Positions 1 through 37,684 of a stretch of DNA of 37,684 bases are shown here, piece after piece. Origin of the DNA: Kiritimatiellia bacterium. GTDB lineage: Bacteria > Verrucomicrobiota > Kiritimatiellia > RFP12 > UBA1067. The stretch's first letter is position 1, and each line of letters begins with the position of its first letter. The position numbers and the translations under genes are program-made. The notes beneath the pieces are model-generated. The model did no database searches and had not been told where the DNA came from. It saw nothing but the letters and a program-made list of their open reading frames with translations. The stretch spans positions 1 through 37,684 of the forward strand of contig JAFXTB010000026.1 in the NCBI GenBank assembly GCA_017525225.1. The letters run 5' to 3'.

Positions 1-79
1 AATCAATCTCGGCGCATTGGATTTCTCCCCGTTGCACCACAGTTCCACCAGAGACGGCTTTCGCCACCTCGACGGAACG
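1..79 (-). ncRNA. Candidate structured leader or RNA, cut by the left edge
   Basis: Downstream of an extended -10 on the minus strand, the transcript would fold into nested helices: GTTCC pairs with GGAAC, inside it GAG pairs with CTC, and inside that GGC pairs with GCC around a GAAA tetraloop. The fold is interrupted by the window edge. I could not match it to a known riboswitch or small RNA. It may be the 5' leader of a gene lying to the left. Low confidence because only about 80 bases are visible. Confidence 0.25.
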
Positions 80-85
80 CGGGAG

Positions 86-117
86 ATTATAACATATTCC
101 CCCACGCTTGTGTGGGG
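86..117 (-). promoter_or_regulatory. Extended -10 promoter with overlapping palindrome, firing left
   Basis: A perfect TATAAT lies on the minus strand at 86-91 with TG one base upstream, an extended -10. No good -35 is seen. Instead, 100-117 carries a palindrome (CCCCAC against GTGGGG) in the place of the -35, which could be an operator or a terminator-like hairpin. The product would be whatever lies left of the window. Confidence 0.4.
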
Positions 118-183
118 AAAACACGGAGGACAACTATTCAGAGGCGGTCAACTTTGAATCGCGTGCCAGTAGTTAGCGACGGC

Positions 184-210
184 GGCCCGCTCGGCGAGCG
201 GGCCCTACCA
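184..210 (-). repeat. GGTAGGG-bounded palindrome, copy 1
   Basis: A 9-bp inverted repeat (GGCCCGCTC / GAGCGGGCC around GGC) spans 184-204, followed by CTACCA, so on the minus strand it starts with TGGTAGG. An almost identical copy in the same orientation is at 15690-15716, and related elements are at 15623-15648, 4981-5034 and 12094-12110. It lies just downstream of the TIM-barrel gene end and abuts the 9-bp repeat tract. Confidence 0.75.
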
Positions 211-307
211 CCTTCACCACCTTCACAACCCTCACAACCTTCACAACCCTCACAACCTTCACAACCTTCTCAACCTTCCCAACCTTCACAACTCTCACAA
301 TCTTCAC
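208..307 (-). repeat. 9-bp tandem repeat tract (GAAGGTTGT)n overlapping a gene end
   Basis: Roughly eleven degenerate copies of a 9-mer, GAAGGTTGT/GAGGGTTGT on the minus strand. The last dozen or so codons and the TGA stop of the upstream gene are made of this repeat, so the protein ends in a Glu/Gly/Cys-rich tail. Shorter tracts of the same unit occur at 15715-15759, 15801-15824 and 17858-17880, always next to leftward gene ends. Confidence 0.85.
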
Positions 308-2513
308 CGGCAATCGCAGCGAGGAACGCGGCGACAAGGTCCTTCTCGTCCATCGCCGCCTCCAGGAACCTGATACCGCCCTCTGCATAGCGAACCGTTT
401 TGACGCCTGGCAGGGGAATCTCCCTGGTGTGTTTCGCATTTACGTACCAGTACGCCACACCGGACCTTCCTCCGCGCCTGTACGAAAACGCACGTACTGG
501 CCGATCCGTGTCCTTCGTGACCTTGTGCCATTCGATGATCTCCGGCCTGGCCGGATCGAACCCGACCGGCCAGAGGAACCATTCGCGATCAGGATCCTTC
601 AGCATATCCCGCTGCGCCGCCGAAAGATGCCGCCCGAGCTTCACATCCTCCCAGCGCCGCACCGACGCGAGGATGTCGGCCGCACGCGGATGCTTCGCGA
701 CCGTCCACGGCCTTGCCTGCATGGACAGCGGCGCGTTCCACGCCGCCGCCTTCGACGCCACGAACTCATACATGTCAGGCTGGGTTCCGATTGTCACATC
801 CACCGGATTGTTGTTCGCGATCGAACTTTCGCGCCTCCTGAGCCGCGTGTCGGGCAGCATGAACGACAGCCATCCGAAATTCACCGACGAGAAATCGTCC
901 GCATCCTGGCGCGCGGTCCTCAACACATACTTGCGCATCGACTCGCGCGTACGCTCGGGCGCGAACGTGTCGAATGCGTTGCCGCGCGAAAGGAGATGCC
1001 ATCCGAAGTGGCTCTTCAGCGCGCCTTCATTTGCGAACGGTTTCCGCGCAAACCGCGAATCCACCCGCATCTGCGCGCGCGGCACCTGATACCAGAACGG
1101 CAGCGGCACGTCCTCCGCGCCGTCGTAGTAGATGCAACGGAATCCGCATCCATCCACGATTCCGGCGAGCCGTCCGGCGATCTCGTCGGCGATCTCCGTA
1201 TCCTGGTCGACAACGATGAATATCGGCCAGCTGTCCACATTCACCAGCCGCCCGTACTCTCCGCGCACATGCGGCACCGCCCTGGATCCATGATATCCGC
1301 GCACACAGCCGGTGAGCCGGTACGGACGCTCGGCGGAGATGCCGGCGAACGACACTATCTCGCGCCCGATCCACAAGATCCGCCGCCCATTCTCGCGCCA
1401 CAGCCTTGACGGATCGCCCTGCACTTCAAGCACATCGTCGCCAGGCCCCGCATCCTTCGCGAGCACGATCTCATGCTCCGTGGCCATGCGCGTATCGGCA
1501 AGCTCCACGACATACGGGTCGTTCGTGGACACCTTGTTGTAGTGGATATGCAGCGCCGGCTCAATCCCGGCCGCGCGTATGCGGTTGACGACTTCCTTCA
1601 AGTCTGCGAGTCCGTTCGGATAGGACTTCTTCCACCTGTAGTGCCCGCACGACTGGGAGAACGCCGTGTACGATACCATCATCATCCTCATTCCCGCCTG
1701 CCGAGCTACTTCTATGAACCTGTCGGCGTTCGCGGGGGCTATCGAGCTGCAGAAAAGATACGACGCCGCATACATCGGATCTCGCCGGCTGGCTACGCCG
1801 CGCGGCAGCCCGAAATCGCGCTCGAACGCATCTATGCGGTCGAGGAGGGCGTTTCCGCCGTCCGGCTCCACCACCAACGCCGCGCCCGTTCCGAGGAGCT
1901 TCACCCATCTGTCAGTCCCGGCAAGCACGATCTTGGCGCCGTATTGCCCGTCCTGCGCGTCGGTGCGGGTCTCGGGCGCCGTCGCAAGCATGGCCACGGC
2001 GGCGGAATCGTCCCATACGGCGTTCAGCAGCCTGCCGAAGTGCGTACGCGGCTTCAGTGGCAGCTGGGCGAACACCAGCTCGTCGATCTCCGTCTGGCGC
2101 TTGTTCCCGAAATCCTCGATCCTGTAGTCGAGCTTCACCGGCGTGAACGCCACGTAATCGTCGGTCTCGCGGAGCTCCACCTCAAGGATGTTGAACTCAT
2201 CCTCGAACTCAATCCGAAGCCTGTTACCGTCACGGGAGATCCTGTTCGCGGGATGCGTCCAGGGCTTCGCGGGAAGCATCAGCTTGTATTCGTTGTCGTA
2301 CGGGCGCATCTGCATGATGGTCGCGAACGGAACGCGCACGCCCGGCATCAGGCATTCCTCGCCCGATCTCTTCACGACAAGCGATTTCGCGAACCCGTCG
2401 GACGAAAGGACGAGCCGCATCCTTGCGTTCTCCACCACCACGTCCGGCACGGCCGCAACCGCAGCTGCGCACATGAACGTGCAAAGTATCAGGGATGGCG
2501 TATTAGACCTCAT
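270..2513 (-). CDS. Secreted TIM-barrel glycoside hydrolase-like protein
   Basis: A 747-residue protein starting at the ATG that follows AGGAGA and begins a clear signal peptide (MRSNTPSLILCTFMCAAAVA). An open frame continues upstream, but it overlaps the rhamnosidase gene and lacks a signal. The N-terminal ~240 residues look like a beta-sandwich. Residues ~250-560 look like a TIM barrel, with a strand ending YYDGAED near residue 462 whose Asp/Glu could be catalytic. Residues ~345-425 hold a beta-rich insertion with a CVRGYHGSRAVPHVRG motif. I do not recognise the exact family. It sits 13 bp behind the GH78 gene with the SD over the latter's stop, so the two are probably co-transcribed and act on the same glycan. 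The C terminus is encoded by the 9-bp repeat. Confidence 0.7.
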   Translation of the reverse strand: MRSNTPSLILCTFMCAAAVAAVPDVVVENARMRLVLSSDGFAKSLVVKRSGEECLMPGVRVPFATIMQMRPYDNEYKLMLPAKPWTHPANRISRDGNRLRIEFEDEFNILEVELRETDDYVAFTPVKLDYRIEDFGNKRQTEIDELVFAQLPLKPRTHFGRLLNAVWDDSAAVAMLATAPETRTDAQDGQYGAKIVLAGTDRWVKLLGTGAALVVEPDGGNALLDRIDAFERDFGLPRGVASRRDPMYAASYLFCSSIAPANADRFIEVARQAGMRMMMVSYTAFSQSCGHYRWKKSYPNGLADLKEVVNRIRAAGIEPALHIHYNKVSTNDPYVVELADTRMATEHEIVLAKDAGPGDDVLEVQGDPSRLWRENGRRILWIGREIVSFAGISAERPYRLTGCVRGYHGSRAVPHVRGEYGRLVNVDSWPIFIVVDQDTEIADEIAGRLAGIVDGCGFRCIYYDGAEDVPLPFWYQVPRAQMRVDSRFARKPFANEGALKSHFGWHLLSRGNAFDTFAPERTRESMRKYVLRTARQDADDFSSVNFGWLSFMLPDTRLRRRESSIANNNPVDVTIGTQPDMYEFVASKAAAWNAPLSMQARPWTVAKHPRAADILASVRRWEDVKLGRHLSAAQRDMLKDPDREWFLWPVGFDPARPEIIEWHKVTKDTDRPVRAFSYRRGGRSGVAYWYVNAKHTREIPLPGVKTVRYAEGGIRFLEAAMDEKDLVAAFLAAIAGEDCESCEGWEG

Positions 2514-2526
2514 GGCATGGCGTCTC

Positions 2527-5079
2527 CTAGCGGTTAGTGGCTTCCAGTACATACGTCCCGGACGAAAACTCTCGCTGTGGCAGATTGCGGAATCTGACGG
2601 TTGCCGAAGTACCCTTCGGTATGCAGAACTTCCAGACACATGCATCGCCTCGCCACTCCCATGCGCTGTCGATGTGTCCGCACGGCGCGTTGTAGGATGC
2701 CTTCACAAAGCCGATCCGCCTATCGGGCACAGGCTCAAGTACAAAATGCTTCATTCCAGGCGATGCCGGATCTTCACGAATGCCCGCCATCACAGACATC
2801 ATCCACGAATAAACAGCTCCATAGGCGTAATGATTGAAGCTGTTCATCCCTGGATCCTGAAACCCTTTCTCCGGATCGTAGCAGTCCCAGCGTTCCCAGA
2901 TCGTCGTTGCCCCATTATTCACAGAGAAGAGCCAACTCGGACACTTCTCCTGCAAAAGCAGCGTGTAGGCCACATCGGTGGCGCCAATATCCGTAAGCGT
3001 ATCCATCAGTATCATGGTGCCCAGGAAACCTGTCTGAAGACAATCGCCATGCCGACGGATGTCGGTTAGAAGATGTTCCTTCGTCATGACCGCCGCAGGG
3101 CCTTTGACAAGACCTAGTTTCAACAGGAACAGATCCGTCGTCTGACCACGATACTTCTCAAGCATCAACCCATCCGCGCCAATGTACCTCTTCGCAAATT
3201 CAGCACGGGCTTGAGCTTCCAGCTGCGCATAGCGACATTCTTCATCGCATTTGCCAAGATCATGCGCCATCTCCTTCATGGCAAGCGCATCCCACACGAA
3301 GAAAAACGATCCAAAGCATTCACGGTACCACTCCGGAGACCTGAGGTATGGTCCATCGCCGACGATTGCATGCTCAAACGCCTGCCAATCGCCATAATAA
3401 TGCTTGTCAGGACCGTGATGGGCGGCAATGAAACTCATGTAGCGCTCCATTGCGTCCCAGTGCGCATCGAGGATCTCCCGCTTGCCATATCGCTTCCACA
3501 GACGATACGGCACAAGTATTCCAGCATCGCTCCATCCGGCAACCGCCCCTTCCCCGAAGGCCGCCCAGACGAGCGGCGCAAGAGTCGGGAATGCGCCATT
3601 GGTACCTTGGCAATCGCGAAGATCGCCAAGCCACTTGCCGAGGAATCCGCTGACATCGGCCGAATACTCTGCCGCCGACACAAAGGCGAGCGTATCGGCA
3701 GTCCAGCCCAGGCGCTCGTCGCGCTGAGGGCAGTCTGTCGGAACCTCCAGATAGTTCGAACGAAATCCCCATCTGATGTTCTCGGCGAGGCGGTTTATCC
3801 TGGCGTTGCCGGTAACGATCACCGGCGACTCGCTTTCCTTCGAGACACTTGTGACAGGGACACTCTCTACCGAGACGATGCGAACCGGCTTCGTGGCGGT
3901 AATGCTCAGATAGCGATAGCCGAAAAACGTGAAGGTCGGGCGATATGTCTGCATCCCATCGCGGAAGACATATCGTATGGAAGCCTCGGCAGTTCGCAGA
4001 TTCGCAAGCATCACACTCCCCGCAGGACCGTCGCATCGCCGCGACTTCTCCCCATTCGCATCATTGAGGACCTCGCCCATCCGCACCGTCATCTCTGCAC
4101 CCGACGGCCCATCCAATTCAAATCGCGGTATGGCCGCCGCATTTTGCGCGAAGTCGACCACAAGCGTCTCGCCCGGCGCAAGATCGACTACCGACCATGT
4201 TTCGTATCGCCGCGCAACAACCACCTTTCCATACGCATCGTCTGTCGCACCGGATGTTCCTTTCCATACATACGCAACTTTTGGACGGAGCACAAGGTCT
4301 TCACGAAGCAGCACCGGCATCCTCTGTCGCCGCCCCACCTCGCCTTTGAAGTCATTGCTTGGGATCGCCGGAGCAAGTCCTTCAACCCCACGACGCGCAT
4401 CGACACGCTCCCCATCAAACACGCCCGCGTCCAATATCGGCCCTGTATATGCAGACAGCCAGCTGCCGTCTGTGACGAACTCATCCGATGTGCCATCGAC
4501 GTAGTCAAGATGCACCTTTGCCCTGATTGCCGCATTTCGCGGAAGCGAAGCACCTGCTTTTGGATATGCCCTTCGCGTCATCCGGCAACGCCACCATGTA
4601 GGCGCAACCGAGACTTCAAGCATGTTGTCGCCACGATGCATCGAGGATGTGATGTCATACACCATCGCAAAACGGGTCTTCTCCGGCTGGGAAAATCCAG
4701 GATCGAGAAAATGCGACACGACATTGCCATTGACCCGCGCTTCCAGAGCACCAAGAGCCGAGAGGTTCCATTCTGCCCGCTTTACATCCTTTCTGGCACG
4801 AATCATGCGACGGAACACCGCCACATTCGCATTCGTCATTCCCTGTGCCTCAGGGCGAATCCATGAAGGACGTTGCCCCCCATCCGTTGCGACTCCTTCT
4901 GCCATTACATTACCAAATGCAGATAGCGCCGCCACTGCACATAGGAATGAGGCAGTTGCAAGTAAACCTATCGGTTGCCTGGTAGGGGCACGCGTCCCGC
5001 GTGCCCGCGGTCGCGCGGGACGCGCGACCCTACCGAGTTTTGAAATTGCCATCTTTGATCCACGTTTCTGGATTGCCAT
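2527..5079 (-). CDS. Secreted alpha-L-rhamnosidase, GH78
   Basis: An 850-residue inverting alpha-L-rhamnosidase, predicted to be exported and to release terminal rhamnose from pectic or bacterial polysaccharides. The family signature TDCPQRDERLGWTADT puts the general-acid Glu at about 455. TTIWERWD gives a second Glu at about 729, and the 274-residue spacing matches the acid/base spacing of studied GH78 enzymes. The (alpha/alpha)6 barrel follows N-terminal beta domains, and FNHYAYGAV is also typical. The signal peptide core (GLLATASFLCAVAALSAFG) is preceded by an Arg/Pro-rich stretch encoded by a 54-bp palindromic element. An alternative start is the ATG at 5052. The chosen start at 5079 lies 7 bp after a -10 box, so the mRNA may be leaderless. 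The C terminus TNR and the TAG stop look like a remnant of the heptamer repeat. It forms a transcription unit with the downstream hydrolase. Confidence 0.93.
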   Translation of the reverse strand: MAIQKRGSKMAISKLGRVARPARPRARGTRAPTRQPIGLLATASFLCAVAALSAFGNVMAEGVATDGGQRPSWIRPEAQGMTNANVAVFRRMIRARKDVKRAEWNLSALGALEARVNGNVVSHFLDPGFSQPEKTRFAMVYDITSSMHRGDNMLEVSVAPTWWRCRMTRRAYPKAGASLPRNAAIRAKVHLDYVDGTSDEFVTDGSWLSAYTGPILDAGVFDGERVDARRGVEGLAPAIPSNDFKGEVGRRQRMPVLLREDLVLRPKVAYVWKGTSGATDDAYGKVVVARRYETWSVVDLAPGETLVVDFAQNAAAIPRFELDGPSGAEMTVRMGEVLNDANGEKSRRCDGPAGSVMLANLRTAEASIRYVFRDGMQTYRPTFTFFGYRYLSITATKPVRIVSVESVPVTSVSKESESPVIVTGNARINRLAENIRWGFRSNYLEVPTDCPQRDERLGWTADTLAFVSAAEYSADVSGFLGKWLGDLRDCQGTNGAFPTLAPLVWAAFGEGAVAGWSDAGILVPYRLWKRYGKREILDAHWDAMERYMSFIAAHHGPDKHYYGDWQAFEHAIVGDGPYLRSPEWYRECFGSFFFVWDALAMKEMAHDLGKCDEECRYAQLEAQARAEFAKRYIGADGLMLEKYRGQTTDLFLLKLGLVKGPAAVMTKEHLLTDIRRHGDCLQTGFLGTMILMDTLTDIGATDVAYTLLLQEKCPSWLFSVNNGATTIWERWDCYDPEKGFQDPGMNSFNHYAYGAVYSWMMSVMAGIREDPASPGMKHFVLEPVPDRRIGFVKASYNAPCGHIDSAWEWRGDACVWKFCIPKGTSATVRFRNLPQREFSSGTYVLEATNR
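4981..5034. repeat. 54-bp double-hairpin palindrome inside the GH78 coding region
   Basis: The element is bounded by GGTAGGG (4981-4987) and CCCTACC (5028-5034). Inside are two perfect 7-bp hairpins, 4988-5004 with loop TCC and 5011-5027 with loop GGA, and the two loops are complementary to each other. Its 54 bp equal 18 codons, so the frame is kept and it encodes the Arg/Pro/Ala-rich stretch before the signal-peptide core of the rhamnosidase. It belongs to the same GGTAGGG-bounded family as the intergenic palindromes. Confidence 0.8.
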
Positions 5080-5086
5080 GCCGCAT

Positions 5087-5092
5087 ATTGTA
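5087..5092 (-). promoter_or_regulatory. Extended -10 of the GH78 operon, leaderless type
   Basis: TACAAT on the minus strand is preceded by TGG (extended -10). The seven bases ATGCGGC separate it from the ATG at 5079, placing the likely transcription start on or next to the start codon. The 18-base arrangement GGTACAATATGCGGCATG is matched at all but two positions before the Rhs-core gene at 35352. No good -35 is seen. The rest of 5093-5294, shared with the divergent DUF4091 gene, shows no other clear signal. Confidence 0.5.
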
Positions 5093-5294
5093 CCACATCT
5101 TCGGCATCGCAGATGCTTCTAAATAAACGTATTGCGTTCCTCTTGCACGATGAGCGCGGATTTGGCATAATTGACGCGCTGAACCTTTCAGACGTGCAAG
5201 GTGGTGTCTGTGGGCTTCTTCAAGCCGCGTTGGCTTGGCTCGCCGATGGTGCGGAAGAGAGGTTTCGCAACTGCTTTGAATTGGAGAAGATGAC

Positions 5295-7556
5295 ATGTTC
5301 GCATTAATCTTGTTCGCGGGGATCACGCTGTTCGACTTCGAGACGCCTGAGGAAATAAAGGCGACGCCGGCGATCTTTCGCACCAACATGACGGTCTGCG
5401 TCACTAATCGGTTCTCGATGTCGGGACAGAACGCGCTCGCGTTCCACGCAGTTGATTGGCACGAAGGGTTGCAGGAGTGGCCGAGTTTCAGCATGGACGT
5501 TCCATACAGGGACTGGCGCGGATATGACAGGCTGGTTCTCGACATCTACAACGACGGCGACGGTGGCTCGCCAATCATGCTGTACGCCTACAGCCCCGGC
5601 TGCGAGCGCAACAAAGGCGTAAAAGGCACATACCATCTTCTCCCGGACCATTCCTACGACCACTGGACGATACCTCTCCACCCGTGGCCGGAGGCAGCGT
5701 CCGTCACGAACATCGCCAAGATGCACATCTTCTACATACGTCCGCACGGCGCCAGGCTATACATCGACCGCATCCAGCTGCTCAAGAAGGGCGAGCAGAT
5801 TCCGCCGATGACGGGAACGGGACTCCTCAAGGACATCCTCCCAGGGCTTATCGAGAGGGTTGCGCGCGCTAAGGAGTGGCAGAGCGACGCCGAGGAACGC
5901 GCAACGCTGTGCGAGGCGTACTGGACGTTCAGGGACAGGTGCGCAGCCGCCGGACAGGACGTACACGCCCTTCTGCTAGGTACCGCGACGAGCATGGACA
6001 TAGTGCGGCCTCGCGACCCGGACCTTTCCGCAATAAAGCCGGCGAAGGAGCTCTACGTGCGCCTGGCCCGCGAAGAGCATGAGAGCGTACAGCTCGTGGC
6101 TGCGCCCGGCGACGCGGACCTCGAGAGTGTACGCGTGACGGTTTCGGACCTGCAAGGCGACAGCGGTGTGACGTTCGCCGCCACGAACATCGCCTGCGAC
6201 GTGACGGGCTACGTCAAGGTAAGACATGACGTGCCGTACAGGATAGGCCCGAAAAGGGAAAAGGCGAAAAGAGGCTGGTGGCCGGAACCGATACTGGACT
6301 TCCTCGACGGCGTTGACGTGAGGGGTCGGGATTTCCAGTCGTTCTGGATACGTGTGAAGTGTCCGGCCGGACAAGCGGCGGGAACGTACCGTGGTGTTCT
6401 CGCGGTGACGGCAAGGTCCGGCGGACGCGATTTGCGGCGCGAGATTCCTCTCAAGATCCGCGTGAACGGCTTCTCCGTTGGCAAGATCGCGCCGATGCCG
6501 ATGGCGATAACGTACGGGCCTTTCTTCTACTTCCCGACGCACTACATTTCACCGCGCATACGCGAATACGACGCCTACCGGAAAGATCCGCTCGCGCCGG
6601 CGAATGCGGCGCTCCGAAAGGAGAACGAGAACCTCTGGACGGATTTCCTGGCCGACTACTGGATCACGAGAGACTCTCTCTACCACAAGGAATGTACAGA
6701 TTCGTTCATATCGCAGATGAAGCGTCTCAAGGCGCAGGGCAGGCTCAACAAGTTCAACATCGGCTATTGGATCGACATGCCCGGAGGCCCGGACGGCGAG
6801 GCGAAGTTCATGAATACGATAGTTTCGCGCCTTCGGAAATCATACGATCGCGTCAAGGCCGCCGGGCTTCTCGACCATGCCTACATATACGGATGCGACG
6901 AGGCGACGAAGGAAAGGTTCCCGCTGATAGCCCGTTCGATCGAGATCTTGCGCAAGGAATTCCCAGATGTGCCGTTCATCACCACTGCCTATGACCACGA
7001 TTTCGGGCTGGGTGATTCGCCGCTCAAGGCATTCGACGGTTATGTTCCGCTGACGCCGAGATACGATCGTGAGAAAGCGGATCGATCGCGTGCAGCCGGC
7101 CATAAGGTCTGGTGGTATATCGCCTGCGGTCCCCACGCACCTTATGCCAACATGTTCATGGAATGTCCTGGCACCGAACGCCGTCTTCTCTTCGGCGCGA
7201 TGGCGGCGAAGTACCGTCCGGACGGATTCCTCTACTACCACACTTCGATCTGGAACCAGAAGCGTTGTATAACGTCAGGACCTTTCACCGACTGGGAGCC
7301 GCGCAGCTATTGCGAATACGATGGTGACGGATGCTGGCTGTGCGTCGGCCCCGGCGGCAAGCCGCTCGCCACGCAGCGCCTTGAGAATTTCCGTGACGGG
7401 CTTGAGGATCTCGCATACGCGAAGCTGGTGGCTGCGGCAGGCCTTGTGCCGCCCGAGCCGCCGGTAAAGTCCATGACGGAATATACCGATGACCCTGAGG
7501 CCATCCAGGCATGGCGCGATGCGATGGCGGACATGATTGAAAAGCAAAGTCGTTAG
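5295..7556 (+). CDS. DUF4091 / GH123-like glycoside hydrolase
   Basis: A 753-residue protein. Residues ~12-165 resemble a carbohydrate-binding-type beta-sandwich (FDFETPEE...NALAFHA... to RLYIDRIQLL). Residues ~240-390 form a second beta domain. Residues ~400-740 match the DUF4091 barrel, with YIYGCDEATKER carrying an adjacent Asp535-Glu536 pair as in GH123 N-acetylgalactosaminidases, then WWYIACGPHAPYANMF, and the closing RLENFRDGLEDLAYAKLV typical of the family. Substrate is unknown; cleavage of an amino-sugar or related glycoside is an inference. The start has a good GGAGA SD. The leader is short (MFALILFAGIT) without a basic n-region, so export is likely but less certain. The final Arg codon and TAG stop are the first unit of the heptamer repeat. 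Divergent from the GH78 operon. Confidence 0.8.
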   Translation: MFALILFAGITLFDFETPEEIKATPAIFRTNMTVCVTNRFSMSGQNALAFHAVDWHEGLQEWPSFSMDVPYRDWRGYDRLVLDIYNDGDGGSPIMLYAYSPGCERNKGVKGTYHLLPDHSYDHWTIPLHPWPEAASVTNIAKMHIFYIRPHGARLYIDRIQLLKKGEQIPPMTGTGLLKDILPGLIERVARAKEWQSDAEERATLCEAYWTFRDRCAAAGQDVHALLLGTATSMDIVRPRDPDLSAIKPAKELYVRLAREEHESVQLVAAPGDADLESVRVTVSDLQGDSGVTFAATNIACDVTGYVKVRHDVPYRIGPKREKAKRGWWPEPILDFLDGVDVRGRDFQSFWIRVKCPAGQAAGTYRGVLAVTARSGGRDLRREIPLKIRVNGFSVGKIAPMPMAITYGPFFYFPTHYISPRIREYDAYRKDPLAPANAALRKENENLWTDFLADYWITRDSLYHKECTDSFISQMKRLKAQGRLNKFNIGYWIDMPGGPDGEAKFMNTIVSRLRKSYDRVKAAGLLDHAYIYGCDEATKERFPLIARSIEILRKEFPDVPFITTAYDHDFGLGDSPLKAFDGYVPLTPRYDREKADRSRAAGHKVWWYIACGPHAPYANMFMECPGTERRLLFGAMAAKYRPDGFLYYHTSIWNQKRCITSGPFTDWEPRSYCEYDGDGCWLCVGPGGKPLATQRLENFRDGLEDLAYAKLVAAAGLVPPEPPVKSMTEYTDDPEAIQAWRDAMADMIEKQSR

Positions 7557-7717
7557 TCGTTAGTGGTTAGTGGCTAGTGGTTAGTGGCTAGTGGTTAGTG
7601 GCTAGTGGCTAGTGGCTAGTGGTTAGTGGCTAGTGGCTAGTGGTTAGTGGCTAGTGGTTAGTGGCTAGTGGTTAGTGGCTAGTGGTTAGTGGTTAGTGGC
7701 TAGTCGTTAGTGGCTAG
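7552..7717. repeat. Heptanucleotide tandem repeat tract 1 (GYTAGTS)n
   Basis: About 24 head-to-tail units of GTTAGTG/GCTAGTG with a few GTTAGTC. Because the period is seven and the unit contains TAG (TAA or TAG on the other strand), it puts a stop in all six frames within about 21 bp. The first unit supplies the stop of the DUF4091 gene, and the tract ends just before the promoter of the SUMF1 genes. A second tract is at 15496-15598. Confidence 0.95.
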
Positions 7718-7724
7718 ATTTTGC

Positions 7725-7754
7725 TTGCTTTCGGGGACTAAAATATCCTATACT
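7725..7754 (+). promoter_or_regulatory. Sigma-70-type promoter for the SUMF1 gene set
   Basis: TTGCTT (7725-7730) and TATACT (7749-7754) are 18 bp apart, immediately after the heptamer tract. Transcription would start near 7761 and give a leader of about 45 nt ending in a strong AAAAGGAG SD. The same -35 hexamer appears in the tRNA-Arg promoter. Confidence 0.6.
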
Positions 7755-7806
7755 CTTCGCCGCAGGCGGAAGTAGAATCTTGATGGTAGACAAAAGGAGT
7801 TTCAGC

Positions 7807-9105
7807 ATGATGAGAATGCGGTACGGAGGCGTACTGTCGGCTTTGGCGTGCGGCGTGTATACTTGCATGGCGTTGCCGCAGGTTGATGTGATCGACCTGG
7901 AGCAGGACAACAAGCGGGCGATACGCGTGAGATACGAGATAGGCGACGACCCTGTTGTGGTAACGGTCGACTTTCTCACCAACGGCGTGTCGATCGGCGA
8001 GAAGAACTTTCGCGGAGTCTCGGGCGATGTCAACCGCATCGTCAGCGGCGCAGGCGAGCATGTGATACTGTGGAAGAAGCCCCACCGGGAATGGACCGAC
8101 CATGTCATCAACGACGCATCCTTCTCCGCAGCGGTAACGGTGTGGGCGACAAATGCGCCGCCGCCGTACCTGGCGGTCGACCTCACGGGCGTTGAAGCCC
8201 CCTGCTACTACGTGTCGACAAACGCCCTGCCGTATCCAATCGAATCGTCCGTCTGGCGCACGACCAAGCTGCTGATGCGCAGGATGTTCGTAAAGGGCGA
8301 GACGTTCCTGCTGGGCTCGACATACGACGAGCGCGCGGCGACAATCCCGAAAGTAAGCGACAGATCTGGACCCGAATTGCGCGAAACGCCGAATCGCGTA
8401 ACATTCTCTGACGATTTCTACATAGGAGTGTTCGAATTCACGCAGGGGCAGTACAAGACGCTGTACGGTTCCTACAACGGGACAAGCAGATGCAGGAACA
8501 AGTCCAATCCCGACGTCTATCCACTGACAGGACAAAAATACAACAATGTTCGCGGTTCCTACGCCGACGGAGTGATTTGGCCGCAGACGGGACGCGGAAC
8601 CGTCGGCGGGTACATTGCGAAGCTCAGGGAGGTTACGCATATCGGGTTCGATCTCCCGACGGAATGGCAGTGGGAGGTCGCCTGCAAGGCCGGTGTGCAA
8701 GGGCCGCTCTATTCCGGCGAGGAATTTTCGTTCGAGGCGGTCTACAGGCTGGCCTGGATATACGGCAACAGCGCCATAGGCGACGCCAGGGATCCCCATC
8801 CGGTCGGCGAGAAGGCACCCAACTCATGGGGACTCTACGATATGATCGGCAATGCGACGGAGTGCATGGTGAACGTCTACAGCAGATCGCAGGGGATCGG
8901 ACCGTTCGTGGATCCAGTAGGGCCGGACGGGGCATCCGATTCAACACATGCCCGTCGCGGCGGACGTTTCAATCTGGATGGGGAGTCTAACGGGGCGTTG
9001 TTCTACAACAGGCCGACTTCGCGTTCATTGGAAGGTGCAGGTCCTGAAGCGACATCGTCCGAGGACGGTTTCCGCGTGATATGCCCGGCGGGGTTGTACT
9101 GGTGA
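7807..9105 (+). CDS. Secreted SUMF1/FGE-like protein, paralogue 1
   Basis: 432 residues. The start is chosen at the ATG 8 bp after AAAAGGAG; the frame is open a little further upstream. The signal peptide MMRMRYGGVLSALACGVYTC is followed by a ~150-residue beta-rich domain shared with the next two genes (pattern RVRYEIGDDPVVVTVDFLTNG). Then comes a formylglycine-generating-enzyme-type C-lectin-like fold (FEFTQGQYKTLYG, FDLPTEWQWEVACKAG, NSWGLYDMIGNATECM, DGFRVICP). The region that carries the two redox cysteines in real FGE reads RRGGRFNLDGES and has none, so sulfatase activation is unlikely; a binding or structural role is an inference. First gene of a four-gene rightward set. Confidence 0.82.
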   Translation: MMRMRYGGVLSALACGVYTCMALPQVDVIDLEQDNKRAIRVRYEIGDDPVVVTVDFLTNGVSIGEKNFRGVSGDVNRIVSGAGEHVILWKKPHREWTDHVINDASFSAAVTVWATNAPPPYLAVDLTGVEAPCYYVSTNALPYPIESSVWRTTKLLMRRMFVKGETFLLGSTYDERAATIPKVSDRSGPELRETPNRVTFSDDFYIGVFEFTQGQYKTLYGSYNGTSRCRNKSNPDVYPLTGQKYNNVRGSYADGVIWPQTGRGTVGGYIAKLREVTHIGFDLPTEWQWEVACKAGVQGPLYSGEEFSFEAVYRLAWIYGNSAIGDARDPHPVGEKAPNSWGLYDMIGNATECMVNVYSRSQGIGPFVDPVGPDGASDSTHARRGGRFNLDGESNGALFYNRPTSRSLEGAGPEATSSEDGFRVICPAGLYW

Positions 9106-9122
9106 CGAGGAGGATTTTCGGC

Positions 9123-10397
9123 ATGAAGAATCTACTGGCATTTGCAGGCATCGTCGCAATGGCGGCGGCGACATTCGGCGACGATCCGCAGGTCGGGGCG
9201 CCCCGCCTGATTTCAACCACGGCCTCCGGAGTGTACACGTTCGGCTATACGCTTACCGGCGCGCCGGGGATCGTGACGTTCGACGTGACGACTAACGGCG
9301 TTTCGATAGGACCGCAGTCCTGCGTGGCGGGAACGATCAACGAGCTGCTGCAGCCCGGCGAGACGGAACACGTCTTTACGTGGCGTGCTGGCGGCAACAT
9401 GACGGCGGACGTTCTTGCGGCGGCGGAGTTCCGTCTCGTGGCATGGCCGACAAATTCGCCGCCGGACTATCTTGTGATAGACATAGGCGCGAAGACCGAG
9501 CCGAACCGCTACTACGTTTCAGCCGGGCATCTGCCCAACGGAGGCCTCGCCAACCGCATCTATGCGACGGACTTTCTCGTAATGCGCAAGATTCCTGCGG
9601 CTGGCGTGACGTGGTACATGGGGTCTGATTCGACGACCGACCCCCAGCGTTCCTCCAACGAAAACCGCCACAGGGTAACGCTCACCTCCGACTACTGGTT
9701 CTCGATATATCCCGTAACGAAACGCCAGTACTACAATATGGGCGGAGACTCGTCCTTGAATGGCATGCGCATAAAGCTCGATAACGAAGACCATCCCATC
9801 TCGGGTTTCACGCAGAGTTCGTCTTCATCGCTGAAGAACACTCTGCGGGGGAGTCCGTCCGATGGCATCAACTGGCCGGTAACGGGGACCAACGTTCTCG
9901 CGACGAGCGTCATAGGACGTTTCCGGACGGCGACGGGGATTCTTTTCGATCTGCCCACGGAGGCGCAGTGGGAATATGCCTGCAGGGCGGGCACCGGCAC
10001 GGCAATGTACGACGGCAGCACCACTGTGACAAGCGAAAACGCCGATCTGATGGCCACCTACGGCGTCAACTCCTATTCACCCGATTATCTTGTCAATGGC
10101 AATCCGGCGAATGCAGCCACGCCGGTAGGGATCAGGATGCCAAACGCCTGGGGAATATATGACTTGTACGGCCAGGTGTGGGAATCATGCCTCGACTGGT
10201 ATCAGGCAACGCTTACGGAGGAGACCGACCCCAAGGGACCTTCCGTGGAGAATCCGGTGGCTGGTACCCACGGTCGTGTGCGCAAGGGAGGGTGTTTCCT
10301 GTCCGGCCTGACGGTTCTGCGCAGCGCGTACCGCGATCGTAACGGCAGCGGATCGGATTTCGGAGTAAGGATTGTGTGTCCCATCGGGCTCAAGTGA
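9123..10397 (+). CDS. Secreted SUMF1/FGE-like protein, paralogue 2
   Basis: 424 residues beginning MKNLLAFAGIVAMAAATFG, a signal peptide, after the SD GAGGAGG; it starts 17 bp after the previous stop. It has the same two-part architecture as its neighbours: an N-terminal domain (YTLTGAPGIVTFDVTTNG) and a SUMF1 domain (WEYACRAGTGTAMYDG, NAWGIYDLYGQVWESC). In the catalytic-cysteine segment it has RKGGCFLSGLTVLRSAY, which lacks the spaced Cys pair of active FGE, so it is probably a non-catalytic member. It likely arose by tandem duplication and is translated from the same transcript. Confidence 0.82.
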   Translation: MKNLLAFAGIVAMAAATFGDDPQVGAPRLISTTASGVYTFGYTLTGAPGIVTFDVTTNGVSIGPQSCVAGTINELLQPGETEHVFTWRAGGNMTADVLAAAEFRLVAWPTNSPPDYLVIDIGAKTEPNRYYVSAGHLPNGGLANRIYATDFLVMRKIPAAGVTWYMGSDSTTDPQRSSNENRHRVTLTSDYWFSIYPVTKRQYYNMGGDSSLNGMRIKLDNEDHPISGFTQSSSSSLKNTLRGSPSDGINWPVTGTNVLATSVIGRFRTATGILFDLPTEAQWEYACRAGTGTAMYDGSTTVTSENADLMATYGVNSYSPDYLVNGNPANAATPVGIRMPNAWGIYDLYGQVWESCLDWYQATLTEETDPKGPSVENPVAGTHGRVRKGGCFLSGLTVLRSAYRDRNGSGSDFGVRIVCPIGLK

Positions 10398-10418
10398 CCG
10401 GGAAAGGAGCTACGGCAA

Positions 10419-11735
10419 ATGAAGAACTTTTTCCTTCTTTTTTCAGCGGCGGTTGTTTCGGCGGGGCTTGCGGTGCCCACTGTCGACAATGTCGAGATAG
10501 CGCAGGACGCCAATCGCGTCGTAAGGATATCCTACGATCTCCACGACGGTCCGGCGATAGTGACATTCGACGTCACCACCAACGGAGTCTCTCCGGCAGG
10601 CGGTGCGTTCGACCGTTCCTGGGGTGACGTCAACAAGCTTGTCACAAACGAAACAGGACGCTTCACCATCAGATGGCTGCCGCCGGAAGGATCCTTTGAC
10701 GATGTGATAGCGGCCGGCGACATCGCCGCCGAGGTGCGCGCCTGGTCGCCGGATTCGCCGCCGGATTATGCCGTCTTCGACATGGAATGTGCAAGCAACG
10801 TGTACTGGTATTCGTCTGTGGAACGTCTGCCGGGTGGAATCGGCAGCGCCAGATACCGCAAGGAGATGCTTGCGATGCGCAGGATCCACGCCGCAGGCGT
10901 CCGCTGGCGGATGGGTTCGCCCACATGGCAGCCGGGTGAAAGAGTGGCCACCAACGAGACGCCCCGCTGGGTGACGCTCTCGGAAGACTACTATGTGTCG
11001 GTGTTCGAACTGACGCAAGGGCAGTACGTACGCCTGTGGGGCAGTACTTCGTCAGGCTGGACCATCGAAGGAATAAAAAGCGGCAGCAGCCTCGGGGCCT
11101 GCAACACGAATTTCTGTTCTGACGCGGATCTGTTCCCTCTCTCGGCCGTACCGCGGACGGAATTGAGAGGATCTGCGGCCCAGGGCTTCGCCTGGCCGGG
11201 CAACGGGCACGATGTATCTTCCGATGTGTTCCTGGGCAGGCTGCGCATGAGAACGGGATTCGAATTCGACATGCCCACCCACGCGCAGTGGGAGTACGCC
11301 TGCAGGGCCGGACAGGGCGCGGGAATATACAACGGACGCGAGCTGCACACGACTTCAGGCATCGCAGCCGACGGTTCGCTGACCAATATCGCCTGGTATG
11401 CAGGCAATCTCCTTTCAGGGTTGTATAAGAAAGCCCCGGTAGGCATGCTGGATCCCAATGACTGGGGCCTGTACGACATGCTGGGCAACGTGTGGGAGTA
11501 CGTTCTCGACCGTCAGGACGGTCCGCGTTCCGGCACGGAAGTGACCGACCCTACGGGACCAGCAACCGGAAGCGTATACATACAGGTAGGAAGTGCCTAT
11601 TATCAAGGCAACGGCTTGTTACGCTGCGCATATTACCGTTCCATTGCCGAGAATTCATCTGGTACCGACTATGAATACCGCCTGTGCTGCCCGGTGAACA
11701 GGACGTGGAAGACGCCCGTTACGGTGGTCGAGTGA
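10419..11735 (+). CDS. Secreted SUMF1/FGE-like protein, paralogue 3
   Basis: 438 residues with signal peptide MKNFFLLFSAAVVSAGLA, SD AAAGGAG, 21 bp behind paralogue 2. The N-terminal domain (VVRISYDLHDGPAIVTFD) and the SUMF1 domain (FELTQGQYVRLWGS, FDMPTHAQWEYACRAG, DWGLYDMLGNVWEY) follow the same order. The active-site segment reads QVGSAYYQGNGLLRCAY, again without the FGE cysteine pair. The three paralogues are alike in layout but clearly diverged in sequence, so the triplication is not recent. Confidence 0.82.
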   Translation: MKNFFLLFSAAVVSAGLAVPTVDNVEIAQDANRVVRISYDLHDGPAIVTFDVTTNGVSPAGGAFDRSWGDVNKLVTNETGRFTIRWLPPEGSFDDVIAAGDIAAEVRAWSPDSPPDYAVFDMECASNVYWYSSVERLPGGIGSARYRKEMLAMRRIHAAGVRWRMGSPTWQPGERVATNETPRWVTLSEDYYVSVFELTQGQYVRLWGSTSSGWTIEGIKSGSSLGACNTNFCSDADLFPLSAVPRTELRGSAAQGFAWPGNGHDVSSDVFLGRLRMRTGFEFDMPTHAQWEYACRAGQGAGIYNGRELHTTSGIAADGSLTNIAWYAGNLLSGLYKKAPVGMLDPNDWGLYDMLGNVWEYVLDRQDGPRSGTEVTDPTGPATGSVYIQVGSAYYQGNGLLRCAYYRSIAENSSGTDYEYRLCCPVNRTWKTPVTVVE

Positions 11736-11760
11736 ACGCAGAGAAGAAAGGATTGTTGAC

Positions 11761-12075
11761 ATGAAGAAGGTATTTTCTACGGTTCTCGCGGCGGTGTCGC
11801 TCGCATGCCTTGCCGGCACCATAACGTACGACGAACTTGCGCCGTCGCGTCCGGCGGGCAACACCGACGATTACTGGACCACTTCATCGCGCCCGGTGCT
11901 GACGCTTAACTCGTCGGCCATTTCGGCGGCTTCGTCCGGAAGGCTCTCGGATTCCGTCTCCGCCCCGTCCACGAACGCCCTTGCGAAACTCGATGTGCGC
12001 ACCACGGCTGTTGACGAATCGCCCGGCAGGAACGTGACATCCGCTCCCTTCGGGACATTTTTGATCATAAGGTGA
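11761..12075 (+). CDS. Small exported protein of unknown function
   Basis: 104 residues: signal peptide MKKVFSTVLAAVSLACLAG, then a Ser/Thr/Ala-rich mature part with no cysteine outside the leader and no recognised domain. AAAGGA lies upstream at normal spacing. It follows the SUMF1 genes by 25 bp, so it belongs to the same transcript. It ends in GTFLIIR, while the facing LamG protein ends in GSVFIVR; a shared C-terminal tag is possible but the match is short. Confidence 0.65.
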   Translation: MKKVFSTVLAAVSLACLAGTITYDELAPSRPAGNTDDYWTTSSRPVLTLNSSAISAASSGRLSDSVSAPSTNALAKLDVRTTAVDESPGRNVTSAPFGTFLIIR

Positions 12076-12093
12076 CATCCAGCGTAAGAGGAT

Positions 12094-12110
12094 GGTAGGC
12101 GTTGCCTACC
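12094..12110. terminator. Hairpin between convergent genes
   Basis: A perfect 7-bp stem GGTAGGC / GCCTACC with a GTT loop lies between the end of the rightward SUMF1 set and the end of the leftward LamG gene. There is no T-tract on either side, so classic intrinsic termination is doubtful. Its ends (GGTAGG/CCTACC) match the dispersed palindromes. The remaining sequence 12111-12197 shows nothing recognisable. Confidence 0.4.
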
Positions 12111-12197
12111 CCTACACACCTATAGCAGAATCATCATCTGCCGCCGCACATCTGGAAGACAAGCGAGCCGCCGCGCATGATGTCGGCATGGCGTTCC

Positions 12198-15100
12198 CTA
12201 GCGGACGATGAAGACGCTGCCCGGAGGACGGCGATAGAGAAGCGACTGCGCATCCAGCACGCCGCGCGAAATACGCCACATGTCCAGCTCGCCGATGAAG
12301 GAGACCGTACCCTTCTCGCCCGATGCCGCGCCCAGACGTATCACGTCGTCGCCCAGGCCAGCCCTCTGCGGACGCCAGATGTTCGTCACCGAACCCGCCG
12401 CCACGCCGTCGATCATAAGCGTCCACACGCCCGTCGGCTTCGCGCTCGGATCGTGGCTCAGCGCAAGATGGTGCCATTCGCCGTCGAACGCGGCGGCACC
12501 CGCATCGAACATGCCGTCCACATACACCGTGCCGGGATACTTGAGGCGCCCAAGCAGACGGAAGCGCGCGGGCGATTCGGTGGAGTCGATCATGAGCCGC
12601 CAGCCGCCGAGCGTGGCCGTGTCGTGGTTGCCCACGAGCGTCTCGCGGACCGCCCCCGCCGCGTTCGCCCACTTGTACCAGCCTTCCACCGTGAACGGCC
12701 CGTCGAGGAATTCCGCGCCGTAGGAGAGATCTGCGCCCAGCCTGCCGCCGGAACCAAGCGACACCGCGCCGGAGTTCGCCGTCAGGCTGCCCGTTGCGCC
12801 GGGCGTCGTATCAGGGTTCGGAACGCGCCCGCGTGCGCCACGCTCCAGTCCCGAAATGCCGATCATGTTGTAGTCGGCCATGTACCCGCCCAGATACGCC
12901 GAGAGGTTGAACGCCCCCGATGCGTAGTCGAGCGGCCAGTACGCGCAGGTGGAAGCCGCAGGCGCAACGCGATCGCAAAGAAACTCGCCAGGCTGCAATG
13001 CCGACTTCGAAAAACGCATGCCCGCAATACGGCCACGAAACGGATTCGACGAATTGGGCCTACCGCCAAACATGACACACTTGATAGACGGATACCTGTC
13101 AAAATCATCAGTGACGGTCGAGACCTTTACACCATTCGTATATAGGGTGTATGTACATGTATCATTGTCGTTGGTGAATGAAAATGCGACATGCGTCCAG
13201 ACGTTCAAGGGCAGATAGATCGGATTGCCGCTTGAATCATGAAACTCAGTGTCAGCTTTTGTCTTTATTATTGGGCTGTAGAATACAAACCCCTTCGTGC
13301 TCTGCCCCGATGTTCGATAGGTGAAATTCAACCCGCTGTTAGGGTTTACGCTAAGAGATGAATGAGTATTGCCTGAGGAGAAGAAGATGATCCCCCAATG
13401 GCTGGCTTCTGTTGTTAGTTTAACCCAGGACTCGAATGTCCAACCGTTCAACGAGAACAGATCGCACACATTGGCATCTGAAGTGAAAAGATAGGGGTAG
13501 TCCCCCGCCGAACCTCCATAGAATGAGACCGACCCGTTGTTTGCAGGCAGCCCCACCTGCGGCGGCGTGTCATCGACGGCCTCTGCAAGATACTTGTTAT
13601 CACGCGGGTTCTCGAACGTGTAGTTCCCCGTAAGATCGGTGCCATCGATGTACACGCCTCGCTGCGCATCCATCGGCCAGTAGGCGAGGACGTCAGTGGC
13701 ATCGCGCGCACCGTTCGTGGCGCACAGGAACTGATCTGGCTCAAGCGCCGCCCGGCATACGCGCCAGTGGTCAAACTTGCCGGTGCCATTCTGGGCACTC
13801 TGTGACTTTGCCGACGCGCCCAGGCAGAAGTACGACTCATAGGTCAACCCCGAAGGGACATCCTGCGTATGGGTGCATGTCCCCGACAGATTGCCATCGA
13901 CATAGAATTTCCAAAGACCTCTACCACCTTCGCCGCCATCGCAGTCATAGACGAGGGCGAGATGCCGCCACACATGCTCCGTGTTAAGGAAAGAACCGAA
14001 ATTCGGAGCCGAAGACCCATGGATGTAGGTGGCGTTGTTCAGCTGTGAATGCATGGAGAAGTACACCTTGTCATTCAAGGGGTTGTAGTACTTCTCGAGG
14101 AGCCACCCCGGTCCTCCTGCCTTTGAACCTGCAATGATAGTCCACGTATTGTATTTCTTCGATGGATCGCGCACCTCGAACTTGTACCAGCCCTCGACCG
14201 TGAAATCGTTCGTAAGCGTGAGCTGCTTGCCGAGCTCCTTGATCGCCATACACATGTTGTCGATACGGATCGGACTCATCAGGCAGCCCTTGTTGTCGGT
14301 GGATGACTTGATGGAGGTCGCGGTGTTCGGCACATTCCCCGTGAACGCCTGATCGGGATCGACAACGAAAGGTCTCGTCAACGCATCCGCTCCAGCCTCC
14401 GTACCGGCGTCAAGCCGTCCGCCGCCGATGAATGGATAACCTTCCAGCGGCGAGCCGTCGATGGTGCCGTCGGCGTTGCGTCCAAGCGGCCAGTACACGA
14501 GCGTTGGATCGTCCTTCGAAAGCACCACCGGCCCCGTGCCCGAGGCGCATAGGAAATCCTCCGGCTCCAGCACCGTGTCGGAAAGGCGGCAGTAGTCGAG
14601 ATAGGTGCTGACTCCCGAACTCGCCAGACGCGTTCCGAGATGGAGGGTATTATCGGTTGACGATGTGGTTTCATCTCCATTCCAGGCGTCGCCCACGTAC
14701 GAGCCCTTCAGCTCGCCATCCCAGTAGAACTTCCATTCCATCTTTCCTTGAGGGGAGTTGGGCGTATGCGAAAGCGCGAAGTGGTGCCAGGCGTTCGTAA
14801 GAGCAACAAGGTCCGCCCCCTTCGGCTTCCAAAGGACGTATTCGCCGATCGCCGGACGATTGGCCCAGAGCTGGAAGGATATCCATTCAGTGTCTTCAGG
14901 ATTGGTTGTAGACGTGTATCCGCCGTTGTTGTTGCGAAGCGTGAAGAGGAAGCGGTTGTCGTTTCCGCCGCTGCCGAACGCGTTGGCGATGCAGGTTAGA
15001 TAGTTTTTCGGGAACCCATTAAACTTGATCCACCCCTCAAGCGTGAATTCCTGCGTCGGCTTCAGGTATCTGCCGGCGATCGTGTCGTTCTGGAGGAACC

Positions 15101-15416
15101 ACGTCACGGCGCGCGTTGTGCCCATCGACGTGTGGTTCGTCGGTGAGAAGCGCATGTTGGCCGTCGTATCCGGATTCGGCGGCAGGTTCCAGCCGGGGCC
15201 GTCGATGACGGCATCGCCATGCCATACCGCGTTCGAGACAACAAAATCGTTTGCGGAATCAATCGCGCACTTGCCACCGTTGCCGCCATTGGCACCGGCG
15301 GCGTGGTCGTATTCAAGCGGCCACAGGGCGACGGTCCGCGCTTCAAGCGCCGCACCCGCCAGCACGCACACGCAGGCAGACATCCACCGCAAGGCATTCG
15401 ATCTTGTCATTTCCAT
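12198..15416 (-). CDS. Large secreted protein with four LamG-like modules
   Basis: 1,072 residues starting at the ATG 6 bp after GGAG, with the signal peptide MEMTRSNALRWMSACVCVLAG. Four concanavalin-A/LamG-type modules of about 250-280 residues each open with a WPL/WPM segment (ALWPLEYD, VYWPLGRN, AYWPMDAQ, AYWPLDYA). Each contains FTLEGW/FTVEGWYKF and WRHLAL/WHHFALSH strands, and the first three close with a (L/F)EP..FLC segment. Such modules bind glycans or proteins, and no catalytic motif is seen. It faces the SUMF1 genes convergently and has its own promoter. Protein sequences of the modules differ, so the expansion is old. The C terminus is GSVFIVR. Confidence 0.85.
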   Translation of the reverse strand: MEMTRSNALRWMSACVCVLAGAALEARTVALWPLEYDHAAGANGGNGGKCAIDSANDFVVSNAVWHGDAVIDGPGWNLPPNPDTTANMRFSPTNHTSMGTTRAVTWFLQNDTIAGRYLKPTQEFTLEGWIKFNGFPKNYLTCIANAFGSGGNDNRFLFTLRNNNGGYTSTTNPEDTEWISFQLWANRPAIGEYVLWKPKGADLVALTNAWHHFALSHTPNSPQGKMEWKFYWDGELKGSYVGDAWNGDETTSSTDNTLHLGTRLASSGVSTYLDYCRLSDTVLEPEDFLCASGTGPVVLSKDDPTLVYWPLGRNADGTIDGSPLEGYPFIGGGRLDAGTEAGADALTRPFVVDPDQAFTGNVPNTATSIKSSTDNKGCLMSPIRIDNMCMAIKELGKQLTLTNDFTVEGWYKFEVRDPSKKYNTWTIIAGSKAGGPGWLLEKYYNPLNDKVYFSMHSQLNNATYIHGSSAPNFGSFLNTEHVWRHLALVYDCDGGEGGRGLWKFYVDGNLSGTCTHTQDVPSGLTYESYFCLGASAKSQSAQNGTGKFDHWRVCRAALEPDQFLCATNGARDATDVLAYWPMDAQRGVYIDGTDLTGNYTFENPRDNKYLAEAVDDTPPQVGLPANNGSVSFYGGSAGDYPYLFTSDANVCDLFSLNGWTFESWVKLTTEASHWGIIFFSSGNTHSSLSVNPNSGLNFTYRTSGQSTKGFVFYSPIIKTKADTEFHDSSGNPIYLPLNVWTHVAFSFTNDNDTCTYTLYTNGVKVSTVTDDFDRYPSIKCVMFGGRPNSSNPFRGRIAGMRFSKSALQPGEFLCDRVAPAASTCAYWPLDYASGAFNLSAYLGGYMADYNMIGISGLERGARGRVPNPDTTPGATGSLTANSGAVSLGSGGRLGADLSYGAEFLDGPFTVEGWYKWANAAGAVRETLVGNHDTATLGGWRLMIDSTESPARFRLLGRLKYPGTVYVDGMFDAGAAAFDGEWHHLALSHDPSAKPTGVWTLMIDGVAAGSVTNIWRPQRAGLGDDVIRLGAASGEKGTVSFIGELDMWRISRGVLDAQSLLYRRPPGSVFIVR

Positions 15417-15459
15417 GTTCTTCTCCAGTAGAAATCCGGTGAGAAATTCAAACATGGAT

Positions 15460-15489
15460 ATTGTACCCTACCCAGTGCGTTTCTGTCAA
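15460..15489 (-). promoter_or_regulatory. Sigma-70 promoter of the LamG gene
   Basis: On the minus strand TTGACA (plus 15484-15489) and TACAAT (plus 15460-15465) are 18 bp apart. Transcription would start about 35 bp before the chosen ATG, leaving room for the GGAG SD. This argues against the in-frame ATG at 15455, which lies only 4 bp after the -10. Confidence 0.65.
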
Positions 15490-15495
15490 TGCGAA

Positions 15496-15598
15496 ACTAG
15501 TCGCTAGTCGCTAGTCGTTAGTCGTTAGTCGTTAGTGGCTAGTGGTTAGTGGTTAGTGGTTAGTCGCTAGTGGTTAGTCGTTAGTCGCTAGTCGCTAA
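15496..15598. repeat. Heptanucleotide tandem repeat tract 2
   Basis: About 15 units of the same heptamer family as 7552-7717, here with more GTTAGTC and GCTAGTC variants. It lies upstream of the LamG promoter, in the 15456-15802 intergenic region, which holds no gene: it is filled with this tract, two palindromes and two 9-bp tracts. Confidence 0.9.
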
Positions 15599-15622
15599 TG
15601 TACATTCAACGTCGCGCAGCGT

Positions 15623-15648
15623 GGTAGGGCCGCCTCGCCGAGGCGGCC
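15623..15648 (+). repeat. GGTAGGG-bounded palindrome, divergent copy
   Basis: GGTAGG runs into a 9-bp inverted repeat, GGCCGCCTC / GAGGCGGCC around GCC. The stem sequence differs from the copies at 184 and 15690, but the layout is the same: GGTAGGG followed by a GC-rich hairpin with a 3-nt loop. It points opposite to the copy at 15690, so the two form an inverted pair about 40 bp apart. Confidence 0.7.
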
Positions 15649-15689
15649 GCAGACGCAAATGATTCGCAATGCGATTCAACGTTGATGGC

Positions 15690-15716
15690 GGCCCGCTCGG
15701 CGAGCGGGCCCTACCA
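15690..15716 (-). repeat. GGTAGGG-bounded palindrome, copy 2
   Basis: The 21-bp hairpin sequence is identical to 184-204 and is followed by CTACCA and the 9-bp tract, exactly as at the left end of the window. The composite (palindrome plus tract) is therefore duplicated at two leftward gene ends about 15.5 kb apart. Confidence 0.8.
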
Positions 15717-15824
15717 CCCCTCACAACCTTCACAACCTTCACAACCTTCTCAACCTTCGCCACTATAGCCCCATATCCAGTAACTCGCAAACCCTTGAAC
15801 CCTCACAACCCTCTCAACCTCTCA
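15715..15824 (-). repeat. 9-bp tandem repeat tracts overlapping the GH97 gene end
   Basis: 15715-15759 holds about five units of the (GAAGGTTGT) repeat and 15801-15824 a shorter degenerate block. The second block encodes the last six residues (ERLRGL) and the TGA stop of the GH97 gene. Confidence 0.8.
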
Positions 15825-17824
15825 AATATGGCTGCGACGCCACCTTCGTCGAGAAGGAGAAATTCCGCGGAATCAGAACTTTTCACCGTACGCGTGTAGC
15901 AGCTGAGCGCCTTTGCATCCGACGGCGTTGCGGACGGATCGTCTGCAAAGACACGCATCGTCCACTCCCCCTCAGGCAGAAACGAGAGCGGGAGTCTGAT
16001 CGTGCGCTTCTTGACCGTAACCGCCGCGAAATAGAACCTGCCGTCATACGTCTCGCGCAGAACGGCGTAGTGCGAGCCTGTCTCGCCACACACAGGACGA
16101 GTCTGGCGCCAAACCGACGGGAGCGCTCGCAAGGCCTCAATGCCATCCGCGCCACGATAGCGTTCCGGCCAATCGCAAAGCGTCATAAGTGGGCTGTCGT
16201 ACGCCATGCAAAGCGCGATGGCATTGGCACGCGTCCCTATCGATTCCGCCCATATCGGCCGTAGATCCTGCTCATCGCCATAGCGGTGTCCTCTTCCTGT
16301 CTGGGGGACGAACTCCGCCGCATGTCTGTTGGCGAAACTTCCCGGAGTGAAATCGCCAGGTCCCAGAAGAAAGCGCGTAAAGGGAAGCGTTGCCGTATGG
16401 ATCGTATCGATGGCCGCGCCAAACTTGCTCATTTCATTGCCGAGTATTCCCTCGCGCGTGATGACATTCGGCCATGTACGTTCCATGCCGGTAGGCTTGA
16501 ACGCTCCATGGAAGTTGACGATCATCCTGTGTTTCGCCGCCGCCCGGGCAACCTTTTCGTACCAGTTGACCATTTTCTGGCTCTGACTGTCCATGAAGTC
16601 GACCTTGACGCCCTTTACGCCCATTTTCGAAAGGCGGCAAAGCGTATCGTCCACTCCATTGTCTTCAAGCGCCTCCCAGTGCAGCCATACGAATATTCCC
16701 ACGCCCTTCGATGCGGCATGCTTGACAATGCGTGGCAGATCAAATCCAGGCCGACATTCCACCTTGACGTCGGGACCGTGGTTTGGACGTCTCGCCCAAC
16801 CGTACCAACCGCCATCTATCGTATGGTATTGCCAACCCATCTCGGCGGCAAAATCAACAAGCGCAAGCGTGTGTTCGGTCGAAAGCGAATTGTTGGAATC
16901 GACCCACCAGTCCCAGCTCGACACGCCAGGCTTCACCCAGCTGAAATCGGATCCCTTTTCTGGCGGCGGATTGAGATTCAGGATGATGTCGCTGGCCTTC
17001 ATCAGATCGATGTCGCTGTCGCCACAGATGGCGACTCGCCACGGGCTTTGCGCAGGTGTCTTGCGCATGACCGCCACTCCAGGCGATGAAGCGCTGGACG
17101 GCGGAAGCGGGGAAAGCGTCGCACGAAGCGACACCCGCCCGTTCCCGCTGGTCCCGGCCTTGAAGAACATTCCGGCCCAGTTGACGAGATCCGCCTCGCA
17201 AAGAGCCACCTTCTGGCCGGCGACCGATACGATCGCGGGCATGCCTATCAGCTCGTCCTTGCCGAGAGAAGACAAGCTTCTTCTCTTGAACTTCGCCTCC
17301 TGCGATGTCTTGGAACCGCCGTATGTGGTGAACCATCCCTCGCATTCTTCCGGAAAGTTCCATTCCGTCAATTCGCCCTTGAGTTGGAAGCCCGACACAC
17401 CAGACTGTTCCGGAATGACATACCGGAAGGCCACGCCTTCGTCATACGCCCGGAATACAATCCCAAGTTCGCGGGATGGCTGGGCAGTCTCCTTGAGATG
17501 CAATTCCATCTCGCCATATCTGTCCCGAACGACTTCGCGCCTGTAAAGGCGGTTTGTCCATGTCGAATCGGAACGATGCGTCTTCCGCGAAACGACAGCC
17601 ATTTCCCCGAAACGCCTTGCGCCGATGAAATCAAGATTCATTGGCGAACGCCCGACTATCGTGGCACCCTTGCGCGAAAGCGACCAGAACATTCCCTGCG
17701 GCGAAGTTTCAAACGACACTGAAACATCTCCCGAAGGAGACGAAAGGCGTTCCGTTGCACCTGGCATGGCAGATGCGAACGCCCCAACCGCTATCACAAC
17801 AAAAACTTTCCTGTATGCCATCAT
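15803..17824 (-). CDS. Secreted GH97 alpha-glycosidase
   Basis: 673 residues. Two adjacent ATGs follow GGGAGG; the second (17821) has the better spacing. Signal peptide MMAYRKVFVVIAVGAFASAM. The N-terminal ~270-residue beta-sandwich, the barrel and the C-terminal beta domain are in the GH97 order. VKVDFMDS gives Asp409 and NVITREGILGNE gives Glu458. An Asp in this position marks the retaining branch (alpha-galactosidase-like) rather than inverting SusB-type alpha-glucosidases, so alpha-galactosidase is the favoured but unproven activity. It follows the symporter gene by 58 bp and is probably co-transcribed with it, coupling sugar release to uptake. The end of the gene is built from the 9-bp repeat. 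Confidence 0.9.
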   Translation of the reverse strand: MMAYRKVFVVIAVGAFASAMPGATERLSSPSGDVSVSFETSPQGMFWSLSRKGATIVGRSPMNLDFIGARRFGEMAVVSRKTHRSDSTWTNRLYRREVVRDRYGEMELHLKETAQPSRELGIVFRAYDEGVAFRYVIPEQSGVSGFQLKGELTEWNFPEECEGWFTTYGGSKTSQEAKFKRRSLSSLGKDELIGMPAIVSVAGQKVALCEADLVNWAGMFFKAGTSGNGRVSLRATLSPLPPSSASSPGVAVMRKTPAQSPWRVAICGDSDIDLMKASDIILNLNPPPEKGSDFSWVKPGVSSWDWWVDSNNSLSTEHTLALVDFAAEMGWQYHTIDGGWYGWARRPNHGPDVKVECRPGFDLPRIVKHAASKGVGIFVWLHWEALEDNGVDDTLCRLSKMGVKGVKVDFMDSQSQKMVNWYEKVARAAAKHRMIVNFHGAFKPTGMERTWPNVITREGILGNEMSKFGAAIDTIHTATLPFTRFLLGPGDFTPGSFANRHAAEFVPQTGRGHRYGDEQDLRPIWAESIGTRANAIALCMAYDSPLMTLCDWPERYRGADGIEALRALPSVWRQTRPVCGETGSHYAVLRETYDGRFYFAAVTVKKRTIRLPLSFLPEGEWTMRVFADDPSATPSDAKALSCYTRTVKSSDSAEFLLLDEGGVAAIFERLRGL

Positions 17825-17857
17825 AGACCTCCCTACTCTATCGCCAGTCTTCGATCA

Positions 17858-17880
17858 CTTTCACAACCTTCTCAACACTT
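17858..17880 (-). repeat. Short 9-bp repeat block after the symporter stop
   Basis: A brief GTTGAGAAGGTTGTGAAAG block on the minus strand begins two bases after the symporter's TGA, inside the 58-bp gap before GH97. It is the third leftward gene end with this repeat; here it lies just outside the coding region. Confidence 0.6.
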
Positions 17881-17882
17881 TA

Positions 17883-19511
17883 TCACCAAAACACGACATA
17901 GAGGGCCACGGTCGCCGCCACCACCGCAAGCCCGGCCCAGAGCGCACCGCGCGATGGGGCCATGTCGAGCCGGGTACGCGCCGTGAACACGACCGGCTCC
18001 GGCAGGCGGAACGCCTGTCCAAGCGCAAACATCGCCGCAAGCGTGCCAAGAAGCGTGAATCCAGCGGCATGCAGATAGTGGAGCGACGGCCATCCAAACG
18101 AGAACGCCGCGAAGAGGCTGGGGGAGAGTACGAGCGCGGCGGCGCCGATCCAGCGCGCACCGCGCCTGTTGACAAGCCCGAAGATGAACACGGCCACCAC
18201 ACCCGGCGAGACGTACAGCTGCATCTTCTGGATGTAGGTGAAGATCGAATCGGCCTTCAGGCCGGACGCCACCGCCACGCCGGCGACCATGAGCGCCACC
18301 GTCGCCCAGCGTCCGAAGGCGACAAGCTGGCGGGCGGATGCCTTCGGACGGAAATACCGCCTGTACACATCCATCGTCAGGAGCGTGGATATGGCGTTCA
18401 GCACAGCCGCAAGCGAGGATACGATCGCCCCCAGAAGCGCCGCCAGCACGAACCCCATCACCCCGGTGCCGCGCGGCAGGAGCCTGGTGACAAGGAGTCC
18501 GAGCGCGCCGTCGGGCTTGAAATCGGGCGTCCCGAAACCCATCTCCTTCGAGAACAGGTTGAAAGCCAGAAGACCCGGCACGACGATGAGGAACGGTATG
18601 AGCAGCTTCAGCGCGGCGGCGAACACTATCCCCTTCTGGCCCTCCGCGAGCGAGCCGGAGCCCAGCACGCGCTGCGTGATGTATTGGTTGAGGCTCCAGT
18701 AGTAGAAATGCGGTATCCACATGCCGAGCAGAAAGACCGTCCAGGGAAGCGCCGGGTCGTCCGCCGGACGCCCCATGTGCAGCTTCGGCGCGTTGAGATC
18801 GCTGAATCGCGCCATGATGTCGGTTGCGGACGTGGTAGCGCCACCAGCGCCTGCAAGCTGCGCGGGATCTGCGCTGCCGAACGCGCGGATGGCGAAGTAG
18901 GCGATGATGCCGCCGCCAAGGATCAGCGCCGAGCCTTGCAGCAGATCCGCCCAGGCGCATGCCTTGAGTCCGCCGAAGAGCACATATCCGCCGGCGAGAA
19001 CGCCCATCGCCAGGCAGCATCCGCCGAACGGCACGTTCCATCCGAACGATTCGAACAGCTGGTGCATCACGAGCGAACCGGCGTAGGTGACGCCGATGAG
19101 CGAGGCCACCACGAGTATGGCGGTCATGGAGATCGTCACGAGAAGCCGCGCCCAGTGGTTGTAGCGGATCTCCAGGAACTCAGGTATGGTGGTGATGCCC
19201 GACCGGAGGAAGTACGGCAGCACCACGAACGCCGCCACAACCAGCACGATGGAGGCGATCCACTCCCAGCTGGCGGTAGCCAGACCCTCCACGCCTGCGG
19301 CCTGTCCGCTCATCCCCACGAACTGCTCCGCCGAGATGTTCGCCGCTATGAGCGAAAAGCCCACGAGCCACCACTTGAGGCCGCGTCCGGCGAGGAAGTA
19401 GTCGTCGGCACCCTTCGAGGCGTCCGCACCCACTCCCTTGGACTTCACCATGCCGACGGCCACCACCGCCGCGATGAACCCCAGAAACACCGCTATGTCT
19501 ATGATCCCCAT
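17883..19511 (-). CDS. Sodium/solute symporter, SSS family (SGLT-like)
   Basis: 542 residues with about 13-14 hydrophobic membrane segments. It is a sodium-driven sugar symporter of the inner membrane: FLAGRGLKWWLVGFSLIAANIS near the N terminus and MWIPHFYYWSLNQYITQRVL mid-protein are SGLT-type signatures. The exact sugar cannot be read from sequence; pairing with a GH97 enzyme suggests galactose or a related hexose. The start is preceded by GGAAGAGAG. The upstream 227 bp carries a possible -10. It is probably the first gene of a two-gene unit with GH97. Confidence 0.9.
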   Translation of the reverse strand: MGIIDIAVFLGFIAAVVAVGMVKSKGVGADASKGADDYFLAGRGLKWWLVGFSLIAANISAEQFVGMSGQAAGVEGLATASWEWIASIVLVVAAFVVLPYFLRSGITTIPEFLEIRYNHWARLLVTISMTAILVVASLIGVTYAGSLVMHQLFESFGWNVPFGGCCLAMGVLAGGYVLFGGLKACAWADLLQGSALILGGGIIAYFAIRAFGSADPAQLAGAGGATTSATDIMARFSDLNAPKLHMGRPADDPALPWTVFLLGMWIPHFYYWSLNQYITQRVLGSGSLAEGQKGIVFAAALKLLIPFLIVVPGLLAFNLFSKEMGFGTPDFKPDGALGLLVTRLLPRGTGVMGFVLAALLGAIVSSLAAVLNAISTLLTMDVYRRYFRPKASARQLVAFGRWATVALMVAGVAVASGLKADSIFTYIQKMQLYVSPGVVAVFIFGLVNRRGARWIGAAALVLSPSLFAAFSFGWPSLHYLHAAGFTLLGTLAAMFALGQAFRLPEPVVFTARTRLDMAPSRGALWAGLAVVAATVALYVVFW

Positions 19512-19738
19512 CTCTCTTCCGGCTTCATTATGAATGCGGAACGCCTTGCCCTCGCCTTGCGGGCGATGATCTCATCAGCATTCCGTTTACCTTTATGTAT
19601 GGACTTCGCCATGTCGTTTTTGTTCCACTTTGCTCTTCCTTCAAGGGCAAGATGTCCAAGACGAAAACAAACGTATTGTACCATAATTTCCAGAACATGG
19701 GTAGGGGGACAAAAACCATTGGTTGACGGGCTCCAAGG
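19512..19738 (-). promoter_or_regulatory. Intergenic region with candidate symporter promoter
   Basis: TACAAT at 19675-19680 (minus) is preceded by TGG, an extended -10, and would give a leader of about 160 nt before the symporter. No convincing -35 is visible. A 37-codon basic open frame (ATG at 19612) overlaps the symporter start but has a weak SD and no recognised product. No -24/-12 sigma-54 promoter was found despite the neighbouring activator gene. Confidence 0.35.
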
Positions 19739-21424
19739 CTATTCCGTATCTGGTCCCTCTGGCAGCCATCCCTTCCGTCTGGCCAGGGCCAGGTACTTCT
19801 TGAAGGTGTTCTCGGACATGTCTGCCGCCTTGGCTGCCGCACCGACACGTCTGCCATACCGGAGGAACATCCTTGATGCATGCATCGCAAGCACATCCTC
19901 CTTGCGTTCCGGCAATTCGTCGATTGCGCAGGACACAGCCCTTGCACCCGCTTCCCCAACCGCGTCCCTGCCGCGCTGGCGCGCGATACCTTCGATGAGG
20001 GTACTGTTGAATTGCCGGTGGTGGTCCAGGATCGCCTTGAAGTCGGCAGCGTCTGGATTCTTCCGCGATGGATCAGCAGATGACGCCGGACACAGGGCGC
20101 ACGCCTGTTTGAGCAGGGAGACTAGCTCGCGGGTGTTGCCAGGATAGTCGTAGTCCATCAGGTCGCGAAGCTGGCGCTCGGTCGGCAGACGACCTGTCAT
20201 CTGCCGCCAGTAGTGCCGTACGATGAGCGGCAGATCCTCCTTGTACGCCCTGAGCGGCGGCAGCTGCACAGGGAAGCCGCTGATTCGCTCGTACAGGTCA
20301 AGACGGAACCTGCCGTCAAGAACCATCTGCTGCAGATTCCTGTTGGTGGCGCATACGAGCCTCACATTGACGCGTACCGCCTCATCGATCGTGCCACCTA
20401 CTCGGTAGAACTGGCCGGTATCAAGCACTGTAAGCAGCATGGCCTGCACGGCAGGCGACGCCTCGCCTATCTCGTCGAGGAAGAGCGTGCCACCATTCGC
20501 ATCCTCGAACAAGCCGGGACGCATGCGCGTGGCACCGGTGAAGGCACCCTTCTCGTGTCCGAAGAGCCTGTCCATGAGCATGTCGCCATTGCCGTTGCCA
20601 TACGCACAGTTATGGTGCAGGAATGTCTTGCCGGAACGGCTGGAATTGCAGTGTATGTATTCGGCGGCAAGCTGCTTGCCGGTGCCAGTCTCACCAAGCA
20701 GGAGTACGTTCGCGTCCTCATAGCGCGCGGCCTGGTCCAGCCTGGTACGCAGTGCGACCATCACCGGGCTCTTCCCTATCAGCTCCTTGCTGTATCCCGC
20801 CTGGTAGTCACGCATGAGGCGGTCCAGCGGAGGGCGAAGCGGCTTCACCGGATCGCCTCGCCACAGCGCCTCCACCACCTTGCCGCAGGCGGTCTCGTCA
20901 TGGTTGTATCGGTGGGCGAAGCCGGCGGCCTGGTAGAGACCTGCCCATACGATGCATTCGCTGCATCGAGCCGTATCCGCAAGCTCCCTGATACTGCCGA
21001 CATCGGCGGCCGCCACGGGCCGCAGCCGCGCAAGCGAGGCCTTGTCACAGTTGAAACGCTCGGCTACCACCTCCAACAACGTAGGACGATCCATCACCAC
21101 CGTCTCGGAAAACGTCCCGCCATGCTGGGCAAGAGCCTTGCGCGCCTGCTCAGGCATGTTCTGGCGTGACACCCACCTTACCGAAACACCTTCCGCAGAC
21201 AGCTCTTCCAGAACGCGCGCCAGCTTCCCAAGGTTCTCGGTGAGTCCAACGCCAAGCACGTCGATATGGCCATAGCGCCGCCCCTGCACGTCCAGCGTCG
21301 CGGCAAGGGATCCCATGCTCACCCCGAGCACGTCTGCCTTGCCACGGTATGTACAGCCATACATCGCAGCCGCGGCCGCGAGATATTCCGGATAGTGCCA
21401 TCCGGCCATGATGAGATTCTTCAT
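19739..21424 (-). CDS. Sigma-54-dependent transcriptional activator
   Basis: 561 residues. The AAA+ domain (~215-450) has Walker A GETGTGKQ near 244, GAFTGA near 292 (the loop that contacts sigma-54) and GGTLFLDEIGE near 316. A Fis-type helix-turn-helix (AAAKAADMSENTFKKYLALA) sits at ~525-550. The first ~190 residues are an alpha/beta-looking sensor region that is not a response-regulator receiver, GAF or PAS domain as far as I can tell. It includes a cysteine segment, ARCSECIVWAGLYQA. Effector unknown. Its ATG overlaps the stop of the hem fusion gene (ATGA), so translation is coupled and it is the last gene of the infA-led chain. Its targets are not evident here. Confidence 0.85.
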   Translation of the reverse strand: MKNLIMAGWHYPEYLAAAAAMYGCTYRGKADVLGVSMGSLAATLDVQGRRYGHIDVLGVGLTENLGKLARVLEELSAEGVSVRWVSRQNMPEQARKALAQHGGTFSETVVMDRPTLLEVVAERFNCDKASLARLRPVAAADVGSIRELADTARCSECIVWAGLYQAAGFAHRYNHDETACGKVVEALWRGDPVKPLRPPLDRLMRDYQAGYSKELIGKSPVMVALRTRLDQAARYEDANVLLLGETGTGKQLAAEYIHCNSSRSGKTFLHHNCAYGNGNGDMLMDRLFGHEKGAFTGATRMRPGLFEDANGGTLFLDEIGEASPAVQAMLLTVLDTGQFYRVGGTIDEAVRVNVRLVCATNRNLQQMVLDGRFRLDLYERISGFPVQLPPLRAYKEDLPLIVRHYWRQMTGRLPTERQLRDLMDYDYPGNTRELVSLLKQACALCPASSADPSRKNPDAADFKAILDHHRQFNSTLIEGIARQRGRDAVGEAGARAVSCAIDELPERKEDVLAMHASRMFLRYGRRVGAAAKAADMSENTFKKYLALARRKGWLPEGPDTE

Positions 21425-23592
21425 TTCACATCTCCATCGCGTCTGAAGGCGCGTATTGCCGGCACGGCGGCGAAAGTCTCGAAAATACAGGCCCGCCTGC
21501 GCAGCGCCTGCGGAAGCGCGGCGCGCGTGGGCGTACCCATCACAAGCACCCGCCTACCGCGCAGGGATTCTTCCCCGTATGCGGCAAGAAACGCCTCGAC
21601 AGCCGACGCCGAGGCAAAATGGACGTCGTCAAACGGAGGAAGCGTCTCGACATGCCGGACCGGCACATTGTCGTAAAGGATTCTATCCGCCACCGACGCC
21701 CCGGCCGCGCGCAGCGCATCTGCCACGGCAGTGCCGGCCTTTGCGCTGCGCAGACGCAAGATCCGCCACCCGTGCAGATTCATCTTGCGCACTTCGTCCA
21801 CAAGCCCCTCCGCAGAGAAGCGGGTTGCCGGCATCACATCCGATGAAACCCCGAACCGGCGCAACTCGGCATCGGTACCCGCACCACAGGTGAAGAACCT
21901 CGGTAGCCGGCGACGATCCTGATTACATGCCTCGAAGAAGAGACGCACTGCGGATGGACTTGTAAGGACGATCGCATCCCAGCGTCCGGCCGACAAATCA
22001 GGCATCCTTCTTGCGCGCAGCTCGATCATCGGCCAGGCTATCGCCCTGCCGCCTCCATCCTCCACCGCCATGCGCACATGCGCCTGCACGGCGTCCGAGC
22101 AGGTCACGAGAACACGCCGTCCGCCGAACATGCCTAGCCGCGGCCACAGGCGCGTCGCGGCCTGGCCCACGATGAAGAGTCCCGGGCTGCCCGACCCGGC
22201 AAGCTCCTCCAATTCACCAGCGGACCTTGCATGCGATGATCTAGGCGATGCCAGCAGCTCGAGGGTCCCCTGCCATACCTTCTCGCGTGGGCCGGCGGCA
22301 TCGAACACCATCGCGCACGGCGTATCCGGAGAGCTGCCGCCATCGATCAACCGCCGGGATTCCTCCGCCGCCACTCTCACGGCCATGAACATGACAAGCG
22401 GCATGTCGCCGCCCGTGGAGCGCGGAGTGAACGCGGTGAAGCCACGCGAAACGCCACGCCTTGTAAGCAGCATGCCCGTGCCGGTGGTGGCTGCGGTCAG
22501 CGCCGACACGCCCGGTCGCACAAGAAACGGCATGCGCAGGCCAGCAAGCGCATCCACCTCCTCGGCAAGCCGTCCAAAAAGCCCCGCGTCGCCTCCCTTC
22601 AGACGCACCACCCGCCGACCCTTGCGCGCCTCGTCGCAGATGAGGTCCGTGATGTCGGCCTGGCGCATGGAATGTGCTCCACAGCGCTTGCCTACCGGAA
22701 TGAACGCAGGCGAGGACGTGACACGAACGTCCATCGACGGCAGCAGGTCGCGAAAGTCCTCCATCCGTCCCATCAGATCGTCGTACAGCACGACGTCTGC
22801 GGAAGCGATGTCACGCAGACCAACGATCGTGCAGAGTCCGGCATCGCCGACTCCGGCAGACACGAACCTGACGGCCTTGATGAAGTTCTGGCGCAGCTTC
22901 TGGAACCGGCGGTCCCCGATGCGGAACGTCACGGCCAGGACGCCCTGCGCCTCTGGTGGAGGAAGCTCTTCCATCGGAATCGGCTCCAGGCGCAGACGAT
23001 GCCCATCCACGCTCACCGTACCATCTTCTACGCCATACAGGCGCTTCACCCCGGCAAGGGCCATCAGCAAGGCATCGAATCCGCCCTCGGCCAGCTGCCG
23101 CAGTCGCGAATCTATCGTGCCGCGTACGGGAAGAAGCCTTGCCTTTGGGAAAACCCGCTTGGCATAGGCCCTTCTCCGGGCAGAAGAAATACCTATCCTA
23201 AGACCCTTGACGTTCTTGAAGACATCAAGACCTTCAAGGCCATCGGTGAACACCCAGCAGTCTCGCGGGTCTTCGCGTTCCGGCAGCCAGAACCAATCCA
23301 GCCCTGGTGCCACCATGGCGCCGCCCTTTTCCGAATATCCGGGAAGGTCCTTGGCGGAATGGATTGCGCAATCGATAGCGCCGGCGCGTACCGCATCGTC
23401 AAGATCGCGTGTGAAAAAATCGGGCGCACTTTTCTCGAGAGGAGTGGAGAGATCGCGGTCGCCAGGGGTCTCGAGCGGAACGATCCGCCACGAAACGCCA
23501 GAAGTGAACCGCGCCAGCAGACGCAAGGCGGACTTTGTCTGGACCATGCTGAGCGCGCTGCCGCGCGCCCCTACCTTGATGATGCGCCCCAT
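21421..23592 (-). CDS. hemC-cobA-hemD: HemC-CobA-HemD triple fusion (tetrapyrrole synthesis)
   Basis: 723 residues joining three activities that turn porphobilinogen into precorrin-2. Residues 1-~240 are porphobilinogen deaminase domains 1 and 2 (ARGSALSMVQTKSA, HSAKDLPG with catalytic Asp82, VRGTIDSRL, EAQGVLAVTFR). Residues ~250-485 are uroporphyrinogen-III methyltransferase (AGVGD, ADVVLYDDL, VVRLKGGDAGLFGR, VRPGVSALTAA, SPDTPCAMVF). Residues ~490-723 are uroporphyrinogen-III synthase (GRRVLVTCSDAVQ, DAIVLTSPSAVRLFFEA). The third HemC domain with the cysteine that carries the dipyrromethane cofactor is absent: sequence passes from the second domain straight to CobA. ATG 23592 has AAGGG upstream; a GTG at 23601 overlapping the xseA stop is possible. 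Confidence 0.88.
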   Translation of the reverse strand: MGRIIKVGARGSALSMVQTKSALRLLARFTSGVSWRIVPLETPGDRDLSTPLEKSAPDFFTRDLDDAVRAGAIDCAIHSAKDLPGYSEKGGAMVAPGLDWFWLPEREDPRDCWVFTDGLEGLDVFKNVKGLRIGISSARRRAYAKRVFPKARLLPVRGTIDSRLRQLAEGGFDALLMALAGVKRLYGVEDGTVSVDGHRLRLEPIPMEELPPPEAQGVLAVTFRIGDRRFQKLRQNFIKAVRFVSAGVGDAGLCTIVGLRDIASADVVLYDDLMGRMEDFRDLLPSMDVRVTSSPAFIPVGKRCGAHSMRQADITDLICDEARKGRRVVRLKGGDAGLFGRLAEEVDALAGLRMPFLVRPGVSALTAATTGTGMLLTRRGVSRGFTAFTPRSTGGDMPLVMFMAVRVAAEESRRLIDGGSSPDTPCAMVFDAAGPREKVWQGTLELLASPRSSHARSAGELEELAGSGSPGLFIVGQAATRLWPRLGMFGGRRVLVTCSDAVQAHVRMAVEDGGGRAIAWPMIELRARRMPDLSAGRWDAIVLTSPSAVRLFFEACNQDRRRLPRFFTCGAGTDAELRRFGVSSDVMPATRFSAEGLVDEVRKMNLHGWRILRLRSAKAGTAVADALRAAGASVADRILYDNVPVRHVETLPPFDDVHFASASAVEAFLAAYGEESLRGRRVLVMGTPTRAALPQALRRRACIFETFAAVPAIRAFRRDGDVK

Positions 23593-23597
23593 GCCGT

Positions 23598-24923
23598 TCA
23601 CCCTTGCGCCACTACCTCGGAAAGTATCTCGCCATCGCGCAGGCGGGTCGTGAGGCGGCGACCGGCGGCGACTACGCGCGCGGACGAAACCACCGCGCCG
23701 CGCTCGTCCAGCGTGATGGAATATCCGCGTTCCAGCACGCCGGAGGGATTGAGCAGATCAAGCCGCGAGGCGGCGTGCGACAGGCGGTGCGATGCGTTCT
23801 GCATGGCTGAGCGCACCTGCGGCTCCAGTCGCAACGCCGCCTTCTGGAGGCGCGCCTCCATGCGCGCGGCCATGTCCTTCAAGGCAGGACCCAGGCGCAT
23901 CACGCTGCGGCTAAGGCGCAGCTCTGCCTGCGAGCACGCCTGCTGCGGAACCTTCGAGAGATTCAGCGCGAGACAGTCGAGCTGCTGCATCCATGTCTCG
24001 ATGCGCCGCATCGGCGCGCGGGCAATCCTCGAGGCGGCATCCGCCACGCGGCCTGCAAGCTCCGCCTTCACCGGAACCGCGAACGACGCGGCGATGGATG
24101 GAGTGCCGGCGCGCATGTCGGCTACATAGTCGCAGAGCGTGGTGTCGGACTCGTGCCCGACGGCGGATATGACAGGTACCGCGGCCCGGGCGACGGCGTA
24201 TACTGCCTCTTCCTCGTTGAAGGCCCAGAGGTCCTCGGCGGCTCCTCCGCCCCTGCCCACTATGAGTACATCCGGACGCCAGTCTGGTTTTTCAGCCAGC
24301 GCGAGCGCGTTGAAGTAGGCGACCCCAGCCGCGATGGACGCCGCCGCGCCCTCACCCTGCACCTTCACCGGGTACAGGCGTATCTCCACGTTAGGAAACC
24401 GGCTCGTGAGAACCCTGCACATGTCATGGATGACAGCCCCTGCAGGTGACGTGACTATCCCTATGCGATGCGACAGAAACGGCAGCGGACGACGGAGTTC
24501 GGGATGGTCCAGCTTGTTCAACCCCTCCGCTTCAAGCTTCGCCTTTAAGGCGTTGAACTTCGCCATCATGTCGCCAAGCCCCGCAAGCCGTGCGCGGAAG
24601 ACCTTGAAGGAGTAGCGCCCCTGCAACATGTTCAGATCCAGCTCGCCAAGCACCTGGATCTTCAGTCCGTTCATGGCATCGGCACCCTTGGCCATGGCCG
24701 CGCGGAACGGCGGCTCGCATCCGGCGAAGCAGAAGGAGAACAGGACGGCACCTATCTGCGCCGTGTCGTCCTTGAGCACGAAATATATGTGCCCGGAAGG
24801 ATAGATGCGCCAGTTGGACACCTCCCCCTCTATCCAGGCATGCTTGATCTTCTCGTTGTTCGCCAGCAGATTCCGACGTATCGACTTTGTAAGCGCGCCT
24901 ACGCTAAAGACCCGTTCTTCCAT
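23598..24923 (-). CDS. xseA: Exodeoxyribonuclease VII large subunit
   Basis: 441 residues, full length for the family. The N-terminal OB fold (IEGEVSNWRIYPSGHIYFVLKD) binds single-stranded DNA. The catalytic core follows (IGIVTSPAGAVIHDM, IVGRGGGAAEDLWAFNEEEA, VISAVGHESDTTLCDYVADMRAGTPSIAA), then a long helical C-terminal region. With XseB it degrades single-stranded DNA in repair; no xseB is seen here. It sits 13 bp after the MlaF-type gene and its stop lies just before the hem fusion start, so it belongs to the same leftward operon. Confidence 0.96.
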   Translation of the reverse strand: MEERVFSVGALTKSIRRNLLANNEKIKHAWIEGEVSNWRIYPSGHIYFVLKDDTAQIGAVLFSFCFAGCEPPFRAAMAKGADAMNGLKIQVLGELDLNMLQGRYSFKVFRARLAGLGDMMAKFNALKAKLEAEGLNKLDHPELRRPLPFLSHRIGIVTSPAGAVIHDMCRVLTSRFPNVEIRLYPVKVQGEGAAASIAAGVAYFNALALAEKPDWRPDVLIVGRGGGAAEDLWAFNEEEAVYAVARAAVPVISAVGHESDTTLCDYVADMRAGTPSIAASFAVPVKAELAGRVADAASRIARAPMRRIETWMQQLDCLALNLSKVPQQACSQAELRLSRSVMRLGPALKDMAARMEARLQKAALRLEPQVRSAMQNASHRLSHAASRLDLLNPSGVLERGYSITLDERGAVVSSARVVAAGRRLTTRLRDGEILSEVVAQG

Positions 24924-24936
24924 CGCGGCGTATTCC

Positions 24937-25725
24937 TCATGCCTTCTGGACCTGCACCTCGGCGTAGCCGGCCTTCGCCTCGTTGAAGCTCTTCTCGCTT
25001 ATGAACTGCGCGTCGAGGAACTCGCGCACCTCGGCATTATCGGAGACCACAAATTTCTCGGGCGTCGCGCACTCTACGACCTTACCGTTCTTGAGCATCA
25101 TCACGCGATCGGCGAACAGCAGCGCACCCAGAAGGTCGTGCGTCACGACGATCGATGTTATGTGGCGTTCGGCGTTGAGACGCCTGATGAGCCGGTTGAT
25201 GGTTATGGAGGTCACCGGATCTAGGCCGGAGGTCGGCTCGTCATAGAGAATTATGTCGGCCTCGCGCACGATGGCGCGCGCAAGCCCTGCGCGCTTTGCC
25301 ATGCCGCCCGATATCTCCGCCGGGAAGCGGTCGGCGGCAGCCGTAAGCTCCACCGCCGCCAGAGCTTCAGCGACCTTCGCATCGATCTCCTCGTCGGAAA
25401 GCGAAGTGCATTCGCGAAGCGGAAGCGCCACGTTCTCCGCCACGGTGAGCCAGCCCAGCAGCGCACCGCCCTGGAACAGATACCCGAAACGCGCCCGGAT
25501 GGCGGCAAGCTTCTTGCCGCGGGCGTTGGCGATGTCAACGCCATCTAGAAGCACACGCCCTGAAGAAGGCGTGAGCAGCCTCACGGCATGCTTGAGCGTC
25601 ACCGACTTGCCTGTACCGGAAGGGCCGACAACGGCCAGCACCTCGCCGGGATTGACGGTGAAGCTTACCCCGGAAAGCACCTCCTGGCCATCAAACCGCT
25701 TTACAACATTTTCAAAACGAAGCAT
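24937..25725 (-). CDS. ABC transporter ATPase, MlaF/Mce type
   Basis: 262 residues starting at MLRFENVV, 10 bp after GGAG. The frame is open upstream, but that part is not conserved-looking. Walker A GPSGTGKS, Q-loop segment FQGGALLGWLTVAENVALPL (the hallmark of phospholipid-trafficking Mla/Mce ATPases), signature SGGMAKRAGLARA, Walker B ILYDEPTSGLDP, and H-loop VVTHD are all intact. It would power retrograde phospholipid movement between the membranes, but the permease (MlaE) and MCE protein (MlaD) genes are not beside it. Part of the infA-led chain, 59 bp behind uup. Confidence 0.88.
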   Translation of the reverse strand: MLRFENVVKRFDGQEVLSGVSFTVNPGEVLAVVGPSGTGKSVTLKHAVRLLTPSSGRVLLDGVDIANARGKKLAAIRARFGYLFQGGALLGWLTVAENVALPLRECTSLSDEEIDAKVAEALAAVELTAAADRFPAEISGGMAKRAGLARAIVREADIILYDEPTSGLDPVTSITINRLIRRLNAERHITSIVVTHDLLGALLFADRVMMLKNGKVVECATPEKFVVSDNAEVREFLDAQFISEKSFNEAKAGYAEVQVQKA

Positions 25726-25784
25726 CGCGTCAAATCTCCATGCCCGCATTATAGCAAAAAACACCGTCTGCCGCCAGCGAGATG

Positions 25785-27572
25785 TCACGACCGTTCGGAC
25801 AGTTCCAGCCAGCGCGTCTCGGCGGCGTCCAGCTCGTCGCGCGCCGCCGGCAGACGGGCCGCAAGCTCGCGGGCACGCGCACCATCGCGCGCATAGATGG
25901 CGGGATCGGAAAGCTCCGACTCCAGCGCCGCGATCTCTGACTCCAGCGCCGCGATGCGATCTGGCAACGCCTCCAGTTCACGCGTCTCCCTGTAGGAAAG
26001 TTTCCCGGGCCGCGCATCCGGTCTAGGACCGTGTTCGACGCGTTCCACGCGCACATCCTGGGCCTGGCGGCTTCGGGCACGCTCCTTTCCCATCTCCTTC
26101 AGCATTCTCGCGGCCTCGCTGTACCCGCCGGCGGAGAAACGCACTTCGCCGTCGCCAGCCAGCACGAGACATGACGTCACGGCGTGGTCGAGAAACTCGC
26201 GATCATGCGAGACTACAAGCAGAGTGCCCTTGTAGTCGAGGAGCCGCTCCTCCAGCAGTTCGAGCGTCTCTACGTCCAGATCGTTCGTAGGCTCGTCCAT
26301 GACGAGCAGGTTTGCCGGTTTCAGGAAAAGCCTGGCAAGCTGCAGACGCGCCTTCTCTCCGCCCGAAAGGGCCTTGACCGGCGTGCGCGCACGCTCCGGG
26401 GTGAAGAGGAAATCCGCAAGGTACGAATAGACGTGCTTCGTCACGCCGCCAATGGTTACGGTGTCGCGGTCCTTGTTGAGCGCTTCGGCGACAGAGGCAT
26501 CCGGCGGCAGATCCGCGCGGAGCTGGTCGAAGAACACCATCTCGACGCGCGTCCCGACGTCGACCGTCCCAGACGTGGGCTTCAGACGACCTGTGAGCAG
26601 GTTGAGCAGCGTCGTCTTGCCCGTGCCGTTGTCGCCCACGATTCCGATGCGCTCGCCCTTCAGGATGTCGGCGGTGAAGCCGCGTATGACGGCATCGCCG
26701 CCAGGATAGGCGAATGAAAGGTCCACCGCCCTTATCACGCGGTCGCCGGACGGTGCGGCGGTATCGAGCCGGATATTGGACGTTCCCACGGCTGCACGCC
26801 GAAGATCGAATTCCTGGCGCAGCCGCCGAAGCGCCTCCACCCGACCCTGGTTGCGAGTGCGGCGGGCCTTCACACCCTGCCGTATCCAGGCCTCCTCCTG
26901 TGCAAGACGCTTCGCCTTCTTCTCCCAGAGCGCGGCCTCGTCCGCAGCGAGGTCGGCCTTGCGGGCTAGGAAGGTGCGATAATCGCAGTTCCACCCGGAA
27001 AGCCGCCCCCGATCGAGATCGTATACGAACGTGGCGACATCCTTGAGGAACGCGCGATCATGGGTGACGAAGATGAACGTGGTCTCGGCATTCCGCTGGA
27101 TGAAAGTCTCCAGCCACTCTATGGATGCGATGTCAAGATGGTTGGTCGGCTCGTCGAGCAGCACAAGGTCAGGCTCGTCTGCAAGCACCCCCGCCAGCAG
27201 GACACGCCTTCTAAGGCCGCCCGAAAGGGAATTGAAGGCGGCATCCGGCGGAAGATCCATCTGGGACATCAGCTTCTCCGCGTCCTTAGCCTCGCGTCCG
27301 GCCAGGACGACGTCGCGCACCGTGCCCTGACGGTCGGCGGGGACATCCTGTCCAAGCATGGCGGTACGAAGCGCAGGCGCACGCACCACCGTCCCGGAAT
27401 CAGGCGCCAGCGTACCTGCGATAACCTTCAGCAGCGTGGATTTGCCTTCTCCATTGCGGCCCGTGATGCACGCCCGCATGCCGGAATCGACATTGATCGA
27501 AACGCAATCCAGCACAGAATCCCCCCCGAACGCGAGGGAGACTTCGTGAAGACTCAGCAGATGGCGGGCCAT
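25785..27572 (-). CDS. uup: ABC-F ATPase, Uup type
   Basis: 595 residues with two ABC domains. The first has GRNGEGKST, SGGLRRRVLLAGVLADEP and LVLLDEPTNHLD. The second has GDNGTGKTT, SGGEKARLQLARLFL and LLVMDEPTNDLD. Between them is the Uup-type linker (WEKKAKRLAQEEAWIRQGVKARR), and at the end a C-terminal coiled coil (~525-595, Leu/Glu/Ala heptads). There are no membrane segments; ABC-F proteins act on the ribosome or, for Uup, on DNA and branched intermediates. Its start codon overlaps the infA stop by one base (TGATG), so it is translationally coupled. Confidence 0.93.
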   Translation of the reverse strand: MARHLLSLHEVSLAFGGDSVLDCVSINVDSGMRACITGRNGEGKSTLLKVIAGTLAPDSGTVVRAPALRTAMLGQDVPADRQGTVRDVVLAGREAKDAEKLMSQMDLPPDAAFNSLSGGLRRRVLLAGVLADEPDLVLLDEPTNHLDIASIEWLETFIQRNAETTFIFVTHDRAFLKDVATFVYDLDRGRLSGWNCDYRTFLARKADLAADEAALWEKKAKRLAQEEAWIRQGVKARRTRNQGRVEALRRLRQEFDLRRAAVGTSNIRLDTAAPSGDRVIRAVDLSFAYPGGDAVIRGFTADILKGERIGIVGDNGTGKTTLLNLLTGRLKPTSGTVDVGTRVEMVFFDQLRADLPPDASVAEALNKDRDTVTIGGVTKHVYSYLADFLFTPERARTPVKALSGGEKARLQLARLFLKPANLLVMDEPTNDLDVETLELLEERLLDYKGTLLVVSHDREFLDHAVTSCLVLAGDGEVRFSAGGYSEAARMLKEMGKERARSRQAQDVRVERVEHGPRPDARPGKLSYRETRELEALPDRIAALESEIAALESELSDPAIYARDGARARELAARLPAARDELDAAETRWLELSERS

Positions 27573-27799
27573 CAGACCTTGTGGCGGTAGGTTATACGCC
27601 CTTTGGCAAGATCGTAGGGGGATATCTCCACGTCTACCTTGTCGCCAATCGCAATCTTGATGAAATACTTGCGCATTTTCCCAGATGGGAATGCCAGGAC
27701 TTCATGCCCGTTTTCCAGCCTTACCCTGTACATGGTGGCCGGTAGAACCTTTGTAACGGTTCCTGTTACCTTTATCGCTTGATCGTCTTCTTTTGCCAT
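27572..27799 (-). CDS. infA: Translation initiation factor IF-1
   Basis: 75 residues, the usual IF-1 length, starting [15 protein letters not shown]; a longer open frame upstream is untranslated leader. The S1/OB fold is complete ([39 protein letters not shown] is the core, ending GRITYRHKV). It binds the ribosomal A site during initiation. It has no evident Shine-Dalgarno: the bases before ATG are A/T-rich (GACAGTTTT). First gene of a six-gene leftward chain with its own promoter. Confidence 0.97.
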
Positions 27800-27830
27800 A
27801 AAACTGTCTATGAGTTGATGAAACTTGGCA

Positions 27831-27859
27831 ATTGTATCAAAATCGGCCTTACAGGTCAA
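27831..27859 (-). promoter_or_regulatory. Sigma-70 promoter of the infA operon
   Basis: On the minus strand TTGACC (plus 27854-27859) and TACAAT (plus 27831-27836) are 17 bp apart, with TGA upstream of the -10 (extended). The start site would be about 25 nt before the infA ATG. Confidence 0.75.
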
Positions 27860-27886
27860 TAGGCACGCGCAAAAAACATTTTTCCC

Positions 27887-27925
27887 TGAAAAGAAGAAAG
27901 ACCCCCTGCGCATCCGCAAGAGGCC
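27887..27925 (-). terminator. Intrinsic terminator of the tRNA transcript
   Basis: On the minus strand an 11-bp stem (plus 27915-27925 with 27900-27910, including some G-U pairs) with a GATG loop is followed by TTTCTTCTTTTC. It lies between the initiator tRNA and the infA promoter and separates the two transcripts. Confidence 0.7.
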
Positions 27926-27936
27926 TCCTTGAAAAT

Positions 27937-28013
<77 letters not shown>

Positions 28014-28029
28014 ATCTGGTGTTCCCCAT

Positions 28030-28106
28030 TGGCGCGCCCAGCAGGAGTCGGACCTGCAACCCTCAGATTCGTAGTCTGATACTCTATCCAGTTGAGCTAT
28101 GGGCGC
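28030..28106 (-). tRNA. tRNA-Arg (ACG)
   Basis: A 77-nt cloverleaf: acceptor stem GCGCCCA/TGGGCGC, anticodon loop CTACGAA giving ACG (read as ICG), T arm GCAGG/CCTGC with loop TCCGACT, and encoded CCA after discriminator G. First in a two-tRNA leftward transcript. Confidence 0.95.
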
Positions 28107-28123
28107 AAACGGAAAACGCGGAT

Positions 28124-28152
28124 ATTCTACCACATCCGCCCTCTGGAAGCAA
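28124..28152 (-). promoter_or_regulatory. Promoter of the tRNA-Arg/tRNA-fMet transcript
   Basis: On the minus strand TTGCTT (plus 28147-28152) and TAGAAT (plus 28124-28129) are 17 bp apart, with TGG before the -10. It fires left just before tRNA-Arg and lies back to back with the tRNA-Ala promoter. Confidence 0.75.
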
Positions 28153-28183
28153 GGGGGTTTGTGAAAAAAAACATTAATTCCCA

Positions 28184-28212
28184 TTGACCCTCATTCTGCG
28201 GTTTGATATACT
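28184..28212 (+). promoter_or_regulatory. Promoter of tRNA-Ala
   Basis: TTGACC (28184-28189) and TATACT (28207-28212) are 17 bp apart, with TGA before the -10. A 7-bp hairpin CACCGCC/GGCGGTG (28225-28240) lies in the short leader between the promoter and the tRNA. Confidence 0.8.
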
Positions 28213-28249
28213 ACTCGCTGTTTCCACCGCCAAGGCGGTGTACTCTCAT

Positions 28250-28325
<76 letters not shown>

Positions 28326-28659
28326 TCTGTGGGAGTGCGTTTCACCCAATAAAATCAAGGGGACAACGCGTTTTCTGTTTTCAAAGAAACGAGCGATGAA
28401 AAAGCATCAAAGCGAAACGCGAAACAACGGGGCAAATGCTTACAAAAGGCATACACGTTGTATTCCCTCTTACCCCTCCTAACAACCGTACCCACAACGG
28501 AATCAATTGCCTTTCCCCATCTCAAACAAAATGTGTCTAGCAGCACTACCCCTTCCCACGTTGTAGTGGTTCAATGGCGGTCGGAAGTACCTTTTGGGCT
28601 TTGTACTTCATCCATAGCTCAACCGCCGATCTTGCGCAAGGTCAGGTTACAAAAGTCAA
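28326..28659. other. Intergenic region, no supported gene
   Basis: 334 bp between tRNA-Ala and the convergent lipoprotein gene. Open frames here are short and lack ribosome binding sites or recognisable sequence. No clear terminator with a T-tract is visible after the tRNA. Composition changes here from the G+C-rich left side to a more balanced right side. Confidence 0.4.
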
Positions 28660-29328
28660 TTACTTCCTTTCGGCAGGAGAAATGACCACTCCTGCATCTT
28701 CAGGATTGGTCAATTCAATGAAGTTCGGGTCAAGATAACGCCTGATGTGTTCTCTAGTAAAGTCATTGATGGTTGAACGGACAATGTTGTATTCAATTGA
28801 GCGCCATACAGACCAGTAGTTGAATACAAGCCCAGCAGGAAGGGCATACCAGCAAACGATGTAGCGGCATTTTTCCGTATGTGCTACGGACCATATCGGT
28901 TTCCCTTCTAGATAAACAATTGCAGACATATCTGCTGAATAGTTCTCGGGTATTGGAATCATAAAGAGTGTATATACGTACACAAATGCTTTTGCATACG
29001 CTTCGTCATACGAAAACCCCGAATCATTATACGTAAACTCAATGTGGTATCCTTTGTCATCCCTATTCCCATATGAGACCTCAGAAAACAATCCTGTCTC
29101 CTTTAGCGCCTCATCAATTTTTGCCTTTATTGATTTTACCGTGGGCGTACCAGGCGCATCATTCGCGGGGAAACATGTGTCGAACTTAAGCGAGTATGAA
29201 ATTGGCATCTTGTTCGACGAGTCGGTCTTGTAAATTGCGGTATCATCATTACGTGTGTACCCACAATCGTAAAGAAAACACCCTGACAGAAACGGAAAGA
29301 ACAAGATCGGTGTAAACAACCTCTTCAT
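28660..29328 (-). CDS. Putative lipoprotein, unknown function
   Basis: 222 residues starting MKRLFTPILFFPFLSGC, a lipoprotein signal with the lipobox Cys at 17. A hydrophobic stretch (AFVYVYTLFMIPIPE) and a second near CRYIVCWYALPAGLVF could be buried or membrane-associated. No family recognised. Its ATG overlaps the stop of the upstream gene (ATGA), so it is coupled to the PDZ-like lipoprotein. Composition is A+T-richer than the left half of the window, suggesting acquired DNA. Confidence 0.72.
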   Translation of the reverse strand: MKRLFTPILFFPFLSGCFLYDCGYTRNDDTAIYKTDSSNKMPISYSLKFDTCFPANDAPGTPTVKSIKAKIDEALKETGLFSEVSYGNRDDKGYHIEFTYNDSGFSYDEAYAKAFVYVYTLFMIPIPENYSADMSAIVYLEGKPIWSVAHTEKCRYIVCWYALPAGLVFNYWSVWRSIEYNIVRSTINDFTREHIRRYLDPNFIELTNPEDAGVVISPAERK

Positions 29329-30146
29329 TGCGCGACCTCCACGGATTTGATTGATGTGATGGAGTTGGAGAATTGGGCGATACTCTTTCGGTTGCTGATG
29401 GGCACTCCATTTATCGCGATGATTCTTTGGCCACGCTTGAACCCATCTGTTTCCGCCTTGCTACCGTGGACTACACCGAGAACCGTTACAGGGACAATGG
29501 CATCAGCACTTTCGGTCGGTAGCCGTCTTGGAATGAACGGGACAATCCCGTAGAACGCCTTAGGATCTATCTTCTTGAAATAGAGCGCATTATGTGTGTA
29601 GATATCAACGCTACGCTTAACAGGGACGGCATTCAGAGTAGTCGTAGAGGTCGTACCAGAGTAAGTTCCTGTACCGAATGTTGTACCACCTCTGCCATAA
29701 GCGGTGGCGTTAACAGTACCGTAGGTGTACGAGGTGGACGTCGAAGGAAGTAGCAACACGGATGTGTACTCCTTGGTTTTCTTAAACTTGATGTCAAAAA
29801 GGATCAGTTGAGCCCCGTGTTTCTCGGCAGTATCAACAGCGCATGTCATTCCATTGTATGGTGCCCAAAAGGAACTTACTCCGATTGGAAGGTATCCATC
29901 CTCGATGATGTTAATGACATCTTCTTCCGAGGTCGCAATCTTCAGTTCGACTTGTTGATTGGGAGTTTTAATCGCATTGAGAGCATCGTAGTATGCGCTA
30001 TCCTTGTTCACATAATATTCTTCGTAACGATTGGTCATACACCCCGACAAAACACATAGAAGCGATAGCATTCCAATTGGTTTGACCATTGGATTATTCC
30101 CCAAAAATCTATTCGCACGGTTTATTGTCTGTAAGTTATTCTTCAT
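29325..30146 (-). CDS. Putative lipoprotein with C-terminal PDZ-like domain
   Basis: 273 residues if started at the ATG behind AGAGGT. An internal ATG (30089) after GGGGA gives a more usual lipoprotein leader, MVKPIGMLSLLCVLSGC, and may be the real start. The middle contains a Ser/Thr/Gly/Tyr-rich loop (residues ~130-170). The last ~65 residues (VLGVVHGSKAETDGFKRGQRIIAINGVPI) look like a PDZ domain, normally used to bind peptide ends. It follows the AlbA_2 gene by 5 bp. Function unknown. Confidence 0.72.
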   Translation of the reverse strand: MKNNLQTINRANRFLGNNPMVKPIGMLSLLCVLSGCMTNRYEEYYVNKDSAYYDALNAIKTPNQQVELKIATSEEDVINIIEDGYLPIGVSSFWAPYNGMTCAVDTAEKHGAQLILFDIKFKKTKEYTSVLLLPSTSTSYTYGTVNATAYGRGGTTFGTGTYSGTTSTTTLNAVPVKRSVDIYTHNALYFKKIDPKAFYGIVPFIPRRLPTESADAIVPVTVLGVVHGSKAETDGFKRGQRIIAINGVPISNRKSIAQFSNSITSIKSVEVAQ

Positions 30147-30151
30147 GTCGC

Positions 30152-31597
30152 TTACCTCTCGTCTTGTTTGTCTGTCGTACTTGCGGATGTGAGTACCGCC
30201 AAGCCTTTTGCGGTAAGGCGATACTTCTGCGTGGGCGAACGCGGCGAATCGGGCTGCGTTAGTTCGATTAAACCAAGCCGCACTGCTGGACGCAGATAAT
30301 CTTCAGTGAAGGTCACTCTGTCTTTAAGTGACAATGCGCTCATTATCGCAGATCGAGGCATATCCCCCTTGATAACAGAAAGAAGCCGATTTACTTGTAG
30401 GGTCACTTGTTGGCTACTTGTAGGGTTACTTGTAGGGTTTATAGACACTACTTGGGGTACTGGAGGTGTCACTGGGAGCGCTACTTGGGCTTTTACATAT
30501 ACGGCGGCGACGGGTTGACCCTCCCTGTCCTGGGTGATGTAGGGTACGGTCATACGGATGAAGTTGTCGAGGAAGATAAAGTTCTCCCGCGCGTACTTCT
30601 GCATGATGTAACCCATGCCCGAGCCGAGAGATTCGACAAGTTCAAGGTCGCGAAATATGCGCATCAGTTCCTTGTTGCGAGGGATGGAAACACCCGCGAA
30701 GAAGTCATCCTTTGTGAGGCCCTCCGGCAAGCGTCCGAACGAGGTTATCTCTAGATGGTCGGAGAAGAGTTCGACCTTGGGCGGCACTTCGCGTGTGTAG
30801 TCGTTGTGGACGATGGCGTTGATGACGGCTTCACGCACGGCCTTCTCGTCCCAGAGCGGCGTGTCAATGCGCTCCAAGGCAGTCTTGCGCGTCCGCACGG
30901 TGTTCTCCACCTTCAGCCGTTCGATTACACGTTTCGTGGCGGTGACGAGTGAGGTCATGCCGTATTCGTTGTTGGCGACGAGTTCCACGCGATCGCACCC
31001 TGCGTACTTCGCAACCTTGATTGAGTTCGCGTTTTCGTCGGCAAGAAGATATGCGGCGTAGTTGTACGCGCCATCGTCCGTCAGCAATTCCAGCGTCCGC
31101 GCAAAGTTGTCGTTGAGTTTGAAGCCATGTTCTTGGTAGTAGATGCGCAATTGCTCGAAGGTGAGGTCTTGCCGGACGGAGCGTATGCGCCCGATGGAGT
31201 TTCGCACACGCCTTGCGAAAAGGTCTTCAATCATCGCCTCCGGCATCGGTTCGCAAGCCGTGCCCACGCGGATGAAACAACCCTTTGGTGTCATGCCATA
31301 GCGTTTGAGGTAGTATGGCTTCTCGCTGCCACCCGCGAAGAACACTTTGATTACCTTCACGCCGCCCACCTCGTCCGCCGTCACGTCGAACAGCCCCATT
31401 GCGGACGGAAGGAGGTTGTTGCGCAGTCTGTCCTTGATCTTGAGGATGTCGCCGTCGATATCCTTCACGCCGACGGGCTTCCCCGCCTTGTCGATACCGA
31501 TGTACAGGATGCCGCCTTCGCGCCTATTGAGGAACGCGACGGCTTCCTCTTCAAGGTCGATGTCGGGCGAAGTTGCTTGGTGTCGTGAGTCAGACAT
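30152..31597 (-). CDS. AlbA_2/Schlafen-like ATP-binding regulator, N-terminally short
   Basis: 481 residues. The order is AlbA_2 core (AVAFLNRREGGILYIGIDKA, GCFIRVG), a GHKL-like ATPase region (VREAVINAIVHNDYTREVP, LEITSFGRLPEG, GSGMGYIMQ), a Thr/Pro/Gln/Val linker, and a C-terminal winged helix (~420-475). Relatives carry a Glu-x-Lys stretch (consensus E-[FY]-K) about 10 residues before AVAFLN; here the protein starts with an unrelated MSDSRHQATSPDIDL, a TGA lies directly upstream, and no SD is seen. So the gene may be 5'-truncated or rearranged. Proteins of this type are suspected regulators or defence components. Heads a three-gene leftward set. Confidence 0.78.
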   Translation of the reverse strand: MSDSRHQATSPDIDLEEEAVAFLNRREGGILYIGIDKAGKPVGVKDIDGDILKIKDRLRNNLLPSAMGLFDVTADEVGGVKVIKVFFAGGSEKPYYLKRYGMTPKGCFIRVGTACEPMPEAMIEDLFARRVRNSIGRIRSVRQDLTFEQLRIYYQEHGFKLNDNFARTLELLTDDGAYNYAAYLLADENANSIKVAKYAGCDRVELVANNEYGMTSLVTATKRVIERLKVENTVRTRKTALERIDTPLWDEKAVREAVINAIVHNDYTREVPPKVELFSDHLEITSFGRLPEGLTKDDFFAGVSIPRNKELMRIFRDLELVESLGSGMGYIMQKYARENFIFLDNFIRMTVPYITQDREGQPVAAVYVKAQVALPVTPPVPQVVSINPTSNPTSSQQVTLQVNRLLSVIKGDMPRSAIMSALSLKDRVTFTEDYLRPAVRLGLIELTQPDSPRSPTQKYRLTAKGLAVLTSASTTDKQDER

Positions 31598-31810
31598 TCA
31601 TGCACACAGCAACTGGCGACATCAAGGCTGTGCCAATTACGACCCTCAATTCGCATGGCACAAACTACTCAGCGCGTGTTTCGATTCCCAACAACCTCGG
31701 CATCGTCATCAATGCTTCGCGCATTCTTGAAATCGAAGAATCGCTCCGTCGCATATTCACGCCCCCTGCAAAGTAGCCTTACCTCTTCTTCCCTGACTCG
31801 CCCTCATTAC
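31598..31810. other. Intergenic region with inverted repeat
   Basis: Contains a 7-bp inverted repeat TGTGCCA / TGGCACA (31629-31635 and 31656-31662) that could be an operator. A 59-codon rightward open frame (31600-31776) has no SD and starts two bases from the divergent start codon, so I do not call it. It may be the scar of the event that shortened the AlbA_2 gene. Confidence 0.3.
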
Positions 31811-31850
31811 GCCGCCACCATATAAGCGGCAGATTCTTCTTTTGCGTTTT
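31811..31850 (+). terminator. Possible intrinsic terminator
   Basis: GCCGC and GCGGC (31811-31815, 31826-31830) form a 5-bp stem with a 10-nt loop, followed by a T-rich stretch (TTCTTCTTTTGCGTTTT). It would insulate the restriction-modification gene from upstream transcription. The stem is short, so this is tentative. Confidence 0.35.
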
Positions 31851-31877
31851 GTTGCCCAACGCGAAGCGTAAAAATGA

Positions 31878-31883
31878 TATAAT
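31878..31883 (+). promoter_or_regulatory. Extended -10 for the restriction-modification gene
   Basis: A perfect TATAAT with TGA directly upstream. No good -35 at 16-18 bp; TTGCCC lies 20 bp away. Transcription would begin near 31890, giving a leader of about 230 nt that contains the structured element at 31989-32113. Confidence 0.55.
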
Positions 31884-31988
31884 ACACACCAATTCAAGCC
31901 ACCCGTGACTCGGCATGGACGGTGCGAAGGACATAGCCAAAGCGGACGTAAGTTCGCCTGTGCGTTTTAGAGTGACTTACAACAATCA

Positions 31989-32113
31989 GCGGTTTGGAAC
32001 CTGAGAAATTTCGTATTGCTGGATTCGTTGCGAGGGCACGCGAAAGCGTGGCCTCTCTTCGGATGAGCAATACGGGCAATCTCAGGGCCTCAAACCGCCA
32101 CCAAAGAGAGGCC
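31989..32113 (+). ncRNA. Long leader hairpin with alternative pairing to the ribosome binding site
   Basis: 31989-32098 can fold into one long interrupted hairpin: GCGGTTTG with CAAACCGC (8 bp), CCTGAGA with TCTCAGG (7), GTATTGCT with AGCAATAC (8), a 5-bp helix including one G-U pair, GAGG with CCTC, and CACGC with GCGTG capped by a GAAA tetraloop. The SD AGAGG at 32107-32111 lies just 3' of this fold and would be free. Yet GGCCTCTCTT at 32050-32059, inside the hairpin, is perfectly complementary over 10 bases to AAGAGAGGCC at 32104-32113, which contains the SD. The two folds exclude each other, so the leader can act as a translational switch. The trigger is unknown and no known riboswitch class is recognised. 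Confidence 0.65.
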
Positions 32114-32119
32114 CTTAAA

Positions 32120-35100
32120 ATGACAAAGAAGAATACGACGAACGCGAAGACCCCTTCTACAAAGAAGGTGTTAGACGGAGAGGCTGTATGTGCAAAATAT
32201 GTCGCCGCCGTAAGCCGCATGTGGCAGGACGGTTCGGGAACTGAAGTCTCCTACCGCGACGAATTGACACCTCTTCTTCGCGCCCTGCTTCCGGGATGCA
32301 AGGTCATTAACGAGCCGAAGTCAACCAAGAGAGAAAAAGCGGAAGCGAAAAGAAACAAGCCCGACTACGTGATTAAGGATAACGGCGACCTTGCCGTCGC
32401 CTATCTTGAAACAAAGGACATAGGCACTGGCGACCTTGAAGGGAAGAAAGATTCCGGACACAAGGAACAGTTCGACCGCTACAAGGAGGACTTCGACACC
32501 GTGGCTTTTACGGACTTTCTTGTGTTTGACTTCTATGCGAAAAATACTCACGAAGAAAGATGCCGCCTAATCGACTCCGTGTGCATCGCAGAAATCGCAG
32601 GCGACAACATCCGCCCGCTCAACGAAAACTTCGGAAGGTTCGTCTTCCGCATAGAAGAGATGGGATGCGCGAAGCCGCAGACAATCTCCTCCCCCACGCA
32701 ACTTGCTCAGCTCATGGCAAAGAAAGCGCGGCATCTTCAAGTCGCGGCACATAAGTTTCTCGAAAGCGACGGTGCGCAAGGTTCTACGTTGCTGGAACTG
32801 ATGGAAGGTTTCAAGCACGTTCTCATGCCTAAAACCAACGCCGATGAATTCTCGGACATCTATGCACAGACACTGACATACGGCATGTTTGCCGCCCGTC
32901 TCCACGACGACACGCCGGAGGACTTTTCACGCGAAGAGGCGGCACGGCTTATCCCGAAAAGCAATCCGTTCCTTCGCAAACTATTCAACCACATCAATTC
33001 GGACATCGACAAGGAAATTGAATGGGCAGTAGACGACATCGTGCGTCTGTTCGCCGCCGCAGATGTCAGAGGCATTATGAAGGACTACGGCAAGTCCAAG
33101 AAGCACAACGACCCGATGATACATTTCTACGAGGACTTCCTCAACGCCTACGATGCGGGGCTTCGCAAGGAAAGGGGCGTGTGGTACACGCCGCTCCCAG
33201 TCGTTAGGTTCATAGTTCGAGCCGTCGATGACATCCTCATAAAACACTTCGGCATCAAAGACGGAATCGCAAGCCGCGACATGGTACAGATTGAAGTAAA
33301 CGAGGGTTGCGACACGGGGAAGAGGCTAACAAAGAAGGTCAAGAAGATCGTGCCAAGAGTTCAGATACTTGACCCCGCAACGGGAACGGGTACGTTCCTC
33401 GCCGAATGCATCAACCGCATCTACGATAAGTTCCTTGCAAACAGGGGCATGTGGCCTGAATACGTATCCGAGAACCTAATTCCCCGTCTAAACGGCTTTG
33501 AACTTCTAATGGCTCCATATACGATGGCGCACATCAAGATTGACAGGGTGCTTTCCGAAACTGGCTACAACCACACGACAAACGGACGCTTCAATATCTT
33601 TCTGACGGACTCGCTCGAAAAGGCCAAGGACATCAACGGCGCACTCTTCGACATCATTCTTGGCGCAGAGGCAAACGCCGCAAACTCCGTCAAGCGCGAT
33701 TGCCCCGTCATGGTCGTGGTGGGGAATCCGCCCTATAGTGGAATCTCACAGAACAACGGCAAATGGATTACCGACCTTGTGGCGGACTATAAGACTGAAC
33801 CTGGCGGCAAGGAGAACCTCAAGGAGCGCAAGCATTGGTTAAACGACGACTATGTAAAGTTCATCCGTCTTGCACAGGAATATGTCAAGAATCGCGGCGA
33901 GGGGGTTCTCGCCTACATCAACAACCACGGACTGCTTGACAATCCGACCTTCCGTGGCATGAGATGGCAACTGCTCGACTGCTTCGACGAAATATACGTA
34001 CTGAACCTTCACGGTAATTCGATGAAGCATGAGAAGGCACCTGACGGTGGCAAGGACGAGAACGTGTTTTCAATCACCGTCGGCACGGCAATCAACATCT
34101 TCGTCAAGACGGGCAAAAAGAAGAACGGTGAACTCGCAAAAGTTCACTACGCTGACCTGTGGGGAACACGTAAGGACAAGTTTGCCTACCTTGAAAGCAA
34201 GTCTTTGGCAAATGTGAGATTCGCCTCTGTCGCACCGACCGCACCATATTATCTCTTTGTACCGCAGGATGTGACAGGATGTGAACAGTATAAGTCAGGA
34301 TTCGGTATAGATCAACTGCTACCAATAAACAGTACCGCTGTTCTCACTATGGGGGATTCGTTTGCTGTTGCACAGACAGAAGATGAACTCAAAGAACGCA
34401 TAAGCGACATCAACCGTAAAGAGTATAAGGAAATGGAACTTAAGTCAAAGTATGGTCTTGGAAAGAACTACGCCTCTTTCGTCTTGGGCAACTTACCGAT
34501 TGACTCCAATAGCAGTATAGTTCGCTATGCCTATCGCCCGTTCGACGATAGATGGATATGTTTTACGCCAAAGACGGTGTGGCGTCAGCGGAAACCAGTC
34601 ATGCAACATATCCACCAACATCGCAACATAGCACTTGTTGTTTGCAAGCACCTTGCCACAAATGATTGGAATCTAGTTGGCGTAGCAGATTGCCTTGTAG
34701 ACGATTGCTTTGTTTCAAGCCGCACGAAAGAGCGTGGTTATGTCTTTCCCCTCTACCTCTACCAAGACACGTTGGGGCATGTTGAGAAAGTACCGAACTT
34801 CGACAAGGAGATATTTGAGCGTATCGCGGACGGCTTGAAGCGCAAGCCATTGCCCGAAGAACTTTTCGACTACATCTATGCCGTCCTTCACACGCCTGAA
34901 TACCGCGAACGCTACAAGGAATTTCTGAAGGTGAATTTCCCGCGCATACACTATCCGACGAATGCGGCAGTATTCAAGAAACTTGCGAAGATTGGCGGCG
35001 AACTGCGCGAGACGCACCTTATGAAAGCAAGCCTATCGACAAGTGGGCGCAAGTCGCTAGCCAACTTCCCGATAGACGGGAATCGTCTCGTTGAGGATGT

Positions 35101-35341
35101 GCGCTTCGTAAACGGCAAGGTGTACATCAATGATGAGCAATACTTTGACCATGTGCCGGAAGAGGCGTGGGGCATGTTCATCGGCGGCTACCAACCCGCG
35201 CAGAAATGGCTCAAGGACAGGAAAGGACGCACACTCACCCTTGATGACATCGAACACTATCAGGCCATCATTCCTGCACTCATGCGCACCCGCGCCCTCA
35301 TGCAGAAACTCTCCGCGCTATCGAAGGACTGGCTCAAGTGA
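32120..35341 (+). CDS. Single-chain restriction-modification enzyme, type ISP/IIG
   Basis: 1,073 residues. The ATG lies 8 bp after GAGAGG. The N-terminal nuclease region has a PD-(D/E)xK arrangement (KPDYV with Asp82, then YLETK with Glu97 and Lys99). The N6-adenine methyltransferase core has motif I DPATGTGTF at 418-426 and motif IV NPPY at 536-539. The C-terminal ISP-type region (RYAYRPFDDRWICF, YAVLHTPEYRERYKEFL) should hold target recognition. The SNF2/helicase block of true type ISP enzymes is missing, so it should cut near its site without long translocation. No separate specificity gene is needed. It has its own promoter and a structured leader, consistent with tight control of a potentially toxic nuclease. 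Confidence 0.9.
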   Translation: MTKKNTTNAKTPSTKKVLDGEAVCAKYVAAVSRMWQDGSGTEVSYRDELTPLLRALLPGCKVINEPKSTKREKAEAKRNKPDYVIKDNGDLAVAYLETKDIGTGDLEGKKDSGHKEQFDRYKEDFDTVAFTDFLVFDFYAKNTHEERCRLIDSVCIAEIAGDNIRPLNENFGRFVFRIEEMGCAKPQTISSPTQLAQLMAKKARHLQVAAHKFLESDGAQGSTLLELMEGFKHVLMPKTNADEFSDIYAQTLTYGMFAARLHDDTPEDFSREEAARLIPKSNPFLRKLFNHINSDIDKEIEWAVDDIVRLFAAADVRGIMKDYGKSKKHNDPMIHFYEDFLNAYDAGLRKERGVWYTPLPVVRFIVRAVDDILIKHFGIKDGIASRDMVQIEVNEGCDTGKRLTKKVKKIVPRVQILDPATGTGTFLAECINRIYDKFLANRGMWPEYVSENLIPRLNGFELLMAPYTMAHIKIDRVLSETGYNHTTNGRFNIFLTDSLEKAKDINGALFDIILGAEANAANSVKRDCPVMVVVGNPPYSGISQNNGKWITDLVADYKTEPGGKENLKERKHWLNDDYVKFIRLAQEYVKNRGEGVLAYINNHGLLDNPTFRGMRWQLLDCFDEIYVLNLHGNSMKHEKAPDGGKDENVFSITVGTAINIFVKTGKKKNGELAKVHYADLWGTRKDKFAYLESKSLANVRFASVAPTAPYYLFVPQDVTGCEQYKSGFGIDQLLPINSTAVLTMGDSFAVAQTEDELKERISDINRKEYKEMELKSKYGLGKNYASFVLGNLPIDSNSSIVRYAYRPFDDRWICFTPKTVWRQRKPVMQHIHQHRNIALVVCKHLATNDWNLVGVADCLVDDCFVSSRTKERGYVFPLYLYQDTLGHVEKVPNFDKEIFERIADGLKRKPLPEELFDYIYAVLHTPEYRERYKEFLKVNFPRIHYPTNAAVFKKLAKIGGELRETHLMKASLSTSGRKSLANFPIDGNRLVEDVRFVNGKVYINDEQYFDHVPEEAWGMFIGGYQPAQKWLKDRKGRTLTLDDIEHYQAIIPALMRTRALMQKLSALSKDWLK

Positions 35342-35350
35342 CGATGGTTA

Positions 35351-35359
35351 TGGTATAAT
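35351..35359 (+). promoter_or_regulatory. Extended -10, leaderless type, for the Rhs-core gene
   Basis: TGG precedes TATAAT (35354-35359), then seven bases ATGTGGC, then the ATG at 35367, so the predicted start site coincides with the start codon. It lies 10 bp after the stop of the restriction-modification gene. No SD precedes this ATG. It is nearly identical to the GH78 start region. Confidence 0.55.
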
Positions 35360-35366
35360 ATGTGGC

Positions 35367-36050
35367 ATGAAAACTCTTCGGACATGGCAAGCGGCGGCTC
35401 TTGTGATGTTGCTGTATGCCCCAGCATTTGGATTCTACAATCCGAAAGTCGGACGATGGATGACCCGCGACCCGATTGGCGAAAACGACTCCGCCAACCT
35501 GTATCAGTTCGTCGGCAACAACCCTGTGAAGAACATCGACCCGCTCGGCATGTACACGCTTGGCGACGCCGAAGACAGCCTGAACAAAAAAGGCGTTCCT
35601 AAGGACATCAAGACTTGGCATGGCGACCGATATTCAGACGCCCAATTGTTCAACGAATGGCTTGCCTTGGAGCGTTCTCGTGGCGCGTGGTGGAAAGACC
35701 TTCCGAAATGTCCGAGCAAACTTTGCATCCGCAAGGACGGCACGCCCGCGAACCCTGACCCGTCAACATGGACGCAACCATGGAAGCCACCCACCCTCAA
35801 GCTATATCATCCAGGAGGTGTCTTTGAAATGCGGTCGATTTCAGCAGATGGGCATGGAAATCAATGTGTATATGACGCAAGAGGCAATCTGCTTTACGGA
35901 CCTCCTTCAGGCGGGACGGTTGATTGGCAAACTCCCAATAATCTTTTTAATATGATATGGTGGCACTGGCCTCATGATGTGAACACGTACAATCTTGCTG
36001 AAGGGCTCGGAAGAGTCGAGGACTATTATAGAGTGCGTCCATCGTGGTGA
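35367..36050 (+). CDS. Miniature secreted Rhs-core protein with variable C-terminal domain
   Basis: 227 residues. The signal peptide (MKTLRTWQAAALVMLLYAPAFG) is joined directly to the Rhs repeat-associated core signature at residues ~23-62 (FYNPKVGRWMTRDPIG, NLYQFVGNNPVKNIDPLGM). The ~165-residue C-terminal part has a GNQCVYDARGNLLYGPPSGGT motif and is otherwise unrecognised; in full-length Rhs proteins this position holds a toxin or other effector. The long YD-repeat shell is absent. This is either an orphan cassette left by recombination or a stand-alone exported effector. The next gene, a small membrane protein 9 bp downstream, could be its partner. Confidence 0.75.
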   Translation: MKTLRTWQAAALVMLLYAPAFGFYNPKVGRWMTRDPIGENDSANLYQFVGNNPVKNIDPLGMYTLGDAEDSLNKKGVPKDIKTWHGDRYSDAQLFNEWLALERSRGAWWKDLPKCPSKLCIRKDGTPANPDPSTWTQPWKPPTLKLYHPGGVFEMRSISADGHGNQCVYDARGNLLYGPPSGGTVDWQTPNNLFNMIWWHWPHDVNTYNLAEGLGRVEDYYRVRPSW

Positions 36051-36059
36051 GGAGGTGTC

Positions 36060-36449
36060 ATGGAGTGCTGGCGATACAGAAAAATGATATGTGATTTTGT
36101 CGCGATATGGTGTTTCATCGTGGCTTGGCAGCTCGGAATCATATCATTGGCGCTTGGAAGATTCGTTTCGAATTTCTCCCTACTTGATTTCGTCCATTAC
36201 GTTGTTTGCCATCTTTCAACGTTCGGTTACTTGATTTGCCATGTCCCGGGACTTCCAGATTGCATCCATACCATAACTCCTTCCGATTGGCGGTGGATCA
36301 CAGGCTTTGTTCTTATGTTGCTGTTCAGCTTCCTCTCCTTATTCCCACGAAGCAAGGCGGCGCGGATTGCCGCAATGGTGTTGTTCTTCCTTTTGCACGT
36401 TGCCGGTTCTTTGTGTTCTTTCGGGCACATTGTCTGTGACATAACCTGA
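36060..36449 (+). CDS. Small multi-pass membrane protein
   Basis: 129 residues with about four hydrophobic segments (around 10-32, 40-62, 78-97 and 100-122) and no recognised family. It has a strong SD, GGAGG, overlapping the end of the Rhs-core gene. Position behind an Rhs-type C-terminal domain makes an immunity role possible; this is inference from context only. Confidence 0.65.
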   Translation: MECWRYRKMICDFVAIWCFIVAWQLGIISLALGRFVSNFSLLDFVHYVVCHLSTFGYLICHVPGLPDCIHTITPSDWRWITGFVLMLLFSFLSLFPRSKAARIAAMVLFFLLHVAGSLCSFGHIVCDIT

Positions 36450-36461
36450 CATTGGAGAAAC

Positions 36462-37370
36462 ATGATGGCGAGATTTCTAACAATGTTAATTTTGATTCTC
36501 CTGTTCGGCGGATGTGGACAAAGGCGCGAGTTCCATATCGCAGATGAATTGAAACCTCTTACGCCACGTGATCTATTCGAGATGCCAATTGAAAACCTCG
36601 ACCGTGTGGACATAGGACGAATGAACGTAATCTGCGCGAGAAATGTCACTCGAAACGAAGTTCTTGACACGGCAAAATATGTCGCACGGCTTGACGAATG
36701 GGCGGCAATCGCCAAACAACTTGAACAGAAATATCTGCCGTCCTTCGAGAAGAACGCGGCACGATACGACAATTCGCTTGCGAAGTTCAAGGCCGTCACG
36801 CTTGCGTTGACCATACAGCAAGACCTGAAATGCGGCTACAACATGGACTTGATAAAGTCGGGAGCGATGAACGACATGCGGTCCCCACGATTCTTCAAGA
36901 ATCCAGACGACATATTTATCACGGGACTTCTCAAGCGAAGAAAAGGAACTTGCTCGTCAATTCCCGTGCTGTTTGTCGCCCTTGGACGCAGACTGAATTA
37001 TCCTGTCTATCTCGCCCACACCAAGGGGCACCTCTACTGCCGATGGGATGACGGGCGTGAGAATTTCAACATTGAAGTGACAGGGCAAGGCGTTGATACG
37101 CCCCCAGATTCATTTTACAAGGGGTCTCCCTACAATCCTTCCGAAGCGGACATCAAAGATGAGGGGATGTTGCGCAACTTGACCAATGGCGAATCGCTTG
37201 CCGTGTTTCTTGAGACTTCTGCGATGAATAGAGAGGCAAATGGCGATATGCCTCTGGCGTTTCTGCTCTACAGCTTTGCACTGCGCCACCGCCCCAACTC
37301 GCCGGTTCTTCGTGGGTTGCGAGACCGTGCGCATCGTCTTACCACGCTTCAACACCCAGCAGTCAAGTGA
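36462..37370 (+). CDS. Transglutaminase-like lipoprotein
   Basis: 302 residues; ATGATG start after GGAG, signal MMARFLTMLILILLFGGC with the lipobox Cys at 18. The core resembles the transglutaminase-like fold of SirB1-type proteins: RRKGTCSSIPVLFVALGRRL with Cys164, HTKGHLYCRW with His190, and NIEVTG with Glu205 form a plausible catalytic triad in the right order. The substrate is unknown; such folds act as proteases, amidases or cross-linkers. It starts 12 bp after the membrane protein, so the three genes 35367-37370 form one unit. Confidence 0.75.
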   Translation: MMARFLTMLILILLFGGCGQRREFHIADELKPLTPRDLFEMPIENLDRVDIGRMNVICARNVTRNEVLDTAKYVARLDEWAAIAKQLEQKYLPSFEKNAARYDNSLAKFKAVTLALTIQQDLKCGYNMDLIKSGAMNDMRSPRFFKNPDDIFITGLLKRRKGTCSSIPVLFVALGRRLNYPVYLAHTKGHLYCRWDDGRENFNIEVTGQGVDTPPDSFYKGSPYNPSEADIKDEGMLRNLTNGESLAVFLETSAMNREANGDMPLAFLLYSFALRHRPNSPVLRGLRDRAHRLTTLQHPAVK

Positions 37371-37481
37371 TCTTTCAGCATCAAAAACTCCACTCGAAAA
37401 CCTTCCTCACAAATGACAGACTGAGCCACCCACGAACGGTAGAAACGACCCGATTTTACAGGGGTTTGACAAATTTCGCGC

Positions 37482-37510
37482 TTGCTTTTCAAGCCCGTTT
37501 ATGGTATGAT
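37482..37510 (+). promoter_or_regulatory. Promoter of the right-edge RNA
   Basis: TTGCTT (37482-37487) and TATGAT (37505-37510) are 17 bp apart, with TGG before the -10. The expected start, about 37517-37518, falls just before the 5' arm of the terminal helix of the following RNA. The sequence through the start, GGTATGATACGTGCCAT, resembles the leaderless-type promoters at 5079 and 35367. Confidence 0.65.
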
Positions 37511-37517
37511 ACGTGCC

Positions 37518-37680
37518 ATCTAAACGAGACATCAGAGAATCACTACGCCGCAAGGCGTTTTGTGCCAACCGAGTCACGAGAACCACCACGGTGGCGGCGA
37601 CCTGAAAGGGTCGGATGCGCCTCAACTCCGAGTGGAGAAGAGGAAAAAAGGTTCCAACGGAGAAAGACCGTGCGTCTCGT
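37518..37680 (+). ncRNA. Probable structured RNA gene at the right edge
   Basis: From the predicted start, ACGAGAC (37524-37530) is perfectly complementary to GTCTCGT (37674-37680), closing a region of about 160 nt. Inside are at least four local hairpins: CGCC-GCAA-GGCG, CACC-AC-GGTG, GACC-TGAAA-GGTC and CTCC-GAGT-GGAG. There is no coding frame with an SD. The multi-hairpin interior does not fit 6S RNA, and the conserved words of RNase P RNA, tmRNA and SRP RNA are not seen. It could also be a long leader of a gene beyond the window. Confidence 0.45.
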
Positions 37681-37684
37681 ATGG

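Follow-up and report, generated by a model that had tools for sequence, protein, structure and literature searches.

How is the restriction-modification (R-M) gene at 32120-35341 (+ strand) controlled, and is the RNA in front of it a switch? The gene lies in the window, i.e. the whole 37,684-nt stretch of Kiritimatiellia bacterium DNA analysed here (contig JAFXTB010000026.1), and encodes a 1073-aa single-chain R-M enzyme, Type IIG-like with an ISP C-terminal domain according to Pfam and PADLOC. The original prediction, made from the letters of the window, had placed a hairpin of about 110 nt between promoter and start codon, with a 10-base segment that could mask the Shine-Dalgarno sequence (SD). 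The comparative analysis described below suggests that this leader represents a two-state cis-regulatory RNA family spread across the class, a reading to which we assign a probability of roughly three in four.

Fold and parts of the window leader

Folding of positions 31980-32125 gave a minimum free energy of -66.2 kcal/mol, against -40.1 +/- 3.8 for shuffled sequences (z -6.9; none of 200 shuffles equalled it), and confirmed a very stable hairpin at 31989-32098, where it had been predicted. Its outer helices are P1, formed by GCGGTTTG (31989-31996) and 32091-32098; P2, formed by CCTGAGA (32000-32006) and 32080-32086, the latter followed by a conserved GCCTC; and P3, formed by 32012-32020 and 32066-32074. 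Within them, strand X (GATTCG...GAGG, 32022-32035) pairs with strand Y (GGCCTCTCTTCGGAT, 32050-32064), and the apical hairpin P4 occupies 32037-32050. Strand Z (CCAAAGAGAGGCC, 32101-32113) comes after the hairpin and contains the SD GAGAGG (32106-32111), which precedes the start codon at 32120 by 8 nt; the conserved element as a whole spans 31987-32118. In the long-hairpin fold of the window copy the SD is unpaired. As the original prediction had stated, GGCCTCTCTT (32050-32059) is perfectly complementary to the SD-bearing AAGAGAGGCC (32104-32113) at a spacing of 44 nt. When the hairpin region was dinucleotide-shuffled 3000 times, complements of at least 10 nt to the SD tail arose in just 5 of the shuffles. 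Strand Y could therefore pair with X, in what would be the ON state, or with Z, in what would be the OFF state.

Upstream of the hairpin there is an extended -10 promoter-like box, TGATATAAT (31875-31883, + strand), whose TATAAT (31878-31883) lies ~105 nt 5' of the hairpin. When the window leader was scanned strictly for sigma-70 promoters and for terminators, neither a full promoter nor a terminator was found. Because the window and the 5 other R-M copies inspected (L002, L004, L014, L025, and L026) all have a TATAAT 109-156 nt 5' of the element, the leader is probably transcribed from this extended -10, with a start near 31890. The 5' part of the leader (31930-31988), which includes GGACATAGCC and an upstream segment, is partly conserved in the alignment with L002, L004, L025, L026, and L064. 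A readable upstream frame is present in the window, and no counterpart was seen in the other R-M leaders.

Distribution and covariation of the element

A DNA search found a second copy of the leader in the genome of the window, 74% identical and directly before an unrelated gene, that of an EcoRI-type methyltransferase, as well as two further copies in relatives. Among these four copies the loops were invariant and the P1 and P3 helices showed compensatory changes; a covariance model was built from them. With this model the element was detected, mostly at full length, in 103 of the 162 genomes of the order, with up to 19 copies per genome (about 8 in the genome of the window), and in 102 of the 346 genomes of the class at E <= 1e-6. 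In a sample of the phylum searched at E <= 1e-8, 33 of 388 genomes carried it, all but one within class Kiritimatiellae; the sole match outside the class (G592:C170:1720-1851, E 1.5e-11) is possibly a transfer or a binning error. When 84,980 named species genomes were scanned for the pattern, 54 stretches matched; their records are titled as MAGs of Kiritimatiellae, Verrucomicrobia, Lentisphaerae, or Victivallales or as uncultured RUG (rumen) bacteria. The exact element pattern was absent from viral contigs. When the window copy and 16 others were compared with Rfam 15 (4227 families), none matched at the gathering score, and permissive thresholds produced chance-level matches only. The leader is a member of an uncatalogued structured-RNA family that is nearly limited to class Kiritimatiellae (gut). 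We found no paper on riboswitches in Kiritimatiellae and, among open-licence literature, none on a class-wide two-state RNA family that serves R-M and other genes.

Covariation was analyzed in 2 alignments. In a MAFFT alignment of 107 copies made without structure information (effective number 102 at 85% identity), the column-pair covariation was highest for P1 (z ~30), P3 (~25), and P2 (~20), followed by the X-Y column pair 81-122 (z 11.9), and Y-Z was paired at 81-100% across ~15 positions. Column 122, which belongs to Y, tracked its X and Z partners together (C-G-C in 34 copies, T-A-T in 30), as expected for a shared strand with 2 partners. The second alignment, of 95 copies, was fitted to X-Y and not to Y-Z, so that the independent support for X-Y is that of the MAFFT alignment; in it, X-Y was paired at 96.8% overall and at 98.9% in the covarying helix, Y-Z at 94.2%, with changes on both sides in 9 of its 15 pairs, and the hairpin in 92.4% of cells, while Y-Z registers slid out of place were paired at 50-64%. 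Compensatory cells numbered 814 in the hairpin (232 in shuffles), 56 in the X-Y helix (17 in shuffles; 0 of 500 as high), and 44 in Y-Z (7 in shuffles; 0 of 500 as high), in a comparison where the shuffle controls ignore the relatedness of the copies, which are diverse. G-U pairs exceeded A-C mismatches by 296 to 72, and by 185 to 27 within Y-Z, which indicates that the + strand folds, as RNA.

The comparative test also revealed an aptamer-like core in which covarying stems surround conserved loop letters, including GCAGAGG, GAAA, and GCCTC. Both mutually exclusive helices, X-Y and Y-Z, covary, as they would in an expression platform. This conservation and covariation of both rival pairings among related leaders upholds the switch-like leader of the original prediction, with an SD free in the long hairpin and masked in the alternative fold, and the comparative evidence for a two-state leader in which Y-Z would be the OFF state is strong. 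The same data bear on a different reading, namely a single static pseudoknotted RNA, with X held by the 5' segment and Y by Z at the same time, that would serve as a stability or pausing element. It would agree with the high conservation of Y-Z and with the complementarity between the 5' segment and X, which occurs at six positions in 82-90% of aligned copies and could tentatively reflect 5' pseudoknot contacts (TCGTC with GACGA, CTGCAA with TTGCAG). However, this 5' contact shows little covariation, and the covariation of X-Y is unexplained unless X and Y pair; we thus find the static RNA quite unlikely.

Genes behind the leader and the two types of output

The leader precedes a wide range of genes. 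Among 105 downstream proteins, Pfam identified BspA-type leucine-rich repeats (19 proteins), Sel1, acyltransferase, and papain-like protease domains and zinc ribbons, together with EcoRI methylase (3) and N6 methylases, and PADLOC assigned downstream proteins to Type IIG (5), Type II MTase (3), and Type III MTase (1), with single matches to other defence systems. By a simple window score, a hydrophobic N-terminus was present in 64 of 116 downstream proteins versus 89 of 345 background ORFs, and the genes behind most copies encode surface or secreted proteins or are unknown. A device specific to R-M genes was hence not borne out; the leader belongs to a class-wide RNA family found before many unrelated genes.

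R-M genes are nevertheless recurrent behind it. The leader is directly upstream at 20 of 30 EcoRI-type methyltransferase loci. For the window's enzyme family the figure is 6 of 30 loci, among them the window itself and the four relatives closest to it. At these 26 R-M loci every match occupied the leader position, with no others in 258 kb; although the sequences have diverged, 26 of 26 leaders keep Y-Z (-24 to -46 kcal/mol). The more diverged R-M leaders preserve the Y-Z complementarity with different letters and mostly have a U-run after Z. Leader identity was 71% between the two enzyme families, 72% within one, and 58% to ordinary copies; such equal likeness between and within families means either that the leader has been transferred among unrelated R-M genes or that function has preserved the resemblance. 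A delay of nuclease production until the DNA is methylated, as first suggested, is disfavoured, because both activities reside in one chain (by homology) and most R-M copies precede methyltransferases. EcoRI-type methyltransferases being the largest leader-bearing R-M group, the leader would gate protective activity at least as much as nuclease. The enzyme itself had been labelled Type ISP or IIG. Type ISP enzymes combine in a single chain an Mrr nuclease, an SF2 helicase-like ATPase, a coupler, a methyltransferase, and a recognition domain (PMC4666363). In the Pfam scan of the 1073 aa, the methyltransferase and the ISP C-terminal domain were present and no helicase domain was detected, and PADLOC called the enzyme Type IIG; the ISP label fits the C-terminal domain, but the enzyme is closer to Type IIG. 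Two further observations concern these loci. The gene divergent from the window leader (30152-31597, - strand) is similar to those beside L025, L026, and L064 (C-terminus NPTSNPTSS...), which suggests that leader locus and neighbour are kept as a pair. In addition, the methyltransferase gene of EcoRI type that follows the second leader copy (L002 ~1690, G000:C99:12164-13243) is broken by a single TAG where DEFYTQL has its conserved Q.

In 118 of 118 copies an ORF on the same strand begins within 450 nt of the element (median ~84 nt), which places the element as a 5' leader. What follows Z differs between copies. The 10 nt after Z contain on average 6.9 T in 102 ordinary copies versus 3.6 in 7 R-M copies, a small number from the first alignment, in which Z is the SD and the start codon comes directly after it. 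Ordinary copies have the helix and subsequent U-run of an intrinsic terminator; the window copy does not, and its Z is the SD. Y-Z is therefore predicted to be an intrinsic terminator in the about 100 ordinary U-run copies and an SD mask in window-type copies. These types do not coincide fully with gene function: in the acyltransferase copies L108-L110 the start codon lies 2-5 nt after the element, an SD-type placement beyond R-M, whereas L123/L213, an R-M copy, has a U-run and its gene lies ~110 nt downstream. In L098, L092, and L010 a second hairpin is found 10-80 nt past the U-run, and its 3' arm often contains the gene's SD (e.g. TTTTCGTTCC with GGAACGAAAA).

These observations also bear on a DNA-level explanation, in which an integron attC-like site or a palindromic mobile repeat has been taken for a leader. 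The many copies per genome that adjoin toxin-antitoxin (TA)-like and R-M genes, and the similar R-M leaders before unrelated enzymes, would suit such an element. However, just 1 of 80 fetched regions held a second copy, so there are no arrays; G-U pairs are in excess on the + strand; Z acts as SD or precedes a U-run according to the type of copy; and all copies have a same-strand gene downstream. We consider a DNA element very improbable, and an integron attC site in particular was rejected, given the lack of cassette arrays and a + strand G-U excess where bottom-strand folding would be expected.

A model for the proposed switch and its relation to known systems

In the proposed mechanism, P1-P2-P3 and X-Y would build the long hairpin with its conserved internal loops and leave Z free (ON). 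This hairpin would be complete before Z is made, and the gene would be shut off once Y changes partner and pairs with Z instead of X (OFF). In the window and in similar R-M copies, where Z is the SD strand, the OFF state would block the translation start, and in most other copies, which have a U-run after Z, it would form an intrinsic transcription terminator. The comparative evidence shows the structure, both alternative pairings, the strand, the 5'-leader position, and the two output types; the use of the two pairings as a regulated switch is what we infer from it. In most copies the energies of the two states differ little (-63.3 vs. -60.7 in L002 and -56.3 vs. -58.1 in L010), and the window copy favours the hairpin by ~10 kcal/mol, all values being those before a pseudoknot penalty. 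Similar energies, and a hairpin that by sequence order is complete before Z is transcribed, would also suit a device with no specific trigger, either a co-transcriptional timer or a thermosensor, in which Z slowly invades Y after the hairpin has formed and expression is set by transcription speed, ribosome loading, or temperature. Nonetheless, a plain timer has no need of the strongly conserved letters in the loops, and we give this explanation little credence.

The conserved loops and the regulon-like spread of the family suggest a diffusible signal. We infer that the loops bind it and that the likeliest candidate is a small molecule shared by many physiological settings, as for an orphan riboswitch, and the direction in which it would act is likewise presumed; the downstream genes are too varied to suggest a metabolite. 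The main alternative to a small molecule is a protein that binds the loops and selects the state; this could be a regulator or, for leaders of R-M genes, their own methyltransferase, the latter case being autoregulation. Next to the covarying stems lie internal loops and single-stranded motifs that are conserved, and R-M genes recur behind the leader, both of which are compatible with such a protein. However, the same loops occur before dozens of unrelated genes, so binding of the own product cannot be general, although a single global RNA-binding protein could act on all of them; on balance a protein-responsive leader seems unlikely. The more specific proposal, that this is a Kiritimatiellae-specific class of ligand-sensing riboswitches through which one global signal sets R-M enzymes and surface or secreted proteins via terminator or SD, is a tentative one that we place a little short of even odds.

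The family resembles riboswitches with alternative expression platforms in its 5'-leader position, its covarying stems around conserved loops, its shared strand with two partners, its two output types (terminator and SD masking), and its several copies per genome. It differs from them in that it matches none of the Rfam families and is nearly confined to one bacterial class. The leader appears to work like a riboswitch or attenuator, and we do not file it as a riboswitch, ligand binding being the defining feature of these. The c-di-GMP riboswitches (GEMM) have many copies per genome before diverse genes, often those of surface proteins. The leader family shares this arrangement, but c-di-GMP is unlikely as its ligand because a GGDEF protein was encoded in 0 of 15 carrier genomes versus 8 of 14 controls and Rfam gave no match. 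In R-M systems, translation is limited by an RNA hairpin in Cfr9I and by an antisense RNA in Eco29kI (PMC12707154). As in these, RNA structure would restrict access to the translation start of an R-M system; unlike them, each a single-system device, the leader family has two alternative helices and serves R-M and unrelated genes class-wide. The term riboswitch is absent from the two reviews of R-M regulation that were searched for it. Our analysis adds to cis-regulation a large uncatalogued RNA family, predicted to be two-state, with hundreds of copies in one class, and since covariation fixes its structure and alternative pairings, the ligand or trigger can be sought directly. R-M and EcoRI-type methyltransferase genes would gain a barely described kind of RNA control, and a link between R-M and surface-protein expression would matter for defence tuning in gut bacteria.

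Finally, the genes just 5' of many ordinary copies (L013, L023, L031, L038, L059, L066, L096, L121, and others) look by eye like TA toxins (PIN/VapC, HepT, GNAT, and zeta-like). A shared short frame that starts with ATG AAA GGA ACG (MKGT...) and has ~6-10 codons lies ~90 nt 5' of the element in L096, L013, L098, L018, and others, in many copies following the toxin-like genes, and is possibly a leader peptide.
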